A stretch of DNA of 56,125 bases from an uncultured Mediterraneibacter sp. (GTDB taxonomy: Bacteria > Bacillota > Clostridia > Lachnospirales > Lachnospiraceae), in the NCBI GenBank assembly GCA_944384505.1, contig CALWTQ010000016.1, forward strand, positions 1 to 56,125. The letters are read 5' to 3'. The position numbers were made by a program, and so were the translations under genes. This document shows positions 1-56,125 of this stretch, in pieces (positions within the stretch are counted from its first letter, which is position 1; every line of letters begins with the position of its first letter). The notes beneath the pieces were generated by a model. The model did not search any database, was not told the origin of the DNA, and was given only the letters and a program-made list of their open reading frames with translations.

Positions 1-80
1 GAGCAGAGCAGAGCAGAGCAGAGCAGAGCAGAGCAGAGCAGAGCAGAGCAGAGCAGAGCAGAGCAGAGCAGAGCAGAGCA
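1..80. repeat. GAGCA pentanucleotide tandem repeat (16 copies) at window edge
   Basis: Sixteen perfect head-to-tail copies of GAGCA fill the first 80 bases and run off the window edge, so the full length is unknown. All three + strand frames are open through the repeat. Frame 1 would encode repeating Glu-Gln-Ser-Arg-Ala and stops at TAA 88-90, directly at a terminator-like hairpin, so it may be the 3' tail of a truncated upstream gene. Since 5 is not a multiple of 3, gain or loss of a copy would shift the frame, as in phase-variable tracts. An assembly-edge artefact is also possible. Confidence 0.9.
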
Positions 81-83
81 GAC

Positions 84-106
84 AGGATAAGTCTATCCTT
101 TTTTTC
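84..106 (+). terminator. Short hairpin with T-run after the repeat
   Basis: AGGATA and TATCCT form a 6-bp stem with a 4-nt loop, followed by a run of Ts. It overlaps the TAA at 88-90 of the frame-1 ORF that runs through the repeat, as expected at the end of an upstream gene. The stem is short, so termination may be weak. Confidence 0.5.
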
Positions 107-131
107 ATATCTGAATACAGACAAAACGACA

Positions 132-176
132 GGCGTATCACGCCCGCAGTTCACTGCGGACGGGATGCGCCTTTTT
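132..176 (+). terminator. Strong intrinsic terminator or leader attenuator
   Basis: A long hairpin has outer arm GGCGTATC and inner arm CCCGCAG around a TTCA loop: about 16 pairs out of 18 including one G-T, then TTTTT. It lies 25 bp before the next start codon. It either ends upstream transcription or attenuates the downstream operon. No clear promoter is visible between it and the gene at 201. Confidence 0.7.
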
Positions 177-200
177 GCATTGCCTTGAAAGGAGGAGCTA

Positions 201-698
201 ATGGGGAATCGTATGAATCCTCCGGTAAGCCGGATCTTTCTGATCGGGCCGGTGGCTGACGGAAGAAAACTTGCAGGCAGGTTATATCCATTATGCCGGG
301 AAAGCCGGTGGATACCAGCTTTTTTTTCAGACAAGTCCTTGACACAGGAAGTGGAAAAGAGGTTTTATGAACCGCTGACACGGACAGGTGTGATCACATT
401 TGGAATGGATTCAGCAGAGATTTATGAAATGCTTTGCGGACATGGAAAGTGGTTGAAGGTACTTCGACTGTTGGAACCGGGAGCGGCTATACCAATACCG
501 GTTTTCTCCTATGAGGAGCAGATATTTCCATGGCCGGAAAAGTCTGAGGATTTTCAGAACATTGTAAGCTGGATGGGTATCGTGCCTTCCGGCAAGTGGC
601 CGGGGCATGAGGTTGTTTATCCGGGAGCGATGTCCCTGGAAGAATTAGGAGAGAACGGACAGACCGATTGGATACAGGAAAAGGAGGTTTATGTGTAA
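201..698 (+). CDS. Hypothetical protein, first gene of the surface-protein operon
   Basis: This 165-residue protein is not recognised. It starts at ATG 201 with an AAAGGAGG site 5-6 nt upstream. There is no signal peptide or transmembrane segment. The N-terminus (IFLIGPVADGRKLAGRLYPL) has the look of an alpha/beta fold beginning, and the rest is rich in Trp, Pro and Glu. Its stop lies 4 bases before the ATG of the large surface protein and its last codons contain that gene's AAGGAGG, so the two are probably co-transcribed and translationally coupled. A cytosolic role connected with the secreted proteins is possible, but no function can be assigned. Confidence 0.7.
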   Translation: MGNRMNPPVSRIFLIGPVADGRKLAGRLYPLCRESRWIPAFFSDKSLTQEVEKRFYEPLTRTGVITFGMDSAEIYEMLCGHGKWLKVLRLLEPGAAIPIPVFSYEEQIFPWPEKSEDFQNIVSWMGIVPSGKWPGHEVVYPGAMSLEELGENGQTDWIQEKEVYV

Positions 699-701
699 AC
701 A

Positions 702-3476
702 ATGAAACACAGGAAGAAAAAGCGATACAGGAGCGCAGCGGCATGTCTGCTGGCGGCGGTTCTGATCCTGTCTGCAGGAGGCGGGGTGTCTGTGTTGGCA
801 GAGACGACAGAACAGACGGAACCGGCGAATGGCACAGAGACAGACAATACCGGCGAGACGCCCGGCGAAAGCAAGGCTGAAACGGAAACCGGCACAGAGA
901 TAACAGAGACAGAAACAGAATCAGATACGGAGATAATAGAGCCGGGAACAGAATCCAGTACGGGAACACAGACAACGCAAAATGTACATACACAGTCTGT
1001 TCCCCCGGCACAGAACCAGATCCTGGAAGTGCCTGCGGAAACTGTAGACGAAGCAGTGCAAAGTGTTCAGGATCAGATTGATGCTCTGCCTGCAGATACA
1101 GAACTGGCAGGCATGAGCCTGGAGGAACAGCAGGCAGGTTATGAACAGGTAATGGCAGCCTACGACGCATATGAAGCGCTGACAGACGAGCAGAAAGCCC
1201 AAATCAACGGGGCAGAGAAATTTGACGCTCTCTTTGCAGTGTTCAATGGTATGGTAAATGCGCTGGTTGCTGTCGGTAATTTTAACATAGACGGTGGCGC
1301 ACAAGGCACCGATTATTCTTACTCCGGCGGCGTTCTGACTATCCTAACCGGCACGGCCCTTACCATATCGAACACAAACTCCAGCACAGCGACCAATGAC
1401 CGTATTGTAATCAGCAGCGGTGTAAACGCCAACCTCACGCTGAACGGCGTAAACATCAATGCGCCGGTACAAACTAGCGCCATTGATGTGTCCAGCGGGG
1501 CAAGCCTGACGCTGACGCTAGTAAATGGTTCTACAAATACACTGGCTGTTAGTGCAGCAACAAGCAGTCTGGCCAACAACGCCGGCATCCATGTGCCGGA
1601 AGGGGCGTCCCTCACCATTCAATGCGCCACCGCCTCGGGGGACAATCACCAATGTAACAATGCCTGTGGGCACCTCACTGTTACAGGCGGAGAACCTAAA
1701 GGTAATGGATTTAGTGGAGCAGGGATCGGCGGCAATGGTGCGGGTCCCCAAGTGAGTGCTGGTGGCGAAAATAGTGGCACCATCCGCATCAATGGCGGAA
1801 ACATTACCATAACCGGTGGCACAAGTGCCTATCCAGGACCGGGGATTGGCGGCGGCAGCGGATCAAACGGAGGCGGTGATTGCGGCGAGGTTTATATCAC
1901 CGGAGGAATTGTTAGCATATATGGCGGTAGCAGTAACGCCAGCAGCATGCCGACCTGCGGCGCAGCAGGCATCGGCGGCGGCAATACCGGAATGGGCAAC
2001 AGCGGCGGCAGCGGCGGCATTGTCGTAATCACCGGCGGCACTGTTGTCGTTACTGGTGGCAATGGCACTAGTACTGATCAAGGACCTTATAGTGGCTATG
2101 GTGGCGCGGGCATTGGAGGCGGCAGTAGCGCTGGATCTGGAGGTGCCGGCGGCGACGGTGGTACGGTTATCATCCTCACCGAAGTCAACGTCAAGGGAGG
2201 CCAGGGCGTCAGTTCTGGGAGCGGCGGCACTCCCGGCAACGCCATCGGCGGCGGCTTTGGCGGCGGCGGCAGCAATAACGGCGACGAAGGCGACGGCATC
2301 CGGCCCAGCACCAGCGGAAATGATACATACGAGGTCTATGGCAACCTCACTTTGCCGGGGAGTGTTACCATCCCAGGCGGCGTGACCGTGACTGTTCCCA
2401 GTGGCATAAGTCTGACGATCCCGGATGGCGTGACTCTGACCAATAATGGCACACTGACTGTAAACGGTACATTGACGAACAGCGGAGCGATCTCTGGTAC
2501 AGGAACAATCAGCCCTGAGACTGCAAAACTTCAAGCTAGCATTACGAATATATCTGTCAACAAAACAGAGTATGACGGAAATAGTGTTCATACTAACGAT
2601 GTATCGTATACATACACTGGAGATCCTAATACGCCGACGATTACAATCGCATGGTATGACAGCAAGACGGATGGAACGATTGGCAGTTCAAGGGCAACAG
2701 CTCCTTCTGATCCCGGCACCTATTATGTGGAGGTGTCTGCACAAGCGACTGGTTTATATAAGTCTGCAACAGCGACATACCGTTTTACCATAGGAAAAGG
2801 GCAGAGAACACAGCCATCTGTGCCGGAAACTGATTCAGTAAAAGCAGGCAGCATTACTATCAAGACAATAGCCGGGCAGAAGTATATCTGTACGACAACG
2901 AGTACCGCGCCGGCAACAACTGATGAGGGATGGCAGTCAGAAAATGGAACTGCCGGTAGTGGGACACTTACATTTAATGACTTGAGATCAAATACCACAT
3001 ATTATATATGGACTTATATCCCGGAAGATAATTTGTACTATGCCTCAACAGTATCTCAGCCCTTACAGATAACCACAAGTGGAGTAACGTATACCGTTAC
3101 CATTCCCTCCCAAACGATGACAGCGGGGGATGAAAGCAGTACAGCTACTGTTGCCATTGATCAGACGAAAGACTTTGATATAGGGTATGGCGGAGTGATC
3201 ACTGTGTCAGCTCCGGCGAGCGTAACTCTTACGAGGACAGGAGATCCGGGTACGACTCTTACTTCCGCCCTGCTTGTGAGAAATAGTTCAGGTACATACA
3301 CTGCACATAGCGGCAACACGCTCATCAGTTTTGACCAGAGCAATTATCAAAGTCAAAGCGCTGAGATCCGTTTTGGACAGCCTGCGCTTGATGGCGGCGG
3401 AGCGATCCCTGCCGGCTCCTACACAGGCACGATGACGTTTACGTTTTCTTATAGTGAAACGGGATCGTCAAGTTGA
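702..3476 (+). CDS. Large secreted Gly-rich beta-helix surface protein
   Basis: This 924-residue secreted protein has a basic N-terminus, a hydrophobic signal segment (about residues 8-30) and then a low-complexity Thr/Glu/Gly linker to about residue 90. A helical segment follows (about 105-185). The core (about 190-545) has repeated motifs such as AGIGGG and GxVxITGGxVxxxGG, typical of right-handed parallel beta-helix repeats in clostridial cell-surface or carbohydrate-binding proteins. Ig/MBG-like domains follow to about 790, then a final beta-sandwich with IPAGSYTGTMTFTFSY near the end. No sorting signal or C-terminal membrane segment is present, so it must be released or held by partners. 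Its final module resembles the next small secreted proteins. Function unknown; adhesion or glycan binding is inferred. Confidence 0.85.
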   Translation: MKHRKKKRYRSAAACLLAAVLILSAGGGVSVLAETTEQTEPANGTETDNTGETPGESKAETETGTEITETETESDTEIIEPGTESSTGTQTTQNVHTQSVPPAQNQILEVPAETVDEAVQSVQDQIDALPADTELAGMSLEEQQAGYEQVMAAYDAYEALTDEQKAQINGAEKFDALFAVFNGMVNALVAVGNFNIDGGAQGTDYSYSGGVLTILTGTALTISNTNSSTATNDRIVISSGVNANLTLNGVNINAPVQTSAIDVSSGASLTLTLVNGSTNTLAVSAATSSLANNAGIHVPEGASLTIQCATASGDNHQCNNACGHLTVTGGEPKGNGFSGAGIGGNGAGPQVSAGGENSGTIRINGGNITITGGTSAYPGPGIGGGSGSNGGGDCGEVYITGGIVSIYGGSSNASSMPTCGAAGIGGGNTGMGNSGGSGGIVVITGGTVVVTGGNGTSTDQGPYSGYGGAGIGGGSSAGSGGAGGDGGTVIILTEVNVKGGQGVSSGSGGTPGNAIGGGFGGGGSNNGDEGDGIRPSTSGNDTYEVYGNLTLPGSVTIPGGVTVTVPSGISLTIPDGVTLTNNGTLTVNGTLTNSGAISGTGTISPETAKLQASITNISVNKTEYDGNSVHTNDVSYTYTGDPNTPTITIAWYDSKTDGTIGSSRATAPSDPGTYYVEVSAQATGLYKSATATYRFTIGKGQRTQPSVPETDSVKAGSITIKTIAGQKYICTTTSTAPATTDEGWQSENGTAGSGTLTFNDLRSNTTYYIWTYIPEDNLYYASTVSQPLQITTSGVTYTVTIPSQTMTAGDESSTATVAIDQTKDFDIGYGGVITVSAPASVTLTRTGDPGTTLTSALLVRNSSGTYTAHSGNTLISFDQSNYQSQSAEIRFGQPALDGGGAIPAGSYTGTMTFTFSYSETGSSS

Positions 3477-3492
3477 GAGAGGAGAATGCGAG

Positions 3493-3993
3493 ATGAATAA
3501 GACAGCAAAAAACATTCTCCTGATCCTGCTGGCGGTGGTTCTGGTGGTTGGCGGTGTATTTGTCGGGATGAACTGGAATCATTGGTTCGGAGACGAGCCC
3601 GCTGATACTGCAGAATTTGACGCAAATGCGGAGGACTATACCGGAGACAGGGATGTGTACCAGGGAGAGAAGAACACAGATACGATTGACATTCCCGGTT
3701 TTGAGGCGATCAATCTGCAGGCGGGAACCACTGAGCAAAGTGTGAACCTGTATAACCCGGAGCAGAACACCTGTTATTTCCGGATGTCGCTGCACCTTGC
3801 GGATGGCACGGAGCTTTGGAAAAGCGGCCTGGTGGAGCCGGGGAAAGCAATCTATCATATCACTTTGAACCAGACGTTAGAAGCTGGGGAATATGAAAAT
3901 GCGATACTCAAATATGAGTGTTTCGCTATGAATGACGAACAGACGCCACTCAATGGCTCTGAGATAAAATTGATATTGAACGTATTAGAATAG
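3493..3993 (+). CDS. Membrane-anchored extracytoplasmic protein of the surface operon
   Basis: This 166-residue protein has one N-terminal transmembrane segment (about residues 8-26, LLILLAVVLVVGGVFVGM) and an extracytoplasmic domain. ATG 3493 has GGAG 8 nt upstream; a longer in-frame version would overlap the preceding stop. The soluble part has an acidic linker (about 33-60) and a beta-rich domain containing VNLYNPEQNTCYFRMSLHLA and a LEAGEYENA loop, which recalls the AGxYxG loop of the neighbouring secreted proteins. Such a protein could tether the secreted partners to the membrane. The family is not firmly recognised. Confidence 0.75.
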   Translation: MNKTAKNILLILLAVVLVVGGVFVGMNWNHWFGDEPADTAEFDANAEDYTGDRDVYQGEKNTDTIDIPGFEAINLQAGTTEQSVNLYNPEQNTCYFRMSLHLADGTELWKSGLVEPGKAIYHITLNQTLEAGEYENAILKYECFAMNDEQTPLNGSEIKLILNVLE

Positions 3994-4036
3994 GGAAGAC
4001 AAGGATGTGCCCTGAAAATTTCAAGGAGGAGACAAG

Positions 4037-4549
4037 ATGAAGAAAAAATTAGTTGCGGGAATGATGGTAGCAGTGATGGCGGCAGGAATGGCGCTTCCGG
4101 TCAGTGCGGCGGATACAGCGCCGACAAATGGGAACGTGTCTGTGGCATATGAGGAAGATTCCACATTTACATTGACGATTCCGGCTACGGTTACATTGTC
4201 TGAAAATGCCGGAGCAACCGGCACTGTCGGCCTTAGTGCCATTAACGTATCTACCACAGAAAAAGTGCAGATCAAAGTGACAGGCGGGATTTCAAATGGA
4301 GCAGTAACCCTTACAGATGAAAATGATTCATCCAATACCTGTTTTTCCACTGTCAGCCTGACAGAAGGAGGAGAGGGGCTTGCTTCCGATGCTGTGATTG
4401 CTGAATTTACGATGGAATCTAATCCGTTGACTGCCAACCTGTATTTTACCGCTTTGGGAGAAGTGCCTGCCGGAACTTACAGCGGACAGATGACATACCA
4501 GGCGTCTATCGTAAGTACAAACAATGCAGGAGCAGCGACGGGAGAATAA
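4037..4549 (+). CDS. Small secreted beta-sandwich protein
   Basis: This 170-residue protein has a clear signal peptide (MKKKLVAGMMVAVMAAGMAL, cleavage probably after PVSA near residue 25). The mature part is a single beta-rich domain starting TFTLTIPATVTL and ending VPAGTYSGQMTYQASIV. It is the shared module of this operon: TIPA-like strand, about 100 residues, then AGxYxGxMTY strand pair. There is no anchor. A perfect AAGGAGG precedes the start. The domain layout resembles pilin- or WxL-like cell-surface modules, but the WxL signature itself is absent. Probably a subunit of a surface complex with its neighbours (inference). Confidence 0.8.
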   Translation: MKKKLVAGMMVAVMAAGMALPVSAADTAPTNGNVSVAYEEDSTFTLTIPATVTLSENAGATGTVGLSAINVSTTEKVQIKVTGGISNGAVTLTDENDSSNTCFSTVSLTEGGEGLASDAVIAEFTMESNPLTANLYFTALGEVPAGTYSGQMTYQASIVSTNNAGAATGE

Positions 4550-4594
4550 TATCGGAAAGTCCGGGAACATTCCGGCAGAAGGGAGGTATAGACG

Positions 4595-5095
4595 ATGAAA
4601 GGAAGAAAGAAAAGAGCAGCCGCTCTCGCTCTCTCAGCGCTCCTTGTCATGGCAGCCGGGATTCCGGCTTATGCCAGTGGGGGAGCCGATACCGGGACAC
4701 AGAAATCTTCCCTGAATTTGACTATGAGCAAAGAACCAACTTATATAATGGAGATTCCAAAGACCACAACTAGTATTTCATTCGGAAAAGAGGATACTGT
4801 AATTGGGGATCTGTGTGTGACCGGAGACATCGGTACAAAACAACAGGTGGCTGTGACCGTGGATAAGACGAACTTTGTAGATGAAAATGATACAGAAAAC
4901 TCGTTTCCGTTTACTTTACAGTGTGACGGATCAGATTTTAAGACCGCAGTGTGGAGCTGGGAACAGGTTCGGGCGGATACGCCGACAGCCTATTCCTTGA
5001 CGGTACATATCCCCAGTGAAACATGGGGAGACGTGGTAGCAGGAAATTATGCAGCAACGTTGACATTTCAGGCAGAACTTCAGAATGTAGAATAA
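4595..5095 (+). CDS. Small secreted beta-sandwich protein, paralogue-like
   Basis: This 166-residue protein has a signal peptide (basic KGRKKR, hydrophobic core, probable cleavage after AYA near residue 27). The mature domain has the same plan as the preceding gene: a YIMEIPKTTTSISFG opening strand and a terminal VVAGNYAATLTFQAEL motif. It has no Cys pairs and no anchor. An AGGGAGG site lies upstream of ATG 4595. The module recurs in consecutive genes, so duplication and divergence within the operon is likely. Function is unknown; a structural partner of the large beta-helix protein is inferred. Confidence 0.78.
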   Translation: MKGRKKRAAALALSALLVMAAGIPAYASGGADTGTQKSSLNLTMSKEPTYIMEIPKTTTSISFGKEDTVIGDLCVTGDIGTKQQVAVTVDKTNFVDENDTENSFPFTLQCDGSDFKTAVWSWEQVRADTPTAYSLTVHIPSETWGDVVAGNYAATLTFQAELQNVE

Positions 5096-5110
5096 CAGGT
5101 GGTGATAGGG

Positions 5111-5845
5111 TTGAAGAAAAAGCGAAGAATAACAGGACTTACAGCATTACTTCTCCTGTTAATTTCCCTCTTTCCGATGACTGCTTTTGCGGCGGAGGAT
5201 ACTGGACAGTCCGGCAGCCAGCTTACATTGACGGTATCTGTTCCCGGATACCCGGCAGATGTACAGGACGGACAGGCACAGATAACTCTGCCGGATGGAA
5301 ACAGTGTGACGGTACAGGGAGAAGCTCTGCCGGAGGGACTGCTGTTTGTGGTGGAACCGTTAGATACAGAGATTTATACATGGATCGAATCGTGCATGGA
5401 AGGCAAGGGAACCAATATCCGGGCTTATGACATCTATTTCCTGGATGACAGCGGAAACCGGTACGAAATCACGGAGCCGATCACGGTATCTTTCAGCCTG
5501 AATGGAGAATACCGGAATCCGGTGGTGTATTATATCAGTGAAAGCGGAGAAACGCAGAGGATGACAACTTCCGTAAGCGGAGATCAGATTTCCTTTGTCA
5601 CAGACCATAACAGCTACTATGCTCTGGCAGAACAGGTGGGAACAGAGGAGACAGGCGGCTCTGGGAACACTTCTGGCGGCAGCGGCGGTCAGTCCGGCAC
5701 AACCGGCAGTGCGTCCGGCACAACCAGCACAGACAGCCCAAAGACAGGAGATGAGACACAGATCGGTCTGTGGACTGGCGTGATGGCAGTCTCCATGCTC
5801 GTTTTGCTCTCTCTGGCAGCGAAAGTGAGGAAGAAGAAAGCGTAG
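5111..5845 (+). CDS. Cell-wall anchored surface protein with PKTGD sorting signal
   Basis: This 244-residue protein probably starts at TTG 5111, which lies 8 nt after AGGTGG; GTG 5099 is the upstream alternative. It has a signal peptide ending near AFA, a beta-rich extracellular domain (about 30-170), a Gly/Ser/Thr linker, then SPKTGDETQ, a hydrophobic segment and KVRKKK. That end is an LPXTG-like sortase signal of the type common in Lachnospiraceae. It is the only covalently anchored member of this operon, so it may hold the unanchored secreted proteins on the wall. It is followed by a perfect 16-bp terminator. Confidence 0.85.
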   Translation: MKKKRRITGLTALLLLLISLFPMTAFAAEDTGQSGSQLTLTVSVPGYPADVQDGQAQITLPDGNSVTVQGEALPEGLLFVVEPLDTEIYTWIESCMEGKGTNIRAYDIYFLDDSGNRYEITEPITVSFSLNGEYRNPVVYYISESGETQRMTTSVSGDQISFVTDHNSYYALAEQVGTEETGGSGNTSGGSGGQSGTTGSASGTTSTDSPKTGDETQIGLWTGVMAVSMLVLLSLAAKVRKKKA

Positions 5846-5883
5846 ACATAAGAATCAGGTTTACAACCGTGATAGTTTTGTTA

Positions 5884-5928
5884 AATAAGAAGCAGCCTTA
5901 ATGTTAAGCGTCAAGGCTGCTTCTTATT
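5884..5928. terminator. Intrinsic terminator of the surface operon
   Basis: AATAAGAAGCAGCCTT (5884-5899) and its perfect complement (5913-5928) form a 16-bp stem with a 13-nt loop. The flanks are A/T-rich on both sides, so it may act in both directions. It closes the surface-protein operon 38 bp after its last stop. Confidence 0.85.
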
Positions 5929-5980
5929 AGTTATTTAGTTATAAATGACAGTTAATATGCAGAAGAAAGGACTTGAGATA

Positions 5981-6046
5981 ATGTACGATGATTTCCAGAT
6001 TATATCCAGCAATATCAGGTATTTACGGGAAAAGAGAGGATATTAA
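5981..6046 (+). pseudogene. 5' stub of an XRE-family HTH regulator
   Basis: ATG 5981 opens a 21-codon frame (MYDDFQIISSNIRYLREKRGY) that stops at TAA 6044-6046. The segment NIRYLREKRGY is how Cro/C1-type helix-turn-helix regulators usually start (normally followed by SQEELA), and AGAAAGG lies upstream. The remaining roughly 50 or more residues are missing, and integrase-tail sequence begins at the break. It is a truncated gene, not a functional regulator. Confidence 0.6.
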
Positions 6047-6171
6047 AGGTGATTCAGTCTATCATGGGCCATGCGAATATTGAAACTACGCTGGACATTT
6101 ACGCAGAAGTCACCGAAACAAAAAAACACGAAGCAATCGAAAAGTTAGCACATAAGATAGACGCATTTTAG
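6046..6171 (+). pseudogene. 3' remnant of a tyrosine recombinase (phage/ICE integrase)
   Basis: This open frame ends at TAG 6169-6171 and reads KVIQSIMGHANIETTLDIYA, then EVTETKKHEAIEKLAHKIDAF. This is the C-terminal end of a tyrosine recombinase, with the conserved GH and the catalytic Tyr of the TLDIYA motif. The Arg-containing catalytic part and all N-terminal domains are missing, and there is no start codon. The same frame stays open upstream through the HTH stub. The element that carried it is otherwise gone, leaving a recombination scar. Confidence 0.8.
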
Positions 6172-6200
6172 GAGAGAGTCCGATTTGGATTTGAAAGTGA

Positions 6201-6239
6201 GTACGACAAATTATGTGCTGTACGACAAGAGTACGACAA
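6201..6239. repeat. Three direct GTACGACAA repeats
   Basis: GTACGACAA occurs at 6201, 6220 and 6231 just after the integrase remnant. Short direct repeats beside an integrase end fit arm-type recombinase binding sites or a residual attachment region (inference). Nothing else is evident between 6172 and 6354. Confidence 0.6.
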
Positions 6240-6354
6240 TTTCGAGAGTCTTAATCAGTTTTAAGGGTTCATAGGATAACTGATAATAGACTGTAAAGTG
6301 TTTTAATAAGGGATAATAAATTCTAACGGATGTGTGAGGTTAGAAATCCCGACA

Positions 6355-6801
6355 ATGAAGAGCATCGGCGGTTCTGAGAGCAAAAAGTCAGACAAAAATG
6401 ATGTGTCTGAACCGGCTGTGAAGCTTGATTTTTCTAAGGTAAAAGTCGAGCCGCTGTTCGCCGACGATGTAGATTTTGACACCTTCAGCAAGTCCGATTT
6501 CCGGGTTGTGAAGGTGGAAGCGTGCGAGGCAGTCCCGAAATCTAAGAAGCTCCTGAAGTTCACACTGAATGACGGAACAGACCGGAAACGCACGATTTTA
6601 AGCGGTATTCACGAGTATTACGAGCCGGAAGAACTGGTCGGAAAGACCTGTGTGGCGATTACAAATCTGCCGCCCCGGAAGATGATGGGTATCGACTCCG
6701 AGGGTATGCTGATTAGTGCAGTGTACGAGTATGACGGACAGGAAGGATTGAATCTGCTGATGCTGGACGACAGTATTCCGGCAGGGGCGAAGCTGTACTA
6801 A
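6355..6801 (+). CDS. Stand-alone MetRS C-terminal/CsaA-like tRNA-binding protein
   Basis: About 148 residues. From roughly residue 45 it matches the tRNA-binding OB-fold found at the C-terminus of methionyl-tRNA synthetase and in CsaA: FSKSDFRVVKVEACEAVPKS, then LSGIHEYYEPEELVGK, NLPPRKMMGIDSEGM and DDSIPAGAKLY. The first 40 residues are charged and low-complexity. ATG 6355 has no good ribosome binding site; GTG 6334 is an in-frame alternative. It may be the detached 3' end of a metG gene, a cargo gene of the lost element or a working free-standing protein. The catalytic synthetase part is not in the window. Confidence 0.65.
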   Translation: MKSIGGSESKKSDKNDVSEPAVKLDFSKVKVEPLFADDVDFDTFSKSDFRVVKVEACEAVPKSKKLLKFTLNDGTDRKRTILSGIHEYYEPEELVGKTCVAITNLPPRKMMGIDSEGMLISAVYEYDGQEGLNLLMLDDSIPAGAKLY

Positions 6802-6822
6802 AATTGAAGAAGAAAAGCGGTT

Positions 6823-6854
6823 TTGTACCAATCTTGTACCAATTTTGTACCAAT
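6823..6854. repeat. Three tandem TTGTACCAAT repeats, 11-bp period
   Basis: TTGTACCAAT occurs at 6823, 6834 and 6845 with an exact 11-bp period, one helical turn. The array starts 22 bp after the tRNA-binding gene. Such same-face repeats suit cooperative protein binding, for example arm-type integrase sites. It may mark the other edge of the scar that begins near 6200 (inference). Confidence 0.65.
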
Positions 6855-6875
6855 TCTGAGCGAAGTTTTAAAAAT

Positions 6876-7004
6876 TTATAAAGAGATATAAGAAAAATCC
6901 CGGGAGAGAGATCTTCCGGGATTTTTCAGGATAAACTCAATGTAATCGGCAGCCTGGGCAACATCCCGCTCAGCAACGCTCGTGATATGAAGCTGGTAAC
7001 TCAT
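6876..7004 (-). pseudogene. ParE/RelE-type toxin stub (type II toxin-antitoxin)
   Basis: On the minus strand, ATG at 7004 opens 42 codons beginning MSYQLHITSVAERDVAQAAD and continuing YIEFILKNPG, then stops at 6878. This is the characteristic N-terminus of RelE/ParE-superfamily toxins (xxAxxDxxxAxxYI). Those proteins are usually about 90-105 residues, so more than half is missing, including the C-terminal strands. No antitoxin is visible on either side. It is the only recognisable minus-strand coding sequence in the window and another sign of a decayed element. Confidence 0.7.
6893..6926. terminator. Hairpin AAAAATCCCGG...CCGGGATTTTT
   Basis: A perfect 11-bp stem with a 12-nt loop ends in TTTTT on the + strand and AAAAA on the left. 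It can terminate transcription in either direction and lies inside the toxin stub. It isolates the tRNA-binding gene from the urea operon. Confidence 0.7.
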
Positions 7005-7065
7005 CGCCTGCTTGTGATAAAATAAAGGAGTAGTAAAGGAGTAGTTTTATTTGAAAGAGGTTGAC

Positions 7066-7206
7066 ATGGATATGAACAGAATGGTGCAGGAGCGGAGAAA
7101 AGATAAGTATTGGGTGGATTTATATAAAACAGAGAATTTTTGCCAAGATTCGCTGTTGCCTTATTCAAGATGTACAAACTTGAAAAGAGGAAGAAAATTT
7201 GTTTGA
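7066..7206 (+). CDS. Possible small ORF upstream of the urt promoter
   Basis: This is a 46-codon frame starting MDMNRMVQERRKDKYWVDLY, with AAAGAGG 6-7 nt upstream of ATG 7066. It is basic, has no membrane segment and resembles no family I know. Its stop overlaps the -35 box of the urt promoter. It may be a real small protein or chance ORF in the scar region. Confidence 0.25.
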   Translation: MDMNRMVQERRKDKYWVDLYKTENFCQDSLLPYSRCTNLKRGRKFV

Positions 7207-7231
7207 CAAACAAAAAAACGATTGTTATACT
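7203..7231 (+). promoter_or_regulatory. Sigma-A promoter of the urea operon
   Basis: TTGACA (7203-7208), a 17-bp spacer and TATACT (7226-7231): an almost perfect consensus. The start of transcription would be near 7238, giving a leader of about 165 nt before urtA. Confidence 0.85.
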
Positions 7232-7246
7232 AAGGCGCATAAGACA

Positions 7247-7291
7247 AAGGAGTCCGTTGTGAAATCTATTCATAGCAGACTCCTTTTTTTT
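7247..7291 (+). terminator. urt leader hairpin P1 with T-run (attenuator candidate)
   Basis: Outer stem AAGGAGTC/GACTCCTT, a symmetric 3x3 internal loop, inner stem TGTGAA/TTCATA with loop ATCTA, then a run of about eight Ts. It starts only about 10 nt after the predicted transcription start, so it would stop most transcripts unless relieved. It shares its 5' arm exactly with the second leader hairpin. Confidence 0.75.
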
Positions 7292-7333
7292 ATATCTCAA
7301 TCCGCAGAGTGCACATTGTGGGAATACCAGACA

Positions 7334-7377
7334 AAGGAGTCGTTTGCCGAAAGTTTTTTTTCGGCAGATGACTCTTT
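7334..7377 (+). promoter_or_regulatory. urt leader hairpin P2, same architecture as P1
   Basis: Outer stem AAGGAGTC/GACTCTTT (one G-T pair), a 3x3 internal loop, inner stem TGCCGAAA/TTTCGGCA with loop GTTTTT, then TTTTAA. The lower stem and the 3x3 loop repeat P1, and GACAAAGGAGTC is a direct repeat (7243 and 7330). A tandem RNA regulatory element is inferred. It does not match a riboswitch class I can name. Confidence 0.6.
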
Positions 7378-7402
7378 TAATATTCTACAGGGAGTTGAAA
7401 TT

Positions 7403-8635
7403 ATGAAAAAGAAGACAATTATATCATTATTTTTGTGTGCTGCTTTGACATTGTCAATGGCAGGATGTGGCAATTCCGAATCCGGCAGCGGGGACTCCGG
7501 CGAGGACACTGTTAAGGTAGGTATCCTTTATTCTGCAACAGGCTCCATGGCAATCAGTGAAGGAGCAGTGAAAGATGCGGAAGTACTCGCCATTGATCAG
7601 ATTAATGAAGCCGGTGGTATCCTTGGCAAACAGATCGAATATATCGAGGAAGACGGAGCGTCCGAACCATCTACTTTTGCAACAAAGGCTGAAAAGCTGG
7701 TAGATCAGGATAAAGTCAAAACAGTATTTGGATGTTGGACATCCGCTTCCCGAAAGGCGGTTAAACCTGTGTTTGAAGATTACGGCAACCTTCTCTGGTA
7801 TCCGGTTCAGTATGAAGGTATGGAATCTTCACCTAACATTATTTATACAGGAGCAGCACCGAATCAGCAGATTGTTCCGGCAATCGATTACCTGATTGAA
7901 CAGGGGTATAAAAAGTTTTTCCTCCTTGGTTCTGACTATGTATTTCCGAGGACGGCCAATATGATCATCAATGCACAGTGCAAGGCAAAGGGGGTTGAGG
8001 TAGTCGGTGAGGAATATGCACAGATGGATCAGACGGATTTCAGTTCCATTATTTCCAAGATTGAAGCTGCTCAGCCTGATGTGATTATCAATACGCTGAA
8101 CGGAACAGGAAATCTTTCCTTCTTTAAACAGATGAATGAAAAGAATTATACATCTGATGACTATATGACAATGTCCTTTTCCATCGCGGAGGAAGAAGTA
8201 AAGACAATCGGTGCGGATATTCTGAAAGGCCATATGGTTTCATGGAACTATTACATGACTACAGACACGCCGGAAAATAAAGAATTTGTAAAAGCATATC
8301 AGGATGCATATGGAAGCGACAGAGTAACGTCTGATCCTGCGGAAGCGGCATATGACGCGGTATATCTGTGGAAAGCAGCTGTGGAAAAAGCGGGAAGCTT
8401 TGAGCCGGAAGATGTAATCGCCGCAGTGGAAGCAGGAGGAATCACTTTTGACGCTCCGGAAGGCACAGTGGAGATAGACGGTGAAAACCACCATCTGATC
8501 AAGCCGGTAAGAATCGGTGTGATCGGAGCTGACGGACAGATTACCACGGTGAAAGAAACCGAGCCTGTAGTGCCGGATCCATATCTTGAATCATATGACT
8601 GGGCAGTAGAAGCAAACATCCAGCCTCTGGAATAA
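7403..8635 (+). CDS. urtA: Urea ABC transporter substrate-binding lipoprotein UrtA
   Basis: This 410-residue lipoprotein captures urea outside the membrane for the UrtBCDE importer. The start ATG 7403 follows CAGGGAG; the frame is open further upstream but lacks a signal there. The signal peptide ends in the lipobox LSMAGC (Cys about 22), followed by a Ser/Gly linker. The mature part is a type I periplasmic-binding fold of the Leu/amide-binding family, with VKVGILYSATGSMAISEGA, VFGCWTSASRKAVKPVFE and LWYPVQYEGMESSPNIIYTG as typical UrtA motifs. It is the first gene of the urea operon, and a hairpin after it may protect or limit the mRNA. Confidence 0.95.
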   Translation: MKKKTIISLFLCAALTLSMAGCGNSESGSGDSGEDTVKVGILYSATGSMAISEGAVKDAEVLAIDQINEAGGILGKQIEYIEEDGASEPSTFATKAEKLVDQDKVKTVFGCWTSASRKAVKPVFEDYGNLLWYPVQYEGMESSPNIIYTGAAPNQQIVPAIDYLIEQGYKKFFLLGSDYVFPRTANMIINAQCKAKGVEVVGEEYAQMDQTDFSSIISKIEAAQPDVIINTLNGTGNLSFFKQMNEKNYTSDDYMTMSFSIAEEEVKTIGADILKGHMVSWNYYMTTDTPENKEFVKAYQDAYGSDRVTSDPAEAAYDAVYLWKAAVEKAGSFEPEDVIAAVEAGGITFDAPEGTVEIDGENHHLIKPVRIGVIGADGQITTVKETEPVVPDPYLESYDWAVEANIQPLE

Positions 8636-8667
8636 CATATCATTCCTTTCAATGAGGAAAAGCAATG

Positions 8668-8695
8668 GATAGAGCTGTTTCATGACAGCTCTATC
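8668..8695 (+). terminator. Intercistronic hairpin between urtA and urtB
   Basis: GATAGAGCTGT and ACAGCTCTATC form an 11-bp stem with a TTCATG loop and no T-run. Between a binding-protein gene and its permease genes, such hairpins often stabilise the upstream message or give partial termination, raising binding protein over permease. The role is inferred. Confidence 0.65.
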
Positions 8696-8746
8696 TGTAT
8701 GAATGAGAAAAAACAGCAGCATTATTAACGAAAGCGAGGTATGAGC

Positions 8747-9652
8747 ATGGAACAATTTGTAAATACATTTTTTAACTGTGTAAGTCTTAGCTCCATTATC
8801 CTGCTGACATCATTAGGCCTTGCGATTACATTCGGACTTATGAAGGTAATCAATATGGCGCACGGCGAATTCCTGATGATCGGAGCATATATGACATATG
8901 TCGTGCAGAATATCTTTGAGCGCTTCTTTCCGACAGCTATTTTTAGTCTATACTATTTCTTTGCACTTATCGCAGCCTTTGTGGTGACTTTTTTCCTTGG
9001 AGCTGTTCTGGAACGGACGATCATTTCCAGACTTTATGGACGTGAAATCGACAGTCTTCTGGCTACATGGGGAATCAGTTTGATCCTGCAGCAGGCGGCC
9101 AGAAGCATCTTTGGAATGCAGGGGGTAAATGTCAGAGCCCCATCCTTTCTGAACGGAGGTATTACCATAGGGGGATGTACGTTTTCATATAATCGTATGT
9201 TCATACTCGGGCTGGTGATCGTATGTCTCATTGCTGTCTGGTATATCATGTACAGATCGACTTTCGGCAAACAGATGCGTGCCGTGATGCAGAACAGAGC
9301 AATGGCACAGTGTATGGGAATCAATTCCAAAAAGGTTGATATGATCACATTTTCTTTTGGTTCCGGTCTTGCCGGTCTCGCGGGATGTTCCGTGGCTCTG
9401 CTTGGCTCTATTGACTCAACCATCGGACAGAGTTACATTGTCAATTCTTTTATATCGGTCGTACTCGGCGGTGTAGGGAAACTGACAGGTACAGTACTCG
9501 GCTCTTCGATCATCGGGTTCGGCAGTATCGGATTTGAGAACTATACATCCGCCAGTATCGCAAAAGCAGCAGTTCTGCTGATCGTGATCATTGTTCTTCA
9601 GTTCAGGCCTCAGGGACTGTTTTCAGTGAAGAGCAGAAAGCTTGATGAGTAA
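8747..9652 (+). CDS. urtB: Urea ABC transporter permease UrtB
   Basis: This 301-residue polytopic membrane protein of the LivH type is one of the two urea channel subunits. ATG 8747 lies 7 nt after GCGAGG; ATG 8741 would be too close. It has about eight hydrophobic segments. Recognisable motifs include GLAITFGLMKVINMAHGEF, typical of LivH/UrtB N-termini, and VLGGVGKLTGTVLGS near the C-terminus. It follows urtA by about 110 bp and precedes urtC by 14 bp. The UrtB identity rests mainly on context with urtA and the urease genes. Confidence 0.92.
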   Translation: MEQFVNTFFNCVSLSSIILLTSLGLAITFGLMKVINMAHGEFLMIGAYMTYVVQNIFERFFPTAIFSLYYFFALIAAFVVTFFLGAVLERTIISRLYGREIDSLLATWGISLILQQAARSIFGMQGVNVRAPSFLNGGITIGGCTFSYNRMFILGLVIVCLIAVWYIMYRSTFGKQMRAVMQNRAMAQCMGINSKKVDMITFSFGSGLAGLAGCSVALLGSIDSTIGQSYIVNSFISVVLGGVGKLTGTVLGSSIIGFGSIGFENYTSASIAKAAVLLIVIIVLQFRPQGLFSVKSRKLDE

Positions 9653-9666
9653 GGAGGAGAAGAAAT

Positions 9667-10746
9667 ATGAGAATAAAAAATAAGGGCTATCATATCTGTT
9701 TTGCGATTATTGTGGTCCTGCTGATTCTTGCGCCGCTTCTGTTGTCAGCCGGAGTGATCACAAGCAGTTCATTTATTTTGTTTCTCGGGAAATGTATCGC
9801 ATTTTCCATTGTGGCCATCGGGCTGGATCTCATCTGGGGATATACGGGAATCCTGTCTCTTGGCCATGGACTGTATTTTGCTCTGGGAGGCTACGCCATG
9901 GCAATGTTTCTCAAGCTTCAGACAACAAACGGCAGGATTGTGTCATTTATGCAGACTGGTGGTATGACAGAGCTTCCGGCGGTCTGGAGACCGTTTCTGC
10001 ATATGGGACCGGCTATGGTTTTGGTAATACTGGGACCGGCTGTGCTATCCGGCGTGATCGGGTTTTTTATTTTCAGAAACCGTATCAAAGGAGTTTATTT
10101 TTCCATTATCTCTCAGGCATTGACCTGGGCCGCCTACTCTCTGTTTACAGGTCTTCAGTCTTATACCGGGGGAAATGTGGGAATCACGGAGATCACTTCT
10201 TTGCTTGGAAGTATTAAAGGAGACGCTAACAGAGGGAAAATGTTTCTTCTGTTCTATATATCTGTCGCCATCCTGGTGCTGATCTATATACTGTCCAGTT
10301 TCCTGACACAGACAAAATTCGGTAAACTGCTCATCGCGATCCGGGACGGCGAGAACAGGACTTATTTTTCAGGGTACTGTGTCAGTCGTTACAAAAATTT
10401 CGTTTATGTCCTGTCGGCTGTTTTTGCGGCGATTGCAGGTGCCATATTTGTAAACTTTAACGGATCGATCACACCGGCACAGATGACGATTTCCTATTCC
10501 ATTACAATGGTAATCTGGGTTGCGGTAGGCGGAAGAGGTACTCTGGTTGGAGCAGTGCTTGGAGCTTTCCTGATCAATCTGTGTGACTATAACTTTTCCT
10601 CCGGGACAATGGTGGAAATCTGGCAGTATATCCTTGGAGCAATATTTGTTGTGACGATTCTTTTTTTCAAGGGAGGTCTTGTGGGAATCGTCAGAGATCA
10701 GCTGCCTGTCTGGATGAAAAAAGTGACACGTAAGGAGGCGGAATAG
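9667..10746 (+). CDS. urtC: Urea ABC transporter permease UrtC
   Basis: This 359-residue polytopic membrane protein of the LivM type forms the second channel subunit with UrtB. The start follows AAGGAGGAG. Motifs include DLIWGYTGILSLGHGLYFAL, GVYFSIISQALTWAAYSLF and WVAVGGRGTLVGAVLGAFL, all usual for UrtC. The length is typical. It ends one base before the urtD start, so the genes are tightly coupled. Confidence 0.93.
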   Translation: MRIKNKGYHICFAIIVVLLILAPLLLSAGVITSSSFILFLGKCIAFSIVAIGLDLIWGYTGILSLGHGLYFALGGYAMAMFLKLQTTNGRIVSFMQTGGMTELPAVWRPFLHMGPAMVLVILGPAVLSGVIGFFIFRNRIKGVYFSIISQALTWAAYSLFTGLQSYTGGNVGITEITSLLGSIKGDANRGKMFLLFYISVAILVLIYILSSFLTQTKFGKLLIAIRDGENRTYFSGYCVSRYKNFVYVLSAVFAAIAGAIFVNFNGSITPAQMTISYSITMVIWVAVGGRGTLVGAVLGAFLINLCDYNFSSGTMVEIWQYILGAIFVVTILFFKGGLVGIVRDQLPVWMKKVTRKEAE

Positions 10747-10747
10747 T

Positions 10748-11527
10748 ATGGCAAATGAAAATGTACTTGAAATAAAAGATATCACTGTTGACTTTGACGG
10801 ATTCTGTGCTCTGCTGCGGGTAAATGTAAATGTGAGGAGACATTCTATTCACTTTTTTATCGGTCCAAACGGAGCCGGGAAGACAACCCTTCTTGATATT
10901 ATCTGTGCCAAAACGGCGCCCACTTCCGGCGTCTGTATGTTTTATCCGGAGGGAAGAAAGCCTGTAAAGCTGACGGGGATGAAAGAGTACAAAATTGTCG
11001 GAGAGGGGATTGGACGAAAATTTCAGGTCCCATCTGTATTTGTAAATCTGAGCGTTATGGACAATATGATTTTGTCGCTGAAAGGGAACAAGGGAGTGCT
11101 GCAGTCTGTTTTCTTCCGTCTGTCCAAAGAGGAAGAAGAGCAGATCAATGAGGTGCTCAGGACCATTGATCTGCTGGACAAAAAAGATGAAAAAGCCGGA
11201 TCTCTCGCGCACGGTCAGAAACAGTGGCTGGAGATCGGTATGCAGCTGGTTCAGAAACCGGAGATCATTATGCTTGATGAACCAGCTGCCGGAATGGGGA
11301 AACCCGAGACGTTCAAGTCCGGCGAAATTCTGAAAAAGATCAAGGAAACCTGTACAATCCTTGTGGTGGAACATGACATGGAATTCGTAAAGCAGATTTC
11401 CGATAAGGTTACTGTACTCCATGAAGGAAAAGTCCTGATCGAGGGAACCTGCGATGAGGTGCTGGCCGATCAGACTGTTCAGGCCGTATATCTTGGAAGA
11501 GGAGGGGAAAGAAATGCTGAAGATTAA
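10748..11527 (+). CDS. urtD: Urea ABC transporter ATPase UrtD
   Basis: This 259-residue cytosolic ATPase powers urea import with UrtE. It shows Walker A GPNGAGKTT (about residues 41-49), the signature LAHGQKQWLEIGM typical of UrtD, Walker B IIMLDEPAAGM and the switch VVEHDMEFV. The C-terminal part is the LivG-like extension. It overlaps urtE by 14 bp, which suggests translational coupling and equal amounts of the two ATPases. Confidence 0.94.
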   Translation: MANENVLEIKDITVDFDGFCALLRVNVNVRRHSIHFFIGPNGAGKTTLLDIICAKTAPTSGVCMFYPEGRKPVKLTGMKEYKIVGEGIGRKFQVPSVFVNLSVMDNMILSLKGNKGVLQSVFFRLSKEEEEQINEVLRTIDLLDKKDEKAGSLAHGQKQWLEIGMQLVQKPEIIMLDEPAAGMGKPETFKSGEILKKIKETCTILVVEHDMEFVKQISDKVTVLHEGKVLIEGTCDEVLADQTVQAVYLGRGGERNAED

Positions 11528-12206
11528 GAATATCGACTCTTATTACGGGGAGAGCAGGATCATTTCTTCCCTTTCCCTGGATGTGGATAAAGGAAAGATT
11601 GTCTGCCTGATCGGACGCAACGGAGTAGGAAAAAGTACAACTCTCAAGAGCATTATGGGACTGGTGAGGACCCCGAAAGGCAGCATTCTGCTGGATGGAG
11701 AAGAGATCATAAAAACTCCCACTTATAACAGAGTAAGAAAAGGAATCGGATATGTGCCGCAGGGACGTGATATTTTCCCACAGATGACAGTGTATGAAAA
11801 CCTGATGCTGGGGCTTCAGGCAAAAGGCAGTAAAAAGGAAATGCCGGAATATATCTACAAGCTTTTTCCGATTTTAAAAAAATTTGAAAAAAGAAAAGGA
11901 GGAGATCTTTCCGGAGGACAGCAGCAGCAGCTGGCCATTGCAAGAGCCCTTGTCACAGAGCCCAAAATCCTGATTCTGGATGAGCCGACGGAAGGAATTC
12001 AGCCTTCAGTCATTCAGGATATCGGCAATGTGATCCGGAAGATCAACAGTGAACTGGGGCTGACTGTCCTGATCGTTGAGCAGTATCTGGATTTTGTGCT
12101 CGGCATCTCGGATTATCTGTATCTGATGGAAAAGGGAGAGATCATAATTCAGGGAAATACAGCGGAGCTTGATGCCAAAGAAGTACAGGACAAAATGACG
12201 CATTAA
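11514..12206 (+). CDS. urtE: Urea ABC transporter ATPase UrtE
   Basis: This 230-residue LivF-type ATPase is the second nucleotide-binding subunit. ATG 11514 follows GAGGGGAAAG inside the urtD end; a longer in-frame start has no family support. Motifs: Walker A GRNGVGKSTT, signature LSGGQQQQLAIARAL, and ILILDEPTEGIQPSVI, whose GIQPS ending is characteristic of UrtE. It is followed by the urease structural genes after 16 bp, so urea import and hydrolysis are one transcription unit. Confidence 0.95.
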   Translation: MLKIKNIDSYYGESRIISSLSLDVDKGKIVCLIGRNGVGKSTTLKSIMGLVRTPKGSILLDGEEIIKTPTYNRVRKGIGYVPQGRDIFPQMTVYENLMLGLQAKGSKKEMPEYIYKLFPILKKFEKRKGGDLSGGQQQQLAIARALVTEPKILILDEPTEGIQPSVIQDIGNVIRKINSELGLTVLIVEQYLDFVLGISDYLYLMEKGEIIIQGNTAELDAKEVQDKMTH

Positions 12207-12222
12207 AAAGGAGTGAAGGGAT

Positions 12223-12921
12223 ATGCATTTAACACCGAGAGAGCGGGAACGGCTGATGCTCCATTATGCAGGAGAACTGGCTGCATCCAGAAAAGAACGT
12301 GGATTAAAACTGAATTATCCGGAAGCCATTGCATATATATCGGCACAGCTTCTGGAACGGGCGCGCGAAGGGGCGAGCGTGACGGAACTGATGCGGCTTG
12401 GGACCAGACTGCTGACGGCGGATGATGTGATGGAAGGTATTCCCGAAATGATCGGGGAGATCCAGCTTGAGGCTACGTTCCCGGACGGGACTAAGCTTGT
12501 GACCGTTCATTCTCCCATCCGGGATGGAAAGAAGCCGGATCGGACACCCGGAGAATATTTCTTTGATGATGATGAGCTTGTGATCAATGAAGGAAAAGAT
12601 ACGGTGGAAATCAGTGTGACAAATACGGCGGACAGACCCTGTCAGGTCGGTTCCCACTATCACTTTTTTGAAGTGAACAGACAGCTTCTGTTCAACCGGC
12701 ATCTGTCTTATGGTATGAGACTGGATATTCCTGCAGGTACGGCAGTACGTTTTGAGCCGGGAGAAACCAAACGTGTGCGTCTGGTTGAAATCGGGGGATC
12801 CCGAAACGGTTATGGCCTGAACGATCTTGTGAATGGGAATTTTGACGAAGAATCTGTTCGCGAAGCGGCTCTGGAAAAGGCCGGAAAAGAAGGTTTTAAG
12901 GGGGTGGATACAGATGTTTAA
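12223..12921 (+). CDS. ureAB: Urease gamma-beta fusion subunit (UreA-UreB fused)
   Basis: This 232-residue protein joins the gamma (about residues 1-100: [20 protein letters not shown], ITxLMRLGxxLLTxDDVMEG-like) and beta subunits (about 110-225: [55 protein letters not shown]). In most bacteria these are separate genes; the fusion is best known from Helicobacter, where the product is called UreA. With UreC it builds the urease that splits urea to ammonia and CO2. The start follows AAAGGAG. It overlaps ureC by 8 bp. Confidence 0.95.
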
Positions 12922-14626
12922 GATGAGTAGAAAACAATATGCAGACATGTATGGTGCCACCGAGAAGGACAGGATCCGTCTGGCGGACACTTCTCTGATT
13001 ATTGAGGTGGAAACGGATCTTACGGTGAAGGGCGACGAAGCAAAATTCGGAGGCGGAAAATCACTGCGTGACGGTATGGGCCAGTCCTGCAATATCCCGG
13101 ATAAGGACTGTCCGGATACTGTGATCACCAATGCGGTCATCATTGACTATACAGGAATCGTAAAGGCAGATGTGGGGATCAGGAACGGAAAGATATGCGG
13201 CGTCGGAAAAGCCGGGAACCCAGATATTATGGACGGCGTATCCCCGGAACTGGTCGTAGGTTCCGGTACGGAAGTGATCGCAGGCGAGGGGTTGATCCTG
13301 ACGGCAGGAGGGATCGATACCCATATCCATTTTATCAGCCCGACTCAGATCGAGACAGCGCTTTATTCCGGGATCACCACCATGATCGGGGGCGGAACGG
13401 GTCCGGCGGACGGCACGAATGCGACCACATGTACCCCGGGACGATTTCATCTGGAAAAGATGATTGAAGCGGCGGAGGATTACCCGGTAAATCTTGGATT
13501 TCTTGGAAAGGGAAACAGTTCCAGCTATGATGCCCTTGCGGAGCAGATTGAAGCAGGCGCCTGCGGACTTAAGATCCATGAAGACTGGGGAGCCACCCCG
13601 GCGGTCATCGACCGCTCGCTCCGGGCTGCCGATAACTATGACGTACAGGTATCCATCCATACGGATACGCTGAATGAAGCGGGATTTGTGGAAGATACCC
13701 TGAATGCTATTGACGGACGTACCATCCATACCTATCATACGGAAGGTGCAGGAGGCGGGCATGCCCCGGATATCATCAAGGCAGCCGCTTTCCCCAATAT
13801 TCTGCCCTCGTCCACCAATCCGACCATGCCTTTTACAGTCAATACCATAGATGAGCATCTGGATATGCTGATGGTTTGCCACCATCTGGACAGCAGAGTA
13901 AAGGAAGATGTGGCTTTTGCGGATTCCAGAATCCGGCCGGAGACGATCGCGGCGGAAGACGTGCTGCATGATATGGGCATTTTTTCCATGATGAGCAGTG
14001 ATTCTCAGGCAATGGGAAGAGTCGGAGAGGTCATCACAAGGACCTGGCAGACTGCTTCCAAAATGAAGGACCAGAGGGGGATACTTCCGGAAGACAACAG
14101 CAGAAATGATAATTACAGAGTGAAGAGATATGTAGCGAAATATACGATCAATCCGGCTGTCACACACGGGATTTCCAGATACGCAGGATCCGTGGAAACC
14201 GGAAAGCTTGCGGATCTGGTATTATGGAAACCGTCTATGTTCGGCGTAAAGCCGGAGATGATCATTAAGGGAGGATTTATCATTGCGTCCAGGATGGGAG
14301 ATGCCAATGCATCTATCCCTACGCCCCAGCCGGTTGTTTATACAAATATGTTCGGGGCGCACGGACTTGCCTGCAAACGTACCTGCGCAACATTTGTATC
14401 AAAGGCCGCGGCAGACGGCGGAATTAAAGAGAGGCTTGGACTTTCCAGAATAGTAATCCCGGTTGAAAACTGCAGAAATATCGGGAAAAAAGATATGAAA
14501 TTTAATGACAGGACCGGGGATATTCAGGTGGATCCGGATACTTATCATGTCAGCGTAGACGGAGAAAGTATTACCTGCGAAGCTGCAGAACGGCTGCCTC
14601 TGACACAGAAATATTATCTGTTTTAA
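12914..14626 (+). CDS. ureC: Urease catalytic subunit alpha UreC
   Basis: This 570-residue nickel amidohydrolase has the usual family length. ATG 12914 follows GGGGGTGG; ATG 12923 is the other option. Counting from 12914, all the active-site residues are present, shifted by three from the Klebsiella numbering: His137 and His139 (DTHIHF), Lys220 (GLKIHEDWG, carbamylated nickel bridge), His249, His275, the flap Cys322-His323 (VCHHLD) and Asp363 ([12 protein letters not shown]). The enzyme should therefore be active once it receives nickel from UreE/F/G/D encoded next. Confidence 0.97.
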
Positions 14627-14652
14627 AGACATCGGGAAAGGAATGCAAGGAA

Positions 14653-15114
14653 ATGGTTGTAGATAAAATTTTGGGACATCTCGGGGAAACGGAAAAAGAA
14701 GTGGATCCGGTCCGGATTGACTGGTTTGAGCGGGATAAAAAAAGGTTAAAAAAGACATCCGCAGACGGAGTGGAAATCGGGATATGTACAGAATGTCCGC
14801 TTAATGACGGAGATATTCTATATGAAGATGAGCGGAAAATCATTGCGGTTGAGATTGCGGAAACGGATCTGATCCAGATACAGGTGAATGACATGGTTGA
14901 AATGGGGCGGCTGTGTTTTGAAATCGGAAATCGGCACCTTTCACTGGCAATCAAACCGGATTGTGTCAGAATTCCCTATGATGCTCCGACATATGAGTAT
15001 CTCAAAAAACTTGGCTTTCATGTAGAGAAAGTAAGAGAACGTTTTACAGATTACACCGAGTGCAGAGGACACGCACACAGTGTCGGCGCAGGAGGACATC
15101 ATCATGGACTGTAG
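14653..15114 (+). CDS. ureE: Urease nickel-delivery chaperone UreE
   Basis: This 153-residue metallochaperone carries Ni to the UreDFG-apo-urease complex. The N-terminal domain is beta-rich; the C-terminal domain has the SLAIKPDCVRIPYDAPTYEY region seen in the metal-binding domain of UreE. The tail ECRGHAHSVGAGGHHHGL contains five His and one Cys, a nickel-storage tail. It overlaps ureF by 11 bp. Confidence 0.93.
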   Translation: MVVDKILGHLGETEKEVDPVRIDWFERDKKRLKKTSADGVEIGICTECPLNDGDILYEDERKIIAVEIAETDLIQIQVNDMVEMGRLCFEIGNRHLSLAIKPDCVRIPYDAPTYEYLKKLGFHVEKVRERFTDYTECRGHAHSVGAGGHHHGL

Positions 15115-15769
15115 GTTGCTCCGGCTGGTTCAGAGCCTGGATCCTCTTTTCCCCATCGGAAGCTACACCTTATCCAACGGAATGGAGACCTATGTTCAGA
15201 AGAATCTGGTGCAAACCGGGGAGGACCTGGAAAAACATCTGAAGTCCTATCTGTATATGCTTTCCTATAACGATCTGGCCTTTGCGGCAAAAGCGTGGAA
15301 AGGGGAAGAGGTCACACAGCTGGATGCTTTGTGCGGTGCTCTGAGGTCGCCGTCCGAGATGCGGTCCGGAAGTATCAGGCAGTGTACCCGTTTTCTGAAA
15401 CTTCAGACAGAACTGGATGCGTATCCGGAACTGGAACACTACCGGAACCTGACAGTACAGGGAGTATGTGACGGACATTACTGTATTGCAGTGGGGCTGT
15501 TTATAAAAGAAACAGGAACAGATGTGAAGACGGCTCTGGAATTGTATGCTTACAGTATTCTGTCATCCATGGCAAATCATGCGGCAAAATTGATTCCGCT
15601 TCGGCAGCTGGACGGACAGAAAGCCCTTCTGGAGGCAGAAAAGGGAATACCGGACGCGGTCAGGACGGCAATGAATGTGGAGACAGAAGAACTGGGAGTT
15701 TCCGGATGCGGATTTGACATCCGTTCCATGCAGCATGAAAAATTATATTCAAGATTATATATATCGTAG
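15104..15769 (+). CDS. ureF: Urease accessory protein UreF
   Basis: This 221-residue all-helical accessory protein docks on UreD and recruits UreG during nickel insertion. ATG 15104 lies 8 nt after GGAGG, inside the end of ureE. The N-terminus LLRLVQSLDPLFPIGSYTLS matches the conserved UreF LxxxDPxFPxGxYxxS motif. The conserved SSMANHAAKLIPLRQLDGQK helix is near the C-terminus. It is followed by ureG after 9 bp. Confidence 0.94.
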   Translation: MDCRLLRLVQSLDPLFPIGSYTLSNGMETYVQKNLVQTGEDLEKHLKSYLYMLSYNDLAFAAKAWKGEEVTQLDALCGALRSPSEMRSGSIRQCTRFLKLQTELDAYPELEHYRNLTVQGVCDGHYCIAVGLFIKETGTDVKTALELYAYSILSSMANHAAKLIPLRQLDGQKALLEAEKGIPDAVRTAMNVETEELGVSGCGFDIRSMQHEKLYSRLYIS

Positions 15770-15778
15770 GAGAGAAAA

Positions 15779-16387
15779 ATGTCATATGTAAAAATCGGCG
15801 TCGGCGGACCGGTCGGATCGGGGAAAACGGCTCTGATCGAACGCCTGACGAGAAAAATGTCGAAAGAATACAGTATCTGCGTCGTTACCAATGATATTTA
15901 TACGAAAGAGGATGCGGAATTCCTGATCAAAAATTCCGCCCTCCCGGCGGAGCGGATCGTCGGTGTGGAAACAGGAGGATGTCCGCATACGGCAATCCGT
16001 GAGGACTGTTCCATGAACCTGGAAGCTGCGGAAGAAATGGCCGGAAAATTTCCGGATGTCCAGATTATTTTCATTGAAAGCGGAGGAGATAACTTAAGCG
16101 CAACCTTTTCTCCGGATCTTGCGGATGCTTCCATCTATGTGATTGATGTGGCGCAGGGAGAAAAAATTCCGAGAAAAGGAGGACCGGGAGTGATGCGGTC
16201 GGATCTTCTTGTGATCAATAAAACGGATCTTGCTCCCATGGTCGGAGCCAGTCTGGAAGTGATGGCTTCGGATTCCAGGCGTATGCGTGACGGACGCCCG
16301 TTTCTGTTTACAAATCTGATAAGCATGGAAGGGGTAGACGACGTAATAAACTGGATCAAGCGGGATGTGTTATTTGAGGGATTATAA
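15779..16387 (+). CDS. ureG: Urease accessory GTPase UreG
   Basis: This 202-residue SIMIBI-class GTPase couples GTP hydrolysis to nickel insertion. Motifs: P-loop [13 protein letters not shown] (residues about 8-20), [34 protein letters not shown] with the conserved nickel-binding [20 protein letters not shown] and the guanine-specificity INKTDLAP. The stop shares one base with the ureD start (TAATG), a sign of coupling. Confidence 0.97.
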
Positions 16388-17130
16388 TGGGATATCTGTA
16401 CATAGAGACAGCCTGTGAAAATGGAAGGACTGTGGTAAAAGACAGCTATTTTACCGCACCGTTCAAGATTACAAAACCTTTTGTCAGTCACAATGTACTG
16501 GAACTGATAATCATGCAGGCGTCAGCCGGAATCCTGGAAGGGGACAGCCATGAACTGGAATTTAAGATCAGGACAGGAAGCCATGTGATCATCACGGGAC
16601 AGTCCTATACAAAGCTGTTCCGTATGGGAAAAGGGCAGGCACGTCAGAAACTGAAGATCACAGTGGAAAAGGACGCCTCTCTCTGCTATCTCCCGTGTCC
16701 GGTGATCCCGTTCAGGGACAGTGACTTTACAAATACAGGTGAAGTCAGACTGGAAAAGGGCGCACGGTTTGCTATGACGGATATTCTGGCATGCGGAAGA
16801 AAAGGGATGGGAGAAGTATTTGAGTTCCGGAAATATCATTCCCGCACTGTGGTCTTTGAAGAAGAGGTCCCTGTTTTTGCAGATAATACAAGACTGGTAC
16901 CGAAAGAAAACGAGCCAGGAAGAATCGGATTCTTTGAAGGAAATACCCATCAGGGAATGGCCTATATTTATGGGAGGACTGTGGATATACCGGAAGAAAG
17001 GGGCTCACTGACCGCTGCGTACAGCTGTGCAAAAAGGGGAACCGTCGTCCGTGTCCTTGGGGACAGCAGTGATGAGACAGAGAGGTTTTTGAAAAAAATT
17101 GTAATGGAGGGAAATGAATATGGCATATAA
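16387..17130 (+). CDS. ureD: Urease accessory protein UreD (UreH)
   Basis: This 247-residue scaffold protein binds apo-urease and takes part in the UreDFG activation complex. Motifs of the family are present: KPFVSHNVLELIIMQASAGI (usually a GG-GDxxxGD region), EGDSHELEFKIRTGSHVIIT and PCPVIPFRDSDFTNTGEVRL. The gene order A/B-C-E-F-G-D with D last is common in Gram-positive urease clusters. It overlaps the next gene by 11 bp. Confidence 0.93.
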   Translation: MGYLYIETACENGRTVVKDSYFTAPFKITKPFVSHNVLELIIMQASAGILEGDSHELEFKIRTGSHVIITGQSYTKLFRMGKGQARQKLKITVEKDASLCYLPCPVIPFRDSDFTNTGEVRLEKGARFAMTDILACGRKGMGEVFEFRKYHSRTVVFEEEVPVFADNTRLVPKENEPGRIGFFEGNTHQGMAYIYGRTVDIPEERGSLTAAYSCAKRGTVVRVLGDSSDETERFLKKIVMEGNEYGI

Positions 17131-17734
17131 TGTGATCACCGTAACAAGGCAGTTTGGAAGTCTTGGAAGAAAAATAGCCAGAGAAGTTGCGGATCATCTG
17201 GGTTATGAGTATTATGACAGAGATATCATTGAATTTGCAGTGAAAGAGATGCGGGGAGATATTGAAAAACTGTCCGCGTTTGACCAGCAGCCCATTTCAC
17301 CGTTTGATAAGATGATGCATCCTCTCGGACTTGGAAATACGAAAATGAAGCGCGCTCTGTTTGAAATGGAAAAGAGTATCATGGTAGACCTTGCGGCCAG
17401 CAGAAACTGTGTGATCGTCGGCAGATGTTCAGATTATGTACTTCGAGAATATGGTATTCCGGATGAAAATATGCTGAATGTGTTCATTTATGCGCCTATT
17501 GAAAAAAGGCTTATTAACTGTAAAGAAGAACTGCAGATTGAAGATCCCGGTGAAGCATATTTATACCTTACCGGAGTAGACAAGGCAAGAGAGGTGTTTT
17601 ATAAACATTGTACAAAGCATAGATTTACCAGTAATAAATTCCGGCATCTTCTGATAGACAGTTCCATGGCCGATTTTAGTAAAGTGGCGGATATTATCAT
17701 GGACAGTGCAAAAATTAAATTTGGGATCGGATAG
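17120..17734 (+). CDS. Cytidylate kinase-like family protein
   Basis: This 204-residue protein resembles the cytidylate-kinase-like family (AAK6/Cmk-like). It has ITVTRQFGSLGRKIAREVAD as an unusual P-loop, YEYYDRDIIEFAVKE, then VIVGRCSDYVLR and a C-terminal helical part. The usual GxxGxGKS is replaced by RQFGSLGRKIA, which is typical of this family. ATG 17120 is 8 nt after GGAGGG inside ureD. True substrate unknown. The overlap with the last urease gene suggests a link with urea metabolism or chance capture by the operon; a terminator follows. Confidence 0.85.
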   Translation: MAYNVITVTRQFGSLGRKIAREVADHLGYEYYDRDIIEFAVKEMRGDIEKLSAFDQQPISPFDKMMHPLGLGNTKMKRALFEMEKSIMVDLAASRNCVIVGRCSDYVLREYGIPDENMLNVFIYAPIEKRLINCKEELQIEDPGEAYLYLTGVDKAREVFYKHCTKHRFTSNKFRHLLIDSSMADFSKVADIIMDSAKIKFGIG

Positions 17735-17740
17735 TCTAAA

Positions 17741-17771
17741 AATAATTCTGGTCAAAATGACCAGAATTTAT
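17741..17771 (+). terminator. Intrinsic terminator of the urea operon
   Basis: AATTCTGGTCA (17744-17754) and TGACCAGAATT (17758-17768) form a perfect 11-bp stem with an AAA loop, A-rich before and followed by TATCT. It lies 10 bp after the last stop codon of the urt-ure operon. Confidence 0.8.
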
Positions 17772-17986
17772 CTGGTTCATCTGGGGGATGCACGGTGAGG
17801 ATTAGGACTACGGTGATATGGATAATATCGACAACAAAGACTTTAAGATAATCAGATTAGAAGTCTTTTCACTGGAAGGCAAAATTGCACTCGTATTGAA
17901 CATGAGCGGTTTTTTAAGAACATATTCTTCTTTTTTTAGACATTTTTTCTCTCTTATTGAATCATGTGCTAAATATCAGTAAGTAT
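17772..17986. other. Intergenic region with a weak 54-codon ORF and a hairpin
   Basis: No convincing gene lies between the urea operon and manA. A 54-codon frame (17818-17982, starting MDNIDNKDFKIIRLEVFSLE) has no good ribosome binding site and matches nothing I know. AAAGACTT (17836) pairs with AAGTCTTT (17861). Composition is AT-rich towards the end. Confidence 0.4.
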
Positions 17987-18025
17987 AAAGCTGCAGCGTC
18001 GGTTATTTACCGACGCTGCAGCTTT
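17987..18025. terminator. Perfect 16-bp hairpin upstream of manA
   Basis: AAAGCTGCAGCGTCGG and its exact complement flank a TTATTTA loop. Only a short T-run follows (CTTTAACTTT). It lies 49 bp before the manA start, so it may be a leader attenuator rather than a simple terminator. Confidence 0.7.
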
Positions 18026-18073
18026 AACTTTATTTACTTTAATGATTTATTCGTAATGCCAGGAGGAGAGCAG

Positions 18074-19870
18074 ATGCCGGAACTTTTATTTTTAAAACCG
18101 TTTTTCAGGAAAATGATATGGGGAGGGAGCAGGCTGCATGAGATATATGGTGAACAGTGTCCTGCAGATCATATCGGGGAGAGCTGGAATATAAGCGCCC
18201 ATGAAAACGGAAGAAGCACAATCATATCAGGAGAGTATGAAGGAAAGACACTGGATATGTTATGGAAAGAGCATCCAGAAGTCTTCGGCAATGAGGATGG
18301 AAAATTGGGACAGGAATTCCCCCTTCTTATAAAACTGATTGATGCGGGGAAAGACCTCAGCATACAGGTGCATCCGGACGATGAGTACGCCCATATCCAT
18401 GCAAATGGATCACTGGGAAAGAAAGAATGCTGGTATGTGGTGGACTGCGATGAGGATGCAACGATCGTGATCGGGCATAATGCAGCTGATTCCGAGGAAG
18501 TAAAGAAGATGATAGAGGCGAAGAAGTGGAAGGAATTTCTGCGTGAAATACCGATACATAAAGGCGATTTCTTTCAGATCGATCCGGGCTGTGTACACGC
18601 TATAAAAGGCGGGACTTTTATACTGGAAACTCAGCAGTCCAGTGATGTTACATATCGTGTTTACGATTATGACCGTCTGGAGGACGGAAAACCCCGCTCA
18701 CTGCATCTGAAAGAGAGTATGGACGTGATAAAGGCTCCTTTTGTTCCGGCGCCGGATCAGCGCAAAAGGATGGAGACGGAGAACGCAGATATGGAGCATC
18801 TGGTGAAATGCGATAAATATTCTGTGGAGAAGTATGATATCCATGGAAAATGGATACATAATTTTCGTATGCCTTTTGTTAATCTGACTGTGATCGAAGG
18901 GAGCGGAAGGATCGAAGAATCCGAAGTAAAGAAGGGTGACAGCCTGATTGTACCGAATGGCTGCGGACCGGTCTGCATGGAGGGGGAATTTTCTGTTATC
19001 TGTTCCTGGCCTGAGTATGCCGTAGCAGAAGAAAAGGAAAAGAAAGAAGAAAAACCATATGAAATTATTGTTACGGACTGGATGGGACGCAGAAAAGCAG
19101 GTGTATCAGGAGAAAAGCAGGCGATTCTTGCATTTAAAGATATCTATGAAGCAGGTGACCTTATTCAATTTCGGATTCCGGAAGAAAACAGATTTTATAA
19201 AATCCGCGTAGATGATACAATGGATGAGTCAATAGTATTTCTTACCCGGAGAGAGATGACATATGATATTCCTTTTGCAGAAAAAAAGAAATCCTACAAT
19301 AAAAAATCGTTTACCGGAGAACGTCATTATCTTACGTTGAAAAAGGCAGAATCGTATGAGACAAAGGTTTACAGAAATCTGGCGAAAAATGTGATAGATC
19401 AGCATGGGGAACACGGATGTTACCCACACGCTTCGGCAAATGTGGAAACAAGAGGAGAATCTGTATTTGCGGCAAGAAACGCCATAGACGGCGTGCTTGC
19501 AAACGATTCCCACGGGTCATGGCCTTATGAGTCCTGGGGGATCAATATGAACGATAAGGCGGAGATGACACTGGAATTTGGAAGAGAGGTAGATTTTGAC
19601 AAGATTATACTGTATACAAGAGCGGATTTCCCACACGATAACTGGTGGACAAAAGCTACCTTTACATTTTCCGACGGCACGCAGGAGACTGTGAATATGG
19701 AAAAGAGCAGCGAGCCGCATGTGTTTGAGATTAAGCGCAGAGCAGTTACCTGGCTGAGATTGTCTGATCTGATTAAGGCAGATGATCCGTCCCCGTTCCC
19801 GGCATTGACGCAGATAGAAGTGTATGGAACTGAAAGTATGATGCAGCCAGAAGAGGAACTGGCATATTGA
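18074..19870 (+). CDS. manA: Mannose-6-phosphate isomerase fused to a discoidin-like domain
   Basis: This 598-residue protein starts at ATG 18074 after AGGAGG. Residues about 1-315 are a type I phosphomannose isomerase with zinc ligands in QVHPDD (His100), KKECW (Glu118) and GCVHAIKGG (His175), followed by the TYRVYDYDR motif. Normal enzymes of this type end there. Here a charged linker (EEKEKKEEK) leads to a beta-rich middle domain and a C-terminal F5/8-type C (discoidin/CBM32-like) region with ASANVETRGESVFAARNAID, NDSHGSWPYESWGI and TWLRLSDLIK. No signal peptide is visible, so the binding-like domain would be cytosolic. A fusion of a metabolic enzyme with a carbohydrate-recognition fold is unusual. 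Confidence 0.85.
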   Translation: MPELLFLKPFFRKMIWGGSRLHEIYGEQCPADHIGESWNISAHENGRSTIISGEYEGKTLDMLWKEHPEVFGNEDGKLGQEFPLLIKLIDAGKDLSIQVHPDDEYAHIHANGSLGKKECWYVVDCDEDATIVIGHNAADSEEVKKMIEAKKWKEFLREIPIHKGDFFQIDPGCVHAIKGGTFILETQQSSDVTYRVYDYDRLEDGKPRSLHLKESMDVIKAPFVPAPDQRKRMETENADMEHLVKCDKYSVEKYDIHGKWIHNFRMPFVNLTVIEGSGRIEESEVKKGDSLIVPNGCGPVCMEGEFSVICSWPEYAVAEEKEKKEEKPYEIIVTDWMGRRKAGVSGEKQAILAFKDIYEAGDLIQFRIPEENRFYKIRVDDTMDESIVFLTRREMTYDIPFAEKKKSYNKKSFTGERHYLTLKKAESYETKVYRNLAKNVIDQHGEHGCYPHASANVETRGESVFAARNAIDGVLANDSHGSWPYESWGINMNDKAEMTLEFGREVDFDKIILYTRADFPHDNWWTKATFTFSDGTQETVNMEKSSEPHVFEIKRRAVTWLRLSDLIKADDPSPFPALTQIEVYGTESMMQPEEELAY

Positions 19871-19889
19871 GAAAAAGTGAGGAAATGTT

Positions 19890-21482
19890 ATGTCTCAGAA
19901 AAAGTACAAAGTCATTTTGGCCGATGACGAACTTCTTATCCTCAGAGGGTTAAGAAAACTGATCGACTGGGAAAAACAGAACATTCAGATTGTCGGCGAG
20001 GCACACACAGGTGAAGAAGTGATGCGCCTGATCGATGAGAAAAGGCCTGATCTTATTATATCAGATATTAATATGCCGGAGATGACAGGACTTGATATGC
20101 TGCGGAGCATTACGGAGAGGAAGCTTCCGGTAAAGGTAATCTTTATCAGTGGATATCAGGAGTTTTCTTATGCAAAAGACGCAGTGACGTATGGAGCTGT
20201 GGATTATATCTTAAAGCCGATAGAGAAAGAGAAACTTCTGCATGCGATTGAAAAAGCGCTGAACAGTTTACAGGAAGAGAAGAAGCTGGAGATATTTGAG
20301 ACCGTTGAAACGGAAGATATGTATCAGAAAGTCGTTAAGCGGCGGAAAGGTAACATTAATGAGGATCAGATTTACGAGGAGTTTAAGAACCTTAATATAG
20401 ATATTCGCGGCAAAGATATGGTGACAGTGGGAATCCGTCTGATATTTCTGAAAAATACGGAGAGAACCTCCAAGCTGAATGAGTTATTCGGCTTTTCTGT
20501 TTTTAACCGGATACACAGCGAGCTGCGGGCACGGAAATGGGGATTCGTAGGAAAAAAGGAAATGAATACCTGTTATTTCACTTTCCTGCTGGCACCGGAA
20601 GAGACAGAGAAAGATGTGGAACGGAAGCTTAATACTATATTGCAGATGATCCGAAATTATGAACAGTACGCAGTAAAGACAGGTGTGGGCGGAAGAATAA
20701 GTGATTTTTCACGGTTGGCTCTTGAGTACGATACCGCGCGTTTTGCGTTGGAACTTTATTATTTTACAGAAGAAGATATTATCTGGTATGATAGGATACA
20801 GAGAGACTTTAACGATTCGCTGGAGGATTACGAAAACAATTTCAAAAGGCTGCTGGTATGTTTCTCAGAGGGAAAAGGAGATTACAAAAATGAGACAGGA
20901 AATATCCTGTCCGTGATCCGCAACCTGCATTACGGCAGCCGTTTTGCGGCAGCGAACCGCTGTGTGCTGCTCGTCCATGATATGACGAAAGAATTGATAA
21001 AACTTCAGGTACTGGGCCAGTCGTTTGCGCAGCTGGAAGAGGAAACTGAGATGGAGATCAGGCGAAAAGGGCTCTACCGGCTTGCCTGCGGCTGTGTAAC
21101 AGAATATTTCGACCGCGTGGATCAGGAAGTAAAAGAGGGATTCGGAAACGAGCAGGCACAGGAGCTCAAAAGGGTCAAAACATATCTTGAGGAACATTAC
21201 AGGGAGAATTTATCACTGGAGTCCATGGCGGAAGTATTCAGCATGAACCCCTATTATTTCAGCAGCTATTTTAAGAAGAATATAGGACAGAATTTCAAAA
21301 CCTATCTGACAGAATTGCGGATGAGCCGCGCGGAAATCCTCCTTCGTAGCACGGATATGAAATCCTATCAGATTGCGATGGAGGTAGGGTATAAAAATGT
21401 CCGCCAGTTTAATGAGAACTTTAAAGCGAGATACGGCATGAGTCCCAGTGAGTACAGGAAAAAGAATGAGAAGAAATCTTAG
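19890..21482 (+). CDS. YesN-type response regulator, AraC family
   Basis: This 530-residue transcription regulator has an N-terminal receiver domain with Asp12-Asp13, phospho-acceptor Asp59 (LIISDINMPEMTG) and Lys109 (YILKPIE). A central region of about 270 residues follows, then a C-terminal AraC DNA-binding domain (about 430-525: LSLESMAEVFSMNPYYFSSY, AMEVGYKNVRQFNENFKARY, GMSPSEYRK). Partner kinase is encoded two genes downstream. It likely activates the sugar locus. Its 3' end overlaps the lipoprotein gene by 17 bp. Confidence 0.93.
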   Translation: MSQKKYKVILADDELLILRGLRKLIDWEKQNIQIVGEAHTGEEVMRLIDEKRPDLIISDINMPEMTGLDMLRSITERKLPVKVIFISGYQEFSYAKDAVTYGAVDYILKPIEKEKLLHAIEKALNSLQEEKKLEIFETVETEDMYQKVVKRRKGNINEDQIYEEFKNLNIDIRGKDMVTVGIRLIFLKNTERTSKLNELFGFSVFNRIHSELRARKWGFVGKKEMNTCYFTFLLAPEETEKDVERKLNTILQMIRNYEQYAVKTGVGGRISDFSRLALEYDTARFALELYYFTEEDIIWYDRIQRDFNDSLEDYENNFKRLLVCFSEGKGDYKNETGNILSVIRNLHYGSRFAAANRCVLLVHDMTKELIKLQVLGQSFAQLEEETEMEIRRKGLYRLACGCVTEYFDRVDQEVKEGFGNEQAQELKRVKTYLEEHYRENLSLESMAEVFSMNPYYFSSYFKKNIGQNFKTYLTELRMSRAEILLRSTDMKSYQIAMEVGYKNVRQFNENFKARYGMSPSEYRKKNEKKS

Positions 21483-22707
21483 AAAACAAATGAAAAGAGC
21501 AGGTGCAGGTGTTTTAGCACTGCTGGTGCTTTCAGGATGCGCACAGGCGGAGGAGGAGCTTGCCAGTGTTGAGCAGATAGAGCTGCGGGTAGTATATTCC
21601 AGCGGCGATGCAAACTGGAAGTCGTGTCTCGAAGACGTGGCAGAGCAGTTTATGGAGGAACATCCCGGGATAACGGTGGAGCTGTATACGCCGGGAAATC
21701 AGGAAAACAGGCTGTACTCGGATCAGCTTAAAATTCTGTATGCACAGGATCAGTTTTATGATGTGCTGGAGCTGAGAGAACCGCAGAAAATTTCGGATGC
21801 GGGGCTTCTGGCGGATATGCCGGATGAGGTGACAGAACTGATCGACCCGGCGGCGCTTGTAGGAGGCAAGTACGTTCCGATTTATCAGATGAACAGGGGG
21901 ATTATCTGTAATCTTGATATTTTTGAGCAGCTAGGGCTCGATATTCCCCAAACATACGAAGAATTTCTGGAGTGCTGTGAGGTGATCAAGAATGCCGGAT
22001 ACAGCCCTCTTGCTGTAGGCGGGGCAGATCTGTGGCATATGGAGTTCTGGGGGAATTATCTGTTCGATAACTTTATGCTCGATGAGAACCAGGAAATCGT
22101 ATGGACGGAGGAAAGAGCCAGGGAGATGCTGTCGGCATTCAGGCAGCTTTCGGAGAAAGGCTATATAGGAGAAGAATATCGTGAAATGTCTGACAATGAG
22201 ACTGCGCAGGAAATTGCAGCGGGAGATGCGGCAATGCTTTATACCGGCGCATGGATGCTTCCTCAGATAAGAGGAATGAATCCCGGACTGAAACTGGGCT
22301 TCTTTTTTCTGGCCGGTCCGGGCGGGACGACTTATGCGGTCAGGGATCTGAGTAACTGCTGGGGGATATCGGAGAGCTGTGCGTCTGATCCGGACAAATA
22401 CGAAGCAGCGTCGGAATTCCTCCAGTTCTTTTATTCCGGCGGGGTTTATGAAAGTGTTCTGAATATGATGACAGCCCGCTCAGTAACTCAGCGGAAAACG
22501 GAGGGGGGAGAACCGGATACGGCAGTTCTTGTATCAGAAGCGTACAATGATGATATCGTAGTTACAGACAGGGTCATCAGTAATCTGGACACGCCGGGAG
22601 GATTCAGGAACAGTTTTAATCAAATCCTCAGAGAAACCTTATGGGGAGCTGCTCCCGTGGAAGAACTGGCGGAAACGCTGACCGCAGAATGGGAGGCAGA
22701 GAGATGA
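21466..22707 (+). CDS. Extracellular solute-binding lipoprotein without permease (sensor partner)
   Basis: This 413-residue family 1 solute-binding protein probably starts at ATG 21466 after AGGAAAAAG; ATG 21490 is an alternative. The lipobox is LVLSGC. The mature part shows the sugar-binding fold (VAEQFMEEHPGITVELYTPG, YVPIYQMNRGIICNLDIFEQ, GDAAMLYTGAWMLPQIRG). There are no ABC permease genes in the window beside it; instead it is inserted between, and overlaps, the response regulator and the kinase (ATGA overlap with the latter). It may therefore act as the ligand-sensing part of the two-component system rather than in transport. Confidence 0.88.
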   Translation: MRRNLRKQMKRAGAGVLALLVLSGCAQAEEELASVEQIELRVVYSSGDANWKSCLEDVAEQFMEEHPGITVELYTPGNQENRLYSDQLKILYAQDQFYDVLELREPQKISDAGLLADMPDEVTELIDPAALVGGKYVPIYQMNRGIICNLDIFEQLGLDIPQTYEEFLECCEVIKNAGYSPLAVGGADLWHMEFWGNYLFDNFMLDENQEIVWTEERAREMLSAFRQLSEKGYIGEEYREMSDNETAQEIAAGDAAMLYTGAWMLPQIRGMNPGLKLGFFFLAGPGGTTYAVRDLSNCWGISESCASDPDKYEAASEFLQFFYSGGVYESVLNMMTARSVTQRKTEGGEPDTAVLVSEAYNDDIVVTDRVISNLDTPGGFRNSFNQILRETLWGAAPVEELAETLTAEWEAER

Positions 22708-24509
22708 AGAGAAGGGACAGTATATTTTTCCGTCTGACACTGACATTCCTCTTTCTCGGGCTGATACCTATCCTGGCAGCAACAGCAGTTCTGTACCGCG
22801 CATTTGCCGGAAATACCGAGGATATCATGCTGCGTAATCTTTCCAATCTTATTCAGTATGCCGGCGATAATATTTCGCTGACACTGGATGAGTACAGCAG
22901 ACTGACAGGCGAGATATATAATCAGGACGTTGCTGACAGGATCATGCTTGCAGATTATCTGAAAAATGCAGATACGGATGATGCGGAGAGGCAGCTGACG
23001 ATGAATATGGTCATGCAGAATCTTGTGGATGAGGACAGTAAGATACGGACCGCATGTTTTGTTGATAATCGAGGCAATCTCAGCTATGCTACAAAAAACA
23101 CACAGAAAGTAATGGACGAGGCGCGCTGGGCTGAGGCGATGGAAGATTCGAGAGGGTTTAAAAACAGTATACGCATGGCGGGATCACACGCGGATGATTA
23201 TTTTGCCGGTTCGGATAATCAGGTTATGACATTTATCTCGGAATTTAATGATAATACGGTGTTCAGCGCTACCCGTCTGTCTCTTGGCACACTTTATCTG
23301 GATTTAGAATTTTCCCACATTTCTGAACTGGCGTCGGATATTTCATTAAATGAGGAAGGCATATTCCGGATCGTGGACGGAAACAGAGTATGTGTATACA
23401 GTTATAATGCGAAAGACATTGGGCGTATGCTGGAGGATGTGCCAGTGCCGGATATGAAAGAGAGTGAAACCCAGAAGTATATAAAAGCGGACGGAAACTA
23501 TTATGTGTATTTCCGGATACCGGGAACCGAATGGACTGCGGAAGTCGAAGTGAGCGAGAATGCAGTTTTAAGGAATGCGAAGGCGGTACAGATATATATT
23601 GTGATATTCTTGATGGTGAGCGCGGGGGCACTTCTGCTTGTGTACCGGAATTACCTGAAAGGCATCCGCAAGCCTATGGGAAGGCTGATACGGGGAATGA
23701 ATGCGATACAGAACGGAAACCTTAAAGTGCGGGTAGAGCCGGAGAAGCTGGACGAGATCGGCAGTCTGGCAGCCGGTCTGAATCAGATGGCTGAGGAGCT
23801 GGACAGCTATATCCAGCGAGTGTATGTCAGTGAACTGAAGCAGAGGGAGACCGAGCTTGATATGCTCAAGACACAAATACGGCCGCACTATCTGTATAAT
23901 ACTCTGGAAGTGATCCGGATGCAGGCGGTCAGCAATGACGATTTCGAGACAGCGGAAATGGTGGAGAGTCTGTCGAAACAGCTTAGGTATCTGATCGGAA
24001 AGACAGGAGACACTGTGAAGCTTAAGGATGAACTGGACAATATCAGTGAATATTTCAAACTGCTCCGAATGCGTTATGAGAGACGCTTTTCACTGGAAAT
24101 CAGCGTGCCGGAGAGTCTTAAAGACTACTGTATCATGAAGCTGAGCCTTCAGCCTGTGGTAGAGAATGCAGTCAAACACGGGCTTATTCCCAAGGCGGGA
24201 GACGGGATTATCAGTATCAGCGCCATGGCAAATGAAGACTGCCTGGAGGTGACCGTGATGGACGATGGTGTCGGGATGGATGAAAAACGGACAGAAGAGC
24301 TAAGGAAAACCATAGAGTCTGAAGAAGAGTCGCAGTACAGTGACGGCAGGCTTCACATTGGTGTCAGGAATACTGCGGAACGGCTGAGAAAAGCATACGG
24401 GAGCGGGTATGGAATACAGGTGGCGAGTGAAAAGGGAATCGGCACGGTAGTTACAATCCGGTATCCGGTGTTTCGCAGGAAAGAAACAGAAAAACAGGAG
24501 ATTATTTAA
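22704..24509 (+). CDS. YesM-type sensor histidine kinase
   Basis: This 601-residue kinase starts at ATG 22704, overlapping the lipoprotein stop (ATGA), with GGAGG upstream. It has TM1 at about 11-33, a large extracellular sensor domain (about 34-293), TM2 at about 295-315, HAMP to about 370, the His kinase domain with His395 (QIRPHYLYNTLEVI) and the ATPase domain with Asn488 (VENAVKHGL) and DDGVGMDEK. It belongs to the YesM/LytS-like kinases that sense sugars or peptides. Its output is the YesN regulator two genes upstream. Confidence 0.93.
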   Translation: MKRRDSIFFRLTLTFLFLGLIPILAATAVLYRAFAGNTEDIMLRNLSNLIQYAGDNISLTLDEYSRLTGEIYNQDVADRIMLADYLKNADTDDAERQLTMNMVMQNLVDEDSKIRTACFVDNRGNLSYATKNTQKVMDEARWAEAMEDSRGFKNSIRMAGSHADDYFAGSDNQVMTFISEFNDNTVFSATRLSLGTLYLDLEFSHISELASDISLNEEGIFRIVDGNRVCVYSYNAKDIGRMLEDVPVPDMKESETQKYIKADGNYYVYFRIPGTEWTAEVEVSENAVLRNAKAVQIYIVIFLMVSAGALLLVYRNYLKGIRKPMGRLIRGMNAIQNGNLKVRVEPEKLDEIGSLAAGLNQMAEELDSYIQRVYVSELKQRETELDMLKTQIRPHYLYNTLEVIRMQAVSNDDFETAEMVESLSKQLRYLIGKTGDTVKLKDELDNISEYFKLLRMRYERRFSLEISVPESLKDYCIMKLSLQPVVENAVKHGLIPKAGDGIISISAMANEDCLEVTVMDDGVGMDEKRTEELRKTIESEEESQYSDGRLHIGVRNTAERLRKAYGSGYGIQVASEKGIGTVVTIRYPVFRRKETEKQEII

Positions 24510-24577
24510 CATATCCCGGTGAAGTTTTTAGAGGTTTGACGGAAATTATAGAGAAAGATCAAGAGGTTTTGTAAGAT

Positions 24578-24612
24578 GGCATTGTCGATGAAGTGATCGG
24601 CAGTGCCTTTTT
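24578..24612 (+). terminator. Terminator or attenuator before the PTS genes
   Basis: GGCATTG and CAGTGCC enclose an inner CGAT/ATCG stem and are followed by TTTTTA. It lies in the 149-bp gap between the kinase and the EIIA gene, 47 bp before the EIIA start. It may separate regulatory from transport genes or be subject to antitermination. I see no clear promoter in this gap. Confidence 0.65.
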
Positions 24613-24658
24613 ATTTGGAACTGCTGGAGAATTACAGTATGAGGAGAGGAGAGAGAAG

Positions 24659-25081
24659 ATGACTGATAAGAAAGTGATCCTTGCAACCCACGGCAGACTT
24701 TCGGAGGGGATGATGCATTCCGTACAGATGATCGCGGGGAAGAATGAAGATCTGAGCTGCATGGGTATGATGCCGGGAGAACATTATCAGCCCATGGTTG
24801 ATTCTGTAGAAGCAATGGCAAAAGAAAACCCGGATACACAGTATATCATTATTACCGATCTGTTCGGCGGAAGCGTGTGCAACGGGATGACGATGCTTGC
24901 AGGTTATCCCAATGTAAAACTGCTTGCAGGGATGAACATGGGACTGGTGATTAATATACTTCTTACGCCCGGCGCGCTCAGTGATAAACAGCTGGCGGAG
25001 ATCGTTGAGGAGTCAAGGCAGGCACTGATGATCGTGCAGCCGGTCAGAACGGATGCAGGAGCGGAAGAAGAGTTTTTCTGA
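24659..25081 (+). CDS. PTS mannose-family EIIA component
   Basis: This 140-residue cytosolic phosphocarrier starts at ATG 24659. Phosphorylation site His11 lies in ILATHGRLSEGMMHS; the fold-typical IIITDLFGGSVCNGM and LLAGMNMGLVINIL motifs are present. It passes phosphate from HPr to the EIIB encoded next. It starts the EIIA-B-C-D block for a mannose/fructose/sorbose-family permease; substrate is likely an oligosaccharide given the glycosidase genes downstream. Confidence 0.93.
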   Translation: MTDKKVILATHGRLSEGMMHSVQMIAGKNEDLSCMGMMPGEHYQPMVDSVEAMAKENPDTQYIIITDLFGGSVCNGMTMLAGYPNVKLLAGMNMGLVINILLTPGALSDKQLAEIVEESRQALMIVQPVRTDAGAEEEFF

Positions 25082-25161
25082 TATTAACAGGTGGATTCAG
25101 CGGGAAAATTAAAACCGCTTTGTTCCAGATAAAAACCAAAAGGAAAGGGAGGGAATCACAA

Positions 25162-25653
25162 ATGATTTCAATGTTACGTGTTGACGACCGCCTGATACAC
25201 GGTCAGGTGGCAGTGATGTGGTCCAAGCAGCTTGCTGTGACGAGAATCATTGTGGCAAACGATACGATCGCGGCCAATGAACTACAGGCAGGAGCTCTTA
25301 AGATGGCGGCTCCGGCAGGGATAAAGGCGGCAATCCTTCCGGTCGTAAAGGCGCAGGGGATCATAAATGATCCGCGTTCCGCAAGCATGAAGATTCTGGT
25401 TATCTCCAATAATCCGCAGGATTTAAGAGACGTCCTGAAAGGAATAGGAGAAAAACCGGTACTCAACATTGCAAACTACGGACGTATCGGAGGAAATCTT
25501 GCCGACAAGAAAAAGATCACGGAGACGGTGTATCTGACACCGGAGGATGAAAAGACAGTCAGAGAGATCCATGATATGGGGATAGAGATCATCTATCAGC
25601 CTCTGCCGAGTGATCCGAGAGAAGATTTTATGAAACTGATGGAGGGAAAATAA
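25162..25653 (+). CDS. PTS mannose-family EIIB component
   Basis: This 163-residue protein starts at ATG 25162, about 9 nt after GGGAGGG. Its active-site His13 is in VDDRLIHGQV, followed by VMWSKQLAVTRIIVANDTIA and the AIL...KIL pattern of the family. It receives phosphate from EIIA His11 and gives it to the incoming sugar. The next gene starts 2 bases after its stop codon. Confidence 0.94.
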   Translation: MISMLRVDDRLIHGQVAVMWSKQLAVTRIIVANDTIAANELQAGALKMAAPAGIKAAILPVVKAQGIINDPRSASMKILVISNNPQDLRDVLKGIGEKPVLNIANYGRIGGNLADKKKITETVYLTPEDEKTVREIHDMGIEIIYQPLPSDPREDFMKLMEGK

Positions 25654-25654
25654 T

Positions 25655-26530
25655 ATGCTGATGAATGCTTTGATCGTAGGCTTTGTGCTTGCGTTTGCTA
25701 AATTTATTGACTGGTGGGGCAATACGATGCTCTCCAGACCGATCTTTATCGTTGCTTTGCTGGGAGCTCTGCTCGGACATCCGACAGAGGGGATTATCCT
25801 TGCAGCCCAGCTTGAACTTGTATTTCTCGGAAATGTAAGCCTGGGCGGTGTCATGCCGACAGACTTTACAATGGGAGCTATTTTTGGCGGCGCATTCGCG
25901 ATGCTGTTAGGTGAGGATCTGGCAACGGCGGTTATGCTTGCCGTACCGCTTGCGGCTCTGGGAACACTGCTTTACTCCGCAATGAAAGTCGTTGTTACTG
26001 CACTTGTTCCGAAGTTCGAGCAGCTCACAAGAAACAAAAAGCTTGGATCCTTTAAAGCTCTGTGGATTGCGCAGTTTGCGATGTTCCATATCTGTTATTT
26101 TCTTCTCGGATTTCTCTGTGTACTGTTGGGAACCGATGTAATCCAGGCTTTTGTCGAGGTTATCCCCGACTGGGTACAGGCATCTATGACTGTTGCGTCT
26201 ACAATGCTTCCGGCACTCGGAATGGCGCTCCTTATGAAATCACTCTGGAGCAAAGAAGTATGTCCGTACTATTTCCTCGGATTTGGTCTGGGCGCGTTCT
26301 TCCTCTATAATGCAACGACAGCAGGAACAATCACGGAAGCTGCACAAGATGCGGCAATCCAGCTTACGACAACAACGACGAAGATTCTTTCCCTTACACA
26401 GATCGCATTTCTGGGGGCGATTATTGCAGCCCTTGTGATTTTCAGTGAACTCAGAAAGATCAAAGAAAAAGAGAGCATGAAGATTGCAGCAAAAACTATG
26501 GATGAAAGTGAGGACTTTTTCAATGACTGA
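25655..26530 (+). CDS. PTS mannose-family EIIC component
   Basis: This 291-residue polytopic membrane protein forms the sugar channel with EIID. It contains several transmembrane helices and family motifs such as LEMVFLG-like AAQLELVFLGNVSLGGVMP and GEDLATAVMLAVPLAALG. The C-terminal 25 residues are charged and cytosolic. It overlaps EIID by 8 bp. Homologues of this type are found in amino-sugar and glycosaminoglycan-disaccharide PTS of Firmicutes. Confidence 0.92.
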   Translation: MLMNALIVGFVLAFAKFIDWWGNTMLSRPIFIVALLGALLGHPTEGIILAAQLELVFLGNVSLGGVMPTDFTMGAIFGGAFAMLLGEDLATAVMLAVPLAALGTLLYSAMKVVVTALVPKFEQLTRNKKLGSFKALWIAQFAMFHICYFLLGFLCVLLGTDVIQAFVEVIPDWVQASMTVASTMLPALGMALLMKSLWSKEVCPYYFLGFGLGAFFLYNATTAGTITEAAQDAAIQLTTTTTKILSLTQIAFLGAIIAALVIFSELRKIKEKESMKIAAKTMDESEDFFND

Positions 26531-27395
26531 TGTTAATACAGTAGCAGCTCCCGCGTCAGGCGGTCTGAAGAAAAAACTGAACCGTGAGCAGAAAAAACTT
26601 GTATGGTCCGTATTCTGGAGGACTATGTGGCTGATGTTCTGTACCTCTTACACAAAACAGCAGGGTATAACATTCAGCTGGGTGCTTATTCCGTATCTGG
26701 AGAAGATCTACGGAAAAGAAACTGATGAATTCTACAATGCAATGGCAAGACATCAGGGATTCTTTAATACAACACCAGGTGTGTCACCATTTATCTTTTC
26801 TCTGGTCGTTGCTATGGAGGAAGAGAGAAAGGCTTGTCTGGATGCAGGAAAACCGTTCGATGACGAAACAATCGAATCGATTAAGGTTGCTCTTATGGGA
26901 CCCTTCGCAGGAATCGGTGATTCAGTGTACTCAGGAGTTCTGCGTATTGTGGCGACAGGTGTGGCTCTGGGATTTTCGCAGGCAGGATCATGGCTCGGAC
27001 CAATCCTTTTTGCCGTCGTCTATAATGTGCCGAATGTGCTGATCCGTTATTTCTGTGCTACATACGGTTTGAAACTCGGAAGCACATATATTGCAAAGAT
27101 GCTGGAATCCGGCACAATCAAAGCTTTTACAAAAGGATTTTCCGTGCTCGGCCTTACAATGATCGGCGCTATGACAGCACAGTATGTAAGCTTTAAGACA
27201 ACTCTTGTTGCTGATCTCGGCGGTACGACTTTCAATCTGCAGAGTGTACTGGACCAGATCCTTCCGGGACTGCTCCCGTTGGCACTGACGCTCGGAGCGT
27301 TTGCTTATCTGCGTAAGAAGAACAGACCAATGCGTGTACTTGTATTCATGTTTGTGATCTCTGTGGTACTTACAGTTCTGGGGATCTGCGGATAA
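26523..27395 (+). CDS. PTS mannose-family EIID component
   Basis: This 290-residue membrane protein starts at ATG 26523. Family motifs: WRTMWLMFCTSYTKQQGITF, HQGFFNTTPGVSPFIFSLVV, MGPFAGIGDSVYSGVLRIVA and GLPLALTLG-like LLPLALTLGAFAYL. It completes the permease with EIIC. A GC-rich hairpin lies after it. Confidence 0.94.
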   Translation: MTDVNTVAAPASGGLKKKLNREQKKLVWSVFWRTMWLMFCTSYTKQQGITFSWVLIPYLEKIYGKETDEFYNAMARHQGFFNTTPGVSPFIFSLVVAMEEERKACLDAGKPFDDETIESIKVALMGPFAGIGDSVYSGVLRIVATGVALGFSQAGSWLGPILFAVVYNVPNVLIRYFCATYGLKLGSTYIAKMLESGTIKAFTKGFSVLGLTMIGAMTAQYVSFKTTLVADLGGTTFNLQSVLDQILPGLLPLALTLGAFAYLRKKNRPMRVLVFMFVISVVLTVLGICG

Positions 27396-27406
27396 TATTC
27401 CGGTTT

Positions 27407-27451
27407 GGGCGGAGAAGAGGCGGTACTGTTGGTTCCGCGGCTTCCCCGCCC
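27407..27451 (+). terminator. GC-rich hairpin after the PTS block
   Basis: GGGCGGAGAAG pairs with CTTCCCCGCCC (one A-C mismatch), with an inner GCGG/CCGC stem. The sequence CATTTTTTAC follows about 10 nt later, too far for a classic T-run. It may be a partial terminator or processing site between EIID and the downstream genes. Confidence 0.5.
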
Positions 27452-27484
27452 TTTCCTTATCATTTTTTACAGGGAGGTATTATC

Positions 27485-28120
27485 ATGATTCATCCGATCT
27501 TTATCATTGTGCTGATCCTGCTGATCGTCCTGATCTCTGCCCTTGCAAATGCATGGATCAGAAAACGGGTGTTCAGCCGGACCTACTCGGCGCTTATGAC
27601 GAGAAATTACCCGTTGTTTTTCCAGGAAGTGGACTCAAAAGGCATGATGTCCATGTTTTCAGAGTATGTGCGCGACAGTCTGAAACTTACCGCCTATATG
27701 GAGCAGCAGGATACAAAAAATGTGACCGAGACATTCAACAGGATGATGAAGAACCGGATCAGTGATGCGCAGAAAGGTGATCTGCTAATCCGCGGATTCC
27801 GATACTATATGGTGCAGAAAGATCCGAAAAAAGTGCGTACCATTACAGAAAAGATGGAGGAAGTATTAAGCGAAGAGATTGCGGCGAAATACCGGAGACA
27901 TTACGATATCATATTCGGGAAGTCGGACGCATACATTGCGGAACTTGAAAAGGAAGTGCCGCTCCATCAGAAGCGGATGAAAGGATATCTTCAGTATCTC
28001 CTTGCAAGATCATACAGGAATGCGGGAAGAGAGAAAGACTGTCTGCCGCTCCTTAAAGAGGCGGCAGCAGAATATCATGTGACACCCGGCCGGCTGGATG
28101 AGACAGTGCAGGTACTGTAA
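27485..28120 (+). CDS. Membrane-anchored protein of unknown function in the sugar operon
   Basis: This 211-residue protein has one N-terminal transmembrane segment (IFIIVLILLIVLISALANAW, about 4-23) and a helical cytosolic part with repeated Lys/Arg/Glu. The C-terminal region (YLQYLLARSYRNAGREKDCL, PLLKEAAAEYHVTP) has a TPR-like character. The start is preceded by GGGAGG. It lies between the PTS genes and GH88, so it is probably part of the uptake/degradation operon. I do not recognise the family. Confidence 0.75.
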   Translation: MIHPIFIIVLILLIVLISALANAWIRKRVFSRTYSALMTRNYPLFFQEVDSKGMMSMFSEYVRDSLKLTAYMEQQDTKNVTETFNRMMKNRISDAQKGDLLIRGFRYYMVQKDPKKVRTITEKMEEVLSEEIAAKYRRHYDIIFGKSDAYIAELEKEVPLHQKRMKGYLQYLLARSYRNAGREKDCLPLLKEAAAEYHVTPGRLDETVQVL

Positions 28121-28200
28121 TCACGCGGCATAATGACGGGGCAGGTGCAGCATGATGGCTGCGCCGGACAGAAAAAGCAGAGTAAGAAAAGGAGACAGGC

Positions 28201-29337
28201 ATGTTAGAGTTGTTAAAAGAATCAGATAAAAAATGGATTACAGAAACTTATGGCAAGATCCGGGCGAAAATGTCGGCAGAGTGTGACCGGATCGGAAGCA
28301 GGATTCCCTATATTGCCGAGAACGGCGTATATAAAGAAGACAAGGCCGAGACAGATATCATCTGGTGGACCAACGGATTTTGGCCGGGGTTGCTCTGGCA
28401 GATGTACCATGCCGAAGGAGATGAAAAATACCGCGCGGCAGCCCGCGAAGTTGAGGAAAAGCTGGACCGGGCCTTTGATATCTATACCGGTCTCCACCAT
28501 GACGTAGGGTTTATGTGGCTCCATTCTGCTGTGGCTGATTACCGCCTGACAGGGGATGAGCGCTCAAAAGCGCGTGCCCTTCACGCGGCTCATCTGCTGG
28601 CAGGAAGATATAATCCCAGAGGAAAGTTTATCCGTTCTTGGAACAGGGACCGCTCCGGCTGGGTGATCGTAGACAGTATGATGAACATCCCTCTTCTTTA
28701 CTGGGCGCGGGATGTGCTGGGAGATCCGAGGTTTGAATATGTTGCCATGGATCACGCGGACACTGTGATGAAATATACGGTCCGGGAAGACGGATCCTGC
28801 AACCATATTATCGTACTGAATCCGGAAAACGGTGAGCTTATGGAGACGCCCGGAGGACAGGGATATGCTTCCGGTTCTTCATGGTCCAGAGGACAGTCAT
28901 GGGCAATATACGGATTCGTGCTCAGCTATGCGCACACCGGAAAAGAAGAGTATCTGGATACTGCAAAAAGAGTAGCAAATTACTTTATCGCGCAGACGGA
29001 CCGGACAGATCATGTGGCGCTGATCGACTTCAGAGCTCCCAAAGAACCTGTGTACTGGGATTCTACAGCCGGGGTCTGCGCTGCCTGCGGGATGTTGGAG
29101 ATAGCAAAACACGTGCCTGATCTGGAAAAAGAATTCTATCTGGAATCAGCCCTGAAGATACTCAAAGCGACGGACGAGAAGTTTTGCAACTGGGATCCGG
29201 ATTTTGATTCCATCGTGCAGATGGGATCCGGCGCATACCACAGCGAGAACGACAGACATATGCCGATCATATACGGAGACTACTTCTTTATTGAGGCAGT
29301 GTTAAGACTGCTGGATAAAGATTTCCTGATCTGGTAG
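28201..29337 (+). CDS. GH88 unsaturated glucuronyl hydrolase
   Basis: This 378-residue cytosolic enzyme of glycoside hydrolase family 88 hydrates the double bond of the unsaturated uronic acid left by polysaccharide lyases. Motifs: WWTNGFWPGLLWQMYH, LHHDVGFMW with Asp101, SWNRDRSGWVIVDSMMNIPL with Asp158, GYASGSSWSRGQSWAIYGF and WDSTAG. The two Asp fit the catalytic pair of the family. There is no signal peptide. Association with a mannose-family PTS is known for hyaluronan/chondroitin disaccharide uptake in Gram-positive bacteria, so a glycosaminoglycan-like or pectic disaccharide is a plausible substrate. Confidence 0.92.
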   Translation: MLELLKESDKKWITETYGKIRAKMSAECDRIGSRIPYIAENGVYKEDKAETDIIWWTNGFWPGLLWQMYHAEGDEKYRAAAREVEEKLDRAFDIYTGLHHDVGFMWLHSAVADYRLTGDERSKARALHAAHLLAGRYNPRGKFIRSWNRDRSGWVIVDSMMNIPLLYWARDVLGDPRFEYVAMDHADTVMKYTVREDGSCNHIIVLNPENGELMETPGGQGYASGSSWSRGQSWAIYGFVLSYAHTGKEEYLDTAKRVANYFIAQTDRTDHVALIDFRAPKEPVYWDSTAGVCAACGMLEIAKHVPDLEKEFYLESALKILKATDEKFCNWDPDFDSIVQMGSGAYHSENDRHMPIIYGDYFFIEAVLRLLDKDFLIW

Positions 29338-29386
29338 AAGATTCCCGGGGAAACCAAACATTAAGATGAGGGAAGGGAGAACTAGA

Positions 29387-30208
29387 ATGGACGTAAAACT
29401 TCTCTGCCTGGACATTGACGGAACCATACTGGACAGCAGAAAAGAACTTACTGACAGGACGAGGCAGGCAGTGGTCTTTGTCCGGGAGAGGGGGGTGAAG
29501 GTATTCCTCGCTTCCGGACGGTCGCTGCCGGGGCTTAAGGAGCTGCTGGACCGGCTGGATCTGGCAAAGAACTGTATCTGTATGAACGGAGCGCTGGTCT
29601 ATGCGGATGGAAAAGAGATTCGCCGGTCAGGGCTTGCGCCTGATATGGTGGAAGAGATCCTTGAGACTGCGGCCAAATATGATAGTCAGGTGTTTTTCGC
29701 AGGAGTTGATTTTAACCTGACCAATAAGCCGTTGGAAGGGAAAATGGCAGATGCAGTCAGGAAGGGCAGTCTGCGGGGAGATTATATCATCCGTACCAAC
29801 CCTTCGGAATTTCGGGCGGAAGTAGAAAGGCTGGAAGGTCAGATCCTTAAGGCTGGTGTCAAAGAACTGGAGGAGAGTAATTTCCAAAGGATGCGAGAGG
29901 ATCTGGAAGCATTCGGAAATCTTCATATTGCGAAGTCCGATACGCATTTTGTGGATATTAATTCTGCGAGCTGTACAAAATGGCTCGGCGTAAAGGCAGC
30001 AGCGGACTATCTGGGTATTCCCATATGTGATGTAATGTGTATCGGTGACAATGAAAATGATAAAGAGATGATCGCAAAGGCAGGAATCGGTGTTGCTATG
30101 GGAAATGCCGATCCCTGCGTGAAAAGAGTGGCATATTATGTGACCGGTACCAACGATGAAGACGGGGCGGCCGATGCGATTCATTATTTTTTATATGGGG
30201 TGCAATAA
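29387..30208 (+). CDS. Cof-type HAD-superfamily hydrolase
   Basis: This 273-residue haloacid dehalogenase-type phosphatase starts at ATG 29387. Motif I CLDIDGTILDS has nucleophile Asp9 and Asp11, motif II LASGRSLPG, and motif IV GDNENDKEMIAKAGIGVAMG. The C2b cap is typical of Cof/sugar-phosphatase members. In this operon it may dephosphorylate a PTS-derived sugar phosphate. Its TAA directly abuts the next ATG. Confidence 0.92.
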   Translation: MDVKLLCLDIDGTILDSRKELTDRTRQAVVFVRERGVKVFLASGRSLPGLKELLDRLDLAKNCICMNGALVYADGKEIRRSGLAPDMVEEILETAAKYDSQVFFAGVDFNLTNKPLEGKMADAVRKGSLRGDYIIRTNPSEFRAEVERLEGQILKAGVKELEESNFQRMREDLEAFGNLHIAKSDTHFVDINSASCTKWLGVKAAADYLGIPICDVMCIGDNENDKEMIAKAGIGVAMGNADPCVKRVAYYVTGTNDEDGAADAIHYFLYGVQ

Positions 30209-31375
30209 ATGGAAAGAGATGGGAAGAGAGAATATCGTGTCACGGAGTACGGCGTAGAGGCTGGCAGGAAAGAACTGCAGACGGAGGCTGTACAGGATGT
30301 AATTGAAATATGCAGGAAGAGCGGGGGAGGAAGGATTATTTTCCCAAAGGGAGAGTACTATATCGGGAGCATCCGCCTGTATTCGGATATGGAACTGCAC
30401 CTCGAGAGCGGAGCAAAAGTATACGGAAGCGAAAATTACAGTGATTACAGTGATTTTCATGTGCCGTCTACGCTGGGGTACCTGAATGACGAACACTATA
30501 TCAGACTGTGGAATCTTCCGAAATATTATATTTATGGGATCATTTGTGCTTTTGGGGAGAAAAATGTATCTGTCACAGGAGAAGAAGATTCATGGATAGA
30601 CGGGCAGGACTGCAGGGATTCAAACGGAGAAGAGCATTTCCGCGGACCTATGGGGATTATTCTGAGCGGCTGTGAAAACGTACGGCTTGAAGGGTATACA
30701 TTCATAAACAGTGCGAACTGGTCTCATCAGCTGGACAGCTGCCGTAATGTATCAGTCAGGGGCATCACGGTATTGGCAGGACATGACGGTCTCGATTTGC
30801 ATCATTGTACGGATATTCGGGTGAAGGACAGCAGATTTGAGACAGGAGATGACTGTTTCGCGGGATATGACGTGGAGAATCTGGTTGTGGAAAATTGTTA
30901 TATCAATACAGCCTGTAATGCGATGCGCCTCGGAGGATACAATATTGTATTTGACAGGTGTATGTTTGAGGGACCGGGACATTATCCCCATATTTCAGAG
31001 AATACATATGATACTCATGCAGTGTTTAAATATTATGCGATCCGTCCGGATACCATACGGCATGACGGTGGCAGCATCAGAATTGAGAATTCTGTGATCT
31101 CAGATGTGCGGACTTTATTTTCCTATCAGTACGGGAAGGAAGAATTGATGCAGAATAACCGGCCGCTCCGGGATATCAAACTGAAAAACGTGAGTATTTC
31201 GGGAGTGAAGAATAAATCGGTTTTTAAGGGGAACGGTGAACCCTGCCGGATTATACTGGAGAATATAACACTTACAGGTTTCAGCTCTCCGGATGAGCTG
31301 CTGGTAACAGATGAATCTGTAGAGATTGAAGTTAGAAATATGATATACGTTCAGGAGAAGGAAGACAATGCATGA
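30209..31375 (+). CDS. GH28-type polygalacturonase-like beta-helix hydrolase
   Basis: This 388-residue protein has the right-handed beta-helix pattern of glycoside hydrolase family 28: YGVEAGRKELQTEAVQDVIE and GGGRIIFPKGEYYIGSIRL at the N-terminus, then GHDGLDLHHC (Asp193, Asp196) and FETGDDCFAG (Asp214, Asp215), which could supply the acidic catalytic groups. It lacks a signal peptide, so it should act on imported oligosaccharides, not on polymers. Exact substrate is unknown; galacturonic, xylogalacturonic or related linkages are typical for GH28. The last codons overlap the next gene by 8 bp. Confidence 0.85.
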   Translation: MERDGKREYRVTEYGVEAGRKELQTEAVQDVIEICRKSGGGRIIFPKGEYYIGSIRLYSDMELHLESGAKVYGSENYSDYSDFHVPSTLGYLNDEHYIRLWNLPKYYIYGIICAFGEKNVSVTGEEDSWIDGQDCRDSNGEEHFRGPMGIILSGCENVRLEGYTFINSANWSHQLDSCRNVSVRGITVLAGHDGLDLHHCTDIRVKDSRFETGDDCFAGYDVENLVVENCYINTACNAMRLGGYNIVFDRCMFEGPGHYPHISENTYDTHAVFKYYAIRPDTIRHDGGSIRIENSVISDVRTLFSYQYGKEELMQNNRPLRDIKLKNVSISGVKNKSVFKGNGEPCRIILENITLTGFSSPDELLVTDESVEIEVRNMIYVQEKEDNA

Positions 31376-33470
31376 AATAATATCTCAGTATCGGATGGGG
31401 GATATGCGGATTATTTATCAGAAAGGAAAAAACAGAAAAGGATACGAATGTGTCGGGATGCTGCTGGTACCGGACGGAATGGATATGATTTCCGAAAAGT
31501 GTGCCGATATTGAACCGCTGATACAGATCAAACTGATCGGGGATGATTATCCTTTTAACTATTCCCAGGGAAGATCCATGCGGTTCTCGGGAACCGTAAC
31601 CCGAATGGAGTATGCAGGACAGCACGTGGAGGAAACGGACGGGGAAAAAAGGATCATTACATACCTTTCTGACAGGCGAGGCATTCAATATGAGCATCAT
31701 GTCATATTTGGCTGTGAAGATCAGGCTCTGAGAGTCTTCAGTAAAATATGGAATCAAAGCGATCGGAACATATCACTGGAAATGTTCAGCAGTTTCACAT
31801 TGGGTGGAATTACACCGTTTGAAAAAGGTGTGGCTGCGGACACAATGTATCTTTATCAGATCAGGAGTACATGGGCTAATGAAGGGAGAGTGGTAAGCTG
31901 TCCGGTAGAGGAATATCAGCTGGAGCCGTCCTGGAAGCCTTCCGGTGCAAACGGGATCCGTTTTGGTCAGGTGGGAAGTATGCCGAACAGAGAATACTTC
32001 CCATTTACCGGAATTGAGGATAAAAAGAACAAGGTATGCTGGGGAGCTCAGCTGACTGTGGGAAGTTCATGGCAGATGGAAGCATACCGTATTGATGACG
32101 CATTATCTGTTTCAGGAGGAATTGCTGACAGGGAAAAGGGACACTGGATCAAAAACCTTGAACTAGGAGAATGTTTTGAGGCTCCGGAAGCGATCGTTTC
32201 TGTATGCGCGGGAGATATCGATGAACTCTGCCAGCGAATCACCGGAACAATACAGAATCATCTCTCCATCCAACCTGAAGAAAAAGAACTGCCTGTAATT
32301 TTTAATGAGTTCTGTACCACCTGGGGCAATCCTGAAGATAAACTGCTCAGGAAGCTTGCAGACACCGCGGCTCCCATGGGAGTAAAGTATTTCGTTATCG
32401 ATGCGGGATGGTACAAGAAAAGTACAGAAGAGAACGCAAACTGGAGTATTGAACACGGGGACTGGAAATACAATCCCAGCCTTTTTCCACAGGGAATCAA
32501 AAAACTGGTTGATTACATTCATGCAAGGGGTATGAAGGCAGGCATCTGGTTTGAGCCAGAGGACTGCGGAAGGGCTTCGGAGATGTTCGGACGAGAGGAT
32601 ATGCTCTTTTCCCGTGACGGCTATCCGATCACGGCTGGCAACAGAAGATTCCTGAATATGCTGAAACCGGAAGTGTGGGACTATCTGGACGAAAGGGTTT
32701 TGGGCTTCCTGAAAGAAAATGGATTTGATTATATAAAAATTGATTATAATGACAATCTGGGAATAGGCCCGGAGGGTGGAGAATCTTTCGGGGCAGCTTT
32801 GTACGAGAGTGTGCAGGCTACTCAGGAGTATTTCAGAAGACTGAAAAATAAAATACCGGGTCTTCTGATCGAAAACTGTTCGGCAGGGGGACACCGTCTG
32901 ACCGCATCTTTTCTCCGGTTATCAGATATGTCGTCATTTTCAGATGCCCATGAGTCACTGAATATCCCGCTGATCGCGGCGAATATGCACAGGATGATCC
33001 CTGTATGCCAAAGTCAGATCTGGGCGGTAATCCAGCCGGAATTCCCGGATGCCCTGATCTATTACAAACTGAGCAGTGCGTTCCTCGGAAGGATGTGTAT
33101 TTCCGGAAAGATCCATGAGCTTTCGGAACATCAGAAAAATCTTGTTGCCCATGCCATAGAGTTATACAGAGACGCGGTGGGTATTATCAGGGATGGCAGG
33201 AGCAGTATTGAGACATTTGCCGGTCAAAGCTATAAAGAACCGAAAGGATGGCAGATCGTCAGACGGACATGGGAAGACAAAGAACTGATCATTGTGCACA
33301 CGTTTGATGACTGCCCCGGTGAATATGAACTGGATGTGCCGGGGTACGATCTGCAGTGGAGCCTGAAAAGAGATGATATCGCTGTCAGCATCTCCGGCGG
33401 GAAAATGCGCCTGCGCGGAATAAAAGCATTTGACGGTATCGTATGCTGTATGAAGAAGAGTTTGTTTTAG
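31368..33470 (+). CDS. GH36-type alpha-galactosidase-like enzyme (first copy)
   Basis: This 700-residue cytosolic enzyme has the clan GH-D layout: an N-terminal beta-sandwich (about 1-305), a TIM barrel (about 310-610) and a C-terminal beta domain. Motifs: FVIDAGWY, GMKAGIWFEPED, FDYIKIDYND with nucleophile Asp459, ENCSAGGHR and MSSFSDAHE with likely acid/base Asp526. The 67-residue spacing fits GH36. It differs from the second GH36 gene in this operon (KWDMNR type), so specificity may differ, for example another alpha-galactoside or alpha-GalNAc linkage. Confidence 0.85.
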   Translation: MHEIISQYRMGDMRIIYQKGKNRKGYECVGMLLVPDGMDMISEKCADIEPLIQIKLIGDDYPFNYSQGRSMRFSGTVTRMEYAGQHVEETDGEKRIITYLSDRRGIQYEHHVIFGCEDQALRVFSKIWNQSDRNISLEMFSSFTLGGITPFEKGVAADTMYLYQIRSTWANEGRVVSCPVEEYQLEPSWKPSGANGIRFGQVGSMPNREYFPFTGIEDKKNKVCWGAQLTVGSSWQMEAYRIDDALSVSGGIADREKGHWIKNLELGECFEAPEAIVSVCAGDIDELCQRITGTIQNHLSIQPEEKELPVIFNEFCTTWGNPEDKLLRKLADTAAPMGVKYFVIDAGWYKKSTEENANWSIEHGDWKYNPSLFPQGIKKLVDYIHARGMKAGIWFEPEDCGRASEMFGREDMLFSRDGYPITAGNRRFLNMLKPEVWDYLDERVLGFLKENGFDYIKIDYNDNLGIGPEGGESFGAALYESVQATQEYFRRLKNKIPGLLIENCSAGGHRLTASFLRLSDMSSFSDAHESLNIPLIAANMHRMIPVCQSQIWAVIQPEFPDALIYYKLSSAFLGRMCISGKIHELSEHQKNLVAHAIELYRDAVGIIRDGRSSIETFAGQSYKEPKGWQIVRRTWEDKELIIVHTFDDCPGEYELDVPGYDLQWSLKRDDIAVSISGGKMRLRGIKAFDGIVCCMKKSLF

Positions 33471-33481
33471 GAGGGAAAAGA

Positions 33482-35167
33482 ATGGCAAAGGTAACAAATC
33501 CAATCCTGCAGGGATTCCACCCGGATCCGTGTATCTGCAGGGCTAAGGGGAAATATTATCTGATCACATCTACATTTGAGTGGTATCCAGGTATATCTCT
33601 GTACGAATCGGATGATCTGGTACACTGGAGCTCAAGAGGCGGGATCCTTCACGGAATTAATTTAAGGGGGATACCGGATTCAGCGGGAGTGTGGGCACCG
33701 GCGCTTACATATGACGGGGAACGCTTTTATCTCATGTATACGATAGCAAAACAGATTGACGGATATTTCAAAGATGTAGAAAATTATGTTATTACTTCGG
33801 AGAAGATCGAGGGGCCGTGGAGTGAGCCGGTCTTTGTAAATGCGTCCGGTTTTGATCCTGCCATGTATCATGAGGCCGGAAGGCACTATGTAGTCAATCC
33901 GATGTGGGATCCGCGTCCTTTGGACGGACACAGGAAATTCAACGGGCTGATCCTGCAGGAATTTGATTTTGAAAAAGGTATGATCGGGAAATCAGAAGTG
34001 ATCTTTCCCGGAAGTCCACGGGGAGGATGCGAAGGTCCTCATCTTCTGAAAAAGGACGGATGGTACTATCTTCTCACAGCGGTCGGAGGAACGGGCAGGC
34101 ATCATTCAATTACGGTGGCGCGTTCGGAAAATTTATGGGGGCCATATGAAGTATCACCATATGATCCTCTGATCACTGCATGGGAGAAAGACACAAAGCT
34201 CAAAAAATCCGGACACGGAAATTTCGTGGAGACGCCGGATGGCAGGTGGTACATGGTCCATCTGTGCGGAAGGTATCTGGACCGTGCGGATGTGTGTCCG
34301 CTGGGGCGGGAGACAGCGATGCAGGAAATCGAGTGGATCGATGGATGGCCGAGGATGATACAGGGAGACGATACGCCTGCGGATACGGTGGAGATCCCGG
34401 ATGTGGCAGTCGCAGAAATCAACTCGGGAAATACGGGTGAAGGATGTGAAAAAGAGGGAGAAGAAAAACATATCAGGGAAGCGGGCGCAGACTATGAGAT
34501 TGACTTTGCAGCGGAAGGCAGACGCAGTTTAGACGGAGATCGAAGTAAAGCGCACGGGACTTTATTTACAGAGCAGCTTTATGGGGATGAGTGGCTGGCG
34601 CTGCGAGAGGATATTGGCGGAAAGATACGAATTTCTACAGCAGGTCTTCACTTGACGGGAGGAGATTCGCTTACGTCTCTTTTTGATCAGTCGCTTCTGG
34701 CCAGAAGATGGACGGCGTTTGCATTTACAGCGGAGACGGAAGTTGTCTTCTATCCGTACCATTATCTTCAGACTGCGGGACTGACCTGTTATTACAATAC
34801 GAAGGTATTCTATTATCTGAATATCGGATTTGATGAGAAAACGGGAAAACGGGTGATCAGTATCCTGAAAAATGACAATATGGATTTTTGGGCGCTTCCG
34901 GAGAGCGAAGCTGTTACGATTGAAAATCAGACAGAACGGATCCGGCTTAAGGCAGAAGTACGGCAGGAAAAGCTTACGTTTTATTATGCTCTGGACGACG
35001 GGGCGTATGTGCAGATCGGGCCGGTTATGGACGCTTCGATCCTGAGCGATGAACACGCCTCGGGATGGGCCTATACTGGAGCAACAGTCGGGATTACGGC
35101 GGCAGATAATTTCAACAAAGACACGGAAGCGCTGTTTACATATTTCCGGCAGAGGGATGACGTATGA
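33482..35167 (+). CDS. GH43 beta-xylosidase/alpha-L-arabinofuranosidase
   Basis: This 561-residue cytosolic protein starts at ATG 33482 after GGAGGG. The five-bladed propeller carries the base Asp15 (GFHPDPCIC), the modulator Asp125 (GFDPAMYHE) and the acid Glu184 (GGCEGPHLLKKDGWYYLL). A linker rich in charged residues (about 310-355) and a C-terminal beta-sandwich (GH43_C2-like, about 360-560) follow, as in intracellular GH43 xylosidases of this length. It overlaps the last gene by 4 bp. It probably removes xylose or arabinose side residues. Confidence 0.9.
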   Translation: MAKVTNPILQGFHPDPCICRAKGKYYLITSTFEWYPGISLYESDDLVHWSSRGGILHGINLRGIPDSAGVWAPALTYDGERFYLMYTIAKQIDGYFKDVENYVITSEKIEGPWSEPVFVNASGFDPAMYHEAGRHYVVNPMWDPRPLDGHRKFNGLILQEFDFEKGMIGKSEVIFPGSPRGGCEGPHLLKKDGWYYLLTAVGGTGRHHSITVARSENLWGPYEVSPYDPLITAWEKDTKLKKSGHGNFVETPDGRWYMVHLCGRYLDRADVCPLGRETAMQEIEWIDGWPRMIQGDDTPADTVEIPDVAVAEINSGNTGEGCEKEGEEKHIREAGADYEIDFAAEGRRSLDGDRSKAHGTLFTEQLYGDEWLALREDIGGKIRISTAGLHLTGGDSLTSLFDQSLLARRWTAFAFTAETEVVFYPYHYLQTAGLTCYYNTKVFYYLNIGFDEKTGKRVISILKNDNMDFWALPESEAVTIENQTERIRLKAEVRQEKLTFYYALDDGAYVQIGPVMDASILSDEHASGWAYTGATVGITAADNFNKDTEALFTYFRQRDDV

Positions 35168-37332
35168 TAGATGTTCTTGAAAATGAAAAGACGTTCCATC
35201 TTAAGACAGAACATACATCCTTTATACTTCACATTATTGAAAGCGGGCATCCCGTATGCCTGTACTGGGGCAGAAAGGTATCGGGAAACGGATTCTCTTA
35301 CATTGTGAAAGAACTGAAAAAGGCAAGCTATCTGGCGTGGACAGACGGCAGGAAAGATCTCAGGCTGGAACAGTATCCGCTGCTTTACCCCGTATATGGA
35401 TATCCTGATCTGAGAAATCCCGCTGTACATATCAGGTATGAGAATGGATCGAGAATCACGGACCTGCGGTATAAGGGATATCGGATCAGTAAAGGAAAAC
35501 AGAAGATCCCCGGCCTTCCAGCCGTGACAGATCCGGAGGCGGATGTGCTGGAACTGATCCTTGAGGATAACGTCCGGCATATCGAATGCACACTGGTGTT
35601 TGGCGTGTTCGGTGAATATGATGCCTTCACACAAAGTGTGATACTGCATAACAACGGAAGAAATGCCCTGACAATCGAAAAGATCATGTCTTCTTGTTTC
35701 AGTTTCCTTGAGGATGATCTTGAGTGTGTGACACTCACAGGAGCGTGGGCGAGAGAATGCCATTTGAGCCGTGAAAGGCTGCGCCAGGGGACGTTCCGGA
35801 TTGACAGCAGGCGCGGTGCCGGTGGGCATGGTCAGAATCCTTTTCTGGGACTGGCCAGACCTGATTGCAGCCAGAACAATGGGGGAATTTATGGGATGAA
35901 TCTTGTCTACAGTGGAAGCTTTGAAGCTTCGGCGGAGGTAGATATGCATCAGAATACCCGGGTGATGATGGGAATACAGTCCTTTGATTTTGCATGGCAG
36001 CTCAGTCCGGGGGAAAGTTTTTATACGCCGGAGGCGGTTCTTGTGTATTCGGACAGCGGGATGAACGGGATGTCGCACATCTTTCACCGCCTGTACAGAG
36101 AGCGCCTGATGAAGAACGGGTGGGGCAGCCGTCCACGCCCGGTAGTGATCAATAACTGGGAAGCTACATATTTTGATTTTGACCGTGATAAGCTGCTCGC
36201 TCTGGCGAAAGAGGCGGCAGAAATCGGCGTGGAAATGTTTGTCCTGGATGACGGATGGTTTGGATGCAGAAACAGCGAGAACGAATCACTTGGAGACTGG
36301 ACGGAGAATTACGAAAAACTGGGAGGCACGCTCTCGGGTCTCGCCGATGAACTCGAGCGGCTGGGACTGAAGTTCGGGATCTGGATGGAGCCGGAGATGG
36401 TGTCTCCGGACAGTGATCTGTTCCGGGAACATCCGGACTGGATTATTGCATCGCCGGAATATACCCCGCAGCTTGCCCGGAACCAGTATGTACTGGATCT
36501 GTCGAAGAAATGTGTGAGAGACTATATTGTGAAGGCGGTCTCGGATATTCTTAAGAACGGAAAAATATCCTATATCAAATGGGATATGAACCGGAATATT
36601 ACAGATGCGTTTTCACAAGGGGGCGCAGCAGAACATCAGCAGGAACTGCATCACAGATATATTCTCGGCCTGTATGATATTCTTGAGCAGTTGACCGGTC
36701 AGTTCCCAGATGTACTCTTTGAAGGGTGCGCCGGCGGAGGCGGGCGATATGATCCGGGAATGCTGTACTATATGCCCCAGATCTGGGCGAGTGACGACAC
36801 AGATGCGATAGAAAGGCTTGCGATCCAGCAGGGAACGTCCCTTATCTATCCTGCCGTTTCCATGTCCTGCCATGTGTCTGCCGTGCCGAATCATCAGGTC
36901 GGGCGGACTACATCGCTGAAGACCAGAGGAATCACAGCCATGCAGGGAATGCTCGGATATGAGCTGGATTTGACAAAATGTACCGATGAAGAGAAACAAG
37001 CGCTGGCAGAGCAGATCGCAGAGTATAAATCTCTGAGGGATCTGATCGGTCAGGGCAGAATGTACCGGCTGGAGACGACAGGCTATGCATATGCATGGAT
37101 GTTTGTCTCAGAAGATAAAAGGGAAGCATATATCAGTTACGTTCAGGTGCTGACACAGCCCAATACGGTGCCCAAAAGACTGAGACTTGTCGGACTCGAG
37201 GAAGAAGGGCTGTACTGCTTGGCAGGAACAGATCAGATCCGTACCGGGAGCCAGTGGGTGCACTGCGGAGTGGGTCTGCCGGGGGGAGCGGCGGATTTCT
37301 GCGGCCGGACGTGGCGCCTATATATAAAGTGA
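35164..37332 (+). CDS. GH36 alpha-galactosidase (second copy)
   Basis: This 722-residue enzyme is a standard bacterial GH36 alpha-galactosidase in size and motifs: INNWEATYFDFDRDKLLALA, MFVLDDGWFGCRN, GLKFGIWMEPEMVSPDSDLF, ISYIKWDMNRNITD with nucleophile Asp474, FEGCAGGGGRYDPGMLYY and WASDDTDAIERL with the acid/base Asp at about 545. It releases terminal alpha-galactose from oligosaccharides. It lacks a signal peptide. It ends the glycosidase series; a terminator follows after about 110 bp. Confidence 0.93.
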   Translation: MIDVLENEKTFHLKTEHTSFILHIIESGHPVCLYWGRKVSGNGFSYIVKELKKASYLAWTDGRKDLRLEQYPLLYPVYGYPDLRNPAVHIRYENGSRITDLRYKGYRISKGKQKIPGLPAVTDPEADVLELILEDNVRHIECTLVFGVFGEYDAFTQSVILHNNGRNALTIEKIMSSCFSFLEDDLECVTLTGAWARECHLSRERLRQGTFRIDSRRGAGGHGQNPFLGLARPDCSQNNGGIYGMNLVYSGSFEASAEVDMHQNTRVMMGIQSFDFAWQLSPGESFYTPEAVLVYSDSGMNGMSHIFHRLYRERLMKNGWGSRPRPVVINNWEATYFDFDRDKLLALAKEAAEIGVEMFVLDDGWFGCRNSENESLGDWTENYEKLGGTLSGLADELERLGLKFGIWMEPEMVSPDSDLFREHPDWIIASPEYTPQLARNQYVLDLSKKCVRDYIVKAVSDILKNGKISYIKWDMNRNITDAFSQGGAAEHQQELHHRYILGLYDILEQLTGQFPDVLFEGCAGGGGRYDPGMLYYMPQIWASDDTDAIERLAIQQGTSLIYPAVSMSCHVSAVPNHQVGRTTSLKTRGITAMQGMLGYELDLTKCTDEEKQALAEQIAEYKSLRDLIGQGRMYRLETTGYAYAWMFVSEDKREAYISYVQVLTQPNTVPKRLRLVGLEEEGLYCLAGTDQIRTGSQWVHCGVGLPGGAADFCGRTWRLYIK

Positions 37333-37442
37333 TTGTTTTCAGTAAAAAACGTACTTTCGGAGAGGGAGGAGGTTCATGATCCTGCTGCTGGGATCACTGT
37401 TTTTACCTTGCCTAATTTAATGCCGAATTTTTCAAAAATTTA

Positions 37443-37477
37443 AAATCCTTGGAAGAAAATATCTTCCAGGGATTTTT
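37443..37477 (+). terminator. Terminator closing the glycosidase operon
   Basis: AAATCCTTGGAAGA and TCTTCCAGGGATTT form a 14-bp stem (one T-G pair) with an AAATA loop and end in TTTTT. It separates the carbohydrate locus from the peptide cluster. The bases 37333-37442 hold nothing else that I can identify. Confidence 0.8.
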
Positions 37478-37530
37478 GTGTGATTTAGAGGCTGATTTTA
37501 GGGAAATTATCAGATAACCGATTGCCAGGC

Positions 37531-37560
37531 TTGACAATGCAGATTTGTAGAAAATATACA
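37531..37560 (+). promoter_or_regulatory. Upstream promoter of the peptide-export operon
   Basis: TTGACA (37531-37536), an 18-bp spacer and TATACA (37555-37560) make a good sigma-A promoter. It would give a leader of about 180 nt. Confidence 0.6.
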
Positions 37561-37599
37561 AAAAAAACATTATGAAATTATAAAAAATGCTGGTGAACC

Positions 37600-37744
37600 T
37601 TGTGGAAAGAGGATTTTATGATATAATTCTAAGTATGATTAAAAGAGATACAGATCGGTGACAATTCGTACATTAGGTCGTGAGTAATGCTTCGCCTTTT
37701 ATAGACGCGGGCCGGAGTGCCCGAAATATCGAAGGAGTCATAGT
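37600..37744 (+). promoter_or_regulatory. Second promoter and structured leader of the peptide-export operon
   Basis: TTGTGG (37600-37605), 16 bp and TATAAT (37622-37627) form a second possible promoter. The following leader of about 110 nt includes CGGGC-CGGAGT-GCCCG and ends with GAAGGAG before ATG 37745. I cannot match it to a known riboswitch class. Confidence 0.5.
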
Positions 37745-38218
37745 ATGCAGAATGGAATTTACAGAAAAAAAAGTATTGACAGGGTAAAATCGCCAGAACA
37801 ATTAAATGACTATATCCGTGTCCCAAATCCGGGGGTGTGGCTGATATTGGCTGCCATAATCATTCTCCTTGCCGGCATATGTGTCTGGGGCGTTTTCGGA
37901 AAACTTGATACTAAGGTTTCAACGGTAGGCACATGTACTAACGGTACTATGACCTGTTATGTGAGCAGTGATGATATCCGGCAAATTACAGACGATATGA
38001 AGGTTACTGTGGAAAACAGGGATTATGAGATCCTTTCCATCGGTAATACAGCGATAAAAGCAGGCGACGGATTGAATGAGTATCTTCGTTATCTCGGTGG
38101 GTTCAGTGAAGATGAATGGTTATATGAAATTACAGTAAAAACAGACTTGCCAGATGGTGATTATGAGGCAGAAATAGTTGTGGAAAGCATATCTCCTATG
38201 TCTTTTATCCTGAATTGA
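37745..38218 (+). CDS. Short HlyD-like adaptor of NHLP-type peptide export
   Basis: This 157-residue protein has a cytosolic N-terminus with YRKKSIDRVKSPEQLNDYIR, a transmembrane segment (WLILAAIIILLAGICVWGVF, about 33-52) and a small extracellular beta domain. The KSPEQLNDYIRVPNPGVW start is that of the HlyD-family secretion protein of NHLM/NHLP bacteriocin clusters, but the long coiled coil and most of the lipoyl part are missing; full HlyD proteins are 2-3 times as long. It heads the export operon, 13 bp before the peptidase-ABC gene. Confidence 0.8.
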   Translation: MQNGIYRKKSIDRVKSPEQLNDYIRVPNPGVWLILAAIIILLAGICVWGVFGKLDTKVSTVGTCTNGTMTCYVSSDDIRQITDDMKVTVENRDYEILSIGNTAIKAGDGLNEYLRYLGGFSEDEWLYEITVKTDLPDGDYEAEIVVESISPMSFILN

Positions 38219-38231
38219 GAGAGGCTTATCT

Positions 38232-40439
38232 ATGAATAAAGAAAATAATCACAAAAACCAGAAGAAGATTAAAAAGCCAATCACAAAAGGGGTCGCAAAA
38301 GTTCCTGTCGTTATGCAGCTTGAAGCATTAGAATGCGGTGCCGCCTCTCTTGCTATGATTTTGGCTTATTATGAAAAGTGGATTCCGCTGGAACAGGTCC
38401 GGTCTGACTGTGGAGTGTCCAGAGATGGATCTAAAGCCAAAAATATTTTAGTTGCGGCACGCAGTTATGGATTAAATGCTAAGGGGTATCGTTACGAGCC
38501 GGAGGCGCTTCGAAAGGAAGGAAAATTCCCGTGCATTGTTCATTGGAATTTTAATCATTTTGTTGTACTCAACGGATTTAAAGGCAATAAGGCTTATCTC
38601 AATGATCCTGCAAAAGGTACATATTCTGTGACAATGGAGACTTTTGATGAATCATTTACCGGTATTTGCCTGATGTTTGAACCGGATGATTCTTTTGTCC
38701 CTTCCGGTAAGCAGAAGTCTATACTTGAATTTGCAAAGTCAAGAATGGTGGGCACAGGCGCAGCTGTTGCCTTTGTTGTCTTGACGAGTATCATCTCGTC
38801 TTTAATGGGTGTGATCAACCCGGCGTTTTCGCGCGTCTTTTTGGACAGACTTTTAACCGGCGTCAATCCCGAATGGTTTATGCCGTTCATTATCGGTTTG
38901 GCAGGATTTAATGTGATTCAGCTTATTGTTGCCTGGATAAGTGCTGTATATAACCTGAGGATTAACGGAAAAATGGATGTTGTCGGAACTACATCGTTTA
39001 TGTGGAAGGTTCTCAGAATGCCGATGGAGTTTTTTTCACAGCGTATGGCGGGCGATATTCAACAAAGGCAGACATCAAATGCGCAGATTGCCTCGGATCT
39101 CGTAAACACCTTCGCGCCTCTTGCTCTGCAGTCGGTTATGATGGTGTTTTATCTTGTTGTTATGATCCGTTACAGCCCGATCTTAACGCTTGTCGGCGTT
39201 TTATCAATTGTTGCCGATATGATTTTCTCAGGAATCATATCCAAAAAGCGAGTCAACGTTTCCCGTGTTCAAATGCGTGATGCCGGTAAGCTCGCAGGCG
39301 CTACGGTTGCTGGTATTGAAATGATCGAAACGATCAAGGCAAGCGGCGCTGAGAACGGATTCTTTGAGAGATGGGCAGGCTATCAGGCGAGCGTAAATAC
39401 ACAGCAGGTGAAATTTGAAAAATTAAATCAGTATCTTGGAATGCTTTCGGCCTTCGTATCTTCGCTGATGGATACAGCCGTTTTGGTGCTCGGTGTATTT
39501 CTTGTTATTCAAGGTGAGTTTACGGTTGGTATGATCATGGCATTTCAAGGATTTTTAACCTCTTTTACTGCGCCTGCGGCAATGCTCATAAATGCGGGAC
39601 AAACGTTTCAAGAGTTACGCACCACAATGGAGCGTGTGGAAGACGTTATGGAATATCCTACCGATGTAAACTATGAAAGTGAAAGCTTTTCAGTGGACGA
39701 GGATAAGGATTATGATAAATTATCCGGTAATATTGAAATAAAAAATATCACTTTTGGATATGCAAGACTTGGTGAACCTGTGATTACTGATTTTAATATG
39801 TCGATCAAAACAGGTCAGCGCGTTGCCTTTGTCGGCGGCTCCGGCTGTGGTAAATCCACTCTTGCTAAATTGATTTCCGGATTGTACAAGCCCTGGAGCG
39901 GCGAAATATTATTTGACGGGAAGCCGATGTCTGAGATCGATCGGGAAGTGTTTACCGGTTCTCTTGCGGTTGTCGACCAGGATATCATTCTTTTTGAGGA
40001 TACTATTGCCAACAACATAAAAATGTGGGATTCTTCCATTGAAGATTTTGAAATGATCATGGCTGCACGTGACGCTCAGCTCCATAATGACATTATGCAG
40101 CGGGAAGGCGGCTATCAGTATAAGATTACCGAAGGTGGCAAGGATTTCTCCGGCGGTCAGCGTCAACGAATGGAAATTGCCCGTGTTCTTGCCCAGGATC
40201 CTACGATAATCATTCTTGATGAAGCGACAAGCGCGCTGGATGCAAAAACAGAATATGACGTCGTTAAGTCAATTAAGGACAGAGGCATTACCTGTATTGT
40301 GATTGCCCACCGTCTTTCTACGATCCGCGACTGTGATGAGATTGTTGTGCTTGACTACGGTAAGGTTATTGAAAGAGGAACACACGAGGAACTGATGGCT
40401 CTCGGCGGTAAATACACGGAGCTTATAGCAAATGAGTGA
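38232..40439 (+). CDS. NHLP-type export ABC transporter with C39 peptidase domain
   Basis: This 735-residue protein cleaves double-glycine leaders and exports the core peptides. Residues about 25-150 are a C39 Cys protease with Cys35 in MQLEALECGAASLAMIL, the His in FPCIVHWNFNHFVVLNG, and NDPAKG. Six transmembrane helices follow (about 165-465), then the ATPase with GGSGCGKSTLAKLISGL, FSGGQRQRMEIARVLAQDP and IIILDEATSALD. The family corresponds to the peptidase/permease/ATPase of NHLM microcin clusters. GG-leader precursors lie three genes downstream and beyond. Confidence 0.93.
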   Translation: MNKENNHKNQKKIKKPITKGVAKVPVVMQLEALECGAASLAMILAYYEKWIPLEQVRSDCGVSRDGSKAKNILVAARSYGLNAKGYRYEPEALRKEGKFPCIVHWNFNHFVVLNGFKGNKAYLNDPAKGTYSVTMETFDESFTGICLMFEPDDSFVPSGKQKSILEFAKSRMVGTGAAVAFVVLTSIISSLMGVINPAFSRVFLDRLLTGVNPEWFMPFIIGLAGFNVIQLIVAWISAVYNLRINGKMDVVGTTSFMWKVLRMPMEFFSQRMAGDIQQRQTSNAQIASDLVNTFAPLALQSVMMVFYLVVMIRYSPILTLVGVLSIVADMIFSGIISKKRVNVSRVQMRDAGKLAGATVAGIEMIETIKASGAENGFFERWAGYQASVNTQQVKFEKLNQYLGMLSAFVSSLMDTAVLVLGVFLVIQGEFTVGMIMAFQGFLTSFTAPAAMLINAGQTFQELRTTMERVEDVMEYPTDVNYESESFSVDEDKDYDKLSGNIEIKNITFGYARLGEPVITDFNMSIKTGQRVAFVGGSGCGKSTLAKLISGLYKPWSGEILFDGKPMSEIDREVFTGSLAVVDQDIILFEDTIANNIKMWDSSIEDFEMIMAARDAQLHNDIMQREGGYQYKITEGGKDFSGGQRQRMEIARVLAQDPTIIILDEATSALDAKTEYDVVKSIKDRGITCIVIAHRLSTIRDCDEIVVLDYGKVIERGTHEELMALGGKYTELIANE

Positions 40440-40452
40440 GGAGGGATAAAAA

Positions 40453-42642
40453 GTGGGCTGGTTTAGCGAACAGATCAAACAAAGAAAAAATGCCGATAAC
40501 GATGCTTTCTTTGAATCCTTCGACAATATTGCTGATGCTGTAACGGGCAGGAGAATTGCATCCGCAATGAATGATAGCAGGGCGATCACCCAAAACGCCA
40601 TTGATATTATATTAAAATATTACCATGTGAAAAAACGCGAAATACCGGACGGTATAAACGACATAAACGAGCAGCTCGAATATCTTCTCCGCCCATGCGG
40701 CATTATGCGCCGTACTGTAAAGCTTGAAGCCGGCTGGTACAAGGATGCTGTCGGCGCCATGTTAGGAACCTTCAAGGATGATGGACATGTTGCTGCGCTG
40801 ATTCCGTCAGGTATAACAGGATATAGCTACTACGATGCAGAAAAAGAAAAATTCATAAAAATAAACCGGAAAAATCAAGAGCTTTTTGACAAGGAAGCAT
40901 TTGCTTTTTATAAGCCGTTTCCTCTCAAAAAGCTCACGCTCGCATCCCTGATGAAATATACCCTCAGCACAATGTCTGCCGCCGATGTTGTTTGGGTGAT
41001 GCTTTCAACATTGGCAGTAACTCTTGTGGGAATGCTTAGTCCTGAGATTACAAATATTTTGTTCTCAACCGTGATCGAAAGTGAGAGCATTCGTTTGCTT
41101 TTGGCTATTGCAGTATTCTCTGTGTGTGTATCGGCCAGCTCAATGCTTTTTTCTACGGTCAAGTCGTTGATCAGCGCGAGGCTGAATATCAAAATGAGTA
41201 TTAATATTCAGGCTGCGACCATGATGCGTGTGATGTCCCTTCCTGCAAGTTTTTTTAAGGACTACAGTGCCGGTGATCTTTATTCCCGTGTTGAAGGAAT
41301 TAACTCACTTTGCACAATGCTTGTGCCTGCAATTTTTTCAACGGGACTTACTTCCATTTTTTCGTTTGTTTATATTGCGCAAATTTTAAATTATGCTCCG
41401 GCTTTGGTGCTTCCCGCTGTTTTCTTTACTTTGCTGACGATCGCGTTTACACTTCTTACTGCCTTTGTTCAAATGAAGATTGCGAGAAAGCGTATGAAAT
41501 TTGCCGGTGAAGAAAGCGGTATGACATATGCCCTGATTACCGGTGTTCAAAAGATTAAGCTTTCCGGTGCGGAAAAAAGGGCTTTTGCCCGGTGGGGGAA
41601 TTTGTATGCCAAGACGGTTCAACTTACATACAATCCGCCGGTGTTCCTGAAGATCAACAGTGCTATATCTTTGGCAATATCTCTTACAGGCACTCTTGTT
41701 ATGTATTATGCAGCAGTAAAGAGCGGTGTTTCAGTGGCGGACTATTATTCCTTTAATACGGCTTACGGTATGGTTTCCGGTGCGTTTACAGCTCTTTCGG
41801 CAATTGCGCTTACGGTATCTAACATTAAACCGATTTTGGAACGTATCAAACCAATTTTGAATACTGTTCCGGAAGTTTCTGAGGGAAAGCGGATGGTTAC
41901 TCGTCTGACAGGCGCCATCGAAATAAACAATGTGTCGTTCCGCTATAAAGAAAATATGCCGAAGGTGCTGGATGACTTGTCGCTTAAGATCCGTCCCGGC
42001 CAGTATGTTGCCATAGTGGGGAAAACCGGATGCGGAAAATCTACACTGATGAGATTGCTTTTGGGGTTGGAAACTCCGGAAAAAGGAGCTATTTACTATG
42101 ACGGCCAGGATCTTACAGCTTTAGAACCGAAATCTCTCCGCCGCAAGATCGGAACGGTTATGCAAAACGGAAAACTGTTCCAGGGAGATATTTTTTCTAA
42201 TATTACTATTTGTGCCCCCTGGCTTACATTGGATGATGCCTGGGAAGCCGCTGAAATGGCGGGGGTTGCGGAGGACATCCGGAGATTGCCTATGGGAATG
42301 CACACCATTATTTCCGAGGGATCCGGCGGTGTTTCCGGTGGACAGAGGCAGCGTCTTATGATTGCCCGAGCCATTGCGCCTAAGCCGAAAATCCTGATGT
42401 TCGATGAAGCTACAAGTGCTCTTGATAATTTAACGCAGAAAAAAGTATCAGAGTCCCTTGATTCACTCAAATGTACCCGTGTCGTTATTGCTCACAGATT
42501 GTCTACGATTAAACACTGTGACAGAATTCTCGTCCTTGAAAAGGGAAAAATCGTGGAAGACGGTACATATAACGAGCTGATCGAAAAGAAGGGGGCCTTT
42601 GCAGAGCTTATCGAAAGACAGCGCCTGGATAATAATGAATAA
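40453..42642 (+). CDS. NHLP-type export ABC transporter, second permease/ATPase
   Basis: This 729-residue protein starts at GTG 40453 after GGAGGG. It has an N-terminal cytosolic domain of about 170 residues without a peptidase Cys, a transmembrane domain (about 180-460) and an ATPase with GKTGCGKSTLMRLLLGL, SGGQRQRLMIARAIA and MFDEATSALDNLTQ. It is the partner of the C39 transporter in NHLM/NHLP clusters, where the two ABC proteins and HlyD occur together. The likely role is heterodimeric export. Confidence 0.92.
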   Translation: MGWFSEQIKQRKNADNDAFFESFDNIADAVTGRRIASAMNDSRAITQNAIDIILKYYHVKKREIPDGINDINEQLEYLLRPCGIMRRTVKLEAGWYKDAVGAMLGTFKDDGHVAALIPSGITGYSYYDAEKEKFIKINRKNQELFDKEAFAFYKPFPLKKLTLASLMKYTLSTMSAADVVWVMLSTLAVTLVGMLSPEITNILFSTVIESESIRLLLAIAVFSVCVSASSMLFSTVKSLISARLNIKMSINIQAATMMRVMSLPASFFKDYSAGDLYSRVEGINSLCTMLVPAIFSTGLTSIFSFVYIAQILNYAPALVLPAVFFTLLTIAFTLLTAFVQMKIARKRMKFAGEESGMTYALITGVQKIKLSGAEKRAFARWGNLYAKTVQLTYNPPVFLKINSAISLAISLTGTLVMYYAAVKSGVSVADYYSFNTAYGMVSGAFTALSAIALTVSNIKPILERIKPILNTVPEVSEGKRMVTRLTGAIEINNVSFRYKENMPKVLDDLSLKIRPGQYVAIVGKTGCGKSTLMRLLLGLETPEKGAIYYDGQDLTALEPKSLRRKIGTVMQNGKLFQGDIFSNITICAPWLTLDDAWEAAEMAGVAEDIRRLPMGMHTIISEGSGGVSGGQRQRLMIARAIAPKPKILMFDEATSALDNLTQKKVSESLDSLKCTRVVIAHRLSTIKHCDRILVLEKGKIVEDGTYNELIEKKGAFAELIERQRLDNNE

Positions 42643-42671
42643 ATTTTTAAAAATTATTATACCATTGAAGA

Positions 42672-42688
42672 ATTTTATCGTATAAAAT
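42672..42688. promoter_or_regulatory. AT palindrome upstream of the precursor genes
   Basis: ATTTTAT-CGT-ATAAAAT is a perfect 7-bp inverted repeat in the 79-bp gap before the first precursor. It may be an operator or a weak hairpin. No T-run follows, so transcription can probably read through into the precursor genes. Confidence 0.4.
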
Positions 42689-42721
42689 AGAAAGCAGCAT
42701 AAAAAATGAAAGGAGTCTATT

Positions 42722-43066
42722 ATGGAAAAAGGAATGATCATTACAGATGAAATGTACAAAAAGGCAAAAGAATGCAAGTCTGTCGAGGAGATTATGGCGC
42801 TTGCAAGGGAAAATGGCGTTGAACTCAGCGAGGAACAGGCAAAGGGATTTTGGGAAAAGCTGAATCCTGCGAATGGTGAGATCTCTGATGATGAGCTTGA
42901 CAATATCTCAGGCGGCGGATGCGGCGGGGGAGAAGAGGTAAAGTATTGCCCCAGATGCGGTTCACAAATGGTAGGATATGTGTATATGGTCAGCAAAACT
43001 CAGGCAAAAAGGGGCTGGGCGTGCAGAAACTGTGAACCGAACAATCCGTACATTCAGCCATATTGA
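42722..43066 (+). CDS. RiPP precursor 1: Nif11-like leader plus CxxC-CxxC core
   Basis: This 114-residue precursor-type peptide has a leader (about 1-65) containing YKKAKECKSVEEIMALAREN and ending ISDDELDNISGGGC, a Nif11-like plan with a double-glycine site at about 64-65. The core (about 66-114) is rich in Gly and aromatic residues, with C76-x2-C79 (YCPRCGS) and C101-x2-C104 (ACRNC). This is the spacing of a small zinc ribbon. The gene follows AAAGGAG and lies between the exporter and radical SAM genes. Whether the four Cys bind metal, form disulfides or are modified is not known. Confidence 0.85.
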   Translation: MEKGMIITDEMYKKAKECKSVEEIMALARENGVELSEEQAKGFWEKLNPANGEISDDELDNISGGGCGGGEEVKYCPRCGSQMVGYVYMVSKTQAKRGWACRNCEPNNPYIQPY

Positions 43067-43084
43067 GGGTGAAAGGAAGTTATT

Positions 43085-43423
43085 ATGGAAAATAAAAGAT
43101 ATGTTTTAACTGAAGAATTATATACAAAGGCAAAAGAATGCAAGTCTGCCGGGGAAATTATGGCGCTTGCCAGGGAAAATGACATTGAGCTTGGCGAAGA
43201 ACAGGCAAAGGAAGTTTTTGCAAAGCTGAATCCCGTAAACGGTGAAGTTGCAGATAATGAGCTTGACAATGTCGCCGGCGGCGGATGCGACTTATTCGAT
43301 GGAGGTGTTTGCGAAGTCTGCGGCAGTGATAAGGTAACAACAAAGTGGATGCAAGATGAAAACGGACGTGTCAGGCAGGGTGTGGTGTGCGCTGCCTGCG
43401 GAACATTCTGGCGCTGGGCCTAA
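43085..43423 (+). CDS. RiPP precursor 2: paralogue of precursor 1
   Basis: This 112-residue peptide is a close paralogue of the preceding one in its leader: YTKAKECKSAGEIMALAREN, EEQAK, KLNPVNGE and DNELDNVAGGGC (double glycine about 65-66). The core diverges strongly but keeps C76-x2-C79 (VCEVCGS) and C102-x2-C105 (VCAACGT). Conserved leader with variable core is typical of RiPP precursors that share a processing system. It is followed after 38 bp by the radical SAM gene. Confidence 0.85.
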   Translation: MENKRYVLTEELYTKAKECKSAGEIMALARENDIELGEEQAKEVFAKLNPVNGEVADNELDNVAGGGCDLFDGGVCEVCGSDKVTTKWMQDENGRVRQGVVCAACGTFWRWA

Positions 43424-43461
43424 TAAAAATCCTCCCTGCAGGATCCAAAGGAGAGAAAGAA

Positions 43462-44886
43462 ATGAAATACATATTAAATCCTGATATTGCCCTGCGCAGC
43501 TGGTGGTATGTGCCGTATGCCTACTATTGTAAAGGTGATTTCAAAGCGAAAAAACTGCAGAAAGAAGAATTTGAATTTCTTTCTCTTTGTGACGGTGAGA
43601 ACGAGCTTCCCGAAGATGGGCTTGCCGCCGAACTAAAAGAGCGTGGCTTTATCAGGGAGGCTAGAGACTGCGGCAGTATGTCCGATTGGCAGCGGGCGAA
43701 ATTCTGTAATAACAGATATTTTCCCCTTGCCAATTGGATGATTACTGGAAAATGCAATTACAACTGTCTGCACTGTTTTAATGCGGCGGACAATGCAAGG
43801 CTTCAAAGTGAATTTACTTTAGAGGAAGCAGAAAAGATGCTTTGCGAAGCGGAAAAATGCGGGATTACCGGCTTTACCATTACAGGTGGAGAACCGCTCC
43901 TGCATCCGTATTTTATGGATATCATCCGCAGCATTTATAAGAGAAATATGTTTGTGCGGGAGTTGAACACAAACGGGTATTTCCTGACACAAGAGATATT
44001 AGATGAGATGAATGCGATCGGATGCCGTCCGCTTATGAAAATATCCTTTGACGGTGTGGGGCATCACGATTGGCTGAGAAACCGCAAGGGCGCAGAGGAA
44101 GATGCGCTTCGGGCGATCAGGCTCTGCAAGGACAATGGCTTTCGTGTTATGGCACAGACAAATGTGCATAGGCTGAATGTGAACTCCATGCTGCCTACTG
44201 CGAAGCTTCTTGACAGCATGGGAGTAGACAGAATCCGCATCATAAGAACCACCGAGGCGCCCCGCTGGGTGCAGAATGCCGGTGACAGTTGTCTTGGCAT
44301 TGAGGAATACTTTGACAGGATGACGGAATTCTGCCGTGAATACGCTGAGACTGACTGCAAAATGGAAGTGGATATATGGCAGTTCGTTCGTTTGTACCCT
44401 CATATAAAGCGGTATATACCTTCATCGGTACAATACAGTGAAGGCGAATACCGAGATACACTGCCTGTCTGCAAGGGAAACAGAGGGATGGTCGCCATTG
44501 CGGCAAATGGCAATGTATTTCCGTGCCATCAGTTGTCGGGCTATTATGAACAGCATGGAGATATTTTGGGGAATGTGAAGAAAGATGGTTTGCAGTCAAT
44601 CCTGCAGGAGAGCAAATATCTCTGCGAGGTAACAACAACCGTCAAAGATTTAAGAGAGCAAAATTCTGTTTGTGATAAATGCAAATGGTTTAAGTACTGC
44701 TGCGGCGGCTGCCGGGCTATTGGCCTGGCGTTAACCGGGGACAAAATGGGTGTGGATAAATTTAAGTGTATCTTTTTTGAAAAGGGATATCTTGATAAGC
44801 TGGCGGAGGCTCTGCCTGACTACACATCTATGGTTAACTTGGATTTTTCGCATAAAGAATCAGGAGAAACGCAGGATGGAAAGTAA
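43462..44886 (+). CDS. Radical SAM/SPASM peptide-modifying enzyme with PqqD-like N-terminus
   Basis: This 474-residue enzyme starts at ATG 43462 after AAAGGAGAG. Residues about 1-70 (NPDIALRSWWYVPYAYY, FLSLCDGENELPE, ELKERGFIREA) resemble a PqqD-like peptide-recognition domain. The radical SAM cluster is CNYNCLHC (Cys98, 102, 105), followed by TITGGEPLLHP and MKISFDG. The C-terminal SPASM region has CKGNRGMVAIAANGNVFPCH, CDKCKWFKYCCGGCRAIG and a final Cys. Such enzymes install thioether or C-C links in RiPP precursors. Placed next to the CxxC precursors, it is the candidate modifying enzyme. Confidence 0.92.
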   Translation: MKYILNPDIALRSWWYVPYAYYCKGDFKAKKLQKEEFEFLSLCDGENELPEDGLAAELKERGFIREARDCGSMSDWQRAKFCNNRYFPLANWMITGKCNYNCLHCFNAADNARLQSEFTLEEAEKMLCEAEKCGITGFTITGGEPLLHPYFMDIIRSIYKRNMFVRELNTNGYFLTQEILDEMNAIGCRPLMKISFDGVGHHDWLRNRKGAEEDALRAIRLCKDNGFRVMAQTNVHRLNVNSMLPTAKLLDSMGVDRIRIIRTTEAPRWVQNAGDSCLGIEEYFDRMTEFCREYAETDCKMEVDIWQFVRLYPHIKRYIPSSVQYSEGEYRDTLPVCKGNRGMVAIAANGNVFPCHQLSGYYEQHGDILGNVKKDGLQSILQESKYLCEVTTTVKDLREQNSVCDKCKWFKYCCGGCRAIGLALTGDKMGVDKFKCIFFEKGYLDKLAEALPDYTSMVNLDFSHKESGETQDGK

Positions 44887-45061
44887 GTTAAAACAATTAT
44901 TTGATTTTCAGCGTTTTCAAAACAATGACCGTCTTGCACGGATGATTATAGAAACCGAAAGTCGCTATGGCAAAGAACTCAACGACGAAGACCTTTCTTT
45001 CGTTAGTGCTGCAGGTGAGGAATCTTTTTGCCAGCACAGAAAGGACGAACCATGGCGATGA
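44876..45061 (+). CDS. Small leader-like peptide ending SAAGE...PWR
   Basis: This 61-residue peptide starts at ATG 44876 inside the radical SAM end and stops inside the sigma-factor start. The sequence LFDFQRFQNNDRLARMIIET, then ELNDEDLSFVSAAGEES, has the acidic leader-end shape of precursor peptides, with AAG in place of GG. The tail FCQHRKDEPWR has only one Cys. It could be a short precursor or a small protein helping the system. The family is not firmly recognised. Confidence 0.65.
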   Translation: MESKLKQLFDFQRFQNNDRLARMIIETESRYGKELNDEDLSFVSAAGEESFCQHRKDEPWR

Positions 45062-45540
45062 ATGAAACTCTTGATAAGGAAAAGATATATGCTGACTATC
45101 ATTTAAAAGTGAGAAGTTATGTGGCAAAGCGTATTCAAAATACTTACGATATTGAGGATGTAGTATCCCAGGTTTTTCTAAAGGTATATAAAAATTTAGA
45201 AGGTTTTAATAGCAGTAAAGCTTCGGTTTCAACATGGATTTATACCATAACAAGAAATACTGTAATAGATTTTTTCAGAATACAAAGCGATTTTTTTCAA
45301 CTAAAAGCAGAGATTCCTTCGAATGATAAGGTCGACGAAGAGCTGCTTCGTGAAGAACTTTTAGATGAACTTGCATCAGCGCTTGAAAAATTGGATGAGC
45401 GAGAGAGAGACATTATTATCCTCCATTATTACAGCGAAAAAACATTGGTTGCGATAGCTGAGCTCATGCATATTTCGTACCCATATGTAAAGATACTGCA
45501 TAAAAACGCTATAAACAAATTAAAAGAATTTATGACGTGA
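45052..45540 (+). CDS. ECF-type RNA polymerase sigma factor
   Basis: This 162-residue sigma-70 family protein has region 2 (YHLKVRSYVAKRIQNTYDIE, DVVSQVFLKVYKNL, STWIYTITRNTVIDFFR) and region 4 (LDERERDIIILHYYSEKTLV, AIAELMHISYPYVKILHKNA). ATG 45052 lies 6 nt after AAGGA. No anti-sigma factor is visible beside it. It may direct transcription of the peptide cluster or of the LRR surface protein that follows. Confidence 0.9.
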   Translation: MAMNETLDKEKIYADYHLKVRSYVAKRIQNTYDIEDVVSQVFLKVYKNLEGFNSSKASVSTWIYTITRNTVIDFFRIQSDFFQLKAEIPSNDKVDEELLREELLDELASALEKLDERERDIIILHYYSEKTLVAIAELMHISYPYVKILHKNAINKLKEFMT

Positions 45541-45558
45541 TTGGAAGGGGAAAATAAC

Positions 45559-47178
45559 ATGAAGACAAAAAACATTTTATCGGTCATTCTTGTAGTGCTG
45601 ATTGCCGTTATTGTTGTGCCGATGACAGCAAATGCGGAAACTGAAGATGTTTACAGCTACACTATAGAAAATGGCGAAGCAACAGTTACGGAGGTTGATA
45701 CGTCAGTGACGGGAAACGTAATTATACCCGATGAGCTCGGCGGGTATCCTGTCACAGCAATCGGTGACTGGGCATTCGAATATTGTACGGAAGTGACTGG
45801 CATCACGATTCCGGACAGTGTTACAAGCATCGGTGACTGGGCGTTCTACTATTGTCCGAAACTGACGAGCGTAACGATCGGTAATGGTGTTGAGACTATT
45901 GGTGATTGGGCGTTTAGTAAATGTAACGGACTAACCAGTATCTACATCCCGGCTAATGTAACCAGTATCGGAGGAGGTGCATTTAGCGATTGCGGTGCAT
46001 TGGAAAGCTTTACAGTTGATGCGGCAAATAAGGCATATTACCTTAAAGACAATTGTCTCATTAATACGGAATCAAATGAATTGGTCAAAGGCTTTAATAC
46101 TAGCATAATTCCTACAGATGGCAGCGTAACGAGTATTGGTGATTATGCATTCTACAGATGCGATAAACTGACAACAGTAACAATCCCGGACAGTGTTACA
46201 AGTATCGGAGCCAGTGCATTCTTTGGGTGTATAGGACTTACGGATGTAACAATCGGTACAGGCGTCAATAATATCGGTGACAGTGCATTTTACAGCTGTG
46301 AGAAACTGACTGATATTGTGATTCCTGAAGGTGTTGAGCGTATTGCAGATGATGCGTTTGCGTGGTGCTCTGAATTGGAGGCTGTTTCACTTCCAAATAG
46401 TGTCAGAGGGATTGGCAGCCGGTCCTTTAGTCACTGTACTGCATTGACGAGTATCACTCTCCCGGACAGTATTGAGAGCATCGGAATTAATGCATTCTAC
46501 TACTGTACAGGCCTGACAAGTATTGTGCTCCCGAACAGTATAACGTATATTTCGGAGGCGGCGTTTGATGGCTGCAGTAATCTTATACTCACGGTGTATC
46601 CCGATTCTTATGCTTCTCAATATGCCGCTTTAAATGAGCTGAGCTATCATATATCTGTAGAGGCCGAAGATATTCCTCCGACCTGTACTGAGGATGGGCT
46701 TACCGGAAAAACTTATTGTTCGATATGTAATGAGACCCTTAATCCCGGAGAAGTAGTTCCTGCAACAGGACATACACCCGGCGAATGGATCATTGAAAAG
46801 GAACCGACTGATTCTGCCGAAGGACTTCGTATACAGAAATGTACTAAATGTGGAGCAGAGCTTGCCCGCGAGGTGATTCCGGCAGATAATACAGGCAGCT
46901 CGCAAGGCGGGGATAATACGAACGGCCCGCAAAGCGGGAATAGTACAGGCAGCTCGCAAAGCGGGGATAATACGAACGGCTCGCAAAGCGGGAATAGTAC
47001 AGGCAGTTCGCAAAGCGGGAATAATGCAGGCGGCTTGCAAAGCGGGAAAGATATAGATACCCCGGAAACCGGAGATGGCTCAAATATCCGGCTATGGGTA
47101 AGTCTTATGTTTTTTAGCAGTGGGCTCTCTGCATTTGGAATCATCGCTGCCCTAAAACGCAAAGAAAAAGCGCAATAA
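45559..47178 (+). CDS. BspA-like LRR surface protein with PETGD anchor
   Basis: This 539-residue secreted protein starts at ATG 45559 after GGAAGGGG. It has a signal peptide (cleavage near ANA, about 30), about eleven LRR_5/BspA-type repeats (SVTSIGDWAFYYCPKLTSVT pattern, about 55-365), a CxxC-containing bacterial repeat (TYCSICNETL and QKCTKCGAEL, about 375-440), a linker with six 9-residue tandem repeats, and the sorting signal DTPETGDGSN plus membrane helix and KRKEK. It may be the wall-anchored receptor, target or immunity partner of the exported peptides (inference). Confidence 0.9.
   Translation: MKTKNILSVILVVLIAVIVVPMTANAETEDVYSYTIENGEATVTEVDTSVTGNVIIPDELGGYPVTAIGDWAFEYCTEVTGITIPDSVTSIGDWAFYYCPKLTSVTIGNGVETIGDWAFSKCNGLTSIYIPANVTSIGGGAFSDCGALESFTVDAANKAYYLKDNCLINTESNELVKGFNTSIIPTDGSVTSIGDYAFYRCDKLTTVTIPDSVTSIGASAFFGCIGLTDVTIGTGVNNIGDSAFYSCEKLTDIVIPEGVERIADDAFAWCSELEAVSLPNSVRGIGSRSFSHCTALTSITLPDSIESIGINAFYYCTGLTSIVLPNSITYISEAAFDGCSNLILTVYPDSYASQYAALNELSYHISVEAEDIPPTCTEDGLTGKTYCSICNETLNPGEVVPATGHTPGEWIIEKEPTDSAEGLRIQKCTKCGAELAREVIPADNTGSSQGGDNTNGPQSGNSTGSSQSGDNTNGSQSGNSTGSSQSGNNAGGLQSGKDIDTPETGDGSNIRLWVSLMFFSSGLSAFGIIAALKRKEKAQ
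46891..47052 (+). repeat. Six 27-bp tandem repeats in the LRR gene linker
   Basis: Six in-frame units of 27 bp start at 46891, 46918, 46945, 46972, 46999 and 47026. They encode a 9-residue pattern like TGSSQSGNN. The unit pairs alternate (acaggcag/acgaacgg), indicating duplication of a two-unit block. Length change would vary the wall-spanning stalk without a frameshift. Confidence 0.85.
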
Positions 47179-47250
47179 CTTTCAGGTGGAGATTATTTAC
47201 ATACCACTAAAACAATGAGAAAACAGACACTGAAGCAGATGTGTATTTTA

Positions 47251-47296
47251 TCCCTCCTCTTTTCCGGCAGCGTGCCGGACGAGGGGGATTTTTTTC
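47251..47296 (+). terminator. Strong terminator after the LRR gene
   Basis: TCCGGCA-GCG-TGCCGGA inner stem, flanked by CCCTC/GAGGG, then seven Ts. It ends the operon that began near 37600 and isolates the downstream small precursor genes. No clear promoter is seen between here and 47354. Confidence 0.85.
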
Positions 47297-47353
47297 ACGG
47301 TGGTTCGTATATAGGAATGAAGGACATGATAAGAAGCAGAAAGGAGAAAAAAG

Positions 47354-47551
47354 ATGAAAAAACCCGAAGAATTTGTAAAAGCAGATGGGTGTGAAGAGGA
47401 GAAAGAAGAAATGAAGAGTTCCGGGGTGGAGCTGTCTGATGAGGAGCTCTCTGATTTATCAGGGGGAAAAACTTATTATGAAAAGAAAATAGTCGCAGTG
47501 AAGAATTATGATGAACTTTTTGAACAGCTTGAAAAGGAAACAAGTAAATAA
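47354..47551 (+). CDS. RiPP-like leader peptide with GG site, Cys-free tail
   Basis: This 65-residue peptide starts at ATG 47354 after AAAGGAG. It is very acidic and contains VELSDEELSDLSGGKTYYEK, a double-glycine site at residues 37-38. The tail (VAVKNYDELFEQLEKETSK) contains no Cys. Its TAA overlaps the ATG of the next small gene (TAATG), so the two are likely translationally coupled. It could be a precursor with a linear core, or supply a leader in trans for the Cys4 protein next to it. Confidence 0.7.
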   Translation: MKKPEEFVKADGCEEEKEEMKSSGVELSDEELSDLSGGKTYYEKKIVAVKNYDELFEQLEKETSK

Positions 47552-47682
47552 TGGTGATGAGTGAAGGAGAACTCTGCACAGTATGTAAGAGAAGCACGAG
47601 CTTTTACTGCTTTGAGGGGGATAAGGACGGTAAGAAATGCCGTAAATGTATAGGGTTACAGCAGCTGGAATACATGGAATAA
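47551..47682 (+). CDS. Small Cys4 zinc-ribbon-like protein, coupled to a leader peptide
   Basis: This 43-codon ORF starts at ATG 47551 within the stop of the preceding leader gene. The sequence MVMSEGELCTVCKRSTSFYC and then KKCRKCIGL shows Cys9-x2-Cys12 and Cys30-x2-Cys33, plus Cys20. It matches the cores of the other precursors but lacks a leader and a GG site. Either it is a leaderless relative or the leader gene before it was split from it. Confidence 0.65.
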   Translation: MVMSEGELCTVCKRSTSFYCFEGDKDGKKCRKCIGLQQLEYME

Positions 47683-47704
47683 TTAGTCTGAGGAGGAAAA
47701 ATGC

Positions 47705-47974
47705 ATGGAGTCATTGAATGATAAAATGAAGCCGCATGGAGAAGAAATGACAAAGAAGGAGGCAGAGAGAGTCTTAGCGGAAAGCAGGAAAAAAGCAGGA
47801 GAACTCTCTGATGAGGAACTGAACAGTGTGACCGGAGGAATAGAAGGCGTATTGGAGTATACTGCATGCGGCAACTGCGGAAATAGGTTTTATATTCCCG
47901 TTGTTTCCAAGGATAATAATGGAAAAACCCTTGTAGGGAGGAAATGCACCAGGTGCCATACCGTATATTATTAA
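47705..47974 (+). CDS. RiPP precursor 3: GG leader plus CxxC-CxxC core
   Basis: This 89-residue peptide starts at ATG 47705, 8 nt after AGGAGG; ATG 47701 is out of frame. The short leader ends GELSDEELNSVTGG (double glycine 44-45). The core has Cys55-x2-Cys58 (ACGNCGN) and Cys81-x2-Cys84 (KCTRCHT), the same zinc-ribbon spacing as the two precursors before the radical SAM gene. The leader is shorter than theirs and only its acidic end is similar, so the gene may be a diverged or independently acquired member. Confidence 0.8.
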   Translation: MESLNDKMKPHGEEMTKKEAERVLAESRKKAGELSDEELNSVTGGIEGVLEYTACGNCGNRFYIPVVSKDNNGKTLVGRKCTRCHTVYY

Positions 47975-48009
47975 AATAATCGGCAAATTCTTGCGAAAGG
48001 AGAAGACAT

Positions 48010-48039
48010 ATGGAGAGGGACCGGAGCTGGAGTTATTGA
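48010..48039 (+). other. Nine-codon ORF with strong ribosome binding site
   Basis: AAAGGAG is placed correctly before ATG 48010, which encodes MERDRSWSY and stops. It lies between the last precursor and the ecfA1 promoter. It may be a remnant, a tiny peptide or chance. Confidence 0.3.
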
Positions 48040-48079
48040 ACTTTATAGCTGGGGAATATCGACTCGTCCCAGTCCTGTC

Positions 48080-48108
48080 TTGAAAAATACCGTTCAATGC
48101 CGTACAAT
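48080..48108 (+). promoter_or_regulatory. Promoter of the ecfA1 operon
   Basis: TTGAAA (48080-48085), 17 bp and TACAAT (48103-48108). It lies about 30 bp before the ecfA1 start, with TTGGAGGAC as ribosome binding site. It gives the ECF genes a promoter of their own. Confidence 0.7.
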
Positions 48109-48139
48109 AAAAACCATATGATTGGAGGACTGCACGGCT

Positions 48140-48991
48140 ATGGATATGATACATGCGGAACAGCTTGTTTATGAATATGATAAGAGAGATGAAGAGGGCA
48201 ATGTGATCGGGACGAACCGGGCCATTGACGGGGTGAATATTGATGTGCCGCAGGGATCTTTCGTGGCGGTGCTGGGACACAACGGCTCAGGGAAGTCTAC
48301 GCTTGCCAAGCATATGAACGCGATCCTTGTCCCGACAGGAGGAACCATGTGGGTGGACGGCAGGGATACGAAGGACCCGGAGGAGCTGTGGAATGTCCGT
48401 CAGACTGCGGGCATGGTGTTTCAGAACCCAGACAACCAGATCATCGGCACTGTAGTGGAGGAGGATGTAGGTTTCGGACCGGAGAATCTGGGAGTCCCAA
48501 CGGACGAAATCTGGAAGCGGGTGGAAGAAAGTCTTCGGTCTGTGGGGATGATTGAGTATCGGAAGGCGTCTCCGAATAAACTTTCGGGAGGCCAGAAACA
48601 GAGGGTAGCCATCGCCGGAGTAATTGCTATGGAGCCGAAATGTATCGTGCTGGATGAGCCGACGGCGATGCTTGATCCGAACGGCCGCAGGGAAGTAATC
48701 CGGGCTGTGGAGAAATTAAGGAAAGAGAAAAAAGTGACCGTGATCCTGATTACCCACTATATGGAAGAAGTGATTGCTGCGGATCAGGTGTTTGTCATGG
48801 ATGAGGGGCATATTGTTATGCACGGGACGCCGAGAGAGATTTTCAGCCGGGTGGACGAGCTGAAATCCTACCGGATGGATGTTCCGCAGGTGACGATGCT
48901 GGCAGAGGAGCTGCGGAAACGGGGACTTGACGTGCCCAGGGGAATTTTGAGAAGAGAAGAGTTGGTGGAAGCATTATGTCGATTACGTTAG
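48140..48991 (+). CDS. ecfA1: ECF transporter ATPase A1 (EcfA1/CbiO)
   Basis: This 283-residue ATPase is half of the heterodimeric motor of group II energy-coupling factor vitamin/cobalt importers. It shows GHNGSGKSTLAKHMNAIL, VFQNPDNQIIGTVVEEDVGF (typical of EcfA1), LSGGQKQRVAIAGVIAMEP and VLDEPTAMLDPNGR. ATG 48140 is chosen because it lies in proper distance of GGAGG; TTG 48122 is too close to it. It overlaps ecfA2 by 16 bp. Confidence 0.95.
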   Translation: MDMIHAEQLVYEYDKRDEEGNVIGTNRAIDGVNIDVPQGSFVAVLGHNGSGKSTLAKHMNAILVPTGGTMWVDGRDTKDPEELWNVRQTAGMVFQNPDNQIIGTVVEEDVGFGPENLGVPTDEIWKRVEESLRSVGMIEYRKASPNKLSGGQKQRVAIAGVIAMEPKCIVLDEPTAMLDPNGRREVIRAVEKLRKEKKVTVILITHYMEEVIAADQVFVMDEGHIVMHGTPREIFSRVDELKSYRMDVPQVTMLAEELRKRGLDVPRGILRREELVEALCRLR

Positions 48992-49842
48992 AACATGTGA
49001 ATTATGTATACAGCCCGGGAACAGCCTATGAGAAGCAGGCGTTAAAAGATGTTTCATTTGAAATCCCTCAGGGACAGTTCGTAGGAATTATCGGACACAC
49101 CGGATCGGGGAAATCTACATTGATCCAGCATTTGAACGGCCTGGTGAAAGCCACATCGGGCCGGATTCTCTACGAGGGGAAAAACATTTATGATAACGAC
49201 TATGACATGAGAAAGCTCAGAAGCCAGGTGGGACTTGTGTTCCAGTATCCGGAGTATCAGCTCTTTGAGGTAGATGTGCTGACTGACGTATGTTTCGGAC
49301 CGAAGAACCAGGGGTTTTCGCCGGAGGAATGTGAGAAGAACGCCAGGGAAGCCCTGGAACTGGTGGGATTCCCGGAGAAGTACTATAAACAGTCTCCGTT
49401 TGAACTCTCAGGCGGGCAGAAACGCCGCGCGGCCATCGCGGGTGTACTTGCCATGAAGCCGAAGGTGCTGATTCTGGATGAGCCGACAGCCGGGCTGGAT
49501 CCGAAAGGCAGAGATGAGATCCTGGATCAGATTGAGAAGCTTCATAGGGAAACGGGAATGACGGTAGTGCTGGTTTCCCACAGTATGGAGGATGTGGCCC
49601 GGTATGTGGACCGGATTATTGTCATGAACCACGGGGAGAAGATGCTGGACGGAACGCCCAGGGAAGTATTCCGCCATTACAGGGAGCTGGAGAAGGTGGG
49701 GCTTGCGGCGCCGCAGGTTACCTATGTGATGCATGACCTGAAAGCGCACGGATTTGAAGTGGATCCGGACGCGACAACTATAGAGGAGGCGGCGGACGAG
49801 ATTATGAAAGCATTCCGCGGCAAAGAAGGAGCACTGGCATGA
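48976..49842 (+). CDS. ecfA2: ECF transporter ATPase A2 (EcfA2/CbiO)
   Basis: This 288-residue ATPase is the second motor subunit. Motifs: GHTGSGKSTLIQHLNGL, GLVFQYPEYQLFEVDVLTDV (EcfA2-type), LSGGQKRRAAIAGVLAMKP and ILDEPTAGLDPKGR. It overlaps both neighbours (16 bp with ecfA1, 4 bp with ecfT). Substrate-specific S components are encoded elsewhere. Confidence 0.95.
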   Translation: MSITLEHVNYVYSPGTAYEKQALKDVSFEIPQGQFVGIIGHTGSGKSTLIQHLNGLVKATSGRILYEGKNIYDNDYDMRKLRSQVGLVFQYPEYQLFEVDVLTDVCFGPKNQGFSPEECEKNAREALELVGFPEKYYKQSPFELSGGQKRRAAIAGVLAMKPKVLILDEPTAGLDPKGRDEILDQIEKLHRETGMTVVLVSHSMEDVARYVDRIIVMNHGEKMLDGTPREVFRHYRELEKVGLAAPQVTYVMHDLKAHGFEVDPDATTIEEAADEIMKAFRGKEGALA

Positions 49843-50663
49843 TAAGAGATATTACAATCGGACAATATTACCCGGCACAGAGCCGCATCCACAGCCTGGA
49901 CCCCAGGGTGAAGATTGTCTGCACTCTTTTGTTTCTGGTATCCCTTTTTATTCAGAACAGTCTGCTGGGATATGTGTGCGCCACAGTTTTCCTGGGGATG
50001 GTGATCCATCTTTCAAACGTTCCATTAAAATATATTTTAAAAGGACTTAAGCCTATTGTGATCCTTCTGCTCTTTACCGTGGTTATGAATCTGTTCCTGA
50101 CAAGGGGCGGAGGTACGCTTGAACATTTCTGGATTTTTACGATTACGGAGGAGGGACTGCGCACGTCAGTATTTATGGCGGTGAGGCTGATGTATCTTGT
50201 AGCGGGATCCTCGATTATGACTTTCACAACGTCGCCCAACGGGCTGACAGATGGAATGGAGAAGCTGCTCCATCCGCTCAACAAGGTAAATGTCCCGGTA
50301 CACGAGGTGGCGATGATGATGTCCATTGCCCTGCGCTTTATTCCGATTCTTCTGGAGGAGACGGACAAGATCATGAAAGCGCAGATGGCCAGAGGCGCTG
50401 ACTTTGAGAGCGGGAATATTATTCAGAGGGCGAAAGCTATGGTGCCGATTCTGGTGCCGCTTTTCGTGTCCGCTTTCCGCCGCGCGAATGACCTGGCCCT
50501 TGCCATGGAGGCGAGATGCTATCACGGCGGAGAAGGAAGGACGAAGATGAAACCTCTGAAATATCACGGCAGAGACAGAGCTGCATATACTCTGACTTTA
50601 TTGTATGTTGTGATTATTTTTGTGGTTGGAAGATTTGTGCCTTTCAAGCTCTGGATTTTCTAG
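49839..50663 (+). CDS. ecfT: ECF transporter transmembrane protein EcfT
   Basis: This 274-residue membrane protein couples the ATPases to S components. It has about five or six hydrophobic segments, an N-terminus with GQYYPAQSRIHSLDPRVKIV and the coupling motifs MMMSIALRFIPILLEETDKI, AQMARGADF and EARCYHGGEGRTKMKPL. It overlaps ecfA2 at ATGA and precedes truA by 39 bp, the usual order in Firmicutes. Confidence 0.95.
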   Translation: MIRDITIGQYYPAQSRIHSLDPRVKIVCTLLFLVSLFIQNSLLGYVCATVFLGMVIHLSNVPLKYILKGLKPIVILLLFTVVMNLFLTRGGGTLEHFWIFTITEEGLRTSVFMAVRLMYLVAGSSIMTFTTSPNGLTDGMEKLLHPLNKVNVPVHEVAMMMSIALRFIPILLEETDKIMKAQMARGADFESGNIIQRAKAMVPILVPLFVSAFRRANDLALAMEARCYHGGEGRTKMKPLKYHGRDRAAYTLTLLYVVIIFVVGRFVPFKLWIF

Positions 50664-50702
50664 GAGATGCGTCACAATGGCGCGTTATAATTAGGAGGAT
50701 TT

Positions 50703-51440
50703 ATGAGGAGAGTGAAACTGACCGTTGCATATGACGGTACAGATTACTGCGGATGGCAGATCCAGAATAACGGGCCTACTGTAGAGGGGGAACTAAACCG
50801 GGCGCTGTCGGAACTGACGGGTGAGAGGATCGTGGTGATCGGTGCAAGCCGTACAGACGCGGGAGTGCATGGCAGGGGGAATGTGGCGGTTTTTGATACG
50901 GATTCTCCGATCCCGCCCGATAGGATCGCCTATGCCCTGAATGGGAAGCTGCCGGAAGACGTCGTGGTGGTGAAGTCGGAGGAGGTGCGCCCGGACTGGC
51001 ATCCGAGGCGCTGCGATTCTGTGAAGACATATGAGTATCGGATTCTGAACCAGGAGATGCCAGATCCGGTGAGACGCAGGGATACGTGGCATGTCTCGTT
51101 CCCTCTTGATGTGGATCGAATGAGAGAAGCGGCGGAATATCTGAAAGGCGAGCATGACTTTAAAAGTTTCTGCAGCGCGCAGTCGGAGGTGGAAAATACG
51201 GTTCGGACAATCTACGAACTGACGATTGAGAGGGAGGAAAACCTGATCACGATTACGGTGCGCGGAAACGGATTCCTCTATAATATGGTCCGCATCATTG
51301 CGGGTACGCTGATGGGAGCAGGAAGAGGGGCATATCCGCCGGAGCGGGTGAAGGAGATGCTCGAGGCGAAAGAACGGGAGAAGGCCGGGATGACGGCGCC
51401 GCCTCAGGGACTGACGCTTGTGGGAATTGAATGGCAATAG
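50703..51440 (+). CDS. truA: tRNA pseudouridine synthase A
   Basis: This 245-residue enzyme makes pseudouridine at positions 38-40 of tRNA anticodon arms. Motifs: VAYDGTDYCGWQIQNNGPTV, ASRTDAGVHGRGNVAVFDTD with the catalytic Asp in RTDAGVH, and FLYNMVRIIAGTLMGAGRG. ATG 50703 follows TTAGGAGG. In Clostridia truA is usually followed by rplM-rpsI; here it is followed by nagB. Confidence 0.96.
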   Translation: MRRVKLTVAYDGTDYCGWQIQNNGPTVEGELNRALSELTGERIVVIGASRTDAGVHGRGNVAVFDTDSPIPPDRIAYALNGKLPEDVVVVKSEEVRPDWHPRRCDSVKTYEYRILNQEMPDPVRRRDTWHVSFPLDVDRMREAAEYLKGEHDFKSFCSAQSEVENTVRTIYELTIEREENLITITVRGNGFLYNMVRIIAGTLMGAGRGAYPPERVKEMLEAKEREKAGMTAPPQGLTLVGIEWQ

Positions 51441-51503
51441 TTCAGTCCGCGCCATTCGTAAAACCGTACTTCGTACTTATTGCGGCTGCCGCCGCTGTTT
51501 TAC

Positions 51504-51544
51504 TTGACTTTTCCTCAGGGCATTGTTAGTATTACCTTAACAAT
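51504..51544 (+). promoter_or_regulatory. nagB promoter with operator-like palindrome
   Basis: TTGACT (51504-51509), 17 bp and TAGTAT (51527-51532). The perfect inverted repeat ATTGTTA (51522-51528) and TAACAAT (51538-51544) lies over the -10 box, as expected for a repressor operator. The cognate regulator cannot be told from the window. Confidence 0.7.
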
Positions 51545-51570
51545 ATCACACAGCAGGGTCGAGGAAGACA

Positions 51571-51627
51571 AAACCAGATTTTCAAGTAATAAAGTCTGAC
51601 TTTATGCTTCGGGAATCTGGTTTTTTT
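51571..51627 (+). terminator. Leader terminator (attenuator candidate) before nagB
   Basis: AAACCAGATT and AATCTGGTTT form the outer stem, with an inner ATAAAGT/ACTTTAT hairpin, followed by a T-run to 51627. It lies between the nagB promoter and its start, so antitermination or leaky readthrough is required for expression. Confidence 0.75.
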
Positions 51628-51670
51628 GCACCTGTTCTGCGGTGAATTTTATATGAGGAGGAATGGTAAC

Positions 51671-52396
51671 ATGAGGATCTATGAGGTGAAGGACTATCAG
51701 GAGATGAGCAGGAAAGCGGCGAATATTCTGGCTGCGCAGGTGATATTAAAGCCGGACTGTGTTCTGGGGCTGGCCACAGGATCCACTCCCATCGGCGCGT
51801 ATGACGCGCTTGTGGAGAAATACGAGAACGGAGATCTTGATTTCTCAGAAGTTAAGACTGTGAATCTGGACGAATATAAGGGGCTGACGAGAGAGAATGA
51901 TCAGAGCTATTATTATTTTATGCATGAGCACCTGTTTGACCGTGTGAACATAAAGCTGGAGAACACGAATGTGCCGGATGGAACAGAAGCGGACGGGGCA
52001 AAAGAGTGCGCGAGATATGAGGCGCTGATCGCGTCCATGGGCGGAGTTGACATTCAGCTGCTCGGGCTGGGGCGCAATGGACATATCGGATTTAATGAGC
52101 CGGCGGATCATTTTGAAAAGATGACACATTGCGTGGATCTGGCAGAGAGCACGATCGAGGCGAATAAGAGATTTTTCGCCTCTGCGGACGATGTGCCGAG
52201 ACAGGCGTATACGATGGGGATAGGAACTATCATGAAAGCGAAGAAGATCCTTCTGATTGTAAACGGAGAGGACAAGGCGGATGCTCTTGCAAAGGTTCTG
52301 CGCGGACCGGTGACTCCGAAGGTTCAGGGCTCTATTCTGCAGCTGCATCAAGATGTTGTGGTCGTTGCGGATCAGGCGGCTTTGTCTAAGATGTAG
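51671..52396 (+). CDS. nagB: Glucosamine-6-phosphate deaminase
   Basis: This 241-residue enzyme converts glucosamine-6-phosphate to fructose-6-phosphate and ammonia. Motifs: LGLATGSTPIGAYDAL, VNLDEYKGL (catalytic Asp) and GLGRNGHIGFNEPADHF (His pair). ATG 51671 is about 9 nt after GAGGAGGA; the frame is open upstream but no better start is seen. It is slightly shorter than the E. coli enzyme, as normal in Firmicutes. cutC follows after 9 bp. Confidence 0.95.
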   Translation: MRIYEVKDYQEMSRKAANILAAQVILKPDCVLGLATGSTPIGAYDALVEKYENGDLDFSEVKTVNLDEYKGLTRENDQSYYYFMHEHLFDRVNIKLENTNVPDGTEADGAKECARYEALIASMGGVDIQLLGLGRNGHIGFNEPADHFEKMTHCVDLAESTIEANKRFFASADDVPRQAYTMGIGTIMKAKKILLIVNGEDKADALAKVLRGPVTPKVQGSILQLHQDVVVVADQAALSKM

Positions 52397-52405
52397 GGAG
52401 GCATT

Positions 52406-53161
52406 ATGGCATATCTTCTTGAAGTGTGCGTGGACAGCGTGAGATCTGCTGCCGCGGCCCGGCAGGGAGGAGCGGACAGAGTGGAACTCTGTTCTGCGCT
52501 GGTGATCGGAGGTCTCTCTCCCTCTCCTGCGCTGTTCCGGCAGGTGAAAGCAGAGACCGGTCTTCCGGTGCGTGTGCTTCTGCGGCCCAGGTTCGGAGAT
52601 TTCTGTTATGATGATTATGAGTTCCGGATTCTGAAAGAAGAGACAGAGATGTTCCGGGATCTGGGAGCAGACGGCATTGTTACAGGGATTCTTAGGCCGG
52701 ATGGAGTCTTGAACCTGGAACAGATGCGAGTGCTGAGAGAAGCGGCCGGCAGTATGAAGATGACGATGCACCGGGCATTTGATGTGTGCCGGGATCCATT
52801 TGAAGCCATGGAACAATGCGTTGAAATGGGAGTTGATACGATCCTTACAAGCGGGCAGAAAAGTTCCGCGTGGGAAGGGAGAAGACTGCTTGCGGAGCTG
52901 GAAGAAAAGGCACGGGGCAGGATCGAACTTCTGGCGGGAGCAGGGATTGACGACAGTGTGATTTATGACCTGGCGCGCCAGACGAAAATAAAATCCTTTC
53001 ATATGTCAGGAAAGAGTGTGCTGGACAGCCGGATGGATTTCCGAAGGGAAGGCGTCCCCATGGGGATTCCGGGGGTTGACGAATTCGAGATCTGGCAGAC
53101 GGATCCGGAAAAGGTGAAAAAGGTACGCAGGGTACTTGACAAACTTGCGGACATAAGCTAA
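52406..53161 (+). CDS. cutC: CutC family protein
   Basis: This 251-residue TIM-barrel protein belongs to the CutC family, once linked to copper homeostasis; its biochemical role is not settled. Motifs: LLEVCVDSVRSAAAARQGGA, DRVELCSALVIGGLSPS, VRVLLRPRFGDFCYDDYE, ADGIVTGIL, MTMHRAFDV and ILTSGQKSSA. It is co-transcribed with nagB. The promoter of the tyrS leader lies across its last codons. Confidence 0.93.
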   Translation: MAYLLEVCVDSVRSAAAARQGGADRVELCSALVIGGLSPSPALFRQVKAETGLPVRVLLRPRFGDFCYDDYEFRILKEETEMFRDLGADGIVTGILRPDGVLNLEQMRVLREAAGSMKMTMHRAFDVCRDPFEAMEQCVEMGVDTILTSGQKSSAWEGRRLLAELEEKARGRIELLAGAGIDDSVIYDLARQTKIKSFHMSGKSVLDSRMDFRREGVPMGIPGVDEFEIWQTDPEKVKKVRRVLDKLADIS

Positions 53162-53164
53162 GAT
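53136..53164 (+). promoter_or_regulatory. Promoter of the tyrS T-box, overlapping the cutC stop
   Basis: TTGACA (53136-53141), 17 bp and TAAGAT (53159-53164). The -35 box codes for the last residues of CutC. Transcription would start near 53171. Confidence 0.65.
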
Positions 53165-53170
53165 TGCCAC

Positions 53171-53433
53171 ATATGATACAAGCTGTGAAGGGAAGAAGTA
53201 ACAGAGAACCGGACAGACAGAAAGCAGCCGGCTGATGAGAGGCGCGTGATCAGGACTTTGTGAATACATCCCGGAGCTTCGCACCGAAAGGGCTGACGAC
53301 AGAGAACGAGTAGGCTGCGACGGGTTGGTGTACGTTAACACACCGAAGAGGCCGGAGGAAGAACTTCCGGTGAATTAAGGTGGTACCACGAAGAAGATTC
53401 GTCCTTATTGCGAAAGCGATAAGGACGTTTTTT
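53171..53433 (+). ncRNA. Tyrosine-specific T-box leader
   Basis: This is a T-box riboswitch in front of tyrS. The conserved T-box AAGGTGGTACCACG is at 53377-53390, where TGGT pairs with the ACCA end of uncharged tRNA. The specifier loop reads TGAATACATCCC with the Tyr codon TAC at 53265-53267. The terminator is a GTCCTTATTGC/GCGATAAGGAC stem (53401-53427) followed by seven Ts. Uncharged tRNA-Tyr stabilises the antiterminator and raises tyrS expression. The codon and the downstream gene agree. Confidence 0.95.
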
Positions 53434-53434
53434 T
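53399..53434 (+). terminator. T-box terminator hairpin
   Basis: CGTCCTTATTGC and GCGATAAGGACG with a GAAA loop, followed by TTTTTTT. It is the regulated terminator of the tyrosine T-box. Confidence 0.9.
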
Positions 53435-53477
53435 CAATTTATTTCTGAACACAATTATTGATAAAAGGAGAAGAAAA

Positions 53478-54701
53478 ATGGGTATTTATGAGGAACTTCA
53501 GGCGAGAGGACTGATCGCCCAGGTGACGGATGAAGAGAGAATACGTGATCTTGTGAACAACGGGAAGGCTGTATTCTATATTGGTTTTGATCCGACGGCG
53601 GACAGCCTTCATGTGGGACATTTTATGGCGCTGTGCCTGATGAAGAGACTGCAGGAGGCCGGAAATAAGCCGATCGCGCTGATCGGCGGCGGTACAGGAT
53701 ATATCGGAGATCCGTCAGGGCGGACTGATATGAGAAGTATGATGACGCCGGAGCAGATCCAGCACAACTGTGACTGCTTTAAGAAACAGATGAGCAAATT
53801 TATTGATTTCTCGGAAGGAAAAGCCTTGATGGTTAATAATGCGGACTGGCTTCTTGATCTGAATTATATTGAGCTTCTCCGTGAGGTCGGACCTCATTTC
53901 TCTGTAAACCGCATGCTTGCCGCTGAGTGTTATAAGCAGAGAATGGAGCGGGGCTTAAGCTTCCTTGAATTTAACTATATGATTATGCAGGCTTATGACT
54001 TTTACGCACTGTTCCAGAAATATGGCTGTAACCTGCAGTTCGGAGGCGACGACCAGTGGAGCAATATGCTGGGGGGCACAGAGCTGATCCGCAGAAAGCT
54101 GGGCGAGGACGCGGGCGCTATGACGATCACTCTTCTTCTGAACTCAGAAGGCAAGAAGATGGGAAAGACTCAGTCAGGAGCTGTGTGGCTGGATGAGAAT
54201 AAGACTTCGCCGTTTGAGTTCTATCAGTACTGGAGAAATGTGGCGGACGCGGACGTGCTTAAGTGCATCCGTATGCTGACATTCCTGCCTCTTGAGGAGA
54301 TTGACAAGATGGATTCCTGGGAGGGAGCTCAGCTTAATATGGCGAAAGAAATCCTTGCATTTGAGCTGACAAAACTTGTGCATGGCGAGGAAGAGGCAAA
54401 GAAGGCTCAGGAGAGCGCGAGAGCGCTGTTCAGCCAGGGAAATGCCGCGGAGATGCCGACAACAGAGCTTGCGGAGGAGGATTTCGCGGAAGGAAATATT
54501 GATATTCTCAGCATGCTCGTAAAGGCCGGGCTGGTATCTTCCAGATCAGAGGCAAGACGTACAGTAGAGCAGGGAGGAGCCTCTGTGGACGGAGAAAAGG
54601 TTACAGATATTAAGGCTGTATTCGAGAAGAATGCTTTCGAAGGGGATGGACTGATCCTGAAAAAAGGGAAGAAAAAGTTCCACAGACTTACAGTAAAATA
54701 A
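53478..54701 (+). CDS. tyrS: Tyrosyl-tRNA synthetase
   Basis: This 407-residue class I synthetase charges tRNA-Tyr. The HIGH motif is HVGH (residues 45-48, in [16 protein letters not shown]) and the KMSKS-like motif is KMGKT (227-231). Amino-acid recognition motifs [11 protein letters not shown] and [12 protein letters not shown] are present, and an S4 RNA-binding domain ([20 protein letters not shown]) is at the C-terminus. The start follows AAAAGGAG and the tyrosine T-box. Confidence 0.97.
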
Positions 54702-54714
54702 GAAGATTTGATGC

Positions 54715-54751
54715 AAGGGGGCAGGAGTGTAATATCCTGTCCCCTGCCTTT
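54715..54751 (+). terminator. Terminator-like hairpin after tyrS
   Basis: GGGGGCAGGA and TCCTGTCCCC form an imperfect stem with a short AT-rich loop, followed by TGCCTTTAAAC. The T-run is weak, so readthrough into hydF is possible. Confidence 0.5.
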
Positions 54752-54812
54752 AAACAGGATCGTTGATCGAATGAATTTCAATCAGATATAGATAAGAAAA
54801 ATGGAGGGATGA

Positions 54813-56042
54813 ATGATGAGCATGAATCAGACGCCAATGTCGGAGCGGGTACACATCGGTTTTTTTGGAAGGCGGAACGCCGGAAAGTCCAGCGTAATGA
54901 ATGCTGTGACGGGGCAGGATCTGGCTGTGGTCTCTGATGTGAAGGGAACCACTACTGACCCGGTGTATAAGTCAATGGAACTGCTTCCCCTGGGCCCGGT
55001 TGTGATGATGGACACACCGGGAATAGATGATGAGGGAGAACTGGGCGGCCTGCGCGTCAGGAAGAGCTATCAGGTGCTTAATAAAACGGATGCTGCGGTC
55101 CTGGTGATTGACGGAGCTGTCGGGGTATCGGAGGAAGATGCGGCCCTTCTGGAGCGGATTAGAAAAAAGGGGATTCCTTTTGTTGTAACTGTTAATAAGA
55201 AGGAACTAATGGCGCCGGGGATGGAGAAACAGATTCGGGAAAAGTTTGATCTTGATGATTCTCAGATGCTTGCTGTGAGCGCCGCGTCCGGGGAAGGGAT
55301 CCATGAATTGAAAGAACGGATCGCGCTTATAGCAAAAACGGAGGAACCGGAGAAATATCTGGTGAGAGATCTTCTTGAACCTGCAGATGTGGCAGTTCTT
55401 GTTGTGCCGATTGATTCTGCCGCGCCGAAGGGAAGACTGATCCTTCCCCAGCAGCAAACCATCCGGGATATCCTTGAAGCGGGGGCTGTTTCTGTTGTGG
55501 TACGGGAGAAAGAACTTAAAGACGCCCTTTCAAAGCTTGCATCAAAGCCAAAGATGGTGATTACGGACAGCCAGGCATTCGAGCAGGTGGCAGAGGATAC
55601 GCCAAAGGATATTCTGCTCACCTCCTTTTCGATCCTAATGGCGCGGTATAAGGGGAATCTGGAACAGGCGGTGCGCGGCGTAACTGCTCTTGATGCACTG
55701 GAAGATGGGGATACCGTGCTTATCAGTGAGGGGTGCACCCATCACAGGCAGTGCGATGATATCGGGACGGTGAAGATCCCGAGATGGATCAGAGAATATA
55801 CAGGGAAAGAGATTCAGATAGAGACAACATCGGGGACAGAATTTCCGGATGATCTGACAAAGTATAAACTGATTATTCACTGCGGGGGCTGTATGCTGAA
55901 CGAACGGGAGATGAAGTACAGGTTGAGCTGCGCGGACGATCAGGGAGTGCCAATGACAAATTATGGAATAATGATCGCGTATGTCAAAGGAATTCTGAAG
56001 AGAAGCGTCCAGGTGTTCCCGGAGATCTATAATCTGCTGTGA
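54813..56042 (+). CDS. hydF: [FeFe]-hydrogenase maturation GTPase HydF
   Basis: This 409-residue GTPase and scaffold assembles the 2Fe precursor of the H-cluster before transfer to HydA. GTPase motifs: FFGRRNAGKSSVMNAVTG, the TTT of switch I (DVKGTTTDPV), MMDTPGIDD and VTVNKKEL. The C-terminal FeS site is formed by Cys308-x-His310 (EGCTHHRQCDDIG) and His356-Cys357-x2-Cys360 (HCGGC). ATG 54813 or the adjacent 54816 follows GGAGGG. hydE, hydG and the hydrogenase are not in the window, so this gene is separated from them or they lie just beyond. Confidence 0.96.
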   Translation: MMSMNQTPMSERVHIGFFGRRNAGKSSVMNAVTGQDLAVVSDVKGTTTDPVYKSMELLPLGPVVMMDTPGIDDEGELGGLRVRKSYQVLNKTDAAVLVIDGAVGVSEEDAALLERIRKKGIPFVVTVNKKELMAPGMEKQIREKFDLDDSQMLAVSAASGEGIHELKERIALIAKTEEPEKYLVRDLLEPADVAVLVVPIDSAAPKGRLILPQQQTIRDILEAGAVSVVVREKELKDALSKLASKPKMVITDSQAFEQVAEDTPKDILLTSFSILMARYKGNLEQAVRGVTALDALEDGDTVLISEGCTHHRQCDDIGTVKIPRWIREYTGKEIQIETTSGTEFPDDLTKYKLIIHCGGCMLNEREMKYRLSCADDQGVPMTNYGIMIAYVKGILKRSVQVFPEIYNLL

Positions 56043-56125
56043 GGTGGTACAGCTATTTAGTGCACTAACATATTCTGTGACTCACGTCCGGAAGCGGAGC
56101 GGATGGTTTGCGATACGTATTCTGT
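56043..56125. other. Window end, no feature seen
   Basis: The last 83 bases after hydF contain no clear start codon with ribosome binding site and no complete terminator. Too short to interpret. Confidence 0.4.

Follow-up and report, generated by a model that had tools for sequence, protein, structure and literature searches.

Candidate secreted zinc-ribbon peptides on Nif11-like leaders beside a radical SAM/SPASM enzyme in an uncultured Mediterraneibacter

Described leader-peptide systems and the Mediterraneibacter locus

The NHLP/Nif11 leader-peptide RiPPs combine a long GG-ended leader with an NHLM exporter, variable cores and several precursors per genome (Haft 2010, PMC2887384), and the locus analysed here resembles them in these respects. 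In the part of that source available to us their enzymes form azoles and lanthionines and ribbon cores are not described, and the leaders found here differ in scoring under the family cut-offs. Nif11/NHLP precursors are also described with a radical SAM enzyme as sole candidate maturase and a single exporter type (PMC3023750, available sections), as in our locus, although TIGR04064, the radical SAM family named there, is absent among the best 25 of 78 NCBIfam matches of our enzyme. Another radical SAM enzyme acting on Nif11/NHLP-leader precursors, the spliceotide enzyme PlpX, excises tyramine (PMC11002830, in the text accessible to us); against TIGR04103 (nif11-class maturase 3) our enzyme scores 84 of a cut-off of 725.

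The first-pass annotation of this DNA knew of no RiPP class with a zinc-ribbon-like core, but one is in print: the type II pamtides (FcaA/FcaM), whose precursor is predicted to contain a zinc ribbon (PMC10787088). As far as the accessible portion of that paper goes, these are DnaJ-type CxxCxGxG peptides with a central Asp, encoded in a two-gene cluster with an O-methyltransferase, and a Nif11 leader, NHLM exporter or radical SAM enzyme is not mentioned in their description. Read by eye, our three cores lack a CxxCxGxG-D-CxxCxGxG arrangement, no O-methyltransferase lies among the genes scanned at 37.7–48.0 kb (HlyD-like, two ABC, radical SAM, sigma, LRR and peptide genes), and one class of related peptides reaches 20.7–21.8 of the 32.7 bits set for the DnaJ model. 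Within the open-licence PMC literature, no title or abstract that we found connects GG-leader or Nif11 precursors with zinc ribbons.

The window (the whole 56,125-nucleotide stretch analysed) encodes three peptides, pepA, pepB and pepC2, in which a leader terminating in GG is followed by a CxxC-x21/22-CxxC core; genes for an exporter and a radical SAM/SPASM enzyme stand beside them (Table 1). The open reading frames and cores lie where the first-pass annotation had placed them, and its description of the three leaders as acidic is borne out by net charges of -8, -7 and -3. Its statement that the pepA and pepB leaders are nearly identical was too strong, as they agree at 43/65 residues (66%). 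Both are leaders of about 65 residues, with helices predicted for pepA only (residues 9-16, 21-30, 37-47 and 56-59 of an AF2 model, followed by strands at 84-90 and 95-101), and neither reaches the cut-off of 32.3 bits for Nif11-like leader RiPP precursors, TIGR03798 (25.2 bits for pepA, 20.1 for pepB). The pepC2 leader is shortened to 45 residues, which align with the second half of a Nif11-like leader. The core of pepA carries a Cys at +2 after the GG and then CPRC-x21-CRNC, that of pepB a Cys at +2 and then CEVC-x22-CAAC, and that of pepC2 CxxC-x22-CxxC; the pattern C..C.{21,22}C..C arises by chance in 104, 104 and 23 per 100,000 shuffles of these cores, respectively. The small pepC1, recognised earlier as leaderless and so read by us, starts at an ATG overlapping the pepC0 stop (TAATG).

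Table 1. Features of the peptide locus and their family scores
Feature	Position	Strand	Description	Family match
HlyD-like	37745..38218	+	short HlyD-like subunit of NHLM exporter, 157 aa	TIGR03794, partial
ABC1	38232..40439	+	NHLM ABC1 with C39 peptidase	TIGR03796, 941.5 bits (cut-off 853.3)
ABC2	40453..42642	+	NHLM ABC2 permease/ATPase	TIGR03797, 742.6 bits (cut-off 709.4)
pepA	42722..43066	+	leader 42722-42916, core 42917-43063	
pepB	43085..43423	+	leader 43085-43282, core 43283-43420	
rSAM	43462..44886	+	radical SAM/SPASM enzyme	PF04055, 75.5 bits; PF13186, 32.1 bits
smL	44876..45061	+	61-aa leader-like peptide (...VSAAGE...), overlapping sigma gene	none
sigma	45052..45540	+	ECF-type sigma factor	TIGR02937, 104.3 bits (cut-off 42.9)
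pepC0	47354..47551	+	GG-leader peptide, Cys-free 27-residue core	
pepC1	47551..47682	+	leaderless 43-aa CxxC-x17-CxxC peptide	
pepC2	47705..47974	+	shortened leader, ribbon core without N-terminal Cys	

With both ABC proteins over their cut-offs the NHLM exporter of the window is intact, and the C39 residues of ABC1 that we take to be catalytic, Cys (ECGAASL), His (HF) and Asp (NDP), are retained in 9/9 aligned ABC1 sequences. The HlyD-like protein is short: its match to TIGR03794 scores 36.6 bits against a cut-off of 156.2 and covers the first 69 positions out of 421. A full-length adaptor was not found at the window locus, and many of the loci listed, L032 excepted, have a relative of the short protein 5' of ABC1.

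Recurrence and probable zinc-ribbon character of the cores

A scan of contigs from related genomes with the radical SAM enzyme alone returned 11 relatives (one of them, L036, an already known contig of genome G012), which with the window and G568 make 13 distinct loci and a 13-member enzyme alignment. The 12 relatives are 45–57% identical to the window enzyme. Nif11-leader peptides with at least four core Cys occur in the fetched stretches of all 13 loci, up to 11 per locus, and 12 of the 13 encode at least one peptide with two CxxC motifs, so that the combination of such leaders with various CxxC cores, which had been proposed as a search in other genomes, does recur. From these loci 58 Nif11-leader peptides were extracted without any Cys criterion; every core has at least four Cys and 53 have at least two CxxC motifs (mean 9.8, maximum 20 in 2000 shuffling runs), the other five (L032:9157, L033:9298, L033:9746, L034:5062 and L035:8822) having a single one. 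Peptide L024:9446 passes the Nif11 model PF07862 (24.9, cut-off 23.8). The exporter and the enzyme lie on separate contigs in G012 and G568. Across the phylum, 14/398 genomes match a precursor profile at 1e-4; the pattern-retrieved cores of that search outside G000 are of other Nif11 or GG types, except a ribbon-like core on an AAG leader in G772 (L115). The PHROGs search gave one weak match of unknown function, and no PLSDB plasmid matched the enzyme at 1e-20.

A profile of the short cores matches 282 PDB sequences at E<=1, with TFIIB best (1.2e-5) and GATA, L37ae, TFIIE, S27, RPA12 and RPC10 among the others, compared with 25 hits (best 0.064, one replicate) for a shuffle in which the Cys were held fixed. 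At the level of sequence, the short cores thus score as zinc ribbons beyond their Cys spacing. Two CxxC knuckles flank a beta hairpin that is predicted with moderate confidence in the AF2 model, although Foldseek with the whole pepA model (pLDDT 67.6) gave 0/44 matches at E<=0.001. Among the Pfam scores listed, a single ribbon model passes its gathering score, for the pepC2 core only (partial match to PF12172 zf-ChsH2, 24.2 against 23.2); the cores of pepA and pepB reach 22.0 of 27 for Zn_ribbon_PaaD and 24.2 of 26.8 for GATA. The long cores with 7–11 Cys matched nothing significant among PDB profiles (best mS66 at 0.021, then Zur at 0.035) and, against NCBIfam, nothing beyond three families with one member each (best 0.0026).

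The first-pass annotation offered metal-binding zinc ribbons or Cys-crosslinked peptides as alternatives; for the short cores the former is the better supported, and the exclusive choice does not hold because most short cores have, at the N-terminal end, one Cys more than a Cys4 metal site requires. That the Cys serve instead as crosslink donors in a metal-free, thioether-bridged peptide of the ranthipeptide or sactipeptide type, with the CxxC spacing a coincidence, is in our view unlikely. The Cys-richness of all 58 extracted cores, the absence of significant zinc-fold matches for the long ones and the kinship of the enzyme's nearest solved structures with RiPP maturases (below) are consistent with it, but the excess of 282 over 25 hits argues for the ribbon fold in short cores, ribbon-like cores also occur in G161 and G483, both lacking this enzyme, and none of the best 25 of 78 NCBIfam matches of the enzyme is over its cut-off.

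Searching with cores only in 99 related genomes gave matches outside the window in 23 of them, all weak (best 3e-6), and 0/18 loci read had a Nif11 or GG-leader precursor at the match; several matches resemble ordinary zinc-ribbon proteins, presumably of NrdR or AccD type as named from their motifs. The expectation that homologues might be ordinary cytosolic ribbon proteins stands in that the fold is common to both, but fails in that the likeness is remote and the family a different one. These matches, and the leaderless pepC1, would suit cytoplasmic zinc-ribbon regulators with the leader as a docking tail, an explanation we hold to be highly improbable since the leader has a GG site, the C39 catalytic residues are kept in 9/9 exporters, and, where this was checked, the genome has an exporter either adjoining the peptides or at another site. 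Among relatives the Cys are conserved (66/70 Cys columns in seven L040/L042 core pairs), and a core dN/dS of 0.27, pooled over 7 pairs, indicates from codon comparison that the cores are under purifying selection.

The radical SAM/SPASM enzyme and the early Cys

The AF2 model of the enzyme (pLDDT 84.7) is matched by Foldseek to SuiB of streptide (6.5e-14), the sactipeptide enzyme SkfB and PqqE, all radical SAM/SPASM peptide maturases, at 12–18% identity over the alignments, and SkfB is also matched by sequence profile against solved structures. To our knowledge, the substrates of these three are not zinc ribbons. No NCBIfam model among the best 25 of 78 matches is over its cut-off (top score 113.2 against 500), and among these the enzyme belongs to no named SPASM maturase family of the ranthipeptide or sactipeptide type. 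Heme-type chemistry, raised by AhbD and NirJ among the top NCBIfam matches, was rejected, as the scores are far under cut-off and precursors are adjacent. The PqqD-like N-terminus of the first-pass annotation finds no sequence support (0/13 N-termini match the Pfam PqqD model, and an N-terminal profile search of the PDB gave 0 hits); the strands and helices predicted in residues 1-66, with a full-length Foldseek alignment to SuiB, are suggestive only of such a domain.

An extra Cys lies at most four residues from the GG in 57/58 extracted peptides (all except L035:8822) and in 0/6 ribbon peptides that have a cut-down leader or come from a genome lacking the enzyme. The Fisher p of 9.3e-8 for this difference is overstated because the grouping was post hoc, because the rows are related to one another, and because G526 supplies two of the six peptides, with an enzyme relative diverged to the same extent as the one in G157, where the early Cys is present; the case of G526 weakens the correlation. 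The enzyme was found at E<=1e-50 in 6 of the 18 genomes tested among 21 matching ones, including all five with an early Cys in ribbon peptides; G157 and G526 have diverged copies only, near 1e-92. In these alignments the early Cys tracks with the presence of the enzyme and a full leader, which we consider a novel finding.

The cores could instead be exported as unmodified zinc ribbons, the enzyme having its substrate elsewhere, for example in an adjoining third class of GG-Cys4 peptides. Such a peptide starts at the stop of the enzyme gene in L037, L040 and L042, the frame of the enzyme continues into one in L038, and ribbon peptides do occur in genomes without the enzyme. We nevertheless regard this as quite improbable, since the (narrow) pattern of the third class is absent from nine stretches with Nif11 ribbon-type peptides adjoining the enzyme (window 37–48.2 kb, L024, L032–L035, L039, L041 and L073), and the tracking of the early Cys with enzyme and full leader also argues against it.

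Proposed pathway and role

We consider it rather probable that the products are secreted zinc-ribbon mini-proteins made on a Nif11-like leader and modified by the radical SAM enzyme, perhaps at the N-terminal Cys. The precursor comprises a Nif11-like leader, predicted to be helical and closing with GG, and a Cys-rich core of about 35–107 residues with a predicted hairpin. The full leader may recruit the enzyme to modify the core, the likeliest site being the extra Cys at most four residues from the GG; a thioether from that residue, for instance, would spare the four ribbon Cys for metal. Given the retained catalytic residues and the known function of NHLM systems, the C39 domain of ABC1 would cleave after the GG and ABC1/ABC2 would export the core, which may fold outside the cell around Zn(II) through its two CxxC motifs. 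Control of the set probably lies with the ECF sigma factor, which in several loci is encoded next to the exporter or the precursors.

Most RiPP cores are short and do not fold until they are modified. Tentatively, the loci may represent a RiPP class with a folded zinc-ribbon core, a radical SAM enzyme that modifies or crosslinks an N-terminal Cys reserved for it next to the metal site, and exchangeable leader and core cassettes forming a reshufflable secreted library. A metal-folded core domain would, if real, widen the substrate range both of NHLM exporters and of radical SAM maturases. These Clostridia would then possess a suite of secreted zinc-finger-like proteins, and the architecture would serve as a scaffold on which cores and leaders can be combined. 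An export tag joined to a miniature zinc-finger-like domain with an adjoining enzyme would, if confirmed by experiment, be an unusual secreted bacterial peptide, and the single N-terminal Cys provides one testable modification site.

As to role, the reading we prefer is a varied set of secreted proteins for binding or competition, because a single locus can hold many different cores, which are conserved between genomes and, as their sequences suggest, seem to move between leaders, and because no recurrent gene resembling dedicated immunity was seen by eye. A bacteriocin with immunity was set aside as the listed loci, inspected by eye and not statistically, offered no recurrent candidate immunity gene. 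Whether smL is a member of the peptide system is uncertain. Its position adjoining the sigma gene is a recurrent arrangement across loci.

Gene set of the window

The peptides and neighbouring genes described by the first-pass annotation are present in the window sequence. The leaders of pepA and pepB, said to be nearly identical, share 43 of 65 residues, and their cores 13 of 42 aligned residues; the HlyD-like adaptor gene is there in a short form. The CxxC-x21/22-CxxC pattern is rare by chance, appearing in 104, 104 and 23 of 100,000 shuffles of the three window cores, respectively. ABC1 and ABC2 are a genuine NHLM exporter pair, with Cys, His and Asp of the C39 domain retained in all nine aligned ABC1 proteins; the pair would cleave the leaders at GG and export the products. 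In the AlphaFold2 model of pepA the leader is helical, residues 52-71 form a loose linker (pLDDT <50), and the two knuckles are joined by a hairpin.

Features of the system and of related stretches
Stretch	Feature	Position	Description
Window	pepA	42722-43066	GG leader, CxxC-CxxC core
Window	pepB	43085-43423	GG leader, CxxC-CxxC core
Window	rSAM	43462-44886	radical SAM/SPASM enzyme
Window	smL	44876-45061	61 aa, leader-like, AAG motif
Window	smL and ECF sigma gene	44876-45540	overlapping genes
Window	BspA-type protein	45541-47178	leucine-rich repeats; repeat-rich stretch near C-terminus
Window	pepC0	47354-47551	GG leader, Cys-free core
Window	pepC1	47551-47682	leaderless Cys4 peptide
Window	pepC2	47705-47974	GG leader, CxxC-CxxC core
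L038	rSAM reading on into peptide	10001-11617	GG-leader Cys4 peptide in frame
L100 (G157)	diverged rSAM and peptide	9961-11801	Nif11-like peptide
L086 (G626)	rSAM relative and neighbours	8870-11650

The best NCBIfam score of rSAM is 113 bits (cut-off 500), and its predicted fold is closest to SuiB, SkfB and PqqE. Invariant in 13 aligned rSAM are the Cys of the radical SAM motif CxxxCxxC and Cys of the SPASM region. The components of the window system belong to known types, namely the RiPP logic of Nif11/NHLP, an NHLM exporter and a SPASM maturase. Their combination with ribbon cores was not found among the titles and abstracts listed in searches of open-licence PMC papers; the nearest precedent, type II pamtides (PMC10787088), has an enzyme and motif unlike those of the window system.

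Outside the window, smL is also paired with a sigma gene in L035, L041, L074, L100, L102, L103 and L104, in some cases without an adjoining rSAM; smL may be a regulator or signal, and the sigma factor a putative control of the system. The BspA-type gene follows immediately after the sigma gene, and its product is the best match of no ORF in other rSAM loci. The pepC0 stop overlaps the pepC1 start (TAATG), making translational coupling of the two possible.

Ribbon-like cores

A leader-only pattern returned 58 peptides from 14 stretches of 13 rSAM genomes and six from other loci, missing at least pepC2, L024:10271 (both with cut-down leaders) and L039:1298. All 58 carry at least four core Cys, and 53 have two CxxC or more, where 2000 shuffles gave a mean of 9.8 and a maximum of 20. 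In 57 a Cys lies within four residues of GG, at +1 in 38, +2 in 13, +3 in 4 and +4 in 2. Two CxxC occur in one of the other six, L026 of G157, a genome with diverged rSAM relatives elsewhere. Three core classes can be distinguished. Short cores run from an early Cys (within four residues after GG) through a CPxCG-like knuckle and a hairpin to CxxC; long cores keep C1, C22, C25, C59, C62 and C74 invariant among 16 aligned; and the third comprises non-Nif11 GG peptides with C...CxxC...C cores, C...CxNCxHF...GxC-like in more detail (15 ORFs in L037, L038, L040 and L042), for which a narrow pattern had no match in nine other stretches. In L038 it is a peptide of this third class that rSAM reads into, and the frame appears to be an enzyme-precursor fusion.

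Searched against PDB, a leader-plus-core profile matched the solved Nif11 domain 9zn4 (9.9e-7) with its leader part. Matches to its core part included a designed zinc finger at 4.3e-5, RNA polymerase ribbons such as RPC10 at 2.4e-4 and, among these, a cytochrome at 0.0022. With the short-core profile alone, E<=1 was reached by 282 sequences of PDB, TFIIB scoring best (1.2e-5), and most of the 60 matches listed are zinc ribbons or zinc fingers of other types; when every residue except Cys was shuffled in the same 17 cores, the number fell to 25 (best 0.064, one replicate). In Pfam the pepC2 core alone exceeds the zf-ChsH2 cut-off (24.2 against 23.2 bits), while those of pepA and pepB stay under the cut-off even for the ribbon or finger model that each fits best; Foldseek with the predicted pepA model, and a PDB profile search with the long cores, gave no significant match. 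Ribbon-like cores are shown; metal binding, like the role of the products, is something we infer.

The short-core profile matches 24 of 99 related genomes, including the window genome, outside which matches are remote (best 3e-6). Of 19 loci kept, the 18 readable ones show ribbons in ordinary proteins, and none contains a Nif11 or GG-leader precursor.

Linkage of enzyme and precursors

The enzyme was not found at E<=1e-60 in 57 other genus genomes examined, and at E<=1e-100 it occurs in four of 391 genomes of the class. An rSAM-only search of genome contigs gave 11 loci; L036 is on the same contig as L024 (G012; length 139,217 in both), and with the window and G568 added there are 13 distinct loci. 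All 13 have Nif11-leader peptides whose cores hold four Cys or more, and all except L034 have one with two CxxC. Exporter genes lie within the fetched stretch in six (window, L032, L033, L034, L041 and, with a partial ABC1, L040), several of the remaining stretches stopping at contig ends, and a sigma gene is close to rSAM in six (window, L032, L033, L034, L035, L041). In G012 and G568 rSAM is separated from the genes for exporter, smL and sigma factor, which occupy another contig, so parts of the system may work in trans; in the more distant G417, rSAM and exporter share a contig and the ribbon peptide is on another. Low G+C across 38-48 kb of the window (0.428-0.445 against 0.50-0.52 just downstream) is weak support for horizontal gain, since regions at about 6-12 and 16-22 kb are equally low.

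Early cysteine and possible core exchange

A Cys4 ribbon requires four Cys, and most short cores have a fifth directly after GG. Six ribbon peptides have no early Cys: pepC2 and L024:10271, with 45 and about 24 leader residues before GG; those of L025 (G161) and L058 (G483), with leaders of 68 in genomes without an rSAM match at 1e-50; and two in L066 (G526), with leaders of 45-46 and a diverged rSAM (3.6e-91) on a different contig. The difference (57/58 against 0/6; Fisher p 9.3e-8) is between groups set after looking at the data, with related rows. L076 of G417, which has rSAM and a Cys at +4, and L115 of G772, where no rSAM matches at 1e-30 and Cys begin at position 11, fit the trend and were left out of the count. 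L035:8822 is an exception, and the rSAM of G157 is as diverged as that of G526, yet early Cys is present. These sequences offer a lead, that rSAM may act at the early Cys when the leader is full-length.

Selection on the cores is seen in seven L040/L042 pairs, picked for the closest agreement of their cores; pooled over the seven, core dN/dS is 0.27. Cys conservation among relatives, on which the original reading depended, holds in these pairs (66 of 70 aligned Cys columns kept). In 9026/3768, 5311/4257 and 6699/3244 the core is little altered (dS 0.18, 0.19 and 0.33, respectively) and the leader near saturation (1.54, not computable and 2.50); 8069/5179, 5791/2311 and 7611/4713 diverge similarly in both parts, and 6255/5640 is far diverged in both. 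The 5311 core also matches L042 2799 (core dS 0.13, leader dS 0.47), so L042 carries an almost identical core on two leaders. These pairs suggest that cores may move between leaders as cassettes.

The L100 peptide, with CxC and glycine-rich repeats, has another type of core. In L075 (G526), NHLM exporter genes are preceded by three rSAM-like genes and Nif11-type peptides, of which one has a core of ten residues, ACCGNACAQC. The L086 rSAM relative adjoins a CxxC protein without GG leader and a protein whose motifs we take to be trypsin-like.
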